Shown piece after piece: positions 1-58,302 of a DNA stretch of 58,302 nucleotides. Origin of the DNA: an uncultured Bacteroidales bacterium (GTDB lineage: Bacteria > Bacteroidota > Bacteroidia > Bacteroidales > Muribaculaceae); contig CASENC010000041.1 of assembly GCA_949289215.1 (NCBI GenBank), positions 1 to 58,302 on the forward strand. Direction: 5' to 3'. The position numbers were made by a program, and so were the translations under genes. Under the pieces are notes generated by a model. It saw only the letters and a list, made by a program, of their open reading frames with translations, ran no database searches and had not been told where the DNA came from. Numbering within the stretch: the stretch's first letter is position 1; each line of letters starts with the position of its first letter.

Positions 1-205
1 AGTGAGTTGTGATACATTCGACCTCTTTGAGGCCGTTCCAAATATGAAGGTTTCTTGCTCCGACGGTTCGGCTTCGCCTCACACATCGGTTACCTCAAAT
101 TGGACGGCTTTGCCGCCTAATCTGCATTTTGACACATCTTCATTTTGCCCGGAAAAAGCCGGTCATTGGACATCTTGGCCGAATCATGCATATTATCGAT
201 AAAAA
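1..205. other. Hairpin-rich unassigned left edge
   Basis: No gene is recognised here. A 66-codon frame runs through on the plus strand, but its composition is unconvincing and it has no start context. The sequence holds several short G+C-rich hairpins: cctc/gagg at 22-32, ggc/gcc around 70-78, cggc-ttt-gccg at 105-115 and ccgg/ccgg at 149-162. It may be the remnant of a mobile element or a structured transcript cut by the window edge. It directly abuts the IS4-type terminal repeat element at 214. Confidence 0.3.
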
Positions 206-432
206 TTATTAGTGTCCGCTAAAACTTTTTATCGAACTATGTAATAAGGAATTCAGCTCTAAAAGTGCTTAAATAGCCGATATAATAGCTGAAGATTTGC
301 AATAAAACTTACGTTATTGCTTATGCTTATTGTTTCTAACGAAAAATAAGCCCCAATATGCTAAAATCCATGTAAATATCTATTGTTTAGTAACTTATAC
401 ACTTACAGGCAATTTTTAGCGGACACCAATAA
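206..432. mobile_element. MITE-like element with IS4-type ends
   Basis: Two inverted ends, 206-224 and 414-432, match at 18 of 19 positions with the core TGTCCGCTAAAA. They enclose an A+T-rich core of about 190 bp with no open frame. The left end, from tgtccgctaaaac through the t-run to position 232, matches 18 of 19 bases of the left end of the transposase-bearing IS at 58171. This suggests a non-autonomous derivative mobilised by the same IS4-family transposase. No clear direct target duplication is visible; the flanks extend the inverted symmetry instead. Confidence 0.65.
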
Positions 433-578
433 TAAAAAATATGCTGAAAAACATAATTTAGCGTTAAAATTAAATTTTTATTTGTGATTTTATTGCGGAA
501 TATAGTCTTTCATAAAGAAAGAATGTAGATATCACTTCAAAAAATCAAATTTATATTTTCTGTATATGAATAATTGAT

Positions 579-586
579 TATATTTG
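579..586 (+). promoter_or_regulatory. Promoter -7 box for the 1485-aa surface protein
   Basis: TATATTTG fits the Bacteroidetes -7 consensus TAnnTTTG and lies 35 bp before the ATG at 622. The -33 element is weak; a T-rich run lies near 555. Confidence 0.6.
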
Positions 587-621
587 CCACATAATTTAAC
601 CAATTTTAATCAACCTATAAT

Positions 622-3600
622 ATGTTACGAAAAACCTGCTTTTTGATTGCATTTTGCTTGTCGATTGCGTCAATTTATGCGCAGTCGTCATCGGGAGAGG
701 GTAATACGGCTTACGCCTTTAACCGCACCGAAGGCAATTATGGCATTGTGAGTTTCAAGCTCGATGATTTTTCTTCATTTGAAATGAAGCACATTGTTGA
801 TGACGATGTGCGCGCAGCCGCCTTTGTCGAAGGCAGCTATTATGCACTTGTGTATGTTGACGGCAATCCGGCCGAAATAGCATCCTATGACATTGCCACC
901 GGCAATAAAGAAACTGTGATGGAAACCACCGCCACTTTTGTTGACATGACTTATGACTATTCCACTCAGTCGTTGCTGTTGGTACAATATGATTATCCGT
1001 CGTCGTTGTTGGTAAAATATGATCTCACCACCAAGGAATTTACCACACTGTGCACATTCGATTACTCAATGTTTGCCGTAACTGCCGACTTGCAAGGGAA
1101 CATTTACACAGCCGATCTTTCGGGTGACATCTACAATGTCAATCGCGAGACTTACGAGTTGACTACAGTGGCATCTACCGACCATTATGCCAACACCTCG
1201 GCACTGCGTTCCCTCGATTTCGATATGACCACAGGGAAATTGTATTATCTCGCAAACGGCAGTTGGGCCGGAACTTATCTTTTCGAGATTGACCCGGAAG
1301 CCGGTACATCGACAGCAGTAGGAGGAATGCAAAGTAACTTATACGTCGGAATTTACACCGGGTACACCAACGCAACGCCCAAAAGTCCGTCGGCTCCTGC
1401 CGGGTTTGTCGTAACTCCGGCCTCTGATGGCAGCAATAATTGCGAACTGTCATGGACTTGTCCGACTACAGCATTCAATCGCAGCGACATAGGCACCTTA
1501 ACTCATGCGACCATTTACCGCGACGGCGTGGCTGTGGGTACGGTGAAAGATGTAAAGGCCGGCCAGCAGGCAACATATACCGACAACTTGACAAAAGCCG
1601 GAACTTATACTTATAAGGTCACACTGAGCAACGAGGCCGGTGAAGGTATGTTTGCCGTTGCTTCGGAATACGTTGGTAAAGATGTTCCCGCTGCACCGAC
1701 CGATGTGGTTGCAACAGCCGAAGGCAATACAATAACAATAAACTGGACTGCCCCCACTGCCGGGCTGAATGGCGGTGCCATGGAAGGTGAAATAACCTAT
1801 AAAGTGGTGCGCAGCGATGAAAAAGTGATAACCGAATCGACGGCCGAGACGCAAGTGTCAGATGTTATTGAAGGCAAATGGGCCGGATATACCTATACCG
1901 TTATCGCAAAGAATGACGCAGGTGAAGGCGGCAAGGCCACATCAAATGCTGCACAAGCCGGCGAGGCTCTTACAATGCCGTTGTCTTATGCTCTTACGAG
2001 TGAAGAAGACCTGAATTTGTGGACCGTGGTCGATGGCAACAATGATGGCAACACCTGGAGAATGGGCAGCCTGTGGGGTGGAAACCCGGGAGTTGAATTC
2101 CGCAGAAACCCCGTCAGCAACGGACCGGCCGACGAATGGCTCATTTCGCCTCCGGCCAAATTAACGGCAGGCATGGAAACGCTTGTGACATTCAACGTGC
2201 GTTGTTCTTATTCGCCGACCGAAAGCCTTGAAATCAGGGTGGCTCAGGTGGGCACGGCACCCGAAGATGCTACCGTGGTTGACACATTGACGATAAAAGG
2301 CTCGGAAGCATATTATGGCGGTTACGATGCATCGGTTGCAATACCGGCAATGGAAGCCGAAGGCGACTATCGCATCTATCTGCACTATGATGTGGAAGGC
2401 GTTTATTCTTCAAATGAAGGTTTGCACATCACCGACTTTGCGTGGAAGGATAATAATGTTGCCACAGTGTCGGGTACTGTAAGATATGGTAATCCCAATA
2501 TGTCATTCACTTGCATGGGTGCAACAGTTGTTATGGGCGAATATAAAACTACTACCGACTATTCGGGCAAATACACATTCACCGACGTTCCTGCCGGAGA
2601 ATATGATATTACGGCTGAATATATAACAGGTTATTCAAAAGAGACCGAACACGTGACGGTGAAAGCCGGTGACAACATTACCGTTGATTTCTTGCTTACA
2701 ATGTTAAAGAAATACGTTGTCAGCGGAACAATTACTGATGAAGAGGGTAATCCCATAAAAGGTGCGAAGGTCACAATGGCCGGCGATGACGAAGATAATG
2801 TAACCACCGATGAAAACGGTAAATACAGCATCTCGATGTATGAAGGCGATTACACCCTCACCGTTACCAAGAACCATTATGCATCGCAAAGCAAAGAGAT
2901 TGCATTAACAGCAACCATACCCAATACCGATTTTGCTCTTGCCATAGATGTGTTGCCGCCTTACAGCGTGACTGCAACCGATTCAGAAGGAAGCATTGCG
3001 GTGAACTGGGAAGCTCCGCAACCGTTAAATGAGAGGAAATATGACAATGGTGAAGCCGAAGGGGTATATGGATACGGAGAGAATTTCACAGGCTCTCAAG
3101 TTGTAGGTACCATATATATGGGCGAAACCACTGTATATGAATTGAAGTGGCAAACTGTCAACAGTATCGACAATAACATCACCCTGATGCTTCTTGGCAC
3201 AGATTACGGCGGCAACCCCACCGGAGAAGTGCTTTTCCAGGCCGCAGTCACTACTGTTGACGATGAATGGAACACTTACCGCTTGCCCGAACCGTTCACT
3301 ACCGATAAAGGTTTCATCTTTGCCATAGCAGGTAAGACTTATGTTGCCACCGATGGCGGTACCGAGGATGGCTCGATTGATTATCCCGAGACGCAGGTGT
3401 TTACAACTACTTACATGGGTGCAACTTCTTATCGTTACTTCGATGAATTGAGCGATAATCCGTCGCGTCACTTCTTGCTGCGAGTTTTGTGTGCCGAAGA
3501 GGAGGCAGCCGATGCCACTATTCCCGAAATGAATTATAACGTATGGCGTTTGCCCGCATCGGCAAAAGCCGATGAAGCCCAATGGACACCGATAGCCACA

Positions 3601-5079
3601 GGCAGTGAGGAATTCACGCTTACCGACAGCAATGTACCCAGCGGTGAATATTATTACGCCGTAAAGACGGTGTATGAAGCCGGTGGCACTTCCGAGGCTG
3701 CATTCTCTGATTTGGTTGCCCACAACATGATTGCAGGTGTTGTTGTCAATGTGAACACCAACTCGGCAGATCTTGACCCGCAAGCCGATGCCGATGGCGC
3801 AACAGTGGTTCTGTATAACAACGACCAAAATTATACTGCAACCGTGGCCGACGGGAAGGCTGAATTTGCCAAAGTAGAGAAAGGTATTTACTCGATAACA
3901 ATTCGCAAAAACGGTTTCAATTTCATTGAAGACGGCGGACTCGACATATCGGGCGAAGAGGTGGCATTCAGTTTCGATTATAAATTGGAGCAAAGCCTTG
4001 ACAAGCCGGCCAATCTTGATGTATTGGTTGACGGCAGTTCGGCTCGTATGTTGTGGAATATGCAACCCAATATAATCGATGATTTCGATGGCGACGACTA
4101 TGTTGACTTTGAAGTTAATCCTGCCGGACGTGCCGGTTGGCAATATATCGACAATGACGGACTTATGACATGGGGCTTCGGAGCTACAACATTCCCGCAC
4201 ATGGAAGAACCGATGGCAGCCATAACATTCAATTCAAAGGCCACTACTCCGGCACTTGGCAACAAACCGGATTTCACCACTGCTTATTCGGGAACCCGTG
4301 CATTGGCCTTCTTTGCCGCAAGAACCATCGATGGCACCACGGTTGTCGAAAGCGACGATTACATGATTTCGCCCGAATTGAAGCCTTACCGCGACTTCAA
4401 GTTCAGTTTCATGGCTCGTACTTATGAAGAACTGGAAGGTTACCGCGAACGCATCAGGGTGGGATATTCTACTACCACACCCGAGCTTGACCAGTTCATC
4501 TGGCTCGATGATACATTGAGATATGTTCCGCTCGAATATACCCCGTATGAATACACAATTCCGCAAGAAGCCAAGTATGTGGTGCTTAACAGCTCATCAA
4601 TAATGAACTTCATACTGTTTGTTGACGATGTGTTCATCGGTGTCGAAGATCAGGTTGTAGGCAACAGCTATATGCCGGTAAATGTAAACGGATATGAGAT
4701 TTACCTTGACGGCGAAAAAGTTACCGATACCCAAGAGACCGAATACACATTCACCGGCCTTGCCGACGGTACACACAAGGCATCAATTGTGCAGAAATTC
4801 GCAACCGGTGACTCCGAGCCGCTCGAAATCACATTCAGCATAGGCTCGACCGGAGTTGACAATGTGGATGCCGATGTGCTTAGCATTTATGTCTATGGCG
4901 AAACATTGTATATCAACGGCGATTACAGCCACGCAATGATTTACAGCACTTCGGGCGCACAAGTAATGTCGCTCGACGGCGAAAGCCGTGCCGACCTGTC
5001 GGCCTTGCCACGCGGCATATATGTGGTAAAAGCCATTAGAGCCAATGGTGAAACCGTCACTGCCAAGGTGATACGTTAA
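622..5079 (+). CDS. Multidomain secreted surface protein (FN3, carboxypeptidase-regulatory-like, T9SS-type tail)
   Basis: A 1485-aa protein with a signal peptide at residues 1-21, ending IYAQ. In order: a repetitive beta-propeller-like region (about 25-245); two fibronectin type III modules (about 252-350 and 354-445); a jelly-roll choice-of-anchor-J-like module (about 452-610, with DEWLISPP); two carboxypeptidase-regulatory-like beta-sandwiches (about 613-690 and 696-775, each with a D/N-G-K-Y-x-F/I core); another FN3-like stretch from 779; a further regulatory-like module near 1039; and a second anchor-J-like module from about 1151. Residues 1410-1485 resemble a type A T9SS sorting domain (STSGAQV, LPRGIYVVKA). 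It is probably exported by T9SS and surface-attached. The ligand cannot be read from the sequence. It is a single-gene unit with its own promoter and terminator. Confidence 0.8.
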   Translation: MLRKTCFLIAFCLSIASIYAQSSSGEGNTAYAFNRTEGNYGIVSFKLDDFSSFEMKHIVDDDVRAAAFVEGSYYALVYVDGNPAEIASYDIATGNKETVMETTATFVDMTYDYSTQSLLLVQYDYPSSLLVKYDLTTKEFTTLCTFDYSMFAVTADLQGNIYTADLSGDIYNVNRETYELTTVASTDHYANTSALRSLDFDMTTGKLYYLANGSWAGTYLFEIDPEAGTSTAVGGMQSNLYVGIYTGYTNATPKSPSAPAGFVVTPASDGSNNCELSWTCPTTAFNRSDIGTLTHATIYRDGVAVGTVKDVKAGQQATYTDNLTKAGTYTYKVTLSNEAGEGMFAVASEYVGKDVPAAPTDVVATAEGNTITINWTAPTAGLNGGAMEGEITYKVVRSDEKVITESTAETQVSDVIEGKWAGYTYTVIAKNDAGEGGKATSNAAQAGEALTMPLSYALTSEEDLNLWTVVDGNNDGNTWRMGSLWGGNPGVEFRRNPVSNGPADEWLISPPAKLTAGMETLVTFNVRCSYSPTESLEIRVAQVGTAPEDATVVDTLTIKGSEAYYGGYDASVAIPAMEAEGDYRIYLHYDVEGVYSSNEGLHITDFAWKDNNVATVSGTVRYGNPNMSFTCMGATVVMGEYKTTTDYSGKYTFTDVPAGEYDITAEYITGYSKETEHVTVKAGDNITVDFLLTMLKKYVVSGTITDEEGNPIKGAKVTMAGDDEDNVTTDENGKYSISMYEGDYTLTVTKNHYASQSKEIALTATIPNTDFALAIDVLPPYSVTATDSEGSIAVNWEAPQPLNERKYDNGEAEGVYGYGENFTGSQVVGTIYMGETTVYELKWQTVNSIDNNITLMLLGTDYGGNPTGEVLFQAAVTTVDDEWNTYRLPEPFTTDKGFIFAIAGKTYVATDGGTEDGSIDYPETQVFTTTYMGATSYRYFDELSDNPSRHFLLRVLCAEEEAADATIPEMNYNVWRLPASAKADEAQWTPIATGSEEFTLTDSNVPSGEYYYAVKTVYEAGGTSEAAFSDLVAHNMIAGVVVNVNTNSADLDPQADADGATVVLYNNDQNYTATVADGKAEFAKVEKGIYSITIRKNGFNFIEDGGLDISGEEVAFSFDYKLEQSLDKPANLDVLVDGSSARMLWNMQPNIIDDFDGDDYVDFEVNPAGRAGWQYIDNDGLMTWGFGATTFPHMEEPMAAITFNSKATTPALGNKPDFTTAYSGTRALAFFAARTIDGTTVVESDDYMISPELKPYRDFKFSFMARTYEELEGYRERIRVGYSTTTPELDQFIWLDDTLRYVPLEYTPYEYTIPQEAKYVVLNSSSIMNFILFVDDVFIGVEDQVVGNSYMPVNVNGYEIYLDGEKVTDTQETEYTFTGLADGTHKASIVQKFATGDSEPLEITFSIGSTGVDNVDADVLSIYVYGETLYINGDYSHAMIYSTSGAQVMSLDGESRADLSALPRGIYVVKAIRANGETVTAKVIR

Positions 5080-5095
5080 CACCACTCGATAATCA

Positions 5096-5138
5096 CACAA
5101 TAAATCCCCGGGGGACCATCCTCCGGGGATTTATTGTG
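5096..5138 (+). terminator. Perfect 16-bp stem terminator
   Basis: Arms 5096-5111 and 5123-5138 are exact reverse complements (cacaataaatccccgg) around an 11-nt loop. The A/T-rich outer stem provides U tracts in either direction. It begins 17 bp after the stop codon of the surface protein gene. Confidence 0.85.
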
Positions 5139-5166
5139 CCATGAGTACCACGCCGGCTATGGCTGG

Positions 5167-5254
5167 TAGAGACGCGATTCATCGCGTCTGATGTGCGGCT
5201 ATGGCAATAAGTTTCCATGGAAGGCGGTTTCAGACGCGATGAATCGCGTCTCTA
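5167..5254. repeat. Palindromic repeat pair (REP-like, inverted)
   Basis: Positions 5167-5190 and 5231-5254 are perfect 24-bp reverse complements. Each arm is itself a hairpin, with agacgcga and tcgcgtct around a 4-nt loop. The 40 bp between them are unrelated. This is typical of interspersed REP/BIME-like units, and none is seen elsewhere in the window. Confidence 0.75.
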
Positions 5255-5385
5255 CATTTATATTGGATGTGACCCGGGTGACATGCCGGCAAAGCCAGGA
5301 TATTCCTGATAATCAAACCATATGAACCCGGGAAATCCACCGCCCCGCCGGGCTACTCCGCCGCATCATATAACCGGGGATAAAC

Positions 5386-5417
5386 AAAAAAGGCCTTGCC
5401 GATTGGCAAGACCTTCT
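5386..5417 (-). terminator. Terminator of tRNA-Gln
   Basis: Read on the minus strand, aaggtcttgcc pairs with ggcaaggcctt around a 4-nt loop and is followed by a run of six T. It lies just downstream of the tRNA. Confidence 0.8.
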
Positions 5418-5424
5418 TTTGTGA

Positions 5425-5497
5425 GTTGTCTTACGAGGATTCGAACCTCGACAGGCAGAACCAAAAACTGCAGTGCTACCATTACACCATAAGACAA
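5425..5497 (-). tRNA. tRNA-Gln (TTG)
   Basis: The cloverleaf is visible on the minus strand. Acceptor arms ttgtctt and aagacaa pair perfectly. The T arm is cgagg-ttcgaat-cctcg, and the anticodon loop ttttggt carries anticodon TTG, read as glutamine. The 3' CCA is not encoded, as is common in this phylum. It has its own promoter and terminator. Confidence 0.95.
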
Positions 5498-5533
5498 TCC
5501 TCTCAACCAAGACTCATCGTCCTAATTGCGGTG

Positions 5534-5565
5534 CAAAGTTAAGCACAATTATGCATTGCTGCAAG
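5534..5565 (-). promoter_or_regulatory. tRNA-Gln promoter
   Basis: On the minus strand the -7 box TAACTTTG (5541-5534) is preceded, after 20 bp, by CTTG (5565-5562), close to the -33 consensus TTTG. The predicted transcript starts about 30 nt before the mature tRNA. Confidence 0.6.
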
Positions 5566-5646
5566 TTTTTCGAGATATTTTTTCAAAAAATATCATTCAA
5601 ATCGGTAAATCTGCGCCAACCGGTTCCCACAATAACGTTATTTGAG

Positions 5647-5654
5647 TAACTTTG
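5647..5654 (+). promoter_or_regulatory. Promoter -7 box for the MATE exporter
   Basis: TAACTTTG fits TAnnTTTG and lies 26 bp upstream of the ATG at 5681. Confidence 0.6.
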
Positions 5655-5680
5655 CACTCGGAAAATCATAATAAAAATTT

Positions 5681-7075
5681 ATGGAAAGCAGAGAGAATAT
5701 CGACGACAGACTTGATGAGTTGAAGTATCTCTCGGTTGGCAAATTGCTATGGAAATACAGCCTGCCTGCCATAGTGGGCACGGTGGTTATGTCGTTGTAT
5801 AACATAATCGACCGCATTTTCATAGGGCAAGGCGTCGGCCCCGATGCCATAGCCGGCCTTGCCATTACTTTCCCTGTGATGAACCTTGCCTCGGCCCTGG
5901 GTATGCTTATCGGCGTGGGCAGTGCCTCAAGGGTATCGATAGTACTTGGCCAAGGCAACAAGGAAATGGCATTCAAGGTGCTTGGCAACAGCATAATAAT
6001 GACAGTGGTACTGGGATTAAGCTACATCATGCTTTTTGCCGTGTTCATGAAAGATATTCTGATTTTGTTCGGGGCAAGCGAACGAACCCTGCCCTATGCC
6101 TATGATTTCATGATGTACATATTGCCGGGAATGCTGTTCATGAACCTGTGCTATTCATACAACAATGTGATGAGAGCATCGGGCTACCCCACTCGTGCAA
6201 TGGTGACAATGTTCATCGGTGCCGGGCTGAATATCATACTCGCACCCATTTTCATTTTCGTGCTCGACTGGGGCATAAAGGGCGCAGCAATAGCATCTGA
6301 CATATCGATGCTGGTGTCGGCAACATTCGTCATGATGCACTTCATGTCGGGGAAAAGTGAAATCCATTTCAAGCGCGGCATATACAGGCTTGAAAAGTCG
6401 ATATTGCTGTCGGTGACATCGATAGGGGCCGCACCATTCCTCATCAATTGCGCCGGGTGTGCCATCAATGCCATTGTCAACAATATGCTCTATAAATATG
6501 GCGGCGATGCATCGGTGGCTGCCATGGGAATTTTCACCACCTACACGCAATTGCTTGTCACGGTGGTCATAGGCATATGCCAGGGTATGCAACCCATCAT
6601 AGGTTATAATTACGGTGCCCGCCTTTTTGGCCGTATGCGACACACATATTACCTTGCCATCGCGGCGGCATCGGTGATTTGCCTGCTTGGTTCACTGTTC
6701 TCGCTCACGTGCCCACAATATATTGCACGGGCGTTTACATCCGACCCGGAACTGATAACAGCCACTTCCGACGGGCTGGTCATAACCACAATGATGTTTT
6801 GGGGCGTAGGTTTCCAAATCGTATCGACCAACTTTTTCCAGTCGCTCGGCATGGCGGCAAAATCAATTTTCCTAAGCCTTACACGACAGATAATATTCCT
6901 GATACCGCTGCTGTTCATTCTACCCCCATACCTGGGATTGAACGGTGTGTGGGCGGCATTCCCCGTATCAGACACACTGGCCATTATTGTTTCGGCAATA
7001 CTGGTCATATACGAGTTCCGCGCATTGCAGCGTATTGAATTAAACGACATAAAATATAACAACACACATATATGA
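5681..7075 (+). CDS. MATE family multidrug/sodium antiporter
   Basis: A 464-aa inner-membrane protein with about twelve hydrophobic segments, in line with the family length of 440-470. The opening follows the MATE pattern: a short cytoplasmic lead with VGKLLWKYSLPAI, then the helix-1 signature NIIDRIFIGQGVG. The two-fold internal repeat shows in a second bundle beginning near SILLSVTSIGAAPFLINCAG. MATE proteins expel cationic compounds or metabolites using sodium or proton gradients; the substrate is not predictable here. Its stop overlaps the ATG of the downstream DUF486 gene (ATGA), so the two are translationally coupled. Confidence 0.9.
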   Translation: MESRENIDDRLDELKYLSVGKLLWKYSLPAIVGTVVMSLYNIIDRIFIGQGVGPDAIAGLAITFPVMNLASALGMLIGVGSASRVSIVLGQGNKEMAFKVLGNSIIMTVVLGLSYIMLFAVFMKDILILFGASERTLPYAYDFMMYILPGMLFMNLCYSYNNVMRASGYPTRAMVTMFIGAGLNIILAPIFIFVLDWGIKGAAIASDISMLVSATFVMMHFMSGKSEIHFKRGIYRLEKSILLSVTSIGAAPFLINCAGCAINAIVNNMLYKYGGDASVAAMGIFTTYTQLLVTVVIGICQGMQPIIGYNYGARLFGRMRHTYYLAIAAASVICLLGSLFSLTCPQYIARAFTSDPELITATSDGLVITTMMFWGVGFQIVSTNFFQSLGMAAKSIFLSLTRQIIFLIPLLFILPPYLGLNGVWAAFPVSDTLAIIVSAILVIYEFRALQRIELNDIKYNNTHI

Positions 7076-7443
7076 AAGCATTTTACACAATCGGATTGCT
7101 TGTTATCTCCAATATGTTCATGACATTTGCCTGGTACGGGCATTTAAAAATGAAACAGGAATTCAACTGGTTTGCCGAACTGCCGCTTATAGGTGTGGTG
7201 GTTTTCGGGTGGGCAATAGCATTCTTCGAGTATCTGTTTCAAGTTCCGGCCAACCGCATAGGTTTTGCGGAAAACGGAGGCCCCTTCTCACTCATGCAGC
7301 TGAAGGTGATACAGGAAGTGATAACCCTCATCATCTTCACCATTTTCACCACAGTGTTCTTCAAGGGTGAAGCACTCCACTGGAACCACTTTGTGGCCTT
7401 TATTTTACTTGTGCTTGCCGTCTATTTCGTCTTTATGAAGTAA
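7072..7443 (+). CDS. DMT superfamily protein (DUF486)
   Basis: A 123-aa protein with four predicted membrane helices, matching the small DUF486 branch of the drug/metabolite transporter superfamily. Recognisable features are the opening MKAFYTIGLLVISN, the central VPANRIG and the C-terminal helix ending YFVFMK. Its role is unknown, and such half-size DMT proteins usually dimerise. It starts inside the stop codon of the MATE gene, so the two are probably co-expressed. It ends 8 bp from the convergent WYL gene, with no obvious terminator between. Confidence 0.85.
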   Translation: MKAFYTIGLLVISNMFMTFAWYGHLKMKQEFNWFAELPLIGVVVFGWAIAFFEYLFQVPANRIGFAENGGPFSLMQLKVIQEVITLIIFTIFTTVFFKGEALHWNHFVAFILLVLAVYFVFMK

Positions 7444-7451
7444 TCCCCACT

Positions 7452-8348
7452 TCAGCTATAGTTTTCGAGGGCTGTGCGCAGCTCATTCACAACCATGGCT
7501 TTCAATTCGGGTGGAGACACCACCTCGACTTGGGAGCCATGTGAAAGTATTTCCTGAACGAAATCATAGGTGATGAGCAGGCGGTAATGGAACAGTGAAT
7601 AGCTGTCATGCACTTCCTCGCACTGCGAGTGGTGGAGCGGCAAGGCACGAAAATATTTAGCCTGGTTGCTCGACACCTTCAATATCACATTCTTCGGTTC
7701 GCTCTTGCTTTGCATTATGCCGAAACAGTCTTTGAAATAGTCGGCAGCACTGAATCCCTGCGGAACCTCGAAATGCTCGTTGCGAATGACCACATCGCTC
7801 ATGCGGTCGAGCGAATAGGTCTTTATCATGCCATCCTTGATATTAAAGCCTATCACATACCATAGTTGCTTGAAAATGCGCACGAAATAAGGCTCCACGA
7901 CGATATTTCGCTTAGTGTTGACCCGGTTATATGCCCTGTATGAAAAGCATATGCGGTTAGATTCCTTCATTGCCTGTATAATCACCGGCAGGTTTCCGCG
8001 TGCACTGGGGACATCTTCAAGCACGATGCGGTCGGAAACATCGCGCGAATCAGACAGCATCCCGCTCATCGAGGCTGCATCGAGCAGCCAGTTGCGCAAG
8101 CGGTCGTCTTGTTCATTACCCGAAACATCGATGTAATACTCAAACGTTGACGGGTCGCACTCTACTACCACATTGAACGTATCCATAATGCCTTGACGAT
8201 AATTGTAGAAGGTGCGCCGGGCAAGCGGTTCCCCGTCGCTCAACGTCGATTTCACCCATAGGCGGTTAAGCTCGTCACGGGTAATACGTCCATAACGTTG
8301 TATGGTGTCGATAATCCAAATGTACTTATTTATCAGGTTCTTTGCCAT
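7452..8348 (-). CDS. WYL-domain transcriptional regulator
   Basis: A 298-aa protein. The N-terminal region (about 1-70) is a winged-helix-like DNA-binding part (RYGRITRDELNRLW). The WYL domain follows from about residue 125, with ICFSYRA, the name-giving segment QLWYVIGFN and TYSLDRM. A C-terminal WCX-like extension contains ILSHGSQVEVVSPPEL. WYL proteins are ligand- or nucleic-acid-sensing regulators. Its start overlaps the 3' end of the symporter gene by 23 bp, so it is probably the last gene of the long minus-strand cluster and may control it or the neighbouring transporter. Confidence 0.85.
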   Translation of the reverse strand: MAKNLINKYIWIIDTIQRYGRITRDELNRLWVKSTLSDGEPLARRTFYNYRQGIMDTFNVVVECDPSTFEYYIDVSGNEQDDRLRNWLLDAASMSGMLSDSRDVSDRIVLEDVPSARGNLPVIIQAMKESNRICFSYRAYNRVNTKRNIVVEPYFVRIFKQLWYVIGFNIKDGMIKTYSLDRMSDVVIRNEHFEVPQGFSAADYFKDCFGIMQSKSEPKNVILKVSSNQAKYFRALPLHHSQCEEVHDSYSLFHYRLLITYDFVQEILSHGSQVEVVSPPELKAMVVNELRTALENYS

Positions 8349-9795
8349 AACTTTTCCCTTTTGAAAGCATCAACAGCCCGGCAAATGTCATTGCGGCGTT
8401 CAGCAGCAACAACTCAAAACTCATCACATAACCATAATGTACCAACAGCCCCCGTTGCACAAAGTAGCATATCACCGGGGCGGCGACACACACCACCGGC
8501 ACAAGGCGGTCACGCACCTTACCGCGCACGGCAAGTCCGAAGAGGAACAACCCGAGAATAGGCCCGTAGGTGTAGCTTGCAAGCGTGTAAACGGCACTTA
8601 TGGCATCGCTGTTGCTTATGTAATAGAAAACTATTATCACCAGTCCCATAACCACCGACATGGCCACGTGCACACAGCGACGCACACGGGTAAGGCGACG
8701 CTCGTCAAGCCCCGAAGCCCCGAGTATATCTACCGTAAACGACGTGGTGAGCGAAGTCAAAGCCGACCCGGCTGCCGAATATGCCGCCGAAACCAGCCCA
8801 AGGATAAACACCACGCCTACCACAAGCGGCATGGTTGGGTGCGATGCCACAAGCCCGAATAGTTCATCGGTTTTCTCGGGCACTGCCATGCCGGGGGTGT
8901 TCCTCACGTACATCACAAGCAACGTGCCAAGCACAAGAAACAAGGCTATGATAAAAAATTGCGAAATGCTGCTTACAATCATGTTTTTCTGCGACTCGCG
9001 CGAATTGCGGCAGGCAAGGTTGCGCTGCATCATGTCTTGGTCGAGCCCGGTGGTGGCAACCACCATGAATATGCCTGCAAGGAATTGTTTCCAAAAATAT
9101 TCCCCGCCTTTGGGATTGTCGAAGTAGAATATGCGTGAAGTGTCATCGGCCGCCACAGCCTCAACCATCGAACCTATGTCAAAGCCAAGGCTGCGAGCTA
9201 TGAACACAATGCTCAACACCACCGATGCAACAAGACAAAACGACTTAAGCGTATCGGTCCAAATCACCGTCTTCACGCCGCCCTGCATGGTGTAAAGCCA
9301 TATGAGTGCTATGGTTATGACAACATTTAACGCAAACGGAACCCCGAGCGGACCGAAAGCAAGGCTCTGCAACACCACGCATACCACAAAGAAACGCACC
9401 GAAGCTCCGAGCATCTTGGAAATAAAGAAAAACCACGCACCGCTGCGATAAGTCATCATGCCGAAACGTTGTTCAAGGTACCCGTAAATAGACACAAGAT
9501 TGCGCCTGTAAAACAGCGGGACCAGCACAAAGGCAATAACCACATAACCTACCACAAATCCCAATGCCATTTGCAAATAACTATACCCCTTGGCCACCAC
9601 CATCCCGGGAACCGAAATGAATGTCACACCCGATATCGCCGCACCCATGGTTGCAAATGCCACCACCGGCCACGGTGCCTGCCTATTGCCGGTGAAAAAA
9701 CTTGTATTGCTGCTTCCCCGCCCGGCAAAAGCCGAAACGACAAACAGCAAAACGAAATAGCCTACTATGGTGAGAATAACTATTACCGGTGTCAT
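8326..9795 (-). CDS. Sodium/solute symporter (SSS family)
   Basis: A 489-aa protein with about thirteen hydrophobic segments, typical of the SSS/SLC5 family (sialic acid, sugar, proline and similar solutes). Family features include AISGVTFISVPGMV near helix 1-2, a helix containing GLDQDMMQRNLACRN, and SAAYSAAGSALTSLTTSF where sodium ligands usually lie. The substrate is not visible. It lies 9 bp downstream of the NamZ-type muramidase gene, so uptake of the released amino sugar (MurNAc) or a related solute is a reasonable inference. The WYL gene overlaps its 3' end. Confidence 0.85.
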   Translation of the reverse strand: MTPVIVILTIVGYFVLLFVVSAFAGRGSSNTSFFTGNRQAPWPVVAFATMGAAISGVTFISVPGMVVAKGYSYLQMALGFVVGYVVIAFVLVPLFYRRNLVSIYGYLEQRFGMMTYRSGAWFFFISKMLGASVRFFVVCVVLQSLAFGPLGVPFALNVVITIALIWLYTMQGGVKTVIWTDTLKSFCLVASVVLSIVFIARSLGFDIGSMVEAVAADDTSRIFYFDNPKGGEYFWKQFLAGIFMVVATTGLDQDMMQRNLACRNSRESQKNMIVSSISQFFIIALFLVLGTLLVMYVRNTPGMAVPEKTDELFGLVASHPTMPLVVGVVFILGLVSAAYSAAGSALTSLTTSFTVDILGASGLDERRLTRVRRCVHVAMSVVMGLVIIVFYYISNSDAISAVYTLASYTYGPILGLFLFGLAVRGKVRDRLVPVVCVAAPVICYFVQRGLLVHYGYVMSFELLLLNAAMTFAGLLMLSKGKSYGKEPDK

Positions 9796-9804
9796 CTGTA
9801 CACG

Positions 9805-10992
9805 CTATTCTTTATACAACAAATAGGGCCTGCGGCGCAATTTAAATGCCTCGACATCATCGTGCCATGAGGCCTTTATCTCGGCTGCGCTCTTCCCTGC
9901 CTTTATCATGCGACGAACATCGCCATCACCCACGAGCAATTCAAAAAACGATGTGAAAAACTTGTCGCCCATTTCAAGCCGGCGATATGCATCTGCCACA
10001 TATTCAAAATTCACACCGGCGGCAATCACAGCCTCCTCGTCAAGTCCGGTCAAATCACAACCATAACATTTCTCGCCAAGCAACGGCGGATTTTTTGCTC
10101 CGGGAACACTTTGCGGCGTAAACGTATATGTGCAGCCTTTCATCGACGGGTGGCCGTATATTTCAAATGGGTAATCGGTTCCACGCCCCAGGCTTACCAC
10201 AGTGCCCTCGAAATAACAAGTGGAAGGATAAAGGTAAACGGCAAGCATCGACTTCAAGTTGGGCGACGGGGCAACAGGCAGGCGGTAACGGCTGCCGTGT
10301 GTATAACCCTCGCATTGTATAACCGTGAGACGGTCGCCGAGTTTTCTGCCGCCGTCAAGCCAACCCTCACCATCAATCATGAGCGCAAGTTCGCCGAGCG
10401 TCATGCCGTGTACTACAGGAATGGGCAATGCTCCAACTCCCGACTTGTATTTCATATCAAGTACCGGGCCATCGACATACATCCCATTTGGGTTCGGGCG
10501 GTCCAAAACCATAAAATCCTTGCCATAAGCAACAGCCGCATTCATCAACCGCATCATGGTGATGTAATAAGTGTAATAACGCACCCCCACATCCTGCAAA
10601 TCGGTGACTATGATATCAAACCGGTTCATTGTTTTCGCCGAAGGCATACCTTTTTGGCCATCGTAAAGCGATGCTATGGGAATACCGGTGGCTGCATCCA
10701 CGCCGCCCTGCACCTTTTCTCCGGCATCGGCATTACCGCGAAATCCGTGTTCGGGCGAAAATATGGTAGTGACATTTATACCGTTTTCGAGCATTATGTC
10801 AAGGGTGTGACGGCCGTCCACCACGCCGGTGTGGTTACTCAACAATGCCACGCGCTTCCCTTTTAGCAGATGCGCATACTCATCGATGCGAGCCGCCCCC
10901 ACTTTTATATCGGTGGAAAATGCCACCGGCACGCACACAGCCATGGTAACGGCCATGGCGACAAGCCGGTAAATAGTTCTAAGGTATGTCAT
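9805..10992 (-). CDS. Exo-beta-N-acetylmuramidase, NamZ type (DUF1343, GH171)
   Basis: A 395-aa protein with a signal peptide (residues 1-27). Conserved DUF1343 blocks are FSPEHGFRGNADAGEKV, VTDLQDVGVRYYTY, VLDRPNPNGMYVDGP, VHGMTLGELALMIDGE and SLGRGTDYPFEIYG. The family removes terminal N-acetylmuramic acid from peptidoglycan fragments in the periplasm or outside the cell. The symporter 9 bp downstream makes a salvage pair with it. The 53-bp gap to the upstream DUF1573 gene contains TATATTTA, one base off a -7 box, so an internal promoter is possible. The fold call is strong; the exact substrate here is inferred from the family. Confidence 0.85.
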   Translation of the reverse strand: MTYLRTIYRLVAMAVTMAVCVPVAFSTDIKVGAARIDEYAHLLKGKRVALLSNHTGVVDGRHTLDIMLENGINVTTIFSPEHGFRGNADAGEKVQGGVDAATGIPIASLYDGQKGMPSAKTMNRFDIIVTDLQDVGVRYYTYYITMMRLMNAAVAYGKDFMVLDRPNPNGMYVDGPVLDMKYKSGVGALPIPVVHGMTLGELALMIDGEGWLDGGRKLGDRLTVIQCEGYTHGSRYRLPVAPSPNLKSMLAVYLYPSTCYFEGTVVSLGRGTDYPFEIYGHPSMKGCTYTFTPQSVPGAKNPPLLGEKCYGCDLTGLDEEAVIAAGVNFEYVADAYRRLEMGDKFFTSFFELLVGDGDVRRMIKAGKSAAEIKASWHDDVEAFKLRRRPYLLYKE

Positions 10993-11045
10993 TAAATATA
11001 TCGATATTAAGATGTTCTATCATTTGCCAAGTGCCGATCAGGCCG

Positions 11046-11573
11046 TCAAAAGTCTGAATCGACATAGTATCCGCGCTGTATGTCGCCTTCCACGGCATCT
11101 CCCACTATTCCATGCAGATTGCGATATTCGCGATACAGTTCCTCGTAATCACGAGTGTAATCGGCATCGGGAACCACATGCACATCAAATCGCAACTCGG
11201 CTCGCCCCGTCTCGGCTATATTACCGTAACAGTATATATAATGCTTTACAAGACCTATGTTCTTGATGCTATTATACTTCACGTGTATATATCCTTTCTT
11301 GTGCGGCATGATTACTATGGGCAGATTATCATTAACCACCATGCAACCGCACGACGTCTGGATTTCTTTGATAATCAACGGGTCATCGCCAAGATTGGTT
11401 ACACCGTAATTCAGGTCAAGTTCCTCCCCCTGCAAGATGGGATAATAGTGCCGGTCTTGGTCTTCGACCTCGATGGTAGTCATGTTCACCTTTTTTTTGC
11501 ATGACGGCAACGATGCTACAACGCAAAATACCGCCACCGACAAAATTAATATATATAACGCTTTCCTTAACAT
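11046..11573 (-). CDS. DUF1573 lipoprotein
   Basis: A 175-aa protein with a lipoprotein signal peptide (lipobox LPSC, Cys at about residue 25). The single immunoglobulin-like DUF1573 domain carries the characteristic TSCGCMV motif around residue 75. DUF1573 proteins are common in Bacteroidetes as periplasmic or surface proteins, and their biochemical role is not established. The start lies 21 bp downstream of the frameshift-corrected end of the DUF4838 gene, so it probably belongs to the same transcript as the glycan synthesis/export genes upstream. Confidence 0.8.
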   Translation of the reverse strand: MLRKALYILILSVAVFCVVASLPSCKKKVNMTTIEVEDQDRHYYPILQGEELDLNYGVTNLGDDPLIIKEIQTSCGCMVVNDNLPIVIMPHKKGYIHVKYNSIKNIGLVKHYIYCYGNIAETGRAELRFDVHVVPDADYTRDYEELYREYRNLHGIVGDAVEGDIQRGYYVDSDF

Positions 11574-11594
11574 AAGTATTATCCTTTTTTCTTA

Positions 11595-11804
11595 TTATTT
11601 TAATCTTATTTCATCTATTGCAATGTGGTTGATGCGGCTCTTGGGACGCGTTGTTTTGATTACTATGGCAGTACCCGTAGGCACGTCACTCAAGTCAAAA
11701 CTGTAAACCAGCCGACGACTCTCTTCACTCAACATATCCACCTCGGCTGCATCATCGGCAATTTGCCTTGCCACACATTTCCCGCCTTGAAACAGGCAAC
11801 GCAA
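11595..11804 (-). pseudogene. C-terminal piece of the DUF4838 gene, out of frame
   Basis: About 69 residues ending TGTAIVIKTTRPKSRINHIA and six more. They read as a beta-sandwich-like carbohydrate-binding tail rather than an independent gene, with no ATG and no signal. The piece overlaps the last codons of the DUF4838 frame. If one extra base near 11789-11808 is removed, the two frames join into a protein of about 620 aa ending 21 bp before the DUF1573 start. That close fit supports a frameshift rather than a chance frame. Confidence 0.6.
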
Positions 11805-13458
11805 TGCGATGACGCGTCAATTTCAAAAACGACACCTCAAGCCTGCGAGCCTCAGGCACAACAGGCATCTCAATTTCAAGCCCGTCGCCAAGCGATGAAA
11901 TCAGCCAACCATAATGATAACCGCAAGGCAGCCCGTTGACGGCATCGGTCAACACCGACAAATCGCCATAACCGGCATCAAGCGGCGTCAATGCCTTCAA
12001 TTTGCAATCGGCAAGCAAATTATCCTGTTCACGGTCGAGTATCGACATCTCCCAACATTTGATATAATCAGCAACAGTCAACCCCGATTCGGAAATCTTG
12101 CCGATGCCATACCGCCTGCCTGCAGCAAGGGTCTGTAACCAAATTCCTGCCTGTGACCTGTCAACATTGCCGCAACAACGTGCAACTTCAAGCATGGTAT
12201 ATGACATGGCAATTCGCAGTTTTTCAAGTTCCCGACTTTCCTCATCTGAAGCAACGCCAACTGCATCACAAAGCGCATCATAAAACCGGCCAAATTCAGC
12301 GTATCCGCCCAAATACATCATTGCCCGGTCGATGGGAGCATATATATCGAGCTTCTTTTTCCCTTTTGCAACCGCAGCACCCCATTGCAAGTAACTTTCG
12401 GAAAGCATTTTCCCGGCTGTCGGGAAATGTTGCATGAAATAGCCGCGCACAAGCTTAGTCACATCGGCATCGACATCGGTCATCAATGCTGCCAACACCG
12501 CATTGTGCAAGCCGGAAAACGAAGAATAATCCTCGCCGCTGCCATTCAGGAAAACGCCTCTCACACCCACCTCTTTGTAATGCCGCAACCGCTGTTGCAT
12601 AATGCTCAATACGGGAAACGGCGTGAGGTAATCGTCGAAATTATTTATGTAATCCCACACATATATGATGTGGCACTTTTCTTTCCATTCCTGCACAAGG
12701 GCATCAAAGTCCGACCGGCGTTTGCCGCCATATAACGGAGACAGTGGCCAACGCATTGCGCTTACAACCACACCCACATTGGCGGGCATCTTGTGGACTG
12801 GTGGCGTAAAAGTGCTGCCATAAGCACCCATGAAAAAATCATGACCGGGGAACTCCGTGGCAAGTTTCTCCAACAGTTTCGACACTGCAGGGGTGGCATT
12901 ATTTGCACAGTTCCCTGCCTTGACACACAAATCACAGGTACACACCGCATCATCGTCATTGGGCATTATCAAAAACCTCGATGAACTCTTGTCTCCATTG
13001 CCGAAATTATCGATTATATAGCCTTTTATCGCATCATGCAATACTTGCGATGAAAAGCAATATTGGCCATCGTATCGTTCCCCATTGACCGTTGCATAAA
13101 CGGAAGCATCGGCATTTTCGTCCACTTTCACTATACGGTACAAATTATGCCCCCATATACCCCAGTCGCGCCCGACGTTATTCTCGGCAAACATTGCCGA
13201 TGCAGAAGGATCGATATTTTCGGGCAAATAGGCTTCGCGGTACTCAAAATCGAAATTCTTCGATGATTTCGCAACCATAACGCTTTCATCGGGGTTTTCA
13301 AGCACTGAATTTTCACGCATCGAGGCACTTATACCACTTCGACCGTCGCTTTCAGCCGTATTCGAGGCATTTACGCAACCGCCGCCGACAAGCAGCATTG
13401 GCAATAATGCAATTGCCGTTGCAACCTTAGAAATTGACGTATAGCTGCAATTCGACAT
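11752..13458 (-). CDS. DUF4838-type lipoprotein, glycosidase-like (3' end frameshifted)
   Basis: 568 aa in the open frame. The lipoprotein-like signal ends LLVGGGC at about residue 28. The DUF4838-like core (about 75-330) includes the cysteine cluster CTCDLC, the barrel-like strand FFMGAYG and IIYVWDYINNFDDY. DUF4838 is a glycoside-hydrolase-like family of uncharacterised activity. The ATG lies inside the last codons of the upstream YaiO barrel (32-bp overlap), so the two are coupled. The position beside a polysaccharide synthase and exporter suggests a role on the nascent glycan, comparable in position to PgaB. The last roughly 17 residues are probably out of frame (see the piece at 11595-11804). 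Confidence 0.7.
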   Translation of the reverse strand: MSNCSYTSISKVATAIALLPMLLVGGGCVNASNTAESDGRSGISASMRENSVLENPDESVMVAKSSKNFDFEYREAYLPENIDPSASAMFAENNVGRDWGIWGHNLYRIVKVDENADASVYATVNGERYDGQYCFSSQVLHDAIKGYIIDNFGNGDKSSSRFLIMPNDDDAVCTCDLCVKAGNCANNATPAVSKLLEKLATEFPGHDFFMGAYGSTFTPPVHKMPANVGVVVSAMRWPLSPLYGGKRRSDFDALVQEWKEKCHIIYVWDYINNFDDYLTPFPVLSIMQQRLRHYKEVGVRGVFLNGSGEDYSSFSGLHNAVLAALMTDVDADVTKLVRGYFMQHFPTAGKMLSESYLQWGAAVAKGKKKLDIYAPIDRAMMYLGGYAEFGRFYDALCDAVGVASDEESRELEKLRIAMSYTMLEVARCCGNVDRSQAGIWLQTLAAGRRYGIGKISESGLTVADYIKCWEMSILDREQDNLLADCKLKALTPLDAGYGDLSVLTDAVNGLPCGYHYGWLISSLGDGLEIEMPVVPEARRLEVSFLKLTRHRIALPVSRREMCGKANCR

Positions 13459-14251
13459 TATAGATATTCCTGTGCTTTGAAGCCGTTTCGATTATTTCGC
13501 TATATGGGTTGTAATAATTGTACCATGTGCCAAGCACACCCACCGAGAAATTCCGTGTAAGCATCACGGTGCCGCCAAGGCCCACCATCGATGAAGTCTT
13601 ATGGTACTGGTAACCCGAAACTATACCGTTATCCAAAAGCGTTATTTCGGGATAATTGCCTATACCGGCCATAGCCGTTATATTGGTACGGCGATCTTCG
13701 TTTAAGTAAAACTTGGCCTGTCCGGTGAGGTTATAATAAAATTCCTTGTTTGTCGTGATTAAGTCGAGCTTCAAACTCGTAAGTACCGGATCCCACATCT
13801 TCGACACCGTAGGCGACAACGAGAACATATTATTATCATCGAGCAATCGGCGATAACCAAGGTTGAGATTAAGCTCCCAGTCCTTTTTGAATGTCTTTGT
13901 CGCACCCACGTTGGCAACCCACTTCGGGAAGTAGTCATTAGCCCAGGCAAGGTTGGCGTTCAAGCTCCACGACGGATTGAAACGATGCAACCACGCCGCC
14001 TGCAACTGTATCCCGGTGCCGCCTCCATCAAGGTCCTCGTTAACATCATCGGGGTTCATGTTGCCATCAAGGCTTTTATAATTGATACGGCCCAAGAAAT
14101 CGTTCTTAACGCCCGTGCGTGTATATTCTACCGATGCAATCGAAGTAATCACATCTTCGCTTGCGGGACGCGAATGCAGGTAATAAAGCCCCACTTGGTT
14201 TTTATAACTGCGGTTCAACAGGCCGCGCATGTGCCGGTTATATGCGTCCAT
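13427..14251 (-). CDS. YaiO-type outer-membrane beta-barrel (C-terminal part of a frameshifted exporter)
   Basis: 274 residues from the first ATG, made of alternating amphipathic strands (VGLYYLHSR, SIASVEYTRTG, LNLNLGYRRL, FSVGVLGTWYNYYNP) and ending in an aromatic residue, NF, as outer-membrane barrels do. The ATG is internal to a longer protein. In the same frame, upstream codons read QLNYEPGIAEMDAYN, continuing the TPR protein that stops at 14275. One missing base near 14283-14291 would restore GCT-TAT-TAT-AAC-CAG and fuse the frames. The intact protein would have a periplasmic TPR domain plus a barrel, like PgaA or AlgK/AlgE-type exporters. Confidence 0.7.
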   Translation of the reverse strand: MDAYNRHMRGLLNRSYKNQVGLYYLHSRPASEDVITSIASVEYTRTGVKNDFLGRINYKSLDGNMNPDDVNEDLDGGGTGIQLQAAWLHRFNPSWSLNANLAWANDYFPKWVANVGATKTFKKDWELNLNLGYRRLLDDNNMFSLSPTVSKMWDPVLTSLKLDLITTNKEFYYNLTGQAKFYLNEDRRTNITAMAGIGNYPEITLLDNGIVSGYQYHKTSSMVGLGGTVMLTRNFSVGVLGTWYNYYNPYSEIIETASKHRNIYNVELQLYVNF

Positions 14252-14274
14252 CTCGGCAATACCGGGTTCATAAT

Positions 14275-14877
14275 TCAGCTGGTTATATAAGCCGAGTCGA
14301 GACGATGCATCTTCTCATAAGCAAGCCCCTTGGTATAAAGCAGGCTGTTGTTATTCTCGTCGAAAACCAAAGCCGAGTCAACCACGGCCACAGCAGCTTC
14401 GGGATCATTGTCGCGGATAAGATCAAGCGCATACATTTCGCTGCTTGCCGCATATGCACCGGTTACATCGGGATTATCGGGATAGTCTTCAAGCTGGCCC
14501 CGAAGCAATTCGAGTGATTCGTCATATTCTCCCTTTTCATCGAGCGATTGTGCAATTTTCACTTTATAGAACAAGTCGTTTGGATATTTTTCTGCGCCTA
14601 TTTGTGCATAATGCTCGAATTCTTCGGATTTTCCGAGCAATGCAGCTGCATTAATCGCATATCTCAACCCAAGGTCGCTATCGGGGTTCACTTCAAGCAA
14701 CCTCTGCGCCTCGTAATAAGCACGATTGGTTGCGCCGTCTTGCATAAGCTGCTTGATATAAGGAACGGCTGTCTCCTCATATGCCATTGCGTAAATATCC
14801 CGATTAATCGTGGCAGTATCGTTGTATGCCACATAATACAAGTCAAGAGCAGCAGGCGTATGCCCCATTTGAGCCAA
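14275..14877 (-). CDS. TPR-rich middle part of the frameshifted exporter
   Basis: About 200 residues of tetratricopeptide helices (EAQRLLEVNPDSDLGLRYA, SLDEKGEYDESLELL) ending at a stop created by a frameshift. It has no ATG of its own; the first listed codon is TTG, and upstream codons in the frame read EIFAFNPTYVERKGDIL, which continues the 5' TPR part. One missing base in the run at 14919-14933 (minus strand CCCAAAAGAAATATTC) would join it to the 5' part. It should be read as a segment of the 13427-16283 gene and not as a separate protein. Confidence 0.6.
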   Translation of the reverse strand: MAQMGHTPAALDLYYVAYNDTATINRDIYAMAYEETAVPYIKQLMQDGATNRAYYEAQRLLEVNPDSDLGLRYAINAAALLGKSEEFEHYAQIGAEKYPNDLFYKVKIAQSLDEKGEYDESLELLRGQLEDYPDNPDVTGAYAASSEMYALDLIRDNDPEAAVAVVDSALVFDENNNSLLYTKGLAYEKMHRLDSAYITS

Positions 14878-16283
14878 TATGTCGCCCTTGCGCTCGACAT
14901 ACGTAGGATTGAAGGCGAATATTTCTTTTGGGCCTCGACTTCGGCAAGAGCCTCGTTATACCGCTTGAGCATGGTATAACAAGTGATGATGCGTTCCCTG
15001 GCCGAGAACACAAGCGTGCTATCTTCTTTCTCGTTCTTGACGACAAATTGCGCACACGCTATGGCACTTGCATAGTCATTATTGGCCATCAGCCGTTCGG
15101 CCTCATCGTATTGAGCCTTAACCATCCCATACGTTACATCGTAATTACCCGGATTTGCCCGATAAATGCGATTGAGCAACGCGTCGGCTTCACGCTCGTT
15201 GCCAAACCGGCGTTCAAGCATATACTCCTTGTAAAGCAATGTCGGATTATCGCGTCCATCGCGTTTTTTCGCCTCCGACAGGTAATATCTCGCATCATCG
15301 TAATAACCGCGTGTGAGCGATGTATTAAGCAAGTAATCAAGAGCTTCGCGTGAGCGTGTGGTTTCATAAATCTTGCCATACATTACATACGGGTCGCTGT
15401 CGCGAGCCACTTGCGCCGACTCGGCAAGGAGCGAGTTGTAATAATTGCGCAGTGCGGGTGATTTGTTCACCGACATTCGGTTTTTCACATACGTCAAGGC
15501 CTCGGTGTAACGTCCCTGTTCACACAGTATTCCCACTTTCTTGCGCAGCAGGTCCATATTTGCCGGGAAACGTTCGGCTCCACGCGAAGCCACATCATAG
15601 GCACGGTCGGTGTAACCTTGTTGCAAATACATATTGCTAAGTGCAAGGTAAGTCTCGGCATTGTCGGGATCGGTTTCAAGCAGTTTTTCGAGATATTTGG
15701 TTGCCTCGGTAATATTCCCCGCCTTACGATACTTCAAGTAATTCATTTCGTAAGAATACGCCAAATCCTTCTTCAAGCCACTGTCTTCGGGATAAATCTG
15801 GCTAATGCGCACCAGCAGGCGGTCGGCTTCCACATCGTTGCCCATCTTGCGGTAAAGTTCTATTTTGCGCCGCCACAGCCCGCGCCAGTAAGGGTTCACT
15901 TCAAGCAACTCGTTCACATAACATATGGCACTGGAATAATGGCCCGATTCATCTTCCACCTTCACAAGCATCTGCTTTGCTTCCACATGGTTATAATCGC
16001 TCTCCACAGCCTTTATCAGGTTGTAGCGAGCCATGTCGAGGTCTTGTTTCTCATAATAATACCGCCCCAACAACCAACGAATATTCGGATCCACGGGATG
16101 CACCTTCACGCCCTTGTCGAGGATTTCTTTTGCCTCCTCGTTCCTGTGGCGAGCAAAGCATTGCTTGGCAGCATCGACGTAATATTCGGGCAAATGCACG
16201 CTGTCCTCGTCGGTGGCCGACAAGAAAAACAGCGAGCACACAATCGCCAATATCCAAGTATATGCAAACCTTTGTCGCTTCAT
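14688..16283 (-). CDS. TPR N-terminal part of a TPR/YaiO glycan exporter (frameshifted)
   Basis: The start at 16283 carries a signal peptide (ILAIVCSLFFLSAT, residues about 11-24) followed by roughly ten tetratricopeptide repeats (GRYYYEKQDLDMARYNLIKA, ALSNMYLQQGYTDRAYDVA). Genuine coding ends near 14925 at EAQKKY; the remaining roughly 75 codons of the 531-codon frame are out of phase. Joined to the two downstream segments, the gene spans 13427-16283 and would give about 951 aa: signal, long periplasmic TPR superhelix and outer-membrane barrel. It lies 37 bp behind the GT2 synthase gene. In synthase-dependent systems such a protein carries the polymer across the outer membrane. Confidence 0.75.
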   Translation of the reverse strand: MKRQRFAYTWILAIVCSLFFLSATDEDSVHLPEYYVDAAKQCFARHRNEEAKEILDKGVKVHPVDPNIRWLLGRYYYEKQDLDMARYNLIKAVESDYNHVEAKQMLVKVEDESGHYSSAICYVNELLEVNPYWRGLWRRKIELYRKMGNDVEADRLLVRISQIYPEDSGLKKDLAYSYEMNYLKYRKAGNITEATKYLEKLLETDPDNAETYLALSNMYLQQGYTDRAYDVASRGAERFPANMDLLRKKVGILCEQGRYTEALTYVKNRMSVNKSPALRNYYNSLLAESAQVARDSDPYVMYGKIYETTRSREALDYLLNTSLTRGYYDDARYYLSEAKKRDGRDNPTLLYKEYMLERRFGNEREADALLNRIYRANPGNYDVTYGMVKAQYDEAERLMANNDYASAIACAQFVVKNEKEDSTLVFSARERIITCYTMLKRYNEALAEVEAQKKYSPSILRMSSARATYWLKWGIRLLLLTCIMWHTTILPRLIGIFTQWHMRRQPFLISSSLCKTAQPIVLITRRRGCLK

Positions 16284-16320
16284 GCGTTATATCTATAATT
16301 TCGTTTTCTCTTGTTTCATG

Positions 16321-17829
16321 TCACACAACCGATGGTTGCGGCGATGTCTCGTCACCTTCAAGCTCCTTTTCTTTCTGCTGCCTGCGGCGTTCCTCTTCCT
16401 TTTGGCGTTCCTTTCCGAAGCCTTCACGCTTGATATCTTCCCACTTGAACGACCGCTTGGTGAGGAAGCTGAAGTAACCCTTCACCGAGAAAAACACGAT
16501 AAGAGGGTGGTAAAGTACAGGCTCGAAAAGCGATGCTATAAACAGCCACACATAATCCCACTTGCTGTTGCGGTTGGTGGGATCCTCCACATAGTAGCTG
16601 AAGAAACATATCACAAGCAACATGAACTCATTGAAAGTGTAAAGCATAAGCAATATCACCCAGAACGTAGTCCAGTTGACTGCCCCTATCAGGATGAACC
16701 ACACAAGCGAAATATAGCCAATAAGCTCGATGATGGGAGCCACAAACTCAAACACAAACATGAAAGGATAGGTTATCAACCCCAACCGCTTGTAACGCGG
16801 ATTGAACAGCAACTTGCGATGCACAAACATACACTGCATCAATCCGCGGGCCCAACGGGTGCGCTGCTTGCTCAGCGACCACACCGTCGGCGGACCTTCG
16901 GTCCAACAGGTAGTCTCTGCCACATGGGGTATGCGATAAGGCTGGTTGATTTCACACATATACCCTATCATGCGCATAATCAAATCCATATCTTCGGCAA
17001 AACTCGACGAGTCGTAACCACCAACAGCCACCACAATGTCGCGGCGGAAAAAGCCGAAACCGCCCGACACATTGTTAACGGCATTAAGTGCCGACCAACC
17101 CATCTTGCCCACAAGATATGAACGCAGGTATTCAACTTGCTGGAACAACGGAATGGGACGCTTCGACACACGCGGCTCCACCATTCGCCCGTTTTCCACT
17201 TTACAGCCATTCACCATGAGCATGGTGGAACTGACGGCAATAACGGGCGTGGTTTCCTTCAATACAGCCCACACAAGCCTGTAAAGCGCATACTTGTCGA
17301 TGATACAGTCAACATCGGTATCTATGAAATAAGGATATTTTGCTGCATTAATGCCCGCATTCGATGCATCGGCCTTGGTGCCGCCATTCTCTTTATCAAC
17401 CACCGTAAGCTGCTCAAAGATGGGTTTTGTTGACTTGAACACCCGCCTCACCGGAGCGCTTTTCACCGACTCATGATAGGCATAAGGCACTTCCACGAGG
17501 CTGAAGTATTCGATGAGCTTGTCAAGTGTCGAGTCGGTACTGCCATCATTTACGATTACCACCTCGAATTTCGGATAATCGACCGAAAGCATCGACACCA
17601 CATTGTCTATGATATTGGCCTCCTCGTTATATGCCGGAGCAATAATCGACACTCCGGGCGTGTATGGCGAGTCGCTAAGCATCTTCTTCACATATGCCAT
17701 ACTCAAGAATGTTTTTTCCTTGCGTTGTGAATTAAAGCTAAGGAACATGAGTACCGTGTAATTAATTATCAACAGCAAGCTGTAGAAAAACACGCAATAT
17801 CCATATACGTCAAACAAGAACTCTTTCAT
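16321..17829 (-). CDS. Processive family 2 glycosyltransferase (exopolysaccharide synthase, PgaC/BcsA-like)
   Basis: 502 aa. One N-terminal membrane segment (about 11-31), a cytoplasmic GT-A domain, then about four C-terminal membrane segments. Catalytic features are all present: APAYNEE (64-70), VNDGS (93-97), DTDVD (170-174), AED (278-280) and QRTRW (322-326, the QxxRW motif of processive synthases). Such enzymes polymerise a sugar nucleotide and thread the chain through their own membrane channel. The polymer is unknown; poly-N-acetylglucosamine-like is one possibility. Its ATG overlaps the stop of the HEAT-repeat gene, and the TPR/barrel exporter follows. Confidence 0.85.
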   Translation of the reverse strand: MKEFLFDVYGYCVFFYSLLLIINYTVLMFLSFNSQRKEKTFLSMAYVKKMLSDSPYTPGVSIIAPAYNEEANIIDNVVSMLSVDYPKFEVVIVNDGSTDSTLDKLIEYFSLVEVPYAYHESVKSAPVRRVFKSTKPIFEQLTVVDKENGGTKADASNAGINAAKYPYFIDTDVDCIIDKYALYRLVWAVLKETTPVIAVSSTMLMVNGCKVENGRMVEPRVSKRPIPLFQQVEYLRSYLVGKMGWSALNAVNNVSGGFGFFRRDIVVAVGGYDSSSFAEDMDLIMRMIGYMCEINQPYRIPHVAETTCWTEGPPTVWSLSKQRTRWARGLMQCMFVHRKLLFNPRYKRLGLITYPFMFVFEFVAPIIELIGYISLVWFILIGAVNWTTFWVILLMLYTFNEFMLLVICFFSYYVEDPTNRNSKWDYVWLFIASLFEPVLYHPLIVFFSVKGYFSFLTKRSFKWEDIKREGFGKERQKEEERRRQQKEKELEGDETSPQPSVV

Positions 17830-19037
17830 ACGACATTCCTCCTGTTGATAATGGGATCGTTGATATGCTCAAAAATCCATTCATGTTTTGCCCCTGCCTG
17901 GCGTTGCTTGATGTCAAATACCATGCGCCCCGGCATCCCATAATTATATAAAGCCAATGCAGCGGCGAATTTCACCGAATAATCACCGGCCTCATCGTAA
18001 CATTGTTCAAGAAATGGCACCTGCTTGCCGGTGCCCATATCGACAATAGCATTTATAATAGCCACTTTCACCGATTCCACTTGCGCTTTATAGGCATCCA
18101 CAAGATTAGCTTCATCGGCAATATGTTTCATTTTACCCAGCGTGCACGCGATTTCACGCTTCAATTCGATATTGCTTGTACGAATAAATGCATCAAAAAG
18201 CTCGTCACACTCTTCAATCTTGTTCAAGCATCGTATTTCACTTGCAAACAACGGTTTCAGTTTTTCATTCCGTGAGTCTTTTACCCAATGCGACACATTT
18301 GGTATGGTCAATCCCGCCTTGCGGCGGTTGGCAAGAATGGAATGTATATCTATTTTATCCCAATCGCGATAATACTTGTCATAGTCGCCGTCGTCGAAAA
18401 AGCGGAAAGGCTCTACCACACTGTTCCACATGAAATATGCCTGAGCTGCCTTCCTTAAATCATTATTACGTGAATACAGCAACGGCGTTACAACGGCATC
18501 GGGCACGCCCTCTTCAAGGAAGCGCACCCACGTCAATGCCCTCACCTTGTATTTCGTGCGTGAAAATTGTAATTCGCTTTCAAAAAAACTTTTCAGCCCG
18601 AAAGCCACTATTATATTGTGGAAATTAGTGCGATTTATTGTCTCTCCGGCATCGGTTCGGGTATCGGTTATTTCGGTTTTGGTATCGGCTATCATCTGCA
18701 CGAGCAACCTCTTTTCCCTTACCGACATTTGGTTTCGGCGGTCGTAATTCATCATTTCGGCAATCTCGTCGGGCTCATGCACCACATCGTCGTTACCTAT
18801 TTCAATCATGGGGTCACGGTACAGTTCCAGGAACTTTTCCATTATTTTTTGTTCCTTGTGCTTGATAACGTATAAGTATGCAGTTTGGCACAACAAATAA
18901 ATCCCCACACATACACTAAGCATAATGATGAGAATACATATTTGTATAACCAAAGGGAATCCCACAAAAAGGTCGCACAAGTACCAGAAATAGTAGGAAA
19001 TCACTTTAAATACATATGTGCCATAATCAATCTCCAT
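17826..19037 (-). CDS. Membrane-anchored HEAT-repeat protein of the glycan operon
   Basis: 403 aa. One strong N-terminal membrane helix (about 24-58, IQICILIIMLSVCVGIYLL) precedes a soluble alpha-helical domain with HEAT-like pairs (AAQAYFMWNSV, EIACTLGKMKHI, AIINAIVDMGTG, KFAAALALYNYGMPG). No enzymatic motif is visible. It is the first gene of the minus-strand cluster, with a good promoter about 80 bp upstream, and its stop overlaps the synthase start. An inner-membrane scaffold or regulatory partner of the synthase is a reasonable guess from position alone. Confidence 0.7.
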   Translation of the reverse strand: MEIDYGTYVFKVISYYFWYLCDLFVGFPLVIQICILIIMLSVCVGIYLLCQTAYLYVIKHKEQKIMEKFLELYRDPMIEIGNDDVVHEPDEIAEMMNYDRRNQMSVREKRLLVQMIADTKTEITDTRTDAGETINRTNFHNIIVAFGLKSFFESELQFSRTKYKVRALTWVRFLEEGVPDAVVTPLLYSRNNDLRKAAQAYFMWNSVVEPFRFFDDGDYDKYYRDWDKIDIHSILANRRKAGLTIPNVSHWVKDSRNEKLKPLFASEIRCLNKIEECDELFDAFIRTSNIELKREIACTLGKMKHIADEANLVDAYKAQVESVKVAIINAIVDMGTGKQVPFLEQCYDEAGDYSVKFAAALALYNYGMPGRMVFDIKQRQAGAKHEWIFEHINDPIINRRNVV

Positions 19038-19118
19038 AAGGCATCACTATGTTATAAAACATATCGGCACAACGGCCCGATTTATGTAAAACTTCTACGA
19101 ATATCTCAGATTACTTCA

Positions 19119-19151
19119 CAAATATAAGGTCAAATCATTTCTGTTTCCAAA
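19119..19151 (-). promoter_or_regulatory. Promoter of the glycan/salvage operon
   Basis: On the minus strand TTTG (19151-19148), a 21-bp gap and TATATTTG (19126-19119) match both parts of the Bacteroidetes consensus. The predicted start near 19112 gives a leader of about 75 nt before the HEAT-repeat gene. It is the clearest promoter of the eight-gene run. Confidence 0.75.
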
Positions 19152-19359
19152 AAATTCGACACCTTTTTGTCAGTATTTCAACATATTAGCGAATTAATCG
19201 AAGAATTTCGTCAATTTTGCATTTCACGTTTTGGCTGTCATATTTTTACATATTTTAATACCAGTGTGCCGTATATGTTGCACAATTTATAGCACCATTT
19301 CACATGGACACTACCGAAAATAGCACCGTTTTATCGATTTATTCAAGCATATTTTTTAG
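19152..19359. other. Divergent intergenic region
   Basis: This A+T-rich stretch separates the operon promoter from the glycerate kinase promoter. No gene, RNA fold or repeat was recognised in it. Confidence 0.5.
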
Positions 19360-19367
19360 TAACTTTG
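19360..19367 (+). promoter_or_regulatory. -7 box almost touching the glycerate kinase start
   Basis: TAACTTTG ends only 6 bp before the ATG at 19374. With the usual spacing transcription would begin at or next to the start codon, giving a leaderless message. Confidence 0.5.
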
Positions 19368-19373
19368 CCTGTA

Positions 19374-20459
19374 ATGAATGTTCTCGTATTATATTCCTCA
19401 CGCATAGCGAGTGCCTTACAAATAAAAAATGCAGTCGAATCATATCAAACAACCAACGGGGCACACAACCGCGTCACGACATTCCCAATGTCGGACGGCG
19501 GCGAAGGCTTTCTTGATGCAATCGAAACTTCAATCACAGGCTGCCATCGCATCCCCGTTACCCTGCGTGACACACACTTCAAACTTAAAAGCATATATTA
19601 TATAATGTCACCCGACCGGAAAACCGCATATATCGAAGCCTATAAAATATGTGGTTACAACCCCTGTGACACAGAACAAAACCCGGCGACTACATTCACC
19701 CACGGCATAGGTGATGCTATTGTAGATGCATTATCACGCAATTGCAGGAATTTCATTATAGGCATCGAACAAGTTGCCTCGATCGATGCCGGGATGGGTA
19801 TGCTTAAAGCTTTGGGATACAGAATTCTCACCGCCAATGGAGAGGAATTGCCGTTATACCGCGGGTCGGAAATGTTACGGGCTGCCACTGTCGCCGACAG
19901 TAAATGCGCAACACTGCTCAGGCGGTGCCGTTTCACTATTGCCTGCAACGACGACTCGATATTCTATGCAGCCACCGGCCCGGCAATGCGCCATGCCCGA
20001 CACCTCGGAGCCAACGAAGTAACCACCGACATTCTTGACAACGGGTTGCGTAACATGGCATCGGTATATTTCCACCACAACGGCCGCGACGTTTCATATA
20101 TCAAAAGCGGCGGCGCAGGTGGCGGAATAGCCGGAGCATTCGCATCATTCTTCAATGCCAAACTTAAACCGGCAATATCTGCAACAACCGGCACCCAATT
20201 CTCAAACGAAATCAAGCAGGCCGACGACATAGTTGTCGTTTGTGACAGCATCACTCCGGCAACAGTATCGGGATTATCTTTCTCAGCTCTGCTGGCTATG
20301 CTGAAAAAGAGTAACGCCCGCACACATTTCCTGGCCATGCACACCGATAATGCCCCATTACTGGAAAGCCTTGGTGTCAATGACATATCTGTCACCGTCA
20401 ATCCGGCCTGCGACCTTCCATTGCTGCTCGACCGGATAATGCCTAAAAACAGCGATTAA
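19374..20459 (+). CDS. Glycerate kinase family protein, divergent
   Basis: 361 aa, near the family's usual length of about 375. The fold is recognisable from VTTFPMSDGGEGFLDAI, TTFTHGIGDAIVDAL, DAGMGMLKALGYRIL and the glycine-rich SGGAGGGIAGAF. Family members phosphorylate D-glycerate with ATP. Two usually conserved sites differ: the N-terminal SFKGSL-like segment reads SSRIASAL, and the GGSATNDGG-like loop reads IEQVASIDAG. Substrate or activity may therefore have changed. The ATG is chosen because MNVLVLYSS aligns with the family start; an in-frame TTG lies 9 bp upstream. It is a single-gene unit with its own terminator. Confidence 0.75.
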   Translation: MNVLVLYSSRIASALQIKNAVESYQTTNGAHNRVTTFPMSDGGEGFLDAIETSITGCHRIPVTLRDTHFKLKSIYYIMSPDRKTAYIEAYKICGYNPCDTEQNPATTFTHGIGDAIVDALSRNCRNFIIGIEQVASIDAGMGMLKALGYRILTANGEELPLYRGSEMLRAATVADSKCATLLRRCRFTIACNDDSIFYAATGPAMRHARHLGANEVTTDILDNGLRNMASVYFHHNGRDVSYIKSGGAGGGIAGAFASFFNAKLKPAISATTGTQFSNEIKQADDIVVVCDSITPATVSGLSFSALLAMLKKSNARTHFLAMHTDNAPLLESLGVNDISVTVNPACDLPLLLDRIMPKNSD

Positions 20460-20497
20460 CCCGTCGGCCAAGCAACGCATTAATCGCTGTTTTTTTG
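20445..20497 (+). terminator. Terminator of the glycerate kinase gene
   Basis: Arms 20445-20459 and 20480-20494 (aacagcgattaa and ttaatcgctgtt) pair perfectly around a 20-nt loop and run into seven T. The left arm includes the stop codon. Confidence 0.85.
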
Positions 20498-20508
20498 TAT
20501 CGAAATGC

Positions 20509-20979
20509 TTAAAATTCCTCGAAACTCAACGGTAGCAATGCACGAATGCCGTCAAGGCGGTAAACCACATCCCGACCACACAGTAAAACATCGATAGGAC
20601 TGCCACCCAGTTTCTCATATTCAAGTATGGCCTGGCGGCACACACCGCACGGCGACACAGGCTCTTCCACAAAATCGCCTTTTTGCCATGCAGCAATGGC
20701 AAGCCTCACAAAACGCACCCCGGGATAACGCGCAGCGGCGTAAAATATTGCCGACCGTTCGGCACACGTACCTGCCGGGAATGAAGCATTTTCCTGATTG
20801 GCCCCTGTGATTATTTCGCCATTTTCAAGCAGCAATGCAGCCCCCACATGGAAATCGCTATATGGCACATATGCCCGGGAAGTGGCATCTTTGGCCATTT
20901 CCACCAACTTTTTCTCATCTTCGCCCAGCTCATTATAAGAGTAAACCCTTATCTTTGTATCAATAATTCTTTCATCCAT
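20509..20979 (-). CDS. Cytidine deaminase
   Basis: 156 aa from the ATG at 20979; codons further upstream are rejected because the promoter box lies at 20998-21005. It converts cytidine and deoxycytidine to uridines in pyrimidine salvage. All family signatures are present: DFHVGAAL (substrate loop), the zinc site CAERSA with the catalytic Glu, and PCGVCRQ with the other two zinc cysteines. The length is somewhat above the 130-140 aa of typical homotetrameric enzymes because of a short N-terminal extension. Its start codon overlaps that of the divergent LysM gene within CCATGG. Confidence 0.93.
   Translation of the reverse strand: MDERIIDTKIRVYSYNELGEDEKKLVEMAKDATSRAYVPYSDFHVGAALLLENGEIITGANQENASFPAGTCAERSAIFYAAARYPGVRFVRLAIAAWQKGDFVEEPVSPCGVCRQAILEYEKLGGSPIDVLLCGRDVVYRLDGIRALLPLSFEEF
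20950..20957 (+). promoter_or_regulatory. Promoter -7 box for the LysM/glucosaminidase gene, inside cdd
   Basis: TATCTTTG lies within the first codons of cdd on the opposite strand, 20 bp before the ATG at 20978. It supports that start, which has no in-frame ATG alternative before the signal anchor. Confidence 0.5.
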
Positions 20980-22042
20980 GGCAACACAGTGTTTTTGCAA
21001 ATATAGCGAAAGTCGAGAGCAATACAAAGAAGAGCCTGCTCATTTTTGCATTGCCAAGACGCTTCCCATATCACACCACAAAAAACTTTCACGTTTTTGG
21101 CTCATATTGGCCATTTGCACAATTGCCTGCGTACCGGCGGCACAAGGTAAATCGGCGGCATACCTTGAATATATCGAAAAATATCACCGCATAGCCGTCA
21201 TGCACCAGCAGCAATATGGCATTCCGGCAAGCATTACACTGGCTCAAGGGCTGCTTGAAAGCCGCGCGGGGCGCAGCCGCCTTGCCGTTCAAGGCAACAA
21301 CCACTTCGGCATCAAATGCCACGGCAGGGCATGGAACGGCGGCAAAATATATGCCGACGACGATGCTCCCGACGAGTGTTTCCGCAGCTATCGTTCGGCC
21401 GATGACTCATTTGAAGACCATGCCCGATTCCTGAAGCAACGGCGATACGCCCCACTGTTCAAGCTCAAAGTAACCGACTACAAAGGCTGGGCGCGAACAT
21501 TGCGCCAATGCGGATATGCCACCGATAAACGGTATGCCGACAAGCTCATCGACATTATCGAAACTTACGAACTTTACCGCTACGACACCGGGCAACCCAT
21601 CATAGCCAAGCCCAAGCACCTTGAAGGCGACGAGTCGCTTGAACATTCAATCGACAGCCAGATTTTCGAGGAAATAACCTCGGCACACGACATAGTGAAA
21701 CGCAACGGGCTTTACTGTGTGATAGCGAAAAGCGGCGACACCTATTCGAGTATTGCCGAAGAATTTGGCATGAAAGCCCGTAAACTGACGTCGTTCAACG
21801 ATTTAGGATGGAGCAAGCGAAACAACGAAATCACGGTAGGAAGCATCGTCTATATCGAAGAAAAACGTGATGCCGCTACCGGCCACGACACCGGCATCCA
21901 CGTGACGCGCACAGGCGACACCTCCTACTCCATCTCGCAGCAATATGGAATAAAACTGAAATCACTGTGCAAGATGAACCGGCTTTCAACAAGCAATTCC
22001 CACCGTTCGCTGAAAGCCGGACTGAAAATAAGGCTCCGGTAG
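20978..22042 (+). CDS. Secreted glucosaminidase with two LysM domains
   Basis: 354 aa. An N-terminal lead of about 38 residues, then a hydrophobic export segment (LILAICTIACVPAAQG). The glucosaminidase domain (about 60-200) contains GIPASITLAQGLLESRAG with the likely catalytic Glu, NNHFGIKCH and DSFEDHARFL. Two C-terminal LysM domains (about 245-290 and 308-354) start SGDTYSSIAEEF and TGDTSYSISQQY and bind peptidoglycan. The enzyme cleaves GlcNAc linkages in the cell wall during growth or division. The long lead before the signal is odd, but no later start precedes the hydrophobic segment. Confidence 0.88.
   Translation: MATQCFCKYSESREQYKEEPAHFCIAKTLPISHHKKLSRFWLILAICTIACVPAAQGKSAAYLEYIEKYHRIAVMHQQQYGIPASITLAQGLLESRAGRSRLAVQGNNHFGIKCHGRAWNGGKIYADDDAPDECFRSYRSADDSFEDHARFLKQRRYAPLFKLKVTDYKGWARTLRQCGYATDKRYADKLIDIIETYELYRYDTGQPIIAKPKHLEGDESLEHSIDSQIFEEITSAHDIVKRNGLYCVIAKSGDTYSSIAEEFGMKARKLTSFNDLGWSKRNNEITVGSIVYIEEKRDAATGHDTGIHVTRTGDTSYSISQQYGIKLKSLCKMNRLSTSNSHRSLKAGLKIRLR
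20998..21005 (-). promoter_or_regulatory. Promoter -7 box for cdd, inside the LysM gene
   Basis: TATATTTG on the minus strand, 18 bp before the cdd ATG at 20979. It lies inside the first codons of the opposite gene and faces that gene's own promoter. Confidence 0.55.
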
Positions 22043-22091
22043 CATTTCGCCGCTACCGAAACCCAAACGCAAAACAGAGTAATACGTACAA

Positions 22092-23528
22092 TCAATTTTC
22101 CGAAACCGATTTCATCCATTCTTCTCGCGAGGGAACCTCTTCGGCGATTTCGGTACCTGAGAAATCGCCGCCATATTCCTCGGCGTGCTGCGAACGGTCG
22201 AGTCCTATGCGCTCGCTGCGCTTCGATACCCGCATACGCACCATTTTGTTGGTGAGCCAATATAGCGCAAAGCTCATCACAAATGTGTAACCAAACACAA
22301 TCAACACTGCAAGCACATGGTTGATGAAGAAACCCAATCGGGATATCTCACCGTCGCCTTCGGGAAAAAAATAAGAATAGGTGAAAACGCCCGTCAATAT
22401 CGTACCCACAATGCCGCCAAGCCCATGCGTGGGAAACACATCGAGGGCATCGTCAAACAGGTGTTTCCTGGCCTTGTAGGTCACTGCAAAGTTGCAAATT
22501 ATTGTAGTCACAAACGAAATAAAGAAACTTTGCCCCACGGTAACCCAGCCGGCACTCGGTGTTATGGCCACAAGCCCCACCACGGCACCAATGGCTGCCC
22601 CCATCGCCGATGGACGGCGACCAAGCAGGCAGTCGAGAAAAACCCATGTCACCATGGCCGTGGCAGCGGCAGTATTGGTATTAAGGAATGCCGAAATAGC
22701 CACGCCGTCGGCCGCAAGCGATGAACCGCCATTAAAACCAAACCACCCAAGCCACAACAGTGCGGCACCGAGCAGCACAAACGGAATGTTGGCAGCCTTC
22801 CCTTCATCGCTCGTGCGCTTGCCCAGGAACAATGCCCCGACAAGGGCTGCAACGCCCGATGCCGCATGCACCACAATGCCACCGGCAAAATCATGAACGT
22901 GCATCTTGGCAAAAATCCCTTCGGGATGCCACGTCCAGTGCGCAAGCGGGCAGTAAACCACCAGCACCCACAGCATCATGAATATCAAGTACCCCGAGAA
23001 TTTCACCCTCTCGGCAAACGACCCTGTGATAAGCGACGGGGTAATGATGGCAAACTTCATTTGAAACAAGGCAAACAAGGCCAGTGGTATGGTAGTCACG
23101 GCAAGGTCTTGCTGTGTGAGACCGGCACCACTGCTGCCTGCAGGGAGCAAATTCTCGACTCCCACACCTTTCATCATGAAGAAGTCGGCCGGATTGCCTA
23201 TCAGGCCACACACATCGTTACCAAACGACAGGCTGAAACCCACAACTACCCAAATAACACTCACTACCCCCATCACTATGAAACTTTGCAACATGGTGCT
23301 TATCACATTTTTGGCACGCACCATGCCTCCGTAAAAAAATGCCAACCCCGGGGTCATCATCAGCACGAAAATAGTGGCCGTAATCATCCATGCAATATTG
23401 GCATATTGCTGTGCTGTGAGGGCGGGCAAATTGAAATCGGATGTAGAACCCGAAAAAAACAAACCTAAAACACTGATACCAAAAATCACACAAAACAGTA
23501 TCAGCCATCTTTTTTTAACCTTTCCCAT
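22092..23528 (-). CDS. Ammonium transporter
   Basis: 478 aa from the ATG at 23528. After a signal-like first helix come about eleven membrane helices of the Amt/MEP/Rh family. Signatures are FFYGGMVRAKNV (gate region), DFAGGIVVHAASG with the first pore histidine, and FPTHGLGGIVG with the second. It takes up ammonium when nitrogen is scarce. No glnK (P-II) gene lies next to it, unlike in many bacteria. The cytoplasmic tail (about 40 residues after the last helix) is charged. The promoter and a nested inverted repeat are described separately. Confidence 0.93.
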   Translation of the reverse strand: MGKVKKRWLILFCVIFGISVLGLFFSGSTSDFNLPALTAQQYANIAWMITATIFVLMMTPGLAFFYGGMVRAKNVISTMLQSFIVMGVVSVIWVVVGFSLSFGNDVCGLIGNPADFFMMKGVGVENLLPAGSSGAGLTQQDLAVTTIPLALFALFQMKFAIITPSLITGSFAERVKFSGYLIFMMLWVLVVYCPLAHWTWHPEGIFAKMHVHDFAGGIVVHAASGVAALVGALFLGKRTSDEGKAANIPFVLLGAALLWLGWFGFNGGSSLAADGVAISAFLNTNTAAATAMVTWVFLDCLLGRRPSAMGAAIGAVVGLVAITPSAGWVTVGQSFFISFVTTIICNFAVTYKARKHLFDDALDVFPTHGLGGIVGTILTGVFTYSYFFPEGDGEISRLGFFINHVLAVLIVFGYTFVMSFALYWLTNKMVRMRVSKRSERIGLDRSQHAEEYGGDFSGTEIAEEVPSREEWMKSVSEN

Positions 23529-23548
23529 TTTATTCAAGTTTATACACT

Positions 23549-23594
23549 AAAACATTTTGCAATCATTTTCGTTGCAAAACTATCAAAATGTTTT
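23549..23594. repeat. Nested inverted repeats over the amt promoter
   Basis: An outer pair aaaacattttg (23549-23559) and caaaatgtttt (23584-23594) is exact. An inner pair ttttgcaa and ttgcaaaa (about 23555-23562 and 23572-23579) is also exact. They enclose the predicted transcription start and overlap the -7 box, as expected for a repressor or activator operator, perhaps nitrogen-responsive. The regulator is unknown. Confidence 0.5.
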
Positions 23595-23605
23595 AAAACT
23601 ACAAA
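23575..23605 (-). promoter_or_regulatory. amt promoter
   Basis: On the minus strand TTTG (23605-23602), a 19-bp gap and TAGTTTTG (23582-23575) match the full Bacteroidetes consensus. The leader is about 40 nt. Confidence 0.7.
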
Positions 23606-23835
23606 ATTTTATGGCATTATTTTTAATTATAAACCAAAATAACGGCACAAGCAAAAAAAACACACCAGCACACACTTCTCTCCCCTATCATGCCTGAAAA
23701 TATTGCACAATGACATGGTGGTGTACAAAAAATTTAAATCATCGTTATGCAGCAACTTATAAAATGTGACTGATAACAATATGCGGCATTGCGCATATCT
23801 GCACGTTACAAAATTGCATTTTGCAGTATCCACAT
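23606..23835. other. Intergenic region between amt and the barrel gene
   Basis: A minus-strand frame of 68 codons (23627-23833) is cysteine- and phenylalanine-rich, with no promoter or export signal, and is not considered a gene. Nothing else was recognised. Confidence 0.4.
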
Positions 23836-23869
23836 AAAAAAGAAGTCTGACCCATAGGCCCGACTTCTT
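23836..23869 (-). terminator. Terminator of the outer-membrane barrel gene
   Basis: On the minus strand aagaagtc pairs with gacttctt, with a G+C-rich inner part, followed by a run of six T. It lies 20 bp after the stop at 23889. Confidence 0.75.
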
Positions 23870-23888
23870 ATCTTCTCAAAAAAAACGG

Positions 23889-26810
23889 TTAACGCATTCT
23901 GCCCGGAGGAGGCCCCATGGGACCACCTCGGTGCCGACCGCCGGGACCACGGCCGCCATAATCAATCGGAGGCTCGTCGCCGCCACCTTTGTTGCCGAAT
24001 GTGGTGAAACGGTAAGTGAACGAGAACATCACATAGCGAGTGACTGCATTATACTCGCTGTCCTCGATATAACTGGCATTGATAGTGCGGCTTATATTCT
24101 GCTTTTGATGCAGCAAATCATACACTTTCGCTGTGACTGTGGCTGCCTTGTTTTTCAAGAATTGATACGAGATCGATGCATTCCACAACCACTGGTCGGT
24201 ATCGTACCCTTCACTGTAACCCTGTGTGCCGCTATAAGAAAGGTCGGTATTGAACACCAAGCCAAACGGTGTATAATAAGCCCCATTAAACATGGCCCCG
24301 TAACTGTGTATGATGCGGTCGTTTTGCGACTGCACGGTGTTGTGTGTCACTTGCACATTATAATTGGGACGAAGTTCCAACTGCACGGCGTCGGTGTTAA
24401 AACGTATCCCCGGCGACAGGTTCACCGAGAGCGAGCCGCTACGGTTGTAAAGGCCGTTGTTGTAACCCACAGTATTGGAATAGCGCAAAGCCCCCATCGA
24501 CGAGAAATACCAGCTCTTGTTACGGAACGGGAAACTTATCATTCCCATCAAGTTTCCGTTCCACACGCCATTTACATTTCCATAAGTAGTTACCTGTCCA
24601 CCGGTTTGCGAATCATAATCGGTAGTCGAAATAATACTGTTGGTGGCAAACTGGAAATTGGCCATCGCCATTATGCTGCGTTGACGGTCTTGGTCGAAAT
24701 CGCTATACCGCAAATTGAAACGTTGCGTAAACGTGGGATTAAGGTCGGGGTTACCTACTACAATGCGCAACGGATTCGACACATCGGCCACAGGCTGCAA
24801 TTGCGTCAACGACGGTTGCGAAGAACGGGCACGGTAATCAAATGCCAACGAGCGTGATTTGCTCATCTTGAAACGTATGCGGGCATACGGGGCTACGTTC
24901 CACACCCATCGGGTGGCAATGTTGCGGTCGGGATTGATGAGATCTTCGCTGCTTGACATCGATGAATTCACCATAGCCCCCACATCAAGATTGTAATTCT
25001 CACGCACCTGCTTAAAGCCCACTTGCAGCGACTGGTTGAAATAATTGTTGCGGAAGCGGTTGCTTTGCTCCGCGTTAAGTTCGGGTTGCAACTCGTCTTC
25101 CACTATTTGGCGCAACATGGTGGGATTAGTCCATGCCAACGAGCCGTATTCTTCTACCACATATCTCTTGAACGATGGGTCGCGAAGCATTGACATAAGC
25201 GCGCTATTGGTAGCAGCGGTGGCCGACGTAGCCGACACAAGGTCATACACATACTTGTCGGCATTGTTGAAACGGTATTGACCGTTATACGAAAACGTCA
25301 GGAACCGGGCATTCTTAACATCACCCAGTGGTTCGGTCCACGTCAGGCGGCCTTGCACGCTATTGCTCCACTGGTGGTTGTTGTATATTTGATTGACAGT
25401 GCTATCTTCAGATAAAAGGTAATAATTATAACCAGTGTAAGTGCTGCCATCTTCCTTGGTATCGCTGAACTGGTAATTAAGACTTGCACTATAACTGCGC
25501 CCGGGGTGGCTGCGGAACTTATGGTTGAACACAAGGCGGCCGCTGAACTCATAGCTTGTACCATCGTTATACTTATTGCTCAAACTGCGGTTGACAAGCG
25601 AACGGGCTGCATCGCCTGCACGGGTGGCCGAGCTGTCGGCACTCTCCGAGTCGCTGAAGTTCACCGAAAAGCGCGGACGGAACTCTAATGTCGAGAACGA
25701 ATCGATTTCCCACTTCAGGCGGAAGTTTCCCGAAATATTGTGCCCGCGATCGCGCGACGAACCGGCCTCATCATAATAAGACGTAGAATCGGGGAACAAG
25801 TATTGCCGGTTACTGCTGTTGCGGCTGTCACGATCGCTGTGGGAATAAAACACGTCGCCGCCCACACGCAACTTGTCCTCACTGCCCACGGCAAAATTCA
25901 CACCTATCGACTGCGTGGTGCTGATGCCGTTGCGGCCGCCAAAGCGCGTGAAACGCGATGCACCACGGTCGGTAAATCCCATCTCGTTAGTGTTATTGGC
26001 ACTGCCGAGTATCGAGAACTGGTTCTTGTCACGGAAATAATTCACCATGAAATTGCCCGAATATCGGTCGTCGGTACCATAACCGCCTGTAACATTACCG
26101 AACCACCCGTTCTTCATCCCCTTTTTCACCGTCAGGTTTATCACAGTCTCGTCCTCGCCGTCGTCCACGCCGGTAAGCCGGGCAAGGTCGCTCTTCCTGT
26201 CTATTACCTGCAACTTGTCAACCATATTCACCGGCAGGTTCTTGGTTGCCACCTTGGGATCGTCCGAGAAAAATTCTTCACCGTCAACCAATATTTTGGT
26301 TATCTCCTTGCCATTGGCCGTTATTTTACCTTCACTGTCAACCTCCACACCGGGCAGGCGTTTCAGCAAATCTTCCACCACGGCATTGGGCTGAGTGCGA
26401 TATGAGTCGGCATTATATTCTATTGTGTCTTCCTTCACCACAATTTCGGTTTTCACACCCACTACGGTGGTTTCCTGCAGCAAGATGCTGCTCTCGGTCA
26501 TCGCAATTTTGCCAAGGTTGACACTTTTGCCTGCCATTTCCACATTGCGCGTCACGGTCTCATAACCAAGGAACGTAAAACTCACTATATACTTGCCACG
26601 AGCCACACCGCCAAGGCGGAACGAACCATCATTACCTGCCGAGACGGCTGCCACAAACGTGCTGTCGGCATTATTGCGCATTAGCCTCACCGAGGCACCG
26701 GAAAGCGGCGATTGGTCGGTACCCGACACAAGCATTCCACTCAAATCGGCAGCCGAAACACCAAAACTTGTAATAAGCAACCATACAGCTATCAGCCAAA
26801 AGCGTTTCAT
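23889..26810 (-). CDS. Outer-membrane beta-barrel receptor (TonB-receptor-like, CarboxypepD-regulatory N-domain)
   Basis: 973 aa from the ATG at 26810, with a signal peptide ending VSA. Residues about 25-110 form a carboxypeptidase-regulatory-like domain (SGMLVSGTDQSPLSGASV, GSFRLGGVARGKYIVSF). A plug-like domain follows (about 125-230, NAVVEDLLKRLPGVEVD, ITKILVDGEEFFSDDPK), then a long barrel of the OMP_b-brl_3 type. It resembles SusC/TonB-dependent transporters, but no SusD partner is adjacent. The substrate is unknown. The C-terminal tail is unusual, a Gly/Pro/Arg-rich stretch (GGRGPGGRHRGG, MGPPPGRMR) after the last barrel strand. It is a single-gene unit with a 5' stem-loop and its own terminator. 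Confidence 0.85.
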   Translation of the reverse strand: MKRFWLIAVWLLITSFGVSAADLSGMLVSGTDQSPLSGASVRLMRNNADSTFVAAVSAGNDGSFRLGGVARGKYIVSFTFLGYETVTRNVEMAGKSVNLGKIAMTESSILLQETTVVGVKTEIVVKEDTIEYNADSYRTQPNAVVEDLLKRLPGVEVDSEGKITANGKEITKILVDGEEFFSDDPKVATKNLPVNMVDKLQVIDRKSDLARLTGVDDGEDETVINLTVKKGMKNGWFGNVTGGYGTDDRYSGNFMVNYFRDKNQFSILGSANNTNEMGFTDRGASRFTRFGGRNGISTTQSIGVNFAVGSEDKLRVGGDVFYSHSDRDSRNSSNRQYLFPDSTSYYDEAGSSRDRGHNISGNFRLKWEIDSFSTLEFRPRFSVNFSDSESADSSATRAGDAARSLVNRSLSNKYNDGTSYEFSGRLVFNHKFRSHPGRSYSASLNYQFSDTKEDGSTYTGYNYYLLSEDSTVNQIYNNHQWSNSVQGRLTWTEPLGDVKNARFLTFSYNGQYRFNNADKYVYDLVSATSATAATNSALMSMLRDPSFKRYVVEEYGSLAWTNPTMLRQIVEDELQPELNAEQSNRFRNNYFNQSLQVGFKQVRENYNLDVGAMVNSSMSSSEDLINPDRNIATRWVWNVAPYARIRFKMSKSRSLAFDYRARSSQPSLTQLQPVADVSNPLRIVVGNPDLNPTFTQRFNLRYSDFDQDRQRSIMAMANFQFATNSIISTTDYDSQTGGQVTTYGNVNGVWNGNLMGMISFPFRNKSWYFSSMGALRYSNTVGYNNGLYNRSGSLSVNLSPGIRFNTDAVQLELRPNYNVQVTHNTVQSQNDRIIHSYGAMFNGAYYTPFGLVFNTDLSYSGTQGYSEGYDTDQWLWNASISYQFLKNKAATVTAKVYDLLHQKQNISRTINASYIEDSEYNAVTRYVMFSFTYRFTTFGNKGGGDEPPIDYGGRGPGGRHRGGPMGPPPGRMR

Positions 26811-26836
26811 TTTTATCAAAATTCATATATTACGTT

Positions 26837-26874
26837 AAAACTGTATTCCACACCAAGGTGCGGAATACAGTTTT
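26837..26874 (-). promoter_or_regulatory. 5'-terminal stem-loop of the barrel-gene mRNA
   Basis: Arms 26837-26849 and 26862-26874 (aaaactgtattcc and ggaatacagtttt) pair perfectly, with a further cacc/ggtg inside. The promoter box at 26889-26882 places the predicted transcript start immediately before the hairpin, so the mRNA would begin with it. On the plus strand the hairpin is followed by T and could also act as a terminator. Confidence 0.55.
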
Positions 26875-26881
26875 TTAGATA

Positions 26882-26889
26882 CAAATTTA
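26882..26889 (-). promoter_or_regulatory. Promoter -7 box for the barrel gene
   Basis: TAAATTTG on the minus strand, about 72 bp before the ATG at 26810. No good -33 element was found. Confidence 0.5.
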
Positions 26890-26910
26890 GCGGCAAAGTT
26901 TAATTGTTCC

Positions 26911-26918
26911 TATCTTTG
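26911..26918 (+). promoter_or_regulatory. Promoter -7 box for the ABC exporter
   Basis: TATCTTTG, with TTTA 21 bp upstream as a near -33 match, and 31 bp before the ATG at 26950. Confidence 0.6.
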
Positions 26919-26949
26919 CAAAGTAATTATTCCACTGCTATTTTTAACG

Positions 26950-28776
26950 ATGAAAGAATTTCTCTTATTAGCCAAGCGTTTTATATCACCCTACAAAAAA
27001 TATCTTGTACTGAATATTTTATTCAATATTCTGTCGGCATTTCTCACACTTTTCTCGTTTGCTATCATTATCCCCATACTGGAAATGCTGTTCAACATCA
27101 GCCAACAGCATTATGAATTCATGGCATGGGGCTCGGCCGACACGAGTGAGGTGATTATCAATAATTTCTACTACTACACACAGGAAATCATCGTCAACCA
27201 TGGGAAATCGGTGGCCCTTGCCACCCTTGCAGCACTGCTTGTGTTCATGACAATGCTGAAAACAGGCACGGCATATCTGAGTGCCTACTATAGCATTCCC
27301 ATGCGAACAGGTATCGTGCGAGACATCCGTAACAAGATATATGACAAAGTGGTATCACTTCCCATAGGATTCTTCACCAACGAGCGCAAGGGCGATGTCA
27401 TGGCTCGCATAAGCGGCGACGTGACCGAGGTTGAAAACTCCATAACCTCATCGATAAACATGCTGTTCAAGAATCCCATAATCATTATCATCTGCCTTGC
27501 GACAATGATTTATGTAAGCTGGCAGCTCACAATATTCGTCCTTATCCTGCTTCCGTTGGCAGGAACGCTCATGGGCAAAGTGGGCAAAAACCTGAAACGT
27601 GCATCGCTCGAAGGGCAAACGCAATGGGGTGTGCTGCTTTCAAACATCGAAGAAACCCTGGGCGGCCTGCGCATAGTGAAAGCTTTCAATGCCGAAAATA
27701 AAGTATCGGGACGCTTCAAGAAAGAAAACGAGAAATTTGTGCGGATATCAAACCGCATGAACCGCCGATACGAACTTGCTCACCCTATGAGCGAATTTCT
27801 TGGCACCCTAACCATTGCCATAGTGTTGTGGTTTGGCGGCACACTTATACTTGATGGCAATAGTTCTATAAGTGCGGCAAAATTCATCTACTACATGGTG
27901 ATTTTCTACTCCATCATCAATCCTGCCAAAGATTTGTCGAAAGCTGTTTACTCTATCCAGCGCGGTATGGCATCGATGGAACGCATCGACAAAATTCTAA
28001 AAGCCGACAACCCCATAAAAGACCCGGCTAACCCCAAACCCATTCCCACAGAAAAGCCTTCGATACGGTACAACAACGTTAGTTTCCGCTATACCCAGAA
28101 TTGGGTGCTGAAAGATGTATCGCTCGAAATCCCGTTTGGACACACAGTGGCACTTGTAGGACAGTCGGGCTCCGGGAAATCAACCATGGCCGACATGCTG
28201 CCGCGCTTCTACGATGTCAATGAGGGGTCAATCACCCTCAACGGTACCGATGTACGCGACTTGCGCGTACACGACCTGCGCTCGCTCATGGGCAACGTGA
28301 ACCAAGAAGCCATTTTGTTTAACGATTCGTTCTACAACAATATTACCTTCGGCGTGGAAAACGCCACACGCGAGCAGGTGGAAGAAGCCGCACGCATAGC
28401 CAATGCCTATGACTTCATCATGGAAACCGAAGACGGATTTGACACCAATATCGGCGACCGTGGCTGCCGCCTCTCGGGCGGACAACGCCAACGCATAAGC
28501 ATTGCCCGTGCCATACTTAAAAACCCGCCGATACTGATACTCGACGAGGCCACATCGGCTCTCGACACCGAAAGCGAACACTGTGTGCAAGAAGCTCTCG
28601 ACCGTCTTATGAAAGACCGCACCACGCTTGTCATCGCCCACCGCCTATCGACGATACGCAATGCCGACCTTATATGCGTGATGCACGAAGGCCGCATAGT
28701 GGAACGCGGCACTCACGACGAACTTATAGCCCTTGGCGGGCAATACAAGCATCTTGTGGATATGCAAAAGTTTTAA
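26950..28776 (+). CDS. ABC exporter, fused permease and ATPase (MsbA-like)
   Basis: 608 aa. The N-terminal six-helix exporter domain (about 20-330) contains the conserved PIGFFTNERKGDVMARISGD segment. The nucleotide-binding domain (about 365-600) has Walker A GQSGSGKS, the Q-loop NVNQEAILFNDS, signature LSGGQRQR and Walker B LILDEATSALD followed by the switch His in IAHRLST. Half-exporters of this layout dimerise and flip lipids, such as lipid A in MsbA, or export drugs or peptides; the lipid role is inferred. purN follows after 10 bp, so the two are probably co-transcribed. Confidence 0.9.
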   Translation: MKEFLLLAKRFISPYKKYLVLNILFNILSAFLTLFSFAIIIPILEMLFNISQQHYEFMAWGSADTSEVIINNFYYYTQEIIVNHGKSVALATLAALLVFMTMLKTGTAYLSAYYSIPMRTGIVRDIRNKIYDKVVSLPIGFFTNERKGDVMARISGDVTEVENSITSSINMLFKNPIIIIICLATMIYVSWQLTIFVLILLPLAGTLMGKVGKNLKRASLEGQTQWGVLLSNIEETLGGLRIVKAFNAENKVSGRFKKENEKFVRISNRMNRRYELAHPMSEFLGTLTIAIVLWFGGTLILDGNSSISAAKFIYYMVIFYSIINPAKDLSKAVYSIQRGMASMERIDKILKADNPIKDPANPKPIPTEKPSIRYNNVSFRYTQNWVLKDVSLEIPFGHTVALVGQSGSGKSTMADMLPRFYDVNEGSITLNGTDVRDLRVHDLRSLMGNVNQEAILFNDSFYNNITFGVENATREQVEEAARIANAYDFIMETEDGFDTNIGDRGCRLSGGQRQRISIARAILKNPPILILDEATSALDTESEHCVQEALDRLMKDRTTLVIAHRLSTIRNADLICVMHEGRIVERGTHDELIALGGQYKHLVDMQKF

Positions 28777-28786
28777 ACCGACGATT

Positions 28787-29365
28787 ATGGTAAATATAGT
28801 AATATTCGCATCGGGCACCGGCACAAACGCCGAAAACATAGCCCGATATTTCGCCGACAGCGGCACGGTGAAAGTCGCCGCACTTTTCACAGGCAACTCG
28901 CGTGCCGGTGCAATCGAGCGCATGGAGCGTTACGGCGTGCCGTGCCGCATTTTCAGCCGCGAGCAGTGGAATAACCCCGTCGAAATAGTTGACGAGCTAA
29001 AACGGTTCGATACGCGCCTCATTGTGCTTGCAGGTTTCCTGAGCATGGTACACAAGCCTGTCATCGATGCCGTAAGCGGCAACATAATTAATATACACCC
29101 GTCGCTGCTGCCTCGCCACGGCGGCAAAGGGATGTGGGGCATGAATGTGCACCGTGCCGTGCTCGAAGCAGGCGACAGCGAGAGCGGAATAACTATACAT
29201 TATGTGACCGAAGAAATCGACGGCGGCTCCATAATATGCCAACGCCGCTGCCCTGTTCTCCCGGGCGACACTCCCGAAGAACTTGCCATGCGCGTCCACG
29301 CCCTTGAATACGAGGCATTTCCTGCCGTTATCGAGCAGCTCGCAGCCCAACTAAAGGCAACGTGA
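28787..29365 (+). CDS. Phosphoribosylglycinamide formyltransferase
   Basis: 192 aa from the ATG at 28787, chosen because MVNIVIFASGTGTNAENI aligns with the family start. It transfers a formyl group from 10-formyl-tetrahydrofolate to GAR in step three of purine synthesis. Seen are the phosphate loop SGTGTNAENI, catalytic segment INIHPSLLPRHGGKG with Asn and His, and the aspartate loop TEEIDGGSI. The length is normal for the family. It sits 10 bp behind the ABC exporter gene. Its last 15 bp overlap a doubtful convergent frame. Confidence 0.93.
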   Translation: MVNIVIFASGTGTNAENIARYFADSGTVKVAALFTGNSRAGAIERMERYGVPCRIFSREQWNNPVEIVDELKRFDTRLIVLAGFLSMVHKPVIDAVSGNIINIHPSLLPRHGGKGMWGMNVHRAVLEAGDSESGITIHYVTEEIDGGSIICQRRCPVLPGDTPEELAMRVHALEYEAFPAVIEQLAAQLKAT

Positions 29366-29626
29366 GTATGCCGCCGTTCCGTTTTTTCCTTCATTGTTGA
29401 CAAATACCGGCGGCACACCGTCATGTTCCCACGAGGAGACGGCATATGATGTGCTGTCTTCATTGGCGACTATGACTTCGACAGACGAATCTGCTTCATC
29501 GCCGCCAATCAACGACAAACAGTCATTGACTGTAATTCCCCATCGTTGCAACGACTTATCGGTTGCCAGCATTATACCCGATGCCAGCAATGTCAACAAC
29601 ACGGAATATATCACGCAATTTTTCAC
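29351..29626 (-). CDS. Small hypothetical secreted protein (doubtful)
   Basis: 91 aa from a GTG codon, a start that is rare in this phylum. The N-terminus MKNCVIYSVLLTLLASGIML looks like a signal peptide, and the remainder is acidic and featureless. It overlaps the 3' end of purN on the opposite strand by 15 bp. No TAnnTTTG box was found upstream. It could be a real small exported protein or a chance frame. Confidence 0.4.
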   Translation of the reverse strand: MKNCVIYSVLLTLLASGIMLATDKSLQRWGITVNDCLSLIGGDEADSSVEVIVANEDSTSYAVSSWEHDGVPPVFVNNEGKNGTAAYSRCL

Positions 29627-29686
29627 AATAATTCAATCTTTTTCCTAATAAACCCGGAAGCAATGAAAATCTTGCATCGGTTTTAG

Positions 29687-29694
29687 TAATTTTG
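29687..29694 (+). promoter_or_regulatory. Promoter -7 box for the DUF3943 gene
   Basis: TAATTTTG, 21 bp before the ATG at 29716. It rules out the earlier in-frame TTG at 29692, which would overlap the box. Confidence 0.6.
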
Positions 29695-29715
29695 TCATAT
29701 TATTTACACACAATA

Positions 29716-31287
29716 ATGTCAAAACTCCGCAACATTCTACTTCTGCTTACGGCATTGCCTTTTCTATTGTCGGCTCAAGCTATACCCGATAGCATCGCTG
29801 CTCCGACACTTTATACACGCCATCTTGTAAGCACTCCGGTTCCACCGGTGGGCAACGACTCGGTGCGACTCGGAAAAAAGTCGTTTTGGCGGGCATCGGC
29901 CGAAACCGTCGGCTTCAACATAGGGTTGTGGGCATTCGACCGATATGTGCAAAAAGGGCACTATGCTTATATTTCGCTCAATACCATAAAAGAGAACTTC
30001 AAGCATGGTTTCGAGTGGGATAACGACCATCTAAGCACCAATATGTTTGCCCACCCGTATAACGGCTCGCTGTTCTACAACGCAGGCCGCTCCAACGGTT
30101 ACAACTTTTGGCAATCGGAACTGTTCGCAATCGGAGGCAGTGCAATGTGGGAAATGTTCATGGAATGCGAATATCCATCGACCAACGACATCATAGCCAC
30201 CCCTGTGGGCGGTGCGGCGATAGGAGAAGTGCTTTACCGTACTTCAGATCTCGTGCTCGACGACCGCTCGGCAGGCGGGGAACGCTTTGGACGCGAATTG
30301 GCGGCATTCATCATATCTCCCATGCGTGGCTTCACACGCATCATAACCGGACGGGCTTGGGAAAAACGTTCCACTCCGGGGCGGCGTTTCGGTGTACCGC
30401 CCATCAGCGTGTCACTGTCGCTCGGCTCCCGAATGCTGGTGTTCCAAGACGATGACAACTTGGCCAAAGCCGGTGCCGCCGCCCGCATCGACATCGAATA
30501 TGGCGACCGTTTTGCCAATTCATCGAAGGTGCCATACGATTATTTCAGTTTCCTGCTGGAACTCAATGCAATGAAGACTCAACCACTGCTCAGCCGCGTG
30601 GAAATAATAGGCCGCCTGCTATCCCGTGGGATAATAAGCGAAGACAAGTGCGGCCTTTCGGTGGGAATGTACCAACACTTCGATTATTTCGACTCCGACA
30701 CTATCAGCGACGAGCCTATCCCCGGCAACCTGAAGCCTTGCGTGGTTCCCTACAAATTAGGCACACCGGCCTCGGTGGGCGGTGGCCTGATACTGCGCTA
30801 TGCCGCCTCGCCACGGTGGTCGCTCGATGCTTACTTGCACGCAAACGCAGTGGTGCTTGGTGGCATATTGTCCGACTTTTACCGTTTTTACCATCGCAAC
30901 TATAACTGGGGTTCGGGCTTCTCGTTCAAACTTGGACTGAATTTAAATTTCAACAACCGATTCTCGATAAACTTGGCAAACAGGTTTTATAAGTTATATA
31001 CGTGGAAAGGATATGACCCCGACATCGACTGGTCGCTTACGCCGGGTGGGGAGCCGGTAAATGTGCAAGGAAACAGCTCCCATGCTATTTTCAGCCACAC
31101 AGAATTAAGAGCCGACTACAGGATTTGGCAAAGGCTGTATGCAACCATAGGACTCGACTGGTATTACCGCACATCAACCTACCAACACATGATGTACTTC
31201 ACCGACCCCATAAACTGGGGTGTCAGCACCCCCATAATCGACAGCCACCAAGTGGGCCTCCACCTGATGCTCACCTACGCCTTCTGA
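29716..31287 (+). CDS. DUF3943 family outer-membrane-type protein
   Basis: 523 aa with a signal peptide (residues 1-21, ending SAQA). The DUF3943-like core (about 80-200) includes KENFKHGFEWDNDHLSTNMF, AHPYNGSLFYNAGRSNGYNF and the ATPVGGAAIGEVLYR helix. The C-terminal half reads as beta-barrel strands (FSFKLGLNLNFNNRFSINL) and ends in Phe. The function of the family is not established; location in the outer membrane is inferred from composition. It is probably a single-gene unit. Confidence 0.75.
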   Translation: MSKLRNILLLLTALPFLLSAQAIPDSIAAPTLYTRHLVSTPVPPVGNDSVRLGKKSFWRASAETVGFNIGLWAFDRYVQKGHYAYISLNTIKENFKHGFEWDNDHLSTNMFAHPYNGSLFYNAGRSNGYNFWQSELFAIGGSAMWEMFMECEYPSTNDIIATPVGGAAIGEVLYRTSDLVLDDRSAGGERFGRELAAFIISPMRGFTRIITGRAWEKRSTPGRRFGVPPISVSLSLGSRMLVFQDDDNLAKAGAAARIDIEYGDRFANSSKVPYDYFSFLLELNAMKTQPLLSRVEIIGRLLSRGIISEDKCGLSVGMYQHFDYFDSDTISDEPIPGNLKPCVVPYKLGTPASVGGGLILRYAASPRWSLDAYLHANAVVLGGILSDFYRFYHRNYNWGSGFSFKLGLNLNFNNRFSINLANRFYKLYTWKGYDPDIDWSLTPGGEPVNVQGNSSHAIFSHTELRADYRIWQRLYATIGLDWYYRTSTYQHMMYFTDPINWGVSTPIIDSHQVGLHLMLTYAF

Positions 31288-31289
31288 TG

Positions 31290-31394
31290 CCAAACAACCA
31301 AACAAAATCGGTCCAAACAACCAAACAAAATCAAGCCAAATAACCAAACAAAATCGGTCCAAATAACCAAACAAAATTAAGCCAAATAACCAAA
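31290..31394. repeat. 23-bp tandem repeats (4 full copies plus a partial)
   Basis: Units start at 31290, 31313, 31336 and 31359, with a partial fifth at 31382. The shared core is ccaaacaaccaaacaaaat, with a/t variation. Unit ends alternate between cggt (1 and 3) and aag (2 and 4), so the higher-order period is 46 bp. The array fills the gap between DUF3943 and the ATPase gene and ends 40 bp before the latter's promoter box. It is not a CRISPR: there are no spacers. Confidence 0.85.
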
Positions 31395-31433
31395 TTCAAA
31401 GTATAATTACTTGAAAATCACAAAACAATTAAT

Positions 31434-31441
31434 TATATTTG
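31434..31441 (+). promoter_or_regulatory. Promoter -7 box for the DUF4143-type ATPase
   Basis: TATATTTG with CTTG 20 bp upstream as a near -33 element. It lies 23 bp before the ATG at 31465, which supports that start. Confidence 0.65.
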
Positions 31442-31464
31442 CAGTACAAAAAAACGACAAAAAT

Positions 31465-32742
31465 ATGGCGGATTACAAGCGTAGGATAGCAGACCAAATA
31501 TTGTCCGATAAGCTAGATGCAATGGGTGCAATATTGATAGAAGGACCTAAAGGCTGCGGTAAAACCACTACCGCAGAACAGCAGGCCAAAAGTGTATTGT
31601 ATATGGACGATCCCGACTATTCAAATCAATATCTGCAAATGGCACAAACAAACATAAAAACACTCTTGAAAGGGAAAACGCCGCGGTTGATCGATGAATG
31701 GCAAATTGTACCTCAATTTTGGGATGCTATACGCTTTGAAGTTGACCACAGAAAAGATGACGGACAATTTATCCTTACCGGCTCGGCCGTTCCTCCCGAT
31801 ATCAGACAAATACGCCATACAGGCACAGGAAGATATGGATGGCTTACAATGCGCACAATGAGCTTGTGGGAGTCTGGGGAATCAAACGGAAGTATCAGTC
31901 TAAATGAATTATTCACTGCTATGCCCGACATTGGGGCAGACAACCAATTGGGTATAGGTCAATTAACATTCCTCGTGTGTAGAGGCGGTTGGCCAAGGGC
32001 AACTAACAAAAGAAACGAAAAAGCAGCATTGATTCAAGCCGTAGAGTATTATGAAGCAATTACGCGCAGTGATATTTCACGAGTGGACGACGTACAGCGC
32101 GACGAGGAACGAGCCAAACGGCTATTGCGCTCATACGCTCGCCATCAAGGTTCGCAAGCAAGCATACCTACCATACTTGCCGACATAGTTGCCAACGAGA
32201 CGCAAGAAATAAGCGATGAAACCATAAGTTCTTATTTGAATGCTTTACGTAAAATATTTGTTATTGAGGATATGCCCGCATGGAATCCCAATATCCGTAG
32301 CAAAACAGCTATTCGGACTACCGATACACGTTATTTTACCGATCCTTCTATAGCTTGTGCCGCATTGGGCCTCGGCCCGTCAGACTTAATCAACGATTTG
32401 AACACATTCGGTCTTTTCTTTGAAACATTGTGCATACGAGATTTGCGCGTATATGCCGATGCTTTAGATGGGAAAGTGTATCATTACCGCGACAAGACCG
32501 GGCTGGAATGTGACGCCGTAGTACACCTGCGTAACGGTTCATACGGCCTTGTTGAAATAAAATTGGGTGGTGACAAACTCATAAACGAAGGGGTGGAAAA
32601 TTTGATTTCATTAAGTAACAAAATTGACACCACTCGAATGAAAGCCCCATCGTTTAAGATGGTTCTCATTGGGGTCGGGAAATATGCCTACCGCCGCCCC
32701 GATGGCGTATATGTAGTGCCAATAGGCTGCCTGAAAGATTAA
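31465..32742 (+). CDS. AAA ATPase with DUF4143 domain
   Basis: 425 aa from the ATG at 31465. The N-terminal AAA_14 domain has Walker A GPKGCGKTT (about 28-36), Walker B-like RLIDEWQ (about 74-80) and the sensor-like strand FILTGSA. The C-terminal DUF4143 region has a winged-helix-like middle (ISDETISSYLNALRKIFVIE) and a nuclease-like beta core (GLECDAVVHL, YGLVEIKLGG). The D/E-x-K pattern is typical of the PD-(D/E)xK fold. These proteins are widespread in Bacteroidetes and often present in variable numbers; the role is unknown. A repeat array precedes it. The G+C content looks lower than in the neighbours, suggesting acquisition. Confidence 0.85.
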   Translation: MADYKRRIADQILSDKLDAMGAILIEGPKGCGKTTTAEQQAKSVLYMDDPDYSNQYLQMAQTNIKTLLKGKTPRLIDEWQIVPQFWDAIRFEVDHRKDDGQFILTGSAVPPDIRQIRHTGTGRYGWLTMRTMSLWESGESNGSISLNELFTAMPDIGADNQLGIGQLTFLVCRGGWPRATNKRNEKAALIQAVEYYEAITRSDISRVDDVQRDEERAKRLLRSYARHQGSQASIPTILADIVANETQEISDETISSYLNALRKIFVIEDMPAWNPNIRSKTAIRTTDTRYFTDPSIACAALGLGPSDLINDLNTFGLFFETLCIRDLRVYADALDGKVYHYRDKTGLECDAVVHLRNGSYGLVEIKLGGDKLINEGVENLISLSNKIDTTRMKAPSFKMVLIGVGKYAYRRPDGVYVVPIGCLKD

Positions 32743-32862
32743 TCCATACGTTATGTGGCTTATTCTACGCAGAATGGGGAACGTGAGGAATAATAGATGC
32801 ATTTTATGGTTAAAGTGCAGCGGCACTGTTATGGTCGTTCCATTGCCTAAAGAGCAACCCGA

Positions 32863-34365
32863 TTAGAACTGGAAATATATGAAAGGCTGGATTTCGCTGC
32901 TTTTCATTTGTATGGCAAGGAAAATTACAGCAACGAGTATCAACCAATAACCAATGACGGGCATCTTCACCATGATGCGTTTGGCTGCTGACTCCCACGA
33001 TGCGGGTAGGAAGTGCAACACAAAACCGATGAGCATGACCACGAGCACTTTCCAATAGCCTTCAACAAGTTGCGGCAACAGTTCGATGTGGAACGAGGTA
33101 CCTATCTGCGTCAACATCGCCATCGAGTTGTCAAAGTCAACGTTGCGGAAGAATATCCAGCACAGGCACACAAAGTGGAACGTGACAACGACACACAACG
33201 TTTGAGCCCAAAATCCGCGTTTCACGCCCACCTTCTGCCCCGTCACTGCCATCCACACCTTATGCACAGCCAATGCCACACCATGCAGCAATCCCCACAA
33301 CACAAAATTCCACGATGCACCGTGCCACAGGCCGCCAAGGAACATGGTTATTATGAGATTGATGTATTGCCGCACTTTCCCCTTGCGGTTGCCGCCAAGT
33401 GAGATATACAGGTAATCCTTGAGCCAACTCGACAGAGAGATGTGCCAACGCCGCCAAAATTCGGTTATCGAAGCCGACTTGTAAGGGCTGTCGAAGTTGA
33501 TGTTGAAATGGAAACCGAGCAGCAACGCGATGCCTATGGCCATGTCGCTGTAGCCCGAGAAGTCGCAATATATCTGCAACGCATAGCCATACAAGCCCAC
33601 AAGGTTTTCGAGTCCAGAATACAGGGCAGGATTGTCGAAAATGCGATCGACGAAATTTATGCTTATGTAGTCGCCAATGACGACCTTCTTGAACAATCCG
33701 CACACTATGAAGTAAACACCCGTGCCAAGCATCTCACGTGTGACCATGAGCGGACGGCGTATTTGCGGAATGAAATCCTTTGCCCGCACTATAGGACCCG
33801 CCACAAGTTGCGGGAAAAACGACACGAAAAAGGCATAATCAACCAGGCGGTCGAGCGGATCGATACGGCGGCGATACACGTCGATGGTATAACTGAGCGA
33901 CTGGAACGTAAAGAACGAAATGCCGACGGGCAAGAATATGTCGAACGGGTCGAAATGCCCGCCGGTGAAATCGGCCCACACCTGTCCGAAGAAATTGGTA
34001 TATTTAAAATAACAAAGCAGCCCGAGGTTAACCGCAAGGCTAAGCGTAACAAGCCATTTGCGAGCCCATCGCCCGTCGGTACAAGCCATCCACCGGGCTA
34101 TGTAATAGTCGCTCACAGTCACCACCGCAAGCAAGAAAAAGAAGAAACCACTGCTCTTGTAATAGAAATAATACGAAAACAGCACCACAAACAATATGCG
34201 GGCATTATCCCTGTGTTCAAGCAAGGTATATACCACAAGGAAACCCGCAAAAAGCCACAAAAAGAAACCGCTGCTGAAAATCATTGGAGCCTTAGGGTCA
34301 TAGACAAGCAGGTTACCCAGGCGCACAAACACATCGGCTATGTAATTCCAGTCAATCATTGTCAT
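32863..34365 (-). CDS. MBOAT family O-acyltransferase
   Basis: 500 aa with about ten membrane helices. The MBOAT core is clear: YCDFSGYSDMAIGIALLLG, FWRRWHISLSSWLKDYLYIS and GGLWHGASWNF, which holds the invariant catalytic His. It belongs to the AlgI/DltB/PatA branch, which passes acyl groups across the inner membrane for transfer to polysaccharides or teichoic-acid-like polymers. Its start overlaps the SGNH-hydrolase-like gene by 14 bp, so the two form an acylation pair. The target polymer is unknown. Confidence 0.9.
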   Translation of the reverse strand: MTMIDWNYIADVFVRLGNLLVYDPKAPMIFSSGFFLWLFAGFLVVYTLLEHRDNARILFVVLFSYYFYYKSSGFFFFLLAVVTVSDYYIARWMACTDGRWARKWLVTLSLAVNLGLLCYFKYTNFFGQVWADFTGGHFDPFDIFLPVGISFFTFQSLSYTIDVYRRRIDPLDRLVDYAFFVSFFPQLVAGPIVRAKDFIPQIRRPLMVTREMLGTGVYFIVCGLFKKVVIGDYISINFVDRIFDNPALYSGLENLVGLYGYALQIYCDFSGYSDMAIGIALLLGFHFNINFDSPYKSASITEFWRRWHISLSSWLKDYLYISLGGNRKGKVRQYINLIITMFLGGLWHGASWNFVLWGLLHGVALAVHKVWMAVTGQKVGVKRGFWAQTLCVVVTFHFVCLCWIFFRNVDFDNSMAMLTQIGTSFHIELLPQLVEGYWKVLVVMLIGFVLHFLPASWESAAKRIMVKMPVIGYWLILVAVIFLAIQMKSSEIQPFIYFQF

Positions 34366-35827
34366 AATCCTCTTTACCTTTCAACAGTGCATCATAGAAA
34401 TATCCGGCAAGGCGACGGCCGCCAAGGAAGTTGATGTGGGTATAATCCCCGTTGGCTTCGCGCGGAGTACCTTCCACCATCTTCACAATGCTGCCCTCAC
34501 CTCCCATTGCGTCAAACAGGCTCCAAAATGCCACGCCACTCTCGGCAGCAATCAGCCGCTGGTATTTCACCATCGCAAGCACGCCGCGCATGGTACGCAT
34601 TTCACCGTCGCGGCGTTCGCAACGGTCGCCCACGCTCACAACCAGTATGCCGCTGCCCGGGCAATCGCGTTTTATGCGCTCTATCACCTCGCACATTCGT
34701 TCCTTGTAGCCTGCATAGTTTGTTATATCCGACGTTATGGCATTAAGGCCATACATAAGCACAATCAAGTCGTAATGCCTAAGACGGTCATATTCGACCA
34801 TATTCGTCTCCGGCACGCCCAAAAGATTGGTACCGGTGGTGCTGCGCATCGAGTAGCAGTCAAGTATTATGCCGCTTCTGCAATCCATGGTTGCGCCATA
34901 AAACGTATAATCATCACCCGTCCGGTCTATCGACCAGCGCACACGCCCCATCTTGCCACCTTCGGCATCTATTGTCAGCATCTGCATTCCTTGTTGCGGC
35001 AATACATCGAATTGTTGCCTGAATTTTCCTCCATCAACCGCTGCCGTCACTGTACACGGAGCCGATGCCCTGAAATATATCGATGACTCGTCGCAACTGT
35101 CAAGACGGCTGTAATATTTGCGCTGCCCGCGCAATTCCACCATCGCCACACTGTCGGGCACAGCATATTCACCCGAAATCGTTTCCCTGCTGCGGTCAAA
35201 ATCATTTCCGGTGACCTTATATGAACTCCACCCAGAGAATGTGTGCCGCACACTGCGGCGGAACCCGTAGGTTTCGGAAGTCACGGGCACATATCCCACT
35301 CCGCAACCGCCGTATTGTTTTTGCAACATCATTCGCAAATCGGCAGTAAGAATATCTCCCTCTATGTATGAGTCGCCGAGCACTGCAATTCGCACCACAC
35401 CGCCCTCGGCGGCCATTCTGTCGAGTGCCTCGTAATAAGGCTCCATGCCGCACCCATCACCCAGGCTGAAATCTTCGATCAAAGCACTGCCTGTTCCGGA
35501 GGCAATGGTGGTATCGGCTTGCGTGACCGCATTCCGTTTCTTTTTTTCAAGCTGCTTGCTTTTTCTTGCAACGGTGTCACCGTCCACCTTCACCGCCGCT
35601 TTCTTGGCTGCAATAATCGAGTCGGCACGGCGGTCTATGATTTCGGCCAGAGCAGCATACTCCGGGTCGGCATTACCGGCCATCGCCGGCTTCAAGTCGG
35701 CAAGAATATCAACCTGCTTCAACGGCACTCCCGATATGGATAGTTGCGGCAACCTGTTCATGGCAAGCAATGCAATAATCACAAGCAACACAAGCCACAG
35801 CACCACATGAAGGTAATTCTTTTTCAT
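34352..35827 (-). CDS. SGNH/GDSL-hydrolase-like membrane-anchored protein (acylation partner)
   Basis: 491 aa from the ATG at 35827. One N-terminal membrane anchor (about 5-25). The SGNH domain (about 140-490) has block I AVLGDSYIEGD with the nucleophile Ser, a block III-like MYGLNAIT and C-terminal THINFLGGRRLAG, where the catalytic His would lie. It resembles AlgJ/AlgX or PatB proteins, which finish O-acetylation of extracellular polysaccharide in the periplasm. It is coupled to the MBOAT gene by a 14-bp overlap. The acetyl acceptor is not identified. Confidence 0.8.
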   Translation of the reverse strand: MKKNYLHVVLWLVLLVIIALLAMNRLPQLSISGVPLKQVDILADLKPAMAGNADPEYAALAEIIDRRADSIIAAKKAAVKVDGDTVARKSKQLEKKKRNAVTQADTTIASGTGSALIEDFSLGDGCGMEPYYEALDRMAAEGGVVRIAVLGDSYIEGDILTADLRMMLQKQYGGCGVGYVPVTSETYGFRRSVRHTFSGWSSYKVTGNDFDRSRETISGEYAVPDSVAMVELRGQRKYYSRLDSCDESSIYFRASAPCTVTAAVDGGKFRQQFDVLPQQGMQMLTIDAEGGKMGRVRWSIDRTGDDYTFYGATMDCRSGIILDCYSMRSTTGTNLLGVPETNMVEYDRLRHYDLIVLMYGLNAITSDITNYAGYKERMCEVIERIKRDCPGSGILVVSVGDRCERRDGEMRTMRGVLAMVKYQRLIAAESGVAFWSLFDAMGGEGSIVKMVEGTPREANGDYTHINFLGGRRLAGYFYDALLKGKEDYDND

Positions 35828-35982
35828 TAAGCATAATTTTGAGCCGGTAAAATTAGCAATTCTTTTCCTACCAATCGCCCTTTCCCACGACATTTCTATC
35901 CCATGAAATTGCTTTGCCGCAAAATTGCCTGCGTTACCTGAATTTTCACAGGTTTATAATATTATAATTACGAGGATTTCAT

Positions 35983-35990
35983 TACTTTTG
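35983..35990 (+). promoter_or_regulatory. Promoter -7 box for the endonuclease I gene
   Basis: TACTTTTG, 26 bp before the ATG at 36017. Confidence 0.55.
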
Positions 35991-36016
35991 TAAGTTTCTA
36001 AACAGGTTTTTAACTC

Positions 36017-37420
36017 ATGAAGCATCACTACATTGCCATGCTGCTTTCGATGGCGGCATTCTCCTTGTCGGCCGAAGTTCCCGAGGGATATTACAACTCG
36101 CTCGAAGGTCTGCGCGACCAGTCGCTTAAAGACAAGTTGCACGAGATCTCAATCAACCACCGGACATTAACTTATAACAGCTTGTGGGATTATTATCCCG
36201 AAACCGACGCTTATCCCGAACGTGTGAACGGACGGCTGTTGGTATGGGATATGTATTCCGACAACTGGAACACACAACAATACTACTATTACGGCGGAAC
36301 ATCGGGCCTTAACCGCGAACACTCGGTACCAAAAAGCTGGTGGGGCTCGGGCAACGATGCCATATATAATTACACTGCCGGAACCGACATCATGCACATA
36401 GTGCCATCGGACGGCGAAGCCAATATGGCAAAATCAAACTACCCTCTTGGCGAGGTTGATGAAACCACATTCGACAACGGCACAAGCATGGTGGGCTTCC
36501 CTGTAGCCGGGCAAGGCGGTGGTTCTTCACGAGTATTCGAGCCTGATGACGAATACAAGGGCGATTTTGCGCGCATATACTTCTACATGGTTACTTGTTA
36601 CCAGGATTACGAATGGAGAAAAGAATATGGATATATGTTTACCAACAGTACCTACCTGTCGCTGCAAAACTGGGCAACCGACTTGTTGCTCGAATGGTCG
36701 CGCAACGACCCTGTGAGCCAAAAAGAGATTGACCGTAATGATGCGGTATATAAAATACAAGGCAATCGCAACCCGTTTGTCGATGATCCCGAACTTGTGG
36801 AATACATCTGGGGCAACAGGAAAGGTGAAGAATACAGCCTGGAACACTATGAGGGCGACCCGGGTCTGACAAGCCCAATACATGACAGCAAACTGAACTT
36901 CGGCGAAGTGGCCGCAGGCTCATCTAAAAGTATGCAGCTGCTCGTGAAGGGCAATGGAATTACAAGCAAAGTAGATGTAGCTATATACAAAGGCGACACC
37001 ACGATGTTTGACATTGCCACGAGAACCATTCCTGCTGCTAATGTCAACTCATCGGCAGGCTACAATTTAACAGTGACATACTCCCCCACCGAGGTTGGCA
37101 ACCATAAGGCCCGATTGCTGCTTTCATTCGGCAACAACGGTCAGGTGTGTATCGACCTCATTGGAGCCACAACCGGTATGTCGGGCATGGAACAAATAGA
37201 TACCGACAAAAAGCGCCTCATCGTAAGCACATATGACGGTGGACTTGTGCGCTTCACTTGCAGCGCACCACACACAGGCGGGCGCATATATGACATAAGC
37301 GGACGATTGGTGCGTACCTTGCCGACAATCGAACACGGAACTATGATAGGCCTTCCCCGCGGGGCTTATATCGTCATCACCGACCAACAGCGTACCCCTG
37401 TAAAAATACTGGTGCGATAA
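36017..37420 (+). CDS. Secreted endonuclease I family nuclease with T9SS-type tail
   Basis: 467 aa with a signal peptide (residues 1-18). The endonuclease I domain (about 25-275) has the active-site segment GLNREHSVPKSWW (His-metal type), TDIMHIVPSDGEANMAKSNY, the PLGEV turn and GNRNPFVDDPELVEYIWG. A beta-sandwich follows (about 285-385), then a C-terminal module (about 400-467) with GGRIYDISGRLVRTL and LPRGAYIVI that matches the T9SS type A sorting pattern. It probably degrades extracellular DNA or RNA for nutrients or biofilm turnover. It is a single-gene unit with a strong terminator. Confidence 0.9.
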   Translation: MKHHYIAMLLSMAAFSLSAEVPEGYYNSLEGLRDQSLKDKLHEISINHRTLTYNSLWDYYPETDAYPERVNGRLLVWDMYSDNWNTQQYYYYGGTSGLNREHSVPKSWWGSGNDAIYNYTAGTDIMHIVPSDGEANMAKSNYPLGEVDETTFDNGTSMVGFPVAGQGGGSSRVFEPDDEYKGDFARIYFYMVTCYQDYEWRKEYGYMFTNSTYLSLQNWATDLLLEWSRNDPVSQKEIDRNDAVYKIQGNRNPFVDDPELVEYIWGNRKGEEYSLEHYEGDPGLTSPIHDSKLNFGEVAAGSSKSMQLLVKGNGITSKVDVAIYKGDTTMFDIATRTIPAANVNSSAGYNLTVTYSPTEVGNHKARLLLSFGNNGQVCIDLIGATTGMSGMEQIDTDKKRLIVSTYDGGLVRFTCSAPHTGGRIYDISGRLVRTLPTIEHGTMIGLPRGAYIVITDQQRTPVKILVR

Positions 37421-37435
37421 CACATCTCACCACAA

Positions 37436-37480
37436 AGTGTGGGGGTGTTGAAATTTTTACAACACCCCCCACTCTTTTTA
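37436..37480 (+). terminator. Terminator of the endonuclease gene
   Basis: gggggtgttg (37441-37450) pairs with caacaccccc (37460-37469), extended by agtg/cact, and is followed by ctttttatt. It lies 15 bp after the stop. Confidence 0.85.
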
Positions 37481-37518
37481 TTCCATAGGTTATAATTGCA
37501 CGCGAGTTATATATTTAT

Positions 37519-37526
37519 TATCTTTG
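37519..37526 (+). promoter_or_regulatory. Promoter -7 box for the DUF4595-like lipoprotein
   Basis: TATCTTTG with ATTG 20 bp upstream. The ATG at 37675 lies about 140 nt beyond the predicted start, so the leader is unusually long. It contains a possible long-range pairing (37550-37557 with 37610-37617). Confidence 0.5.
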
Positions 37527-37674
37527 CCCTTGTTGAGTTGATAAATCAAAAAAGTGTTATTGCGAGACTATCTGCACAAGTGCATCTAAGATAAACCAAT
37601 ACAATCCTCACACTTTTCTGTTTTTTATTAATACTGTCTTTTTAGGGGATTGAAAGGCACATATAACAGCTATT

Positions 37675-38427
37675 ATGAGTAACACATTCAAATTAATCTG
37701 CGTATCACTTACATTGGCATCAATGGCTCTTGGCTTAGCGGCATGTGGCGATGACAACGAACCTACAACCGGCACACAACCACCCACCGGCAGTGGTGAA
37801 ACAACTACCGGGATAGGGATAAAAGCCATCAACGGGAACCCTCTCACCTACAACAAAGCCGGGCAACTAATCTCAATTACACTCGAAGGTTTAGGGTATG
37901 GAAACATCACCTCAAACTTCAGTTACAACGAAAACACCGTGACCATGACCGAAAGCGGCTGCTCCACAGTATTTGAAATAGGTGAAAACGGTTTCGCAAC
38001 AAAAGCTACCATAACATACGTAGGAGAACCTCCATACTACTGTGATTTCACCTACAACAGCGACGGACAGATGACATCGGCAACATATAGCAACGACGTG
38101 GACGGAGCATACTCAACAACAATCATCACATACACCGATGGAGACATAACAGCAGTAATAACCGATGATGTGGAAAACAACTACGGATACGAAAATAACA
38201 TCGAAAACAAGGGAAAGATAATGTTTTTCGACACCATATACGGCATCGACTTGGATGCCATGCAGGCAGCATACTTCGCAGGGATACTTGGCAACCCAAC
38301 CAAGCACCTGCCCACAAGCTCCAATTACAGCACATACGTTTGGGAACTTAACGAAGACTCATTGCCTACAAAATTCACAAGCTATTACGGTAACGCCGAA
38401 GACAACGTGCTGACATTTGAATGGTAA
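37675..38427 (+). CDS. DUF4595-like lipoprotein
   Basis: 250 aa with a lipoprotein signal (lipobox LAAC, Cys at residue 24) and a low-complexity Thr/Pro/Gly linker (about 28-48). The remainder consists of short beta-hairpin repeats such as FTYNSDGQMTSATYSND and SYNENTVTMTES, the style of RHS-like or DUF4595 surface lipoproteins of Bacteroidales. The function is unknown. The final segment YVWELNEDSLPTKFTSYYGN is typical of these families. It is a single-gene unit with a long 5' leader. Confidence 0.7.
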   Translation: MSNTFKLICVSLTLASMALGLAACGDDNEPTTGTQPPTGSGETTTGIGIKAINGNPLTYNKAGQLISITLEGLGYGNITSNFSYNENTVTMTESGCSTVFEIGENGFATKATITYVGEPPYYCDFTYNSDGQMTSATYSNDVDGAYSTTIITYTDGDITAVITDDVENNYGYENNIENKGKIMFFDTIYGIDLDAMQAAYFAGILGNPTKHLPTSSNYSTYVWELNEDSLPTKFTSYYGNAEDNVLTFEW

Positions 38428-38459
38428 CCGTATTTTAGAAAGTTTGCATATACTACAGT

Positions 38460-38502
38460 ATCGAGGGCATGGCACAGGGTATTGCGCCACGCCCTCGATG
38501 AT
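38460..38502. terminator. Hairpin between convergent lipoprotein and deoC
   Basis: atcgagggc pairs with gccctcgat, with partial inner pairing. There is no clear T run on either side, so termination is only likely from position between two convergent genes. Confidence 0.4.
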
Positions 38503-38525
38503 TATCGTTGTCGCTTCAAATAATT

Positions 38526-39455
38526 TCAGAACGGAACTGCGCCGTTACCCGTAATGTCGGCAAACAGGTTGTTGGCAAGGCTTGATGCTCCAATACGGAA
38601 ATATTCGTTGGTGAGCCATTTTTCGCCAAGCACTTCCTTGACTATGGTGTAATACTTCAGCGCATCTTCGGTGGTACGCACACCGCCCGAGACCTTAAAA
38701 CCAACCATGCGGCCGTGACGCTCGTAATATTCCTTGATGCATTGGCACATCACCCATGCAGCTTCGAGCGTGGCACCGGGATATATTTTTCCGGTCGAAG
38801 TCTTGATGAAGTCGGCACCGGAATACATCGACAAGATGGATGCAATCTTGATGTTTTCGGCACATTTCAATGCACCGGTCTCAAGTATTACCTTCAATCG
38901 GGCACTGCCTGCAGCTTCCTTGATTTCCGAAATTTCGTCGCAAAGGTCCTCATATGCCCCGTCGGCAAAATATCCCAGATTAAACACAATATCAACTTCG
39001 TCGGCACCATCGGCCACGGCAAGCGCAGTTTCGGCGCACTTCACTTCAAGATGCGCCTGAGAAGAGGGGAAATTAGCCGAACAAACGGCTATGTTCACCT
39101 CGCTCACTTCAAGGTTCTGGCGTACCACATCGGCAAAATTTGAATATACGCATATTGCAGCCACATTGGGGTATTGCGGATAATTCTCTTCAAAATCGTT
39201 AACCTTGCGAGTGAATGCTGCCACCGACCGTTCACTGTCGGTACTGTTAAGCGTGGTAAGGTCGATACAGTTAAACATAAACCTGTAAACGCTCTCCGAA
39301 CGGTTCTCGTCGAGATGCTCAGCAAGCAGCCGTTCCACGCTGTTCTTCACCTGCAAGTCATCGACAGTTACATTACTTTCGTTGATTGCCTGCGTGTATT
39401 TGTCGGTAGCAGGCTGCCCGTCATGCTCGTGGTCATGAATGTGATCGTGTTCCAT
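38526..39455 (-). CDS. Deoxyribose-phosphate aldolase
   Basis: 309 aa. The TIM barrel contains the catalytic segment DFIKTSTGK, with the Schiff-base Lys, and GFKVSGGVRTTEDAL, with the second Lys. DEVDIVFNLG marks the strand-3 aspartate region. It splits 2-deoxyribose-5-phosphate into acetaldehyde and glyceraldehyde-3-phosphate in nucleoside salvage. The N-terminus is unusual: HDHIHDHEHDG within the first 13 residues, a histidine cluster that could bind metal, followed by a helical extension. It lies 28 bp behind the TOPRIM gene and may share its transcript; no own promoter was found. Confidence 0.9.
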   Translation of the reverse strand: MEHDHIHDHEHDGQPATDKYTQAINESNVTVDDLQVKNSVERLLAEHLDENRSESVYRFMFNCIDLTTLNSTDSERSVAAFTRKVNDFEENYPQYPNVAAICVYSNFADVVRQNLEVSEVNIAVCSANFPSSQAHLEVKCAETALAVADGADEVDIVFNLGYFADGAYEDLCDEISEIKEAAGSARLKVILETGALKCAENIKIASILSMYSGADFIKTSTGKIYPGATLEAAWVMCQCIKEYYERHGRMVGFKVSGGVRTTEDALKYYTIVKEVLGEKWLTNEYFRIGASSLANNLFADITGNGAVPF

Positions 39456-39483
39456 AAAACTTATATTCTTGTTATTATTTATT

Positions 39484-40122
39484 CTAATTAAACAATCTGT
39501 TCAACCAATCAATGAAATCGTGGCAAACGTGAGAATCGGTTGTCAAATACTTCTTGGTAACAGCCAAGCCCATGGGTGTGCCCGGATCTTCCTGCCATGC
39601 AAGCCATGTGTGAATGCGAGCCTTCTCGTGATGCCCCGCAGGATATTTGTTGAGTCTCTTGATTTCAATTTCACTCAACACTTTGTCGGCAACCGGAAGC
39701 AAACAATCATTCTCAGGGACCAAACAAGAAACAAAATTCTCCAACATGCCATCAGTGCCGTTATCCGGCATAATCCATAAACCGAACTTCATGTCATCGG
39801 CAATCTGTGGATTTATTATCAAGCCATCAGACGGACAAGAAACCGGAATATCGGCATATCTGCCGGATTTTATCAATATTTCCCGTACTGCTTGCCAACG
39901 ACTGCCCATACTTGCATCGGCATCAGCAACCACTCCGATTGCTTTTGTTTCTCCGGCACCTTTCAACCACACAGGAAGCCCCATCAATATATTTTCTATG
40001 CCATTGCAATCTTTTATCTTAAAAGATTCTCTTACCTTAAAATGTTCACATAAAGCCGAAACAACATGAAGGTCGTCATTGCCTTCAACCAACAACATTT
40101 GGTTACAGTCACTCCGTTTCAT
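39484..40122 (-). CDS. TOPRIM-like DUF3226 protein, partner of the AAA ATPase
   Basis: 212 aa. TOPRIM motifs are visible: LLVEGNDD (about 10-17, acidic residue) and VVADADAS (about 64-71, DxD). The overall pattern resembles DUF3226, a TOPRIM nuclease-like family. The start overlaps the stop of the ATPase gene by 4 bp. Paired AAA ATPase and TOPRIM proteins occur in anti-phage systems (OLD, Gabija, PARIS, AbiL), where the ATPase senses infection and the TOPRIM protein cuts nucleic acid. Activity here is inferred, not shown. Confidence 0.75.
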   Translation of the reverse strand: MKRSDCNQMLLVEGNDDLHVVSALCEHFKVRESFKIKDCNGIENILMGLPVWLKGAGETKAIGVVADADASMGSRWQAVREILIKSGRYADIPVSCPSDGLIINPQIADDMKFGLWIMPDNGTDGMLENFVSCLVPENDCLLPVADKVLSEIEIKRLNKYPAGHHEKARIHTWLAWQEDPGTPMGLAVTKKYLTTDSHVCHDFIDWLNRLFN

Positions 40123-41219
40123 CTGATTTCGATATTTTGAGCCGCCACAATTTCAAGTTCATCAGCATTGTATTCTACGGCTCTGATTTTATCATTGCGG
40201 CATTCAAGTCTTATATACTGTCCAACTTCTGCATTACAAGGCATCGATAACACTTTACCAAAACTGCTTATACAGTCGGAACTGTGAGTAGTGGCAAAAA
40301 CCTGTACATTTAGCCTGACAGCCAGGTCAAAGATAACAGTCCACAATTGCTTTTGGACGGTATAATGCAATCCGTTGTCAATTTCATCGATCAATACACA
40401 CCCATTTTCGCAATTCACCAATGCTAATATAATCGACAAAATGTGGTTTATACCGTCACCCATGCCTCGCAATGGCAACCTTCGTTTCACTCCTTTCACT
40501 TTTACCACAGGATACCTGTCCCTGTAAGCAGGAGCTTCCAGGAAAGCCAGACTTTCTATCCCCGGTTCTATTATTTGCAAAGCACGTATTACATCATCTT
40601 CCTTATCGGTTAAGGCGATATTGTCCCAATATTTCGAGACGTATTGGTTTTTATCAATATTCGGTTCTACTACAACGTAATTCTCTATATCCGGCCTTTG
40701 AACCGATTCACCAAATCCGAACCTGTATAATTTACGATCAAGAGGAAGCAGTGCTCTATTTTGCGCGCCACGGACTATTTCAAGGCCTATGGCAGTATCA
40801 ATCCCCGAATAGCTGTCGGGAGACAACACCAAGCGTTTCCTTGATACGCCATTTTCCATGCTTTCCATTTGTACTTCATAGCGCACAAATCGAATCGACA
40901 TGGCATTATCCCCATCGTTAACCGATATGACATTACTATCATCAATATTACAATTACGGGCAGTGAACAACGAAGACAAGGCATCGATATTCAGTTTCAA
41001 CAATTCGGCACTTTCATCAGGCGACGGCGTTTTATATATTTCATCCCGTCCTTTAAGTATAGAGAACAACGCCGAATTGGTTATATTAAGCTCCAATGCC
41101 TCCAATAGCGATGATTTACCGACATTATTTTTGCCCGAAATCAAATTCACCCGGGAAAATATGGGTATGTTCAATCCCGACAAATTCTTGAAATTATGAA
41201 TATCGATTGATTGTATCAT
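40119..41219 (-). CDS. AAA ATPase (AAA_21/AAA_15, RecF/OLD-like)
   Basis: 366 aa. Opening MIQSIDIHNFKNLSGLNI is typical of SMC/RecF/OLD ATPases. Walker A is SGKNNVGKSS (about 28-37). The signature-like LPLRGMGDGINHILSIILAL is followed by Walker B CVLIDEIDNGLHY and the D-loop/His switch FATTHSSDC. The middle part is not a coiled coil, so it is not a classical SMC. It has its own -7 box (41249-41256) and is directly coupled to the DUF3226 TOPRIM gene. Together they form a two-gene module of probable defensive function. Confidence 0.85.
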   Translation of the reverse strand: MIQSIDIHNFKNLSGLNIPIFSRVNLISGKNNVGKSSLLEALELNITNSALFSILKGRDEIYKTPSPDESAELLKLNIDALSSLFTARNCNIDDSNVISVNDGDNAMSIRFVRYEVQMESMENGVSRKRLVLSPDSYSGIDTAIGLEIVRGAQNRALLPLDRKLYRFGFGESVQRPDIENYVVVEPNIDKNQYVSKYWDNIALTDKEDDVIRALQIIEPGIESLAFLEAPAYRDRYPVVKVKGVKRRLPLRGMGDGINHILSIILALVNCENGCVLIDEIDNGLHYTVQKQLWTVIFDLAVRLNVQVFATTHSSDCISSFGKVLSMPCNAEVGQYIRLECRNDKIRAVEYNADELEIVAAQNIEIR

Positions 41220-41248
41220 ATCAAATGCCTATAAATGGTCATATAACA

Positions 41249-41256
41249 CAAAGATA
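41249..41256 (-). promoter_or_regulatory. Promoter -7 box for the ATPase/TOPRIM pair
   Basis: TATCTTTG on the minus strand, 29 bp before the ATG at 41219. It separates this module from the upstream apt-uvrC-dtd-mazG run. Confidence 0.55.
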
Positions 41257-41325
41257 GGGAATTTATTTAAATACCCTGTCTTTTTGTCAAATTGTTTTTT
41301 GAAAATTACGTTGCGATTTGCCCCG

Positions 41326-41652
41326 TTATCGTAATTTCGGATTTTGTAGGTGGCGAGTGCTGTCACGGCCGGTTTTCTTCTCGAAACTGGCTTCAAGAGC
41401 CGCAGTGAGATTTACCCCCGTCTGATTGGCGATGCAAATCAGCACCCACAGCACATCGGCAAGTTCTTCGGGGAGAGAATCGGCATTCTCTCCCGGCTTG
41501 AACGACTGATCTCCATAACGACGCGCCATTATCCGAGCCAACTCTCCCACTTCCTCGGTCAATACGGCCATATTGGTGAGTTCGCTGAAATAGCGCACCC
41601 CATAGGTGCGTATCCATGCGTCAACACGCTGTTGAGCTTCATCGAGTGTCAT
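41326..41652 (-). CDS. MazG-like nucleotide pyrophosphohydrolase
   Basis: 108 aa, the usual size for single-domain MazG-like enzymes. The two acidic helices binding magnesium are LTEEVGELARIM (about 30-41) and LPEELADVLWVLICIAN (about 60-76). Such enzymes hydrolyse (d)NTPs to monophosphates and protect against aberrant nucleotides. It follows dtd after 12 bp and is the last gene of the run apt-uvrC-dtd-mazG. Substrate preference is not readable from the sequence. Confidence 0.88.
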   Translation of the reverse strand: MTLDEAQQRVDAWIRTYGVRYFSELTNMAVLTEEVGELARIMARRYGDQSFKPGENADSLPEELADVLWVLICIANQTGVNLTAALEASFEKKTGRDSTRHLQNPKLR

Positions 41653-41664
41653 AATATCCCAAAT

Positions 41665-42117
41665 TTACACTTTATTTTTTGAATCAACAATAATCGTCAC
41701 AGGCCCGTCATTAATCAATTCCACTTGCATATCGGCACCAAACTGCCCTTTGGCGACAGGATGCCCCAGCAATGCCTCCACTTGCTCGCAATAACGCTCA
41801 TAGAGCGGCACGGCAAGCTCATGACCGGCGGCATGGATATATGACGGGCGGTTGCCTTTCTTGGTCGATGCCGCCAGCGTGAACTGGCTCACGGCAAGCA
41901 CTTCCCCTCCTATTTCAGCCACACTGCGGTTCATGACTCCGTTGTCATCATCGAATATGCGCATATTCACCGTCTTTTGTGCAAGCCAATCGACATCATC
42001 CTCGGTGTCGCCTTCCACGACACCCACAAGCACCATCAGCCCCGCCTTTATGGAGCTGAAAAGACTGCCGCCAATCGACACCGATGCACGCGATACACGT
42101 TGTATAACTATTTTCAT
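41665..42117 (-). CDS. D-aminoacyl-tRNA deacylase
   Basis: 150 aa, matching the DTD family. It removes D-amino acids (and glycine on tRNA-Ala) from tRNAs by proofreading. Motifs present: opening MKIVIQRVSRASV, the SQFTL segment (about 77-81) and the cross-subunit NDGPVT (about 137-142), which holds the Gly-cisPro-like element. The length and ends are standard. It sits between uvrC and mazG with 12-bp gaps on both sides. Confidence 0.95.
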   Translation of the reverse strand: MKIVIQRVSRASVSIGGSLFSSIKAGLMVLVGVVEGDTEDDVDWLAQKTVNMRIFDDDNGVMNRSVAEIGGEVLAVSQFTLAASTKKGNRPSYIHAAGHELAVPLYERYCEQVEALLGHPVAKGQFGADMQVELINDGPVTIIVDSKNKV

Positions 42118-42129
42118 CCTGTTTGAATA

Positions 42130-43944
42130 TTATTTTGTTTCTACAATTTCTTCCCTAAGGCCGTCATACACAATACGGGCTTTTGCAGACCCCACAACAG
42201 CGGCTATATCTTCAAACGATGCTTCTCGCACCCTTTTCAGGCTTTTAAAGTGCTTGAGCAACGTGTCGCGCGTCTTTTCGCCAATGCCTTTTATATCATC
42301 GAAAGCCGAATGCACCTGCCCCTTGCTGCGCCTGTTGCGATGATGGGTAATGCCGAAACGGTGAGCCTCGTCGCGCAAGTGTTGCACCACTTTCAGCGAC
42401 TCGCTGTTCTTGTCGATGTATAGCGGCACACTATCGCCGGGAAAATATATTTCCTCAAGCCGCTTGGCAATTCCGGCAAGAGCCACCTTGCCGCGCAGTC
42501 CCATGGCATCAAAAGCCTCGACAGCCGCGCTCAACTGCCCTTTGCCGCCGTCAACGATAACCAACTGGGGCAACTCCTCTCCCTCCTGCATAAGCCGCGT
42601 GTAACGGCGCGTAAGCACCTCTTTCATCGATGCGAAATCATCGGGACCGACAACCGTTTTGATATTAAAATGGCGGTAATCCCGTTTTGACGGACGGGCA
42701 TTCCTGAAAACCACACACGATGCAACAGGATTTGTTCCTTGTATGTTGGAATTATCGAAACACTCAATGTGTCGTGGCAATTCTTTTAAACGGAAATCAC
42801 GCTGCAAGGTGGTAAGCGTGCGCATTGTACGCTGTTCGGGATTAAGTTTCTCGGAGGTTTTGAGTTTGTCGATTTTATATTGCTTAGCATTCTTAAGCGA
42901 CACTTCAAGCAATTTCTTCTTATCCCCCTTCTGTGGGATGATAAAAGTTACACCCACGAATTCCACATCGGGCAACTCGGGAACGATTATTTCACGCACC
43001 CGGCGGTCAAACTTGGTTTGAACTTCATTTATCGCCATCGACAGAATTTCAGGCACGGATTCATCGAGTTTTTTCCTATATTCGAGTGTCAAACTTTGCA
43101 CGATAGAACCGTTACGAATATGCATATAATTGACGTAGTAACATTCATCGTCACTGTCCACCGAATACACATCAACATTGTGGATAGTCGCGCTCACAAT
43201 CACCGACCGTGCCTTGTATCGCTCCACAAGCAGATATTTCTCTTTCACCTCCTGCGCTTCTTCAAAACGCATCTCGGCTGCAAGAGCCGACATTTCCTCT
43301 TTCAGGTAATCGCACACCTGTTGCACGTTACCATTCAGGATTTGCTTGATTTCATCGAAATATTTGCCATATGCAGCAGCATCTATCAGCCCCTCGCAAC
43401 AGCCTTTGCAATTTTTTATGTGATATTGCAGGCACACCTTGTGCTTGTGCCGCTCGATGCTTTCGTCGGTAATAGGCAAACGGCACGTGCGTATGGGATA
43501 CATCTCGCGCAACGTTTCAATGACAGCCTTAGCCACCTGCAAATTGGAATAAGGGCCAAAGTAACGGCCGCCGCTTTTCGTCACAGTCCTTGTAAGGAAC
43601 ACACGCGGATACATTTCATTGGTGACACAAATCCACGGATACGACTTGTCATCTTTGAGCAACACATTGTACCGGGGTTTGTATTCCTTGATAAGGCTGT
43701 TTTCAAGATGCAAAGCATCTTCTTCGCTCCCCACCACAATATAGCGCAAGTCGCAAATATTACGCACAAGCAGATTGGTACGCGCCACACTGTGTACGCG
43801 GTTGAAATAGCTGCTCACGCGACGGCGCAACCGCTTTGCCTTGCCCACATATATCACAGTCCCGGCCTTGTCGTAATACATATACACGCCGGGACTGTCG
43901 GGCAATAATTCAACTTTCTCTTTCAGGTCTTCTCGTGTATTCAC
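42130..43944 (-). CDS. Excinuclease ABC subunit C
   Basis: 604 aa. It makes the dual incisions around bulky DNA lesions with UvrA and UvrB. Domain order: GIY-YIG nuclease (PGVYMYYDKAGTVIYVGKAK, about 19-38), cysteine cluster CxxHIKNCKGCC, UVR motif (about 205-240), RNase H-like nuclease (HIECFDNSNIQGTNPVAS and later acidic residues), and C-terminal helix-hairpin-helix (IKGIGEKTRDTLL). The start codon is GTG at 43944; no ATG exists before the first motif. It lies 12 bp after apt. Confidence 0.95.
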   Translation of the reverse strand: MNTREDLKEKVELLPDSPGVYMYYDKAGTVIYVGKAKRLRRRVSSYFNRVHSVARTNLLVRNICDLRYIVVGSEEDALHLENSLIKEYKPRYNVLLKDDKSYPWICVTNEMYPRVFLTRTVTKSGGRYFGPYSNLQVAKAVIETLREMYPIRTCRLPITDESIERHKHKVCLQYHIKNCKGCCEGLIDAAAYGKYFDEIKQILNGNVQQVCDYLKEEMSALAAEMRFEEAQEVKEKYLLVERYKARSVIVSATIHNVDVYSVDSDDECYYVNYMHIRNGSIVQSLTLEYRKKLDESVPEILSMAINEVQTKFDRRVREIIVPELPDVEFVGVTFIIPQKGDKKKLLEVSLKNAKQYKIDKLKTSEKLNPEQRTMRTLTTLQRDFRLKELPRHIECFDNSNIQGTNPVASCVVFRNARPSKRDYRHFNIKTVVGPDDFASMKEVLTRRYTRLMQEGEELPQLVIVDGGKGQLSAAVEAFDAMGLRGKVALAGIAKRLEEIYFPGDSVPLYIDKNSESLKVVQHLRDEAHRFGITHHRNRRSKGQVHSAFDDIKGIGEKTRDTLLKHFKSLKRVREASFEDIAAVVGSAKARIVYDGLREEIVETK

Positions 43945-43956
43945 ACCATTAAAGCA

Positions 43957-44490
43957 TCAATATACGATCATAGAACGCACGTCCACCCCATCGGGGAATG
44001 CCTTGCGCCCGTTAAGGTCGCTGAGTTCCACTATGAAGTTTACATATATTTTTTTCGGGTTCATCGACTTCACAAGTTCATATGCGGCAGCCATGGTGCC
44101 ACCTGTGGCAAGCAAGTCGTCGTGCAGCAGCACCACATCGTTCTCACCGATTGCGTCGCGGTGTATTTCAATCACGTCAAACCCGTACTCTTTTTCATAA
44201 GACTTCTGCACTGTGTCGGCAGGCAATTTACCGGGCTTGCGCACCGGCACGAAACCGGCGCCTATTTCATGTGCGAGCACCGAGCCGCATATAAAACCAC
44301 GAGCCTCAATTCCGACTACCTTTGTAATGCCGAGATGTGCATATTCGTTCTTCAGCTCATCACAAACCATACGGAATGCCGCCCCATTCTTAAACACCGT
44401 TGTGAGGTCACGAAACAACACGCCTTTGGCCGGAAAATCAGGTATCTCACGAATAAGGCTCTTTATCTTCTCCAAATTTTCTTTTTCCAT
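43957..44490 (-). CDS. Adenine phosphoribosyltransferase
   Basis: 177 aa. It converts adenine and PRPP to AMP in purine salvage. The PRPP loop VLLHDDLLATGGTMAAA (about 119-135) and FPAKGVLFRDLT (about 18-29), with the GIEARGFICGS segment, are characteristic. The length is standard. It leads the run apt-uvrC-dtd-mazG. The 45 bp between it and the upstream mnmG contain the parS site, so ParB binding could affect its expression. Confidence 0.95.
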   Translation of the reverse strand: MEKENLEKIKSLIREIPDFPAKGVLFRDLTTVFKNGAAFRMVCDELKNEYAHLGITKVVGIEARGFICGSVLAHEIGAGFVPVRKPGKLPADTVQKSYEKEYGFDVIEIHRDAIGENDVVLLHDDLLATGGTMAAAYELVKSMNPKKIYVNFIVELSDLNGRKAFPDGVDVRSMIVY

Positions 44491-44511
44491 AAATTATATT
44501 GTTATAAAAAT

Positions 44512-44527
44512 TGTTCCACGTGAAACA
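44512..44527. promoter_or_regulatory. parS centromere-like site
   Basis: TGTTCCACGTGAAACA matches the universal parS consensus TGTTNCACGTGAAACA at every position. ParB binds such sites to load the partition complex and SMC near the replication origin. It lies in the 45-bp gap between mnmG and apt. No second exact copy was seen in the window, and no parA or parB gene is present here. Confidence 0.9.
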
Positions 44528-44535
44528 TTTTATTG

Positions 44536-46413
44536 TTATCTACCTAAAAGCAAAAGCAGTATGTTGATGTCGCTCGGGGAAATTCCCGGAATGCGTGATG
44601 CCTGGGCGATGGTCTCAGGGTCAATCTTTGTCAACTTCTGCCTGGCTTCGGTTGAAAGTGATTTGATGTCGTTATACACCAGCCTGCCCTTCAACTTCAC
44701 ACTTTCAAGGCGGCGTATTTTTTCAGCGATTACCCTCTCGCGGTCGATGTAACCCTGATACTTTATCAAGATCTCGGCAGCTTCTATAATCTCTTCCCTT
44801 CTATCCGCCTCAACCGTATCAAGGAACTGCTTCAATGGCGACACTATATGCGACAGCTTTTCAATATCAAGTTGCGGACGCAAAATCAAGTCATAAAGTT
44901 TCACACCCTGCTTGAGCGGTGCCGTACCAAGGGCTTCGAGAGACGGATTGATAATCGATGCTTTTATCGAGAACTCTTTCGAGAAATCAATAATGGCATC
45001 ACGTTGGCGACGTTTCGCAAGCATCAAATCATAGCGTTCGCGAGTAGCAAGGCCAAGGTCGTATGCCCGCTCGGTAAGGCGCATATCGGCATCGTCCTGA
45101 CGGAGCAATATGCGATATTCAGCACGAGACGTGAACATTCGGTACGGTTCATCCACGCCTTTCGTCACAAGGTCATCGATAAGTACCCCTATATATGCCT
45201 CGTCGCGACCAAGCACAAACGGGGCAAGCCCATTGATTTTTTGATGCGCATTTATTCCGGCTATCAAGCCCTGCCCTGCCGCTTCTTCATAACCGGTGGT
45301 ACCATTCACCTGTCCGGCAAAGAAAAGGTTGGCGATACGCTTTGTTTCGAGAGTATGGAGCAACTGCGTAGGATCAAAAAAATCATATTCTATGGCATAT
45401 CCGGGACGGTAAATCTGCACGTCGCGCAATGCCGGTATCTTTTGCAAAGCACGGAACTGGACATCAAGCGGCAAAGAGGATGAAAAGCCATTCACATAAA
45501 ACTCCTGCGTACTTTCGCCCTCGGGTTCAAGAAAAAGCTGATGTTGCTGTTTCTCGGCAAACGTGACAATCTTAGTCTCGATACTCGGGCAATACCGCGG
45601 ACCGATACTTTTAATTTGCCCGTTATACAACGGAGAATCGGGCAATCCTTCGCGCAATATGCCATGCACCTCGGGATTGGTATAAACTATCCAACACGGA
45701 CGTTGGTGCAACGTGCGTTTCACACCGGGCATAAACGAGAACTTATGGAAATCGCTGTCACCTTCCTGTATTTCGGTATCCTCAAAATGAATGGAACGGG
45801 CATCGATGCGTACCGGCGTACCGGTCTTCATTCGAGCCGTCTCAAAGCCGAGGTTGCGCAATTGCTCGGTAATTCCGTGCGAGGCAGGTTCCGAGATACG
45901 CCCACCGGGTATCATCACTCGCCCCACGTGCATAAGCCCATTCAAGAACGTTCCCGCCGTCAGCACCACGGCACGAGCCTTGAATTTAACACCGAAACCG
46001 GTAGTCACACCGGTCACGGTTCCATCGGTGATTTCAAGTCCGGTAACATTATCCTGCCACATATACAAGTTGTCGGTATTTTCTATTACCTTCCGCCATT
46101 CTGCGATGAAACGGGTACGGTCGGCCTGTGCCCGAGGGCTCCACATTGCCGGACCTTTCGAGCGATTAAGCATACGAAACTGTATCGCGGCACGGTCGGT
46201 AACCATACCCATCTGCCCGCCAAGAGCATCAATTTCCCTTACAATCTGCCCCTTTGCTATGCCACCCACTGCCGGGTTGCAACTCATTTGAGCAATTTTG
46301 TTCATATCCATCGTGATCAGCAATGTGCGCGACCCAAGCCGTGCAGCGGCACAAGCAGCCTCACACCCGGCGTGGCCGGCACCTATCACAATGACATCAT
46401 AGTCAAATCTCAT
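44536..46413 (-). CDS. tRNA uridine-5-carboxymethylaminomethylation enzyme MnmG (GidA)
   Basis: 625 aa. With MnmE it modifies the wobble uridine of several tRNAs, using FAD, GTP and a glycine-derived group. The FAD-binding motif VIGAGHAGCEAACAAARLG opens the protein (about 9-27). Further family blocks are SCNPAVGGIAKGQIVREIDA, the second nucleotide-binding GTFLNGLMHVG and the C-terminal helical domain with GISPSDINILLLLLGR. The length is standard. ybeY precedes it by 77 bp. In many bacteria this gene is origin-proximal, in keeping with the adjacent parS. Confidence 0.95.
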   Translation of the reverse strand: MRFDYDVIVIGAGHAGCEAACAAARLGSRTLLITMDMNKIAQMSCNPAVGGIAKGQIVREIDALGGQMGMVTDRAAIQFRMLNRSKGPAMWSPRAQADRTRFIAEWRKVIENTDNLYMWQDNVTGLEITDGTVTGVTTGFGVKFKARAVVLTAGTFLNGLMHVGRVMIPGGRISEPASHGITEQLRNLGFETARMKTGTPVRIDARSIHFEDTEIQEGDSDFHKFSFMPGVKRTLHQRPCWIVYTNPEVHGILREGLPDSPLYNGQIKSIGPRYCPSIETKIVTFAEKQQHQLFLEPEGESTQEFYVNGFSSSLPLDVQFRALQKIPALRDVQIYRPGYAIEYDFFDPTQLLHTLETKRIANLFFAGQVNGTTGYEEAAGQGLIAGINAHQKINGLAPFVLGRDEAYIGVLIDDLVTKGVDEPYRMFTSRAEYRILLRQDDADMRLTERAYDLGLATRERYDLMLAKRRQRDAIIDFSKEFSIKASIINPSLEALGTAPLKQGVKLYDLILRPQLDIEKLSHIVSPLKQFLDTVEADRREEIIEAAEILIKYQGYIDRERVIAEKIRRLESVKLKGRLVYNDIKSLSTEARQKLTKIDPETIAQASRIPGISPSDINILLLLLGR

Positions 46414-46490
46414 TATCTATATCGTAATAATCGGTGATTTTACAAAGAATTTACGGGGGGCAACAATCCCGCACGCACACATTTTAATCG

Positions 46491-46922
46491 TCAAAACCGA
46501 CCGGCATAAAGCATGGCTAACGCATCATTCTCGTGCCGTTCCATCACTTCGCGCTCACCTGGGCCTTTATCGTTTACACCCAGCAAGTGAAGCACACCAT
46601 GCACCACCACACGGCGCAACTCGTCTTCATAAGTGCGACCGAACAATTCGGCATTGGTTAGCACCGTGTCAAGCGATATGAACATATCACCGGCAATGCG
46701 GCGACGTGTCGAATAGTCGAAAGTTATAATGTCGGTATAATAATCGTGTTGGAGAAATTCCCGATTTACTTGCAAAATTTTTTCATCATTGCAAAATATA
46801 TAAGTCAGTGTGCCGACTGTCTTGCCAAAGCCATCGGCAACAGCAACCAACCACTTCCCAACCACCTCACGGTCGAGAGCAGGCATTTCCACACCTTCTG
46901 CCTCAAAAACTATCTTTGACAT
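46491..46922 (-). CDS. Endoribonuclease YbeY
   Basis: 143 aa from the ATG at 46922, the first one after the promoter box. It processes rRNA and aids ribosome quality control with a zinc ion. The metal site is HGVLHLLGVNDKG, with two His and a third ligand that is Asp here where many homologues have His in HGxLHLxGYDH. Further core: CNDEKILQVNREFLQHDYYT and DIITFDY. The length is normal for Bacteroidetes. It is probably transcribed into mnmG. Confidence 0.9.
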   Translation of the reverse strand: MSKIVFEAEGVEMPALDREVVGKWLVAVADGFGKTVGTLTYIFCNDEKILQVNREFLQHDYYTDIITFDYSTRRRIAGDMFISLDTVLTNAELFGRTYEDELRRVVVHGVLHLLGVNDKGPGEREVMERHENDALAMLYAGRF

Positions 46923-46945
46923 TTTGCATAACACGTTTATCGGTA

Positions 46946-46953
46946 CAAATATA
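46946..46953 (-). promoter_or_regulatory. Promoter -7 box for ybeY-mnmG
   Basis: TATATTTG on the minus strand, 23 bp before the ybeY ATG; GTTG lies 20 bp upstream as a weak -33 element. Confidence 0.6.
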
Positions 46954-47159
46954 GTATTTTTAAGGCACAAGAACAACAAGACCGCCCGGCCCTTAATTTT
47001 CTCGCATTTTTTCGGAAGTGCCTATTTTCTACCTATCAGACTATATTACTGCAACTTACGCAAAAATCAACTCTCCGAGAATTGAAAATTCAAGCGACAC
47101 TTGAGTAATTATTCGAGATAATTCGCTTAAATTCAATAAAATCATATACATCTTTTGCC
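46954..47159. other. Intergenic region upstream of the AlkD-like gene
   Basis: Divergent non-coding stretch. The only structure noticed is the small inverted repeat aattat-tcgag-ataatt at 47107-47123, about 40 bp before the -7 box of the plus-strand gene, a possible operator. No gene was recognised. Confidence 0.35.
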
Positions 47160-47167
47160 TACTTTTG
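47160..47167 (+). promoter_or_regulatory. Promoter -7 box for the AlkD-like gene
   Basis: TACTTTTG, 25 bp before the ATG at 47193. Confidence 0.55.
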
Positions 47168-47192
47168 TAAAACACATTTTTCTTAACAACGC

Positions 47193-47918
47193 ATGAACGA
47201 CATCGACACTTGGAAACAACAGTTGCGTAATGTGGCACGACCCGAGAAGGTGAAAATACTTTCTTCATTTTTCAAAACCGGGAAAGGTGAATATGGCGAA
47301 GGCGATATCTTCATCGGCATACCGGTTCCCGACAACCGATCGGTATCACGCCACTACCACTCCATGCCACTCAACCAAATCAAAGCAATGTTGCTCGACC
47401 CGATACACGAATTCCGCCTTGCCGGATTGCTTGCACTTGTCGAAGCCTACAAGCGAGCCAAAGGCAATCAAGAGCGATGCCGTGAAATTGTGGAATTCTA
47501 CCTTGCCAACACCGCGAGCTGCAACAATTGGGACCTTGTGGACCTGTCGTCGCAATATATAATAGGCGAATACATGACGCTCACCGGCGACGACAGCATT
47601 GCGCGCCGCCTCATCATGAGCGACAGCATCTGGGAACAACGCATTGCCATAGTATCAACATTGGCTCAAGTGCGCAAAGGCCGACTTGAAACAGCCCTCG
47701 ACATGGCCGAACGCATGACCGACACACAAGTCGATTTACTTCAAAAAGCCACAGGCTGGATATTGCGTGAAGTGGGCAAGAAAGACGAGGCGGCACTGTG
47801 CAGCTTCCTCGACTGCCATGCTGCCACCATGCCTCGCACCATGCTGCGATATGCCGTGGAGCGATTCTCACCCGAGCGACGCAAGCATTACTTGTCGCTC
47901 CGCACCACCCGCCAATAG
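47193..47918 (+). CDS. DNA alkylation repair protein (AlkD-like HEAT-repeat glycosylase)
   Basis: 241 aa, the usual AlkD size, all alpha-helical HEAT-like repeats. Family features are SSFFKTGKGEYGEGDIFIG near the N-terminus, NNWDLVDLSSQYIIGEY with the Trp-Asp pair implicated in base excision, and the WEQRIAIVST and GWILREVGKKDE helices. AlkD enzymes release bulky or cationic alkylated purines without base flipping. A small gene for an unknown membrane protein follows after 23 bp. Confidence 0.9.
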   Translation: MNDIDTWKQQLRNVARPEKVKILSSFFKTGKGEYGEGDIFIGIPVPDNRSVSRHYHSMPLNQIKAMLLDPIHEFRLAGLLALVEAYKRAKGNQERCREIVEFYLANTASCNNWDLVDLSSQYIIGEYMTLTGDDSIARRLIMSDSIWEQRIAIVSTLAQVRKGRLETALDMAERMTDTQVDLLQKATGWILREVGKKDEAALCSFLDCHAATMPRTMLRYAVERFSPERRKHYLSLRTTRQ

Positions 47919-47941
47919 CACCACTCCCCTACCCCACTACC

Positions 47942-48418
47942 ATGAGCGACATCTTTACATCAATCGAATTTTACATCACAGCACTTGCAGTGGCAATTGC
48001 AGTGATAGCATTCTTCGGCAGCGACTCCGACACTTCCGAAGCCACATCAGACATCTACAGCCCTATGGTTATCACCCCATCGGCAACACAAAGCGGAGAA
48101 CTCCCAACTGTGACAATTCATGCAAACGACGATGGCATAATCGATGTGTTACGGCGCGGCATTACATTGCCCGGGAAATGCTCGGTGTACATAAAAGCCG
48201 ATTTCATCAAGGATAACATCACATTTACCGAACATATCAGCCCGAGCCATACAGGCGATATCACCGAAGGCACAGTCTGCGACTTGCATTTCACCACCCG
48301 GCCGCGCCTGCATAAAAAATACCACCTGCGTTATGAATGCGCCGGTGGTTCATTGTGGGGAACAATACACTTTGCCAATTACTGCGGTTACACAATAACC
48401 GCCACACTGAAAACTTAA
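47942..48418 (+). CDS. Hypothetical membrane-anchored protein
   Basis: 158 aa from the ATG at 47942. No family was recognised. One membrane helix lies near the N-terminus (about 8-27, YITALAVAIAVIAFF). A short linker (SDSDTSEATSD) is followed by a beta-rich extramembrane domain (about 50-158) with Cys residues at about 80, 118, 136 and 149. It is probably co-transcribed with the AlkD-like gene (23-bp gap). It ends 7 bp from the convergent acyltransferase gene, with no terminator visible. Confidence 0.6.
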   Translation: MSDIFTSIEFYITALAVAIAVIAFFGSDSDTSEATSDIYSPMVITPSATQSGELPTVTIHANDDGIIDVLRRGITLPGKCSVYIKADFIKDNITFTEHISPSHTGDITEGTVCDLHFTTRPRLHKKYHLRYECAGGSLWGTIHFANYCGYTITATLKT

Positions 48419-48425
48419 CAGCGTT

Positions 48426-49598
48426 TTACTTGCGCCCTGCCACAAATTTCAGCAGCCTCGGAGTGTATCGCTGCATGAGCCAAAACAACCCGAGCAAAGC
48501 AAAACCCATAACAACTATTACCGACAAGTAGGTAGCAGCAATAGCAAACTGACTCGTAGGATGAAACAAATATATAAATATCCTAACCACATTGCTCAGG
48601 CATATATCATGCGTCACATATATAAAAAATGATGCCGATGCAAGTAACGGCACTACGCGACATATACCTCGGCGCAACAGCCATGCCGACATGTTATATG
48701 CAAACACCAATGCGGCCGGAGCAGCCAGCACTTTTGCCGAAAGAAACAGCATTTGGGCATCGCAATACAAAGCCGCCACTTGCACCGATGATAACACGAC
48801 GTATGCCACAACCGACACACGAAAATATTTTCCGAATATCATCATCATGTCGTTACCCGATATACTCATATAAGCCCCGAAAGAAAATGGGAAAAGAGCA
48901 GTAGTCAACTCGATTGCAATTCCATTGCCCGACAAATATGCCCATATCCATGCAACATAGGCAGCACCCACAAAGTAAAGCCGCAATCTTTTTATCAACC
49001 AATGCAACACCGGTGTGAGCAACGCCATGAGCATCAACACCCGCAGGAACCACAGCGGTGAATCTTGCGGATATAACATACCCGACCAGTTTTCAACCGG
49101 CGGATAAGCATTGCCGAAAATGCCATGCTTGCTGTCCCAAAAAGTTTGTAAAATCGCCCTTGCCGAGAAATCCACATCGGCAAAGTCTAGCCCGGGGCGC
49201 AATGACGACAATGGAGGGAAAAAATATGACAGTTCCACAAGCACGGCAACCAGGTTCCACACTATAAACGGTATGAACAACGTTTTAAATCTATTCCGCA
49301 ACTTTCGCTTATACACATCGGGAGTAAAATCGGTTACCTTTAAGAAGAATACATAACCCGATATGAAAAAATAAATCATGAGGCTGTATTCACTTAAAAA
49401 CGATTGCACAAAATTATATAACGCATCAAATACAGGTTGCCCCAAGAAGACATACTCTTTACCGTAAATATGCACATGCCACCTGGCAAACACATGGACC
49501 GTCAACACCACTATGGCAAGTGGGAACCTGAGCAGGTCGAGAGCCTGCGAATGTGCAGCCTTATTGGAATTGTCGAGTAGCACAGTGGATTTGTTCAT
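48426..49598 (-). CDS. Acyltransferase 3 family membrane protein
   Basis: 390 aa from the ATG at 49598; the frame is open to 49634, but that codon is TTG and lies within the promoter box. About ten membrane helices. The acyltransferase-3 core begins ALDLLRFPLAIVVLTVHVF, with the His of the R-x10-H-like motif, and continues with MIYFFISGYVFFLK. C-terminal helices include SFFIYVTHDICLSN. Members O-acylate surface glycans, lipids or antibiotics using cytoplasmic acyl-CoA. The acceptor is unknown. It is a single-gene unit. Confidence 0.85.
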   Translation of the reverse strand: MNKSTVLLDNSNKAAHSQALDLLRFPLAIVVLTVHVFARWHVHIYGKEYVFLGQPVFDALYNFVQSFLSEYSLMIYFFISGYVFFLKVTDFTPDVYKRKLRNRFKTLFIPFIVWNLVAVLVELSYFFPPLSSLRPGLDFADVDFSARAILQTFWDSKHGIFGNAYPPVENWSGMLYPQDSPLWFLRVLMLMALLTPVLHWLIKRLRLYFVGAAYVAWIWAYLSGNGIAIELTTALFPFSFGAYMSISGNDMMMIFGKYFRVSVVAYVVLSSVQVAALYCDAQMLFLSAKVLAAPAALVFAYNMSAWLLRRGICRVVPLLASASFFIYVTHDICLSNVVRIFIYLFHPTSQFAIAATYLSVIVVMGFALLGLFWLMQRYTPRLLKFVAGRK

Positions 49599-49631
49599 TA
49601 CGTGTGATGGTGATTTTTTCTGTTTTGACTG

Positions 49632-49639
49632 CAAAATTA
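49632..49639 (-). promoter_or_regulatory. Promoter -7 box for the acyltransferase
   Basis: TAATTTTG on the minus strand, 33 bp before the ATG at 49598. It decides the start, since any codon upstream of about 49625 would lie outside the transcript. Confidence 0.6.
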
Positions 49640-49753
49640 GTAAAAAAAGGCGTATGCCGTTACTTCTTCGGCAATAGCACCTGCAAGATTGCTTTATAAC
49701 ATCTTAATTGTAATTTACCTATCTTTTTTGTTGATTATAACGGCTTCATGGTA

Positions 49754-49761
49754 TAAATTTG
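49754..49761 (+). promoter_or_regulatory. Promoter -7 box for proBA
   Basis: TAAATTTG, 21 bp before the GTG start at 49783. Confidence 0.6.
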
Positions 49762-49782
49762 CACAATGTTTATATAAATATT

Positions 49783-50910
49783 GTGGCACATTACAATCGC
49801 ATAATAGTAAAAATAGGGAGCAACGTGCTTACGCGGCACGACGGCACGCTCGACGTGACGCGTATGTCGGCACTCGTCGATCAAGTCGCCGACCTGCACA
49901 AGCAGGGCATCGAAGTGGTGATGGTGTCATCGGGTGCCGTAGCCTCGGGTCGCGGCGAAATGCGTGGCGACAAGGCCGTAAAACGCCATCTCGATATAGT
50001 GTCGGCCAGACAACTGTTCTCGGCTGTGGGGCAAGCCAAGTTGATCAACCGCTACTACGAATTGTTCCGCGAACACGGCATAGTGTGCGGACAGGTACTT
50101 ACCACCAAAGAAGACTTCGCCACGCGGCACCAATATCTCAACCAAAAACACTGCATGGAAGTGATGCTCGACAACGGGGTCATTCCCATCGTGAACGAAA
50201 ACGACACCACATCGGTTACAGAGCTAATGTTCACTGACAACGACGAATTGTCGGGGCTTATAGCTGCAATGATGGGGGCGCAGGCACTTGTGTTGCTGAG
50301 CAACGTGGACGGCGTATATGACGGCGACCCCGGCGACCCGGCATCGAGCATAATCAGGGAAATATCTCCCGAGGAGAAAAATGCAGCCGACCCGGATACA
50401 TTCATAAGCAAATCGAAATCATCACTTGGCCGAGGCGGAATGGGTTCAAAGTTCAACACAGCTCGCAAAGTGGCATCGGAAGGAATAGCCGTGTACATAG
50501 CCAACGGCCGACGCGATGGTATTTTACCCGGCATCATTGGAGACAACGCCATCCCGGGCAACATTCCTTATACCCTGTTTATACCATCGGCGCGACCTGT
50601 ATCGGGAATGAAAAAGTGGATTGCACACAGCAACAGTTTCGCCAAAGGTGAAATTCATGTTAACCAAGGGGCATACGAGGCTCTCACATCACCCCGACGC
50701 GCCACCAGCCTGCTTCCTGTGGGCGTGACACGTGTGGAAGGGGAATTCGAGAAAGACGACATTGTAAAAATCATATCCCCGGCAGGCGAGGCATTTGCCA
50801 TGGGAAGGATATGCTGCGACAGTGCCACGGCCGCCGCAAGAGCCGGAACACAGGGCAGCCGGCCGCTTATTCATTACGATTATTTATATATAGAAAAGGA
50901 AAATGGTTAA
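49783..50910 (+). CDS. Glutamate 5-kinase
   Basis: 375 aa from the GTG at 49783. Codons before it in the same frame fall on the -7 box. It phosphorylates glutamate, the first step of proline synthesis. The amino-acid-kinase domain starts RIIVKIGSNVLTR and includes VSSGAVASGRGEM, VNENDTTSV and GRGGMGSKFNTARKVASEG. The C-terminal PUA domain (about 280-365) contains INQGAYEAL-like VNQGAYEAL and SLLPVGVTRVEG. proA begins 8 bp before its stop, so the two are translationally coupled. Confidence 0.93.
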   Translation: MAHYNRIIVKIGSNVLTRHDGTLDVTRMSALVDQVADLHKQGIEVVMVSSGAVASGRGEMRGDKAVKRHLDIVSARQLFSAVGQAKLINRYYELFREHGIVCGQVLTTKEDFATRHQYLNQKHCMEVMLDNGVIPIVNENDTTSVTELMFTDNDELSGLIAAMMGAQALVLLSNVDGVYDGDPGDPASSIIREISPEEKNAADPDTFISKSKSSLGRGGMGSKFNTARKVASEGIAVYIANGRRDGILPGIIGDNAIPGNIPYTLFIPSARPVSGMKKWIAHSNSFAKGEIHVNQGAYEALTSPRRATSLLPVGVTRVEGEFEKDDIVKIISPAGEAFAMGRICCDSATAAARAGTQGSRPLIHYDYLYIEKENG

Positions 50911-52144
50911 AGAAATACTTGTTGCTGCACGGGAAGCCTCGCGCAAACTCAACTTGAAGCAACCGCAGGAAATCGACGACTTGCTGCTGCGGCTCGCCGA
51001 TAATACCGTAAAACGTACCGATGAAATCCTTGACGCCAATCGACAAGACCTGGCTCGCATGAATCAGTCAAACCCTAAATATGACCGACTCATGCTTAAT
51101 GCCGGCCGCATTGCCGACATAGCCGAAGGTTTGCGACGGGTAGCATCCCTACCCTCTCCACTCGGTATAACACTTGCCCAATGGGCGCAACCCAACGGAA
51201 TGCGCATAAGCAAGGTGTCAGTACCGTTTGGTGTCATCGGAGTGATATATGAAGCCAGGCCAAACGTCACGCTCGATGTTGCAGCCTTATGCCTGAAAAG
51301 CGGCAGCGCAGTGGTACTGAAAGGGGGCAGCGATGCACGAATATCCAACGAAGCCATCGTGAACATCATCACCGACACTCTTACCGAGTGCGGTTTCCCG
51401 GCGACTGCGGCACAACTGCTGCCACCGTCGCACGAGGCGACAACCGAGATGCTCAATGCCACAGAACTTATCGACCTGATAATTCCACGCGGAGGCCGTG
51501 CGCTTATCGATTTCGTGCGCAACACATCCCGGGTGCCGGTAATAGAAACCGGTGCCGGCGTGTGCAGCTGCTACTTCCACGGCAGCGGAAATCTGGAAAA
51601 AGGCCGCAACATCATCCTCAATGCCAAAACGCGCCGTGTGAGCGTGTGCAATGCGCTTGATGCACTGCTCATCGACCGCAGCCGGCTTGCCGACCTGCCC
51701 ATGCTCGTGGCCCCGCTTGCCGAAAAAGGTGTTACCATATATGCCGATGAAGAAGCCTATGCGGCACTTGCTGGCCGATATCCCATGCTCGAACACGCCA
51801 CCGACGAAGACCGCGGCCGCGAATACATGGACTACAAGATGGCTATCGAAACTGTTGGCAACATCGACGAGGCCCTGGCCTACATTGCCCGTTACTCCTC
51901 GCGGCATAGCGAGAGTATCGTAGCCGAAGACCGCAATGCCTGCCAACGCTTCATGCACGAAGTGGATGCCGCCTGCGTATATACCAACCTGCCAACGGCG
52001 TTCACCGATGGCGGGCAATTCGGCTTCGGTGCCGAGATAGGCATATCTACCCAAAAGTTACACGCCCGCGGCCCCATGGGATTGCGAGAAATCACCACTT
52101 ACAAATACCTTATCGAAGGTGACGGACAAATAAGAAATTCATAA
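50903..52144 (+). CDS. Glutamate-5-semialdehyde dehydrogenase
   Basis: 413 aa. It reduces glutamyl-5-phosphate to the semialdehyde with NADPH, the second proline step. Family motifs are PFGVIGVIYEARPNVTLDVA, LKGGSDARISNEAI, LIIPRGG-like DLIIPRGGRALIDFV and the catalytic Cys in RRVSVCNALDALL. C-terminal FGFGAEIGISTQKLHARGPM is diagnostic. It overlaps proB by 8 bp. A secreted peptidase gene follows after only 20 bp with no terminator between. Confidence 0.95.
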   Translation: MVKEILVAAREASRKLNLKQPQEIDDLLLRLADNTVKRTDEILDANRQDLARMNQSNPKYDRLMLNAGRIADIAEGLRRVASLPSPLGITLAQWAQPNGMRISKVSVPFGVIGVIYEARPNVTLDVAALCLKSGSAVVLKGGSDARISNEAIVNIITDTLTECGFPATAAQLLPPSHEATTEMLNATELIDLIIPRGGRALIDFVRNTSRVPVIETGAGVCSCYFHGSGNLEKGRNIILNAKTRRVSVCNALDALLIDRSRLADLPMLVAPLAEKGVTIYADEEAYAALAGRYPMLEHATDEDRGREYMDYKMAIETVGNIDEALAYIARYSSRHSESIVAEDRNACQRFMHEVDAACVYTNLPTAFTDGGQFGFGAEIGISTQKLHARGPMGLREITTYKYLIEGDGQIRNS

Positions 52145-52164
52145 AAACATATATATTGAACATT

Positions 52165-54690
52165 ATGACAAAAAAAACAACACTTCTATTAACATCGCTT
52201 GCCATTGTTGCATTTGCATCGCAAGCAGGCCCCATAAGCCCGGAACAGGCCGAGTCCATAGCAAGTCAGTTTGCCACAAGCAGCACCTCGCCATTCAAAA
52301 TAAAATCGACGGCGACAGATGCCGCAACGGCCAAAGTTGCCTACGCGGCGACTTCAACTACCGATGCCTCACGCAACCTGCTTTACGTCGTTAACAACGG
52401 TAACGGATATGTGGTGGTGGCAGGTGACGATGCCGCGCCCGACATGGTGCTCGGATACGCCGACGGCGGACAATTCAGCTATGACCAAGCACCCGAGAAC
52501 CTGCGCCACTGGCTTGACGAATATGCCAGGCAAATCGAGTATATGACGGTCAACGGCATTACCGCAGCCGACCAGGCACAGGCACCCAAGTTCGACACTG
52601 AGGTTGCCCCCATGCTTACCACACAATGGGACCAAAACGCTCCATACAACGCACTTTGCCCCAACGGCTACCCCACCGGCTGCGTGGCCACGGCAATGGC
52701 ACAAGTGATGAACTACCATGAGTGGCCCAAGCAAGGCACTGGCAGCCATTCCTATAATTGGAACGGACAGACGCTGAGTGCCGACTTCGGTTCCACCACT
52801 TACGACTGGAATAATATGGCTGACATTTATGACGGCACCAACAGCGATGCCGAGAACGATGCCGTTGCCACGCTTATGTACCACTGCGGTGTGGCAACCG
52901 AGATGGTTTATTCGGGCAGCGCAAGCGGTACCTATTCCTACAAAGCTTGCGAAGCTCTCGTGAAATACTTCGGTTACCCCAAAAACATACAGACTTTCAA
53001 CCGCGACTTCCGCACCTACGACGAATGGATTTCACTTATAAAAGGTGAAATCGATGCCGGCCGCCCGGTGATAATGGGCGGAAGCTCGTCGAGCGGCGGC
53101 CATGAATTTGTAATCGACGGATATAACACCGACGGATACTTCCACCTGAATTGGGGTTGGAGCGGGCAGTCAGACGGATATTACCTCATCGCCACGCTTA
53201 ATCCTTATGAAGGACTTGGAACCGGCGGAGGCTCGGGCCGCGGATACAAGTATCAACAGGAAATTATAGCCAACGTGCAACCTCCGGTGGAAGGCGAGAA
53301 CGTTGACGAGATATATGAAATATGCTCCGACGGTTTCAGCACCGATGCCTCATCGGTGGCACTCGGCAGCAGTATCGAGCTGACATTTGCCACGCTAATC
53401 AACATAGGCAGGCAGGCGGTATCGATCAACATCGGGGTGCAAATCGTTGACGAAGAAAATGGCAACGAAGTGGCTTCGGCCTATGAAAGCAAAACAAACG
53501 AAGCCGACGTAAGCTATTACTTTTTCAGCGACCCATACCATATAAACATGGAGCTCTCGGAAAGCCTGCCCGATGGTCGGTACCGCATATATCCGGCCTA
53601 TATGCATTCGGCTGACAACAACCTGAAAGGACGCATTCACGTGTCGCAAGCGGCAAGCCAATACATAAGCATGACCGTAGAAGGCGGCACGGCCACATTC
53701 TCCAACCCGGCAACCCCCATCCAATGCCTGAAGGTGGAAAATGTCACTGTCACCGCCAATTCGTCATTCAAGGCCAACGTGGCAACCACAGTCACGGCAT
53801 CAATCACCAACGATGGCGACACCACATTCTCCAATATGCTCAGCTTTGCCCTGCTGAAACAAAATAGCGACGACATGGTGTTCTACCGCAATGCGATTGA
53901 CCAAACAACCGGATATACTGGCTACTACGACGTTTACACCGTGGCACCGGGAGAAACACAAGAGGTGGAAATGTCGCTTACAATAACCGGTTTCACCGCC
54001 ACCGACGATTATTACCGCGTGGCAATAGTTGACAAGGATCTTAACATCATCGGCACACCGCAATTGGTAAAAGCAAGCAACCCGCGGTTGACCATCGACG
54101 GCGAAATCGAAATATTGCCATCACCCGAAAATGTCGATGCCAACGATATCACAGCACGTGTGACCCTTCGCAACACTTCGAGCAAGGATGAGTATCGCGC
54201 AGGTGTCAGCGCCGACATATTAAACGAAAAGGGAATTACCGTGCATAAGCTCGATTACAAGAGCATCGAAATCGAAGCAGGCGGAAGCCTTTCGGTTACA
54301 TTCAACGGCGTGCTACCCGGAGCCGAAGCCGGAGAAAGCTACATATTGCGCATACACAACAGCGCAATCAACACACATATCATGCCATATGAAACCGAAT
54401 TCACAATCGGCACTTCCTACTCAGGCATCAACGACATTGCCGCCCCCGCCACCACATCGGTAGTAACGGCAGTTTATCCAAACCCTGTGAGCCATGTGCT
54501 GAACATAAACGCCACCGCCGACATAAAACGTGTGGCCGTATATAGCCTTGCAGGAACACAAGTGGCCTATTACACCGGCAATGGTTCGCAGTCGATGCAA
54601 ATCGACATGAGCCATCTTGCAGCAGGAGCATATTTCGTGCGCATAGCCACCGAAAACGCCACCGAAACTGTCAAGATAATCAAGAATTAG
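52165..54690 (+). CDS. Secreted C10 cysteine peptidase 1 (streptopain-like, T9SS tail)
   Basis: 841 aa from the ATG at 52165, with a signal peptide (about 1-21, ending ASQA). The propeptide (about 22-150, NLLYVVNNGNGYVVVAGDD) is typical of C10 zymogens. The catalytic domain has the nucleophile Cys in GCVATAMAQVMNYHEWP and the His in GGHEFVIDGYNTDGYFHLNW. Asn and Trp follow in NWGWSG. C-terminal beta-sandwich modules lead to a T9SS type A tail (YPNPVSHVLNINA to the end). The enzyme degrades proteins outside the cell. It starts 20 bp after proA with no promoter box of its own. Confidence 0.9.
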   Translation: MTKKTTLLLTSLAIVAFASQAGPISPEQAESIASQFATSSTSPFKIKSTATDAATAKVAYAATSTTDASRNLLYVVNNGNGYVVVAGDDAAPDMVLGYADGGQFSYDQAPENLRHWLDEYARQIEYMTVNGITAADQAQAPKFDTEVAPMLTTQWDQNAPYNALCPNGYPTGCVATAMAQVMNYHEWPKQGTGSHSYNWNGQTLSADFGSTTYDWNNMADIYDGTNSDAENDAVATLMYHCGVATEMVYSGSASGTYSYKACEALVKYFGYPKNIQTFNRDFRTYDEWISLIKGEIDAGRPVIMGGSSSSGGHEFVIDGYNTDGYFHLNWGWSGQSDGYYLIATLNPYEGLGTGGGSGRGYKYQQEIIANVQPPVEGENVDEIYEICSDGFSTDASSVALGSSIELTFATLINIGRQAVSINIGVQIVDEENGNEVASAYESKTNEADVSYYFFSDPYHINMELSESLPDGRYRIYPAYMHSADNNLKGRIHVSQAASQYISMTVEGGTATFSNPATPIQCLKVENVTVTANSSFKANVATTVTASITNDGDTTFSNMLSFALLKQNSDDMVFYRNAIDQTTGYTGYYDVYTVAPGETQEVEMSLTITGFTATDDYYRVAIVDKDLNIIGTPQLVKASNPRLTIDGEIEILPSPENVDANDITARVTLRNTSSKDEYRAGVSADILNEKGITVHKLDYKSIEIEAGGSLSVTFNGVLPGAEAGESYILRIHNSAINTHIMPYETEFTIGTSYSGINDIAAPATTSVVTAVYPNPVSHVLNINATADIKRVAVYSLAGTQVAYYTGNGSQSMQIDMSHLAAGAYFVRIATENATETVKIIKN

Positions 54691-54707
54691 AACCAAGGAA
54701 CCAATTT

Positions 54708-54767
54708 AATAAAAAGCGGAACGGCGCAATCATTCACAGTTGCACCGTTCCGCTTTTTATTAAAAAA
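54708..54767 (+). terminator. Terminator of peptidase gene 1
   Basis: Arms 54708-54729 and 54740-54761 pair at 21 of 22 positions around a 10-nt loop. It is the main transcription stop between the two peptidase genes. Confidence 0.85.
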
Positions 54768-54771
54768 ACAT

Positions 54772-54779
54772 TACCTTTG
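54772..54779 (+). promoter_or_regulatory. Promoter -7 box for peptidase gene 2
   Basis: TACCTTTG, 31 bp before the ATG at 54811, immediately behind the terminator of gene 1. Confidence 0.6.
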
Positions 54780-54810
54780 CAGAAAATCACTATTATTCAT
54801 CTGTTAAACT

Positions 54811-57315
54811 ATGAAATATTCCAAGTTACTCACTTTGACGGCGTTTGCCGCCCTTGCAGTGCCTTTTGCAAGTGCCGCCACCATAAGTCCGCAACAAGCC
54901 TTGCAAATAGCCCGCAACTTCCTGAGTTCATCACCGGTAATGGTTTCCAAAAGCACCGGCAACCACACTGCCACGATGAATGTGACTTATACAGCCAAAT
55001 CCGCTCGCACAACCGACAACCTGCTATATGTGGTGAACCGCGGCAATAACGACGGCTTCGTAGTGGTGGCCGGTGACGATGCCGTTGCCAACCCTGTGCT
55101 CGGATACTCGGTAAACGGCACATTCAACTACGACCAAGCCCCCGACAACCTGAAGTGTTGGCTCGATGAATACTCCCGGCTGATAGACTACATGGACGCC
55201 AACAATATGGAACTGGCTCCGGTAAGAACGTTCGGGAATAGCGTAGAACCACTCATCAAAACCTTGTGGGACCAATGCGGCCCCTACAACAACTTATGCC
55301 CCACCATCAACGGTTCTCACACATGGACAGGCTGCGTGGCAACGGCCATGTCGCAACTGATGAAATTCCATGAGTGGCCAAAACAGGGCGTAGGCAGCCA
55401 CTCATACACGTGGAACGGAGAAACGCAAAGTGCCGACTTCGGCTCAACCACCTACCAATGGGATTTAATGCTCGACGAATATGAATATGACTCGCACGAA
55501 AGCAATCCCGCCAACGATGCCGTGGCCACACTGATGCACCATTGCGGCGTGGCCGTGGAAATGAAATACGGGCTCGACGGCAGCAGTGCATCTTCAAGGG
55601 CAGTACCGGCAGCACTGGTCGAATACTTCGGTTATGCTCGCGACATCGAATACAAGGAACGCAATTTCTACAGCTACGATGAATGGCTGTCGATGCTGAA
55701 AGCTGAAATCGATGCCCGCCGACCGGTATATTACAGCGCAAAATCCTCGGGTGGCGGCCATGCCTTCCTAATCGACGGTTACAATGCCGATGGCTATTTC
55801 CACGTCAACTGGGGCTGGAGCGGCCTATCAAACGGATATTACCAAATAGCCACGCTCATCCCCGGCGACGAACAGGGTGCCGGTGCCGGGTCGGACAGCG
55901 GATACATGTACAGTCAAGGTGGCATTTTCAACGTCCATATCCCCGATGGCAGCGAAACAACAGTATCGAAAATTTCGGCCTACAACTTCAGTATAACCGA
56001 CCTTAACGGTTCTATAACAAACACACTGAATATCACCAAAGGTGAACGCTTTGGCTTATACTTCGAATACGTGCAAAACTCGGGAACTTTCGACTTCACC
56101 GGACGCTTAGGCTACATAATAACCGACGACAAAGGTAACAATGTATATGAAAACCTTACCCTTAATATCAATGATCCTTTGCCTCCATCGTACTATTACC
56201 CCCAATTGAGCACAACTACCACCATGCCTGCCAACCTCGGCGACGGGCATTACCGCATATACCCCGCTTATGCGGCCGGCGTTGCCGGCGAGCCGCAAAT
56301 AATGCCGGCAAGCACAATGGGCAACAAATATGCCGACATAACCGTGCAGGGCAATAATGTAACATTGGCCACGCAACCCACGTTGCTCGACCAATTGTCG
56401 ATAGACAACCTAATTGTGGTAAATAACGATGAATTCCAAAACAGCGACGAATATGCAGCCATATATCTTGACATAACCAACCATGGCACCGAATATTACA
56501 ACAGCGAGGTGTATGCCTTGCTATTGGATGACTCGGGAATGGTGGCATATCCGTCGCAAGAAACCCATTACAAAATGTCGAGCTACGTGATGGTGCCGCC
56601 GGGTGAAACAAGGTCGGTCGCGCTACCCATGCTCATTAACGACTTTGCACGCGACAACGATGTTTATTATATAGCCATAAGTGATGCCAATTTTGGCCGC
56701 TTGCTGGGGAACTATCGTGCTGCAATCAATATCAACAACCCCGAAATCGCCATCAAGGGTACGCCTGCCGTAATCGACGGCAATTCGGCCAACCTCACCT
56801 TGACAGCCGCCTTCGAGAACACATCTTCGTCAATGTTTTACGCGGGGCAAATCGGAGCCATGATATTTGACTCCGACCACAACTTGCTTAGGATACTCGA
56901 TGTCCGGCAAATGGAAATTGCCGCCGGAAAAGAAAGCGGCACAGTCACTTTCAATGGCCGTTTCCCCGAAGGTTCAGTGGGCGATAAATACTTAATTTAC
57001 TTCTACGACAATGCGACACCGCTATACCCGCCAATAGAATTTACCAAAGAACCAGCCGGGATGAACAACACCATAGCAGCAACAATAAATGCAACCACCT
57101 ACCCCAACCCTGTGAGCGATGTGCTTAACATCACGGCCGCGACGGCCATCAGGCGAGTTGACGTGTATGGCATCACCGGCACACAGGTTGCCTCACACAG
57201 CGGCAACGACTCGCAGTCAATGCAAATCGACATGAGCCATCTTGCAGCAGGAGCATATTTCGTGCGCATAGCCACCGAAAACGGCACCGAGACGGTAAAA
57301 ATAATGAAGAATTAA
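54811..57315 (+). CDS. Secreted C10 cysteine peptidase 2 (tandem paralogue)
   Basis: 834 aa with a signal peptide (1-22, ending ASAA). The layout is the same as gene 1: propeptide (LLYVVNRGNNDGFVVVAGDD), nucleophile Cys in TGCVATAMSQLMKFHEWP, His in GGHAFLIDGYNADGYFHVNW, beta modules, and T9SS type A tail (YPNPVSDVLNITA). The tandem arrangement points to local duplication. The two differ in the loops near the active site (SHTWTGC versus GYPTGC), so specificity may differ. A 64-bp stretch near the 3' end is identical to gene 1. It has its own promoter and terminator, unlike gene 1. Confidence 0.9.
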   Translation: MKYSKLLTLTAFAALAVPFASAATISPQQALQIARNFLSSSPVMVSKSTGNHTATMNVTYTAKSARTTDNLLYVVNRGNNDGFVVVAGDDAVANPVLGYSVNGTFNYDQAPDNLKCWLDEYSRLIDYMDANNMELAPVRTFGNSVEPLIKTLWDQCGPYNNLCPTINGSHTWTGCVATAMSQLMKFHEWPKQGVGSHSYTWNGETQSADFGSTTYQWDLMLDEYEYDSHESNPANDAVATLMHHCGVAVEMKYGLDGSSASSRAVPAALVEYFGYARDIEYKERNFYSYDEWLSMLKAEIDARRPVYYSAKSSGGGHAFLIDGYNADGYFHVNWGWSGLSNGYYQIATLIPGDEQGAGAGSDSGYMYSQGGIFNVHIPDGSETTVSKISAYNFSITDLNGSITNTLNITKGERFGLYFEYVQNSGTFDFTGRLGYIITDDKGNNVYENLTLNINDPLPPSYYYPQLSTTTTMPANLGDGHYRIYPAYAAGVAGEPQIMPASTMGNKYADITVQGNNVTLATQPTLLDQLSIDNLIVVNNDEFQNSDEYAAIYLDITNHGTEYYNSEVYALLLDDSGMVAYPSQETHYKMSSYVMVPPGETRSVALPMLINDFARDNDVYYIAISDANFGRLLGNYRAAININNPEIAIKGTPAVIDGNSANLTLTAAFENTSSSMFYAGQIGAMIFDSDHNLLRILDVRQMEIAAGKESGTVTFNGRFPEGSVGDKYLIYFYDNATPLYPPIEFTKEPAGMNNTIAATINATTYPNPVSDVLNITAATAIRRVDVYGITGTQVASHSGNDSQSMQIDMSHLAAGAYFVRIATENGTETVKIMKN

Positions 57316-57356
57316 TTTCATGATGAATTGAGACCGGTTTAATGATATTTAACAAA

Positions 57357-57384
57357 TAGGGGGGGGTAAAGCCCTCCCTTTTGT
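57357..57384 (+). terminator. Terminator of peptidase gene 2
   Basis: A run of eight G followed by taaa and gccctccc, then tttt. The stem is G/C-only and short; it lies about 40 bp after the stop. Confidence 0.6.
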
Positions 57385-57385
57385 G

Positions 57386-57393
57386 TATATTTG
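57386..57393 (+). promoter_or_regulatory. Promoter -7 box for the last lipoprotein
   Basis: TATATTTG, 56 bp before the ATG at 57450 and immediately behind the G-rich terminator. Confidence 0.6.
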
Positions 57394-57449
57394 CACCACT
57401 ATCATTAACAATTATACCATTATTTTACAAATCAAAACAAAAAAACATT

Positions 57450-58112
57450 ATGAAAACCAAATTATTGACCTTGTGGGCAGTAGCGGTAACTGCGTGTGTA
57501 TTGACTTCGTGCGGAGGCTCAGGTTTCGGCAAACTGGCAATGGACTCGGAAGAAGCCGTAACCAAAGTAAAAGACATCGTGTCGAGCAATATCGACTCTG
57601 GCGAGTGGAAAATCGTGGAAATCGAATGGAATGAAGGTGTCGGCGATGCAGCCACGCTCGAAAACAACCTCAACAACGGCGGTATTTACGTGAAAATGGT
57701 AAAGAGCAACAATGGCGTATTTGTGCAAAACTTCATGGGCCAATTGGGCTGGAAACCCACCGCAATCGACACCGACCACTGGTATGACAAGCTATACTAC
57801 GACAAAGTAACCCCCATCGATGCTGCCAACTTGGACGTGGCTGCAATAATGAAACATATCAATGACGCCAAGGCCATGATACCGGCCGAATATGAATTCC
57901 GCTCATTGGCAAAATACCAAATTAAGGCAGGAATACCCAACGGCACAAGCGGAGAAGGTGAATACACCGACGGAACCACCTCAGAGTTCACCATCAACGT
58001 GGTGGAAAAAGGCAACGAAACCGTGTCGAGCGCAGGCACCACTTCCATAATATACTATGAAATAGACTTTGAAGTGGCCGCCGACGGCACACTAACCATG
58101 GATGTGGAATAA
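57450..58112 (+). CDS. Hypothetical lipoprotein next to the peptidases
   Basis: 220 aa from the ATG at 57450. Lipoprotein signal with lipobox LTSC (Cys at about 21). The mature part is mixed alpha/beta, acidic, with no recognised family. Segments such as KVKDIVSSNIDSGEWKIVEI and MIPAEYEFRSLAKYQIKAG suggest two similar alpha/beta units. It follows the C10 peptidases but has its own promoter. An IS element begins about 60 bp after its stop. Confidence 0.6.
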   Translation: MKTKLLTLWAVAVTACVLTSCGGSGFGKLAMDSEEAVTKVKDIVSSNIDSGEWKIVEIEWNEGVGDAATLENNLNNGGIYVKMVKSNNGVFVQNFMGQLGWKPTAIDTDHWYDKLYYDKVTPIDAANLDVAAIMKHINDAKAMIPAEYEFRSLAKYQIKAGIPNGTSGEGEYTDGTTSEFTINVVEKGNETVSSAGTTSIIYYEIDFEVAADGTLTMDVE

Positions 58113-58204
58113 CCGGAAACAATATTAACCATCAAAACACACACCGGGGGTGTTGCAAAAATTTTATTGCTGTCCGGTAAAACTTTTTAGTCATCAAAAA
58201 AATT

Positions 58205-58240
58205 AGGGCTGACTTCCAAGCGAGGGAATCAGCCCTTTTC
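58205..58240 (+). terminator. IS-borne hairpin before the transposase gene
   Basis: agggctga (58205-58212) pairs with tcagccct (58229-58236), followed by tttt. Such hairpins near IS ends limit read-through transcription into the transposase gene. Confidence 0.65.
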
Positions 58241-58242
58241 GT

Positions 58243-58250
58243 TACCTTTG
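58243..58250 (+). promoter_or_regulatory. Promoter -7 box for the transposase
   Basis: TACCTTTG, 25 bp before the ATG at 58276 and just behind the IS hairpin. Confidence 0.5.
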
Positions 58251-58275
58251 TTTCTACCACAAAACTATAATAACG

Positions 58276-58302
58276 ATGGGCAAAGGTACACATTTTCTCG
58301 GA
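58276..58302 (+). CDS. IS4-family transposase, first nine codons only
   Basis: The visible residues MGKGTHFLG match the opening that I recall for a group of Bacteroidetes IS4-family transposases. This call rests on that short match, the terminal repeat 105 bp upstream and the promoter. The remainder of the gene is beyond the window edge. Confidence 0.6.

Follow-up and report, generated by a model that had tools for sequence, protein, structure and literature searches.

Comparative genomic analysis of the window, a 58,302-nucleotide stretch of DNA from an uncultured Bacteroidales bacterium of the Muribaculaceae, revealed a conserved cassette of five genes coding in order for a HEAT-repeat membrane protein, a GT2 polysaccharide synthase, a TPR/YaiO exporter, a DUF4838 predicted glycoside hydrolase, and a DUF1573 protein. 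The five genes are likely to encode a synthase-dependent polysaccharide secretion system, and the cassette represents a widely conserved Bacteroidota machine that probably synthesizes and exports a sugar polymer, perhaps a beta-GlcNAc polymer. Polysaccharide export in the Bacteroidota is mainly discussed for the capsule (Wzx/Wzy) route, and the cassette bears on the synthesis and control of synthase-dependent polymers in these bacteria, which are major ones in the gut and the sea; with its new kind of synthase partner, it also provides a gene list for deletion in cultured strains. It is apparently new to the literature as far as searched: no description was present among the matches listed (mostly open-access papers, preprints excluded), no report of an experimentally tested member was found, and the excerpted text of PMC10434189 had no bearing on it.

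Composition and conservation of the cassette

All domains named in the first-pass annotation, which had described an eight-gene run, were recovered on the minus strand between 7452 and 19037. The HEAT gene (17826-19037) is preceded by a Bacteroidota-type promoter, TTTG-N21-TATATTTG (19119-19151, minus strand), that recurs upstream of HEAT in all six cassette-bearing congeners, bearing out the earlier call of a good promoter; the strict pattern occurred three times in the window vs 0.43 times in mononucleotide shuffles. The genes were also said to be spaced by at most 54 bp, which is mostly correct, with overlaps of 4 bases between HEAT and GT2 and of 23 bases between the symporter and WYL genes further downstream, but does not apply to the 178-base gap between the DUF4838 and DUF1573 ORFs that results from an early end of the DUF4838 ORF. 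An Rfam scan of the window returned a tRNA as its sole match.

The GT2 synthase (16321-17829, minus strand; 502 amino acids) carries DxD, ED, and QRTRW motifs, and DxD, ED, and QxxRW together constitute the signature of the GT2 synthases of synthase-dependent secretion. Its best curated match was PgaC (hhalign to the Escherichia coli protein 99.4%, 219 columns), while its scores were far under the cut-off for a PgaC equivalog (108.4 vs 422.3 bits) and below that for CelA/BcsA (41.5 vs 699.1 bits). The enzyme would polymerize a nucleotide sugar, probably UDP-GlcNAc, and thread the chain across the inner membrane. The GT2 sequences of solved structures match short catalytic-domain stretches rather than the whole synthase and no polymer has been reported for the cassette, as might be expected if the enzyme were not processive and the cassette glycosylated a lipid or surface component served by TPR/YaiO. 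That reading is unlikely given the PgaC match, the QxxRW motif called in the first-pass annotation and kept in 6/6 aligned proteins, and the TPR part and barrel, through which polymers usually leave in the general scheme of synthase-dependent export as given in the available part of a published account (PMC9601211).

Conservation of the synthase and its partners was evaluated in 80 GTDB loci, the best 80 of at least 412 confirmed relatives ranked by similarity to a cassette GT2, a choice that favours cassettes. HEAT lies immediately upstream of GT2 in 77 of them (69 with earlier profiles, before better ones were built) and YaiO immediately downstream in 65, the 15 loci where YaiO does not adjoin GT2 being mainly those least similar. 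The complete five-gene order was present in 35/80 loci, many of which end at contig boundaries, and in 28 of the 58 with room on either side. All five genes also follow one another in three further genera of the family, in the same order and in a run without NamZ, and the DUF4838 and DUF1573 genes belong to the unit as had been proposed. A survey of 395 genomes drawn from the phylum, in which at most four and two candidates were scored per genome so that counts are lower bounds, identified at least 28 genomes with TPR/YaiO, and HEAT lay within 7 kb in 22 of the 28 when HEAT places below 61 bits were left out (45/77 taken in). The six YaiO genomes without a nearby HEAT are absent altogether from the 69 HEAT genomes of the survey. 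A weak HEAT match in G040 (E 9.8e-4) was left out of the analysis. The HEAT, GT2, and YaiO genes thus do occur together.

The DUF4838 (GH163-type) protein (11752-13458, minus strand) matched PF16126 with 112.5 bits (cut-off 26.6), while a PDB sequence search with its profile gave no match at 0.01. Its fold is near GH115/GH84 and an Asp is invariant in 39/39 sequences, which makes an endo-beta-N-acetylglucosaminidase activity plausible. PgaB, PslG, and BcsZ trim the polymer in their own systems, and DUF4838 may act likewise here. The final gene (11046-11573, minus strand), identified by profile match and congener comparison, codes for the DUF1573 protein, a putative accessory protein. Both proteins had been called lipoproteins, a call that for the window copies depends on atypical lipoboxes: neither has the strict pattern, which is present in 16/39 DUF4838 and 3/5 DUF1573 sequences. 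A Polaribacter DUF4838 protein labelled GH163 and named endo-beta-N-acetylglucosaminidase was enriched in co-culture with an alga in the available text (PMC9870897), and the excerpt on Bacteroides thetaiotaomicron GH163 describes attack on N-glycan antennae (PMC10154615), such that the cassette could instead be catabolic, with DUF4838 degrading foreign glycans in line with the Polaribacter study. This is very unlikely in view of the absence of a TonB receptor or SusD protein among the nine scanned window ORFs and the position of DUF4838 behind the synthase and exporter run in 56/80 loci. If the cassette does export, a DUF4838/GH163 gene counted as glycan degradation in transcriptome and CAZyme surveys may belong to glycan export.

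Exporter reading frames and control of the synthase

A TPR part and an outer-membrane barrel are encoded with the synthase, as a single ORF of 951-974 amino acids in 5/5 fetched congeners, in which the TPR domain would bridge the periplasm and the YaiO barrel form the outer-membrane pore. The first-pass description of one gene does not hold in the window, where the exporter is divided among three ORFs in different frames on the minus strand: a TPR part (14688-16283) in frame with relatives to about 14910, a middle part (14275-14877) that is 100% identical over 208 amino acids to the intact G006 protein, and the YaiO beta-barrel part (13427-14251; PF19413 54.6 bits, cut-off 23.9; TIGR04390 35.5, cut-off 32). 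Frames change near 14.91 and 14.28 kb and again near 11.79 kb, where the DUF4838 frame is lost and its tail runs out of frame. Compared with G006, identity reached at least 95% in 8/10 400-base stretches between 16.9 and 12.9 kb and in 0/19 outside (range 73-93%), the kind of pattern that recombination or a chimeric assembly would leave. Since its gene lies in three frames, the window's exporter copy may not work, and it is quite possible, if not the reading we favour, that the whole copy is decaying or mis-assembled and makes nothing in the source organism, as the frame changes, the intact ORFs of the congeners, and the confined identity to G006 would indicate. On the other side, the source genome is an 85%-complete draft, and the pieces of the exporter match the intact G006 copy at 97-100% protein identity, so that any decay is recent.

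The HEAT protein has 403 amino acids and scored 27.5 bits against Pfam HEAT_2, just below the cut-off of 27.7. After a single N-terminal membrane helix comes a HEAT superhelix with a predicted cytoplasmic location (AlphaFold model pLDDT 93), the hydrophobic N-terminal span is present in 46/46 relatives, and a PDB fold search with the model gave generic helical-repeat proteins, among them artificial alphaRep designs. Anchored by one helix and with its superhelix in the cytoplasm, this constant partner of GT2 is probably a regulatory subunit. The known synthase-dependent systems Pga, Bcs, Alg, and Pel are under c-di-GMP control. GGDEF was sought in 25 genomes with HEAT near YaiO and matched in none, the control being positive in E. 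coli and seven others, such that control by c-di-GMP as in Pga was not supported for these genomes.

In a sister clade, a stand-alone receiver (REC) gene flanks HEAT-GT2, which suggests that a phospho-signal controls the synthase through HEAT. We tentatively propose, as an idea with rather less than even chances, that contact between proteins, in place of c-di-GMP, switches this widespread Bacteroidota synthase family, with the membrane-anchored HEAT superhelix as an allosteric GT2 subunit. A His-kinase/Hpt hybrid would feed the stand-alone REC of one clade, and the phosphorylated REC would dock on HEAT as an on/off switch; in the window's clade, where most loci lack REC and DUF1573 closes the operon instead, control may come from the periplasm. 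Among the 80 loci, 32 had REC only, 36 DUF1573 only, two both, and 10 neither (Fisher p 2.7e-11 on the raw table), a mutual exclusion that was rejected as independent support, since in essence it reflects a single deep division in the tree. In a tree of 91 rows, REC was present in 38/41 rows of one clade, one of which (L084) had an additional weak DUF1573 match, and the other clade had DUF1573 alone in 41/50, both in 2/50 (L046 and L048), and neither in 7/50. Independent pairs numbered four on supported branches and five on all, and the sign test was uninformative.

The neighbouring NamZ block

Downstream of the cassette on the minus strand lie genes for a NamZ-type exo-beta-N-acetylmuramidase (9805-10992; PF07075 239.8 bits) with both NamZ domains (NamZ_N 239.8 bits, NamZ_C 108.3 bits), a sodium:solute symporter (8326-9795), and a WYL-domain regulator (7452-8348), the latter two identified by profile match and congener comparison. 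The eight genes might form one functional unit, in which cell-wall amino sugars salvaged by NamZ and the symporter supply the synthase under WYL control: the order of the eight is identical in 6/6 cassette-bearing congeners, the gap before NamZ in the window is 53 bases, and the 300 bases upstream of NamZ gave no match to the strict promoter in any of these six carriers, so co-transcription of the block with the cassette in the window's genus is possible. A single unit is nevertheless improbable and was rejected. Within the genus, 3/9 genomes keep the NamZ-SSS-WYL block without the cassette (L034-L036). In G050, NamZ is on the opposite strand to the cassette, 4.7 kb from HEAT, and NamZ was absent from the fetched 20 kb of G067 and G074. 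More widely, NamZ was present in 3/80 loci, 4-6 kb from HEAT and in no case adjacent, while the symporter and WYL proteins had relatives in 0/80 (phmmer, E 1e-8). Because the block is kept independently in congeners and NamZ is so rare in the wider loci, the run of eight genes reflects adjacency at the level of the genus; the first-pass caution that the link could be coincidental was right, and the inclusion of the three genes with the cassette was not sustained. NamZ-SSS-WYL would be a separate module for salvage of cell-wall sugars that adjoins the cassette in the window's genus.

Comparison with known systems

The cassette was rejected as a member of the Pga or Bcs systems (equivalog scores below cut-offs, the GGDEF result, and a DUF4838 that is not PgaB-like). 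It resembles PgaABCD of E. coli, which makes poly-beta-1,6-GlcNAc, in its related GT2, in a TPR part and outer-membrane barrel within one protein, and in a glycoside hydrolase annotated in the operon. It differs in its lack of GGDEF matches in the genomes tested, in a barrel of YaiO type that aligns to PgaA in the TPRs only, and in its DUF4838 hydrolase, whose profile gave a probability of 0.2% against PgaB; neither a deacetylase domain nor a PgaD match was listed for the nine scanned window ORFs, and the HEAT protein is present instead. E. coli K-12 YaiO/YaiP/YaiS likewise combines a YaiO-family barrel (PF19413) with a nearby GT2 (YaiP, hhalign 98.1%). In contrast, YaiO has 257 amino acids and aligns weakly with the TPR/YaiO profile (probability 2.3%), and the genes annotated around it, among them a putative deacetylase and an interrupted acyltransferase gene, bear no HEAT, DUF4838, or DUF1573 names.

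For the neighbouring block, NamZ exo-muramidases and MurNAc uptake in Tannerella (context from an excerpt of PMC10465942) are similar in the NamZ_N and NamZ_C matches and an adjoining transporter gene, whereas the window transporter belongs to the SSF family, and adjacency to the cassette was seen only in the window's genus. Likeness to the GH163 endo-beta-N-acetylglucosaminidase of B. thetaiotaomicron lies in the PF16126 match of the window protein, linked to GH163 through the Polaribacter DUF4838 label in the available text (PMC9870897); the B. thetaiotaomicron enzyme attacks host N-glycans according to the excerpt (PMC10154615), whereas the window DUF4838 sits in a predicted export cassette.

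Gene order in the window and the family

The window corresponds to contig 41 in a draft assembly of 2.58 Mb with 85% completeness, and the run considered here occupies ten ORFs on its minus strand, nine of which were domain-scanned. The cassette comprises a HEAT ORF (17826-19037; HEAT_2 match just under the cut-off), a GT2 putative polysaccharide synthase (16321-17829), a putative TPR/YaiO exporter with matches in its TPR (14688-16283) and YaiO (13427-14251) parts, a DUF4838 predicted glycoside hydrolase (11752-13458), and a DUF1573 ORF (11046-11573), and is followed by NamZ (9805-10992), an SSS symporter with an SSF match (8326-9795), and a WYL/WCX regulator (7452-8348). The promoter proposed in the first-pass annotation, TTTG-N21-TATATTTG, was located at 19119-19151 and recurred upstream of HEAT in all six cassette carriers of the genus; the strict pattern had two more matches elsewhere in the window (expected total 0.43).

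The first-pass annotation had also joined the eight genes in one run, and their order was indeed identical in 6/6 carriers. However, NamZ-SSS-WYL occurred together in 9/9 genomes of the genus compared to six for HEAT and the same six for YaiO, and the three congeners L034, L035, and L036 retained NamZ-SSS-WYL while HEAT through DUF1573 were not found there. A GT2 search of 119 family genomes (threshold E 1e-40) gave seven matches, four in the window's genus and three in other genera (G050, G067, and G074); G003 and G004 of the window's genus also carry the GT2 and evidently lay outside this draw. All three outside genomes maintained HEAT-GT2-TPR/YaiO-DUF4838-DUF1573 in order, but NamZ was on the opposite strand in G050, 4.7 kb from HEAT and past the glucosaminidase, and was not detected in G067 or G074 over the 20 kb retrieved. 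The conserved unit is five genes, not eight, the earlier grouping being three genes too many.

NamZ-SSS-WYL would be a familiar type of module for muramic-acid salvage, and it was seen beside the cassette in the window's genus only. NamZ may be co-transcribed with the cassette in this genus, as no strict promoter lay within 300 bases upstream of NamZ in the six carriers.

Flanking genes included a glycerate kinase oriented divergently from the cassette (PF02595; 19365-20459), not found in the fetched stretches of L034-L036, a cytidine-deaminase-like ORF (judged by eye) with a LysM glucosaminidase (PF01832; both within 20509-22042), and a tRNA gene (Rfam RF00005; 5426-5496) ~2 kb past the 3' end of the eight-gene run. 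The glucosaminidase was also close to NamZ in congeners without the cassette, and these surroundings may represent a cell-wall neighborhood. Immediately upstream of HEAT, G067 (L038 13418-15208, 596 aa) and G074 (L039 12441-13910, 489 aa) encode ORFs whose starts look signal-like and which matched no Pfam family above threshold; they are possibly polymer-bound surface proteins.

The exporter gene in this draft genome

The single TPR/YaiO gene assumed previously did not hold for the window: one ORF of 951-974 aa in 5/5 congeners fetched, the same protein was split here over three frames that shift near 14.91 and 14.28 kb. Its middle part (14275-14877, outside the nine scanned ORFs) was placed by comparison with relatives. 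DUF4838 lost its frame near 11.79 kb. Homopolymer runs of at least five equal bases were absent from the 60 bases inspected around each frame change. This draft genome carries a broken copy of the exporter gene. DNA comparison with G006, a congener with an intact gene, in 400-base stretches gave at least 95% identity for 8/10 in the interval from 16.9 to 12.9 kb (88% and 92% for the remaining two) compared to 0/19 elsewhere (73%-93%). Interspecies recombination or a chimeric draft assembly would each suffice to explain this tract. The tract (16900-12900) includes the two positions at which the exporter frame shifts.

Distribution and variant layouts

GTDB genomes were scanned with a GT2 alignment, the best 80 of 412 relatives being kept as loci and their genes counted with profiles built from those loci. 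By title, judged from names, nearly all were Bacteroidota, among them Bacteroidales, Flavobacteriia, Sphingobacteriales, and Chitinophagales; two whose titles point to different phyla (Limnohabitans and Beijerinckiaceae) may be mislabelled bins. The association of HEAT with GT2 and YaiO suggested by the first-pass annotation was recovered among these best 80 of 412, with HEAT immediately upstream of GT2 in 77 (69 in an earlier count with poorer profiles) and TPR/YaiO immediately downstream in 65. The run included DUF4838 in 56 loci and DUF1573 in 38, and the complete five-gene order was present in 35. The three loci without HEAT were at contig edges (two) or 1.5 kb from one, and YaiO or DUF4838 was often absent beside GT2 in the least similar loci (L100-L119). 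NamZ was present in 3/80, all Polaribacter, 4-6 kb from HEAT. No cassette neighbors were found in the 3 kb of each of four other GT2 loci in the window's genome. Among 395 phylum genomes drawn independently of the GT2 choice, at least 28 encoded TPR/YaiO, at least 22 of these with HEAT within 7 kb; HEAT was not found in six (G217, G218, G287, G312, G458, and G484). The cassette is widespread.

A quick GT2 tree displayed two clades (SH-aLRT 99). The window's clade (50 rows) had DUF1573 alone in 41, DUF1573 plus a receiver gene in two, and neither in seven. In the other clade, 38/41 rows had a stand-alone receiver gene (REC; ~122 aa, without output domain) upstream of HEAT or after the run; the phospho-acceptor Asp was conserved in 6/6 aligned, Pfam confirmed two REC matches, and L125 and L130 encode a His-kinase/REC/Hpt hybrid just upstream of the receiver. 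REC and DUF1573 co-occurred in 2/80 of these best loci, an exclusion rejected as independent support because the tree showed mainly one deep switch.

Tandem GT2 pairs were identified in 15 of the best 80, mainly Chitinophaga and kin, with two GT2 genes after one HEAT gene in L084 (10447-11994) and other Chitinophaga-type loci, which suggests two synthases or a heterodimer. Some runs contained an alkaline-phosphatase-superfamily enzyme ("Sulfatase," PF00884), fused to GT2 in L130 (7615-11019; Pfam), L104 (8974-12516), and L110 (1524-4739; both by own profile), or separate after GT2 in L124-L127 and L129. The last carried two tandem HEAT-GT2-YaiO modules; REC upstream of HEAT and a sulfatase-fold protein belonged to one, and DUF4838 and a terminal REC to the other.

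Control and expression

The diguanylate cyclase domain GGDEF was not matched in any of 25 genomes, comprising the 22 in which HEAT lay no more than 7 kb from YaiO (the window's included) plus G050, G067, and G074, whereas the control was positive in E. coli plus seven further genomes; PilZ and PgaD were not among matches listed for the nine scanned window proteins. Control of the system is proposed to be independent of c-di-GMP. HEAT was the constant GT2 partner in both clades and adjoined REC in one, from which it would be a regulatory subunit of GT2.

In a study of Polaribacter dokdonensis MED152 with Micromonas, MED152_03905 (GT2) and MED152_03915 (DUF4838, labelled GH163) were enriched 8.8-fold and 18.5-fold, respectively, and classed as CAZymes outside PULs (PMC9870897). 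Exactly one gene, TPR/YaiO, separated GT2 from DUF4838 in four Polaribacter loci (L063, L065, L067, and L069), and the tags and labels of the two MED152 genes suggest that both belong to the cassette. The cassette is genuine and conserved, and probably represents a variant of synthase-dependent polysaccharide secretion that has apparently not been described.
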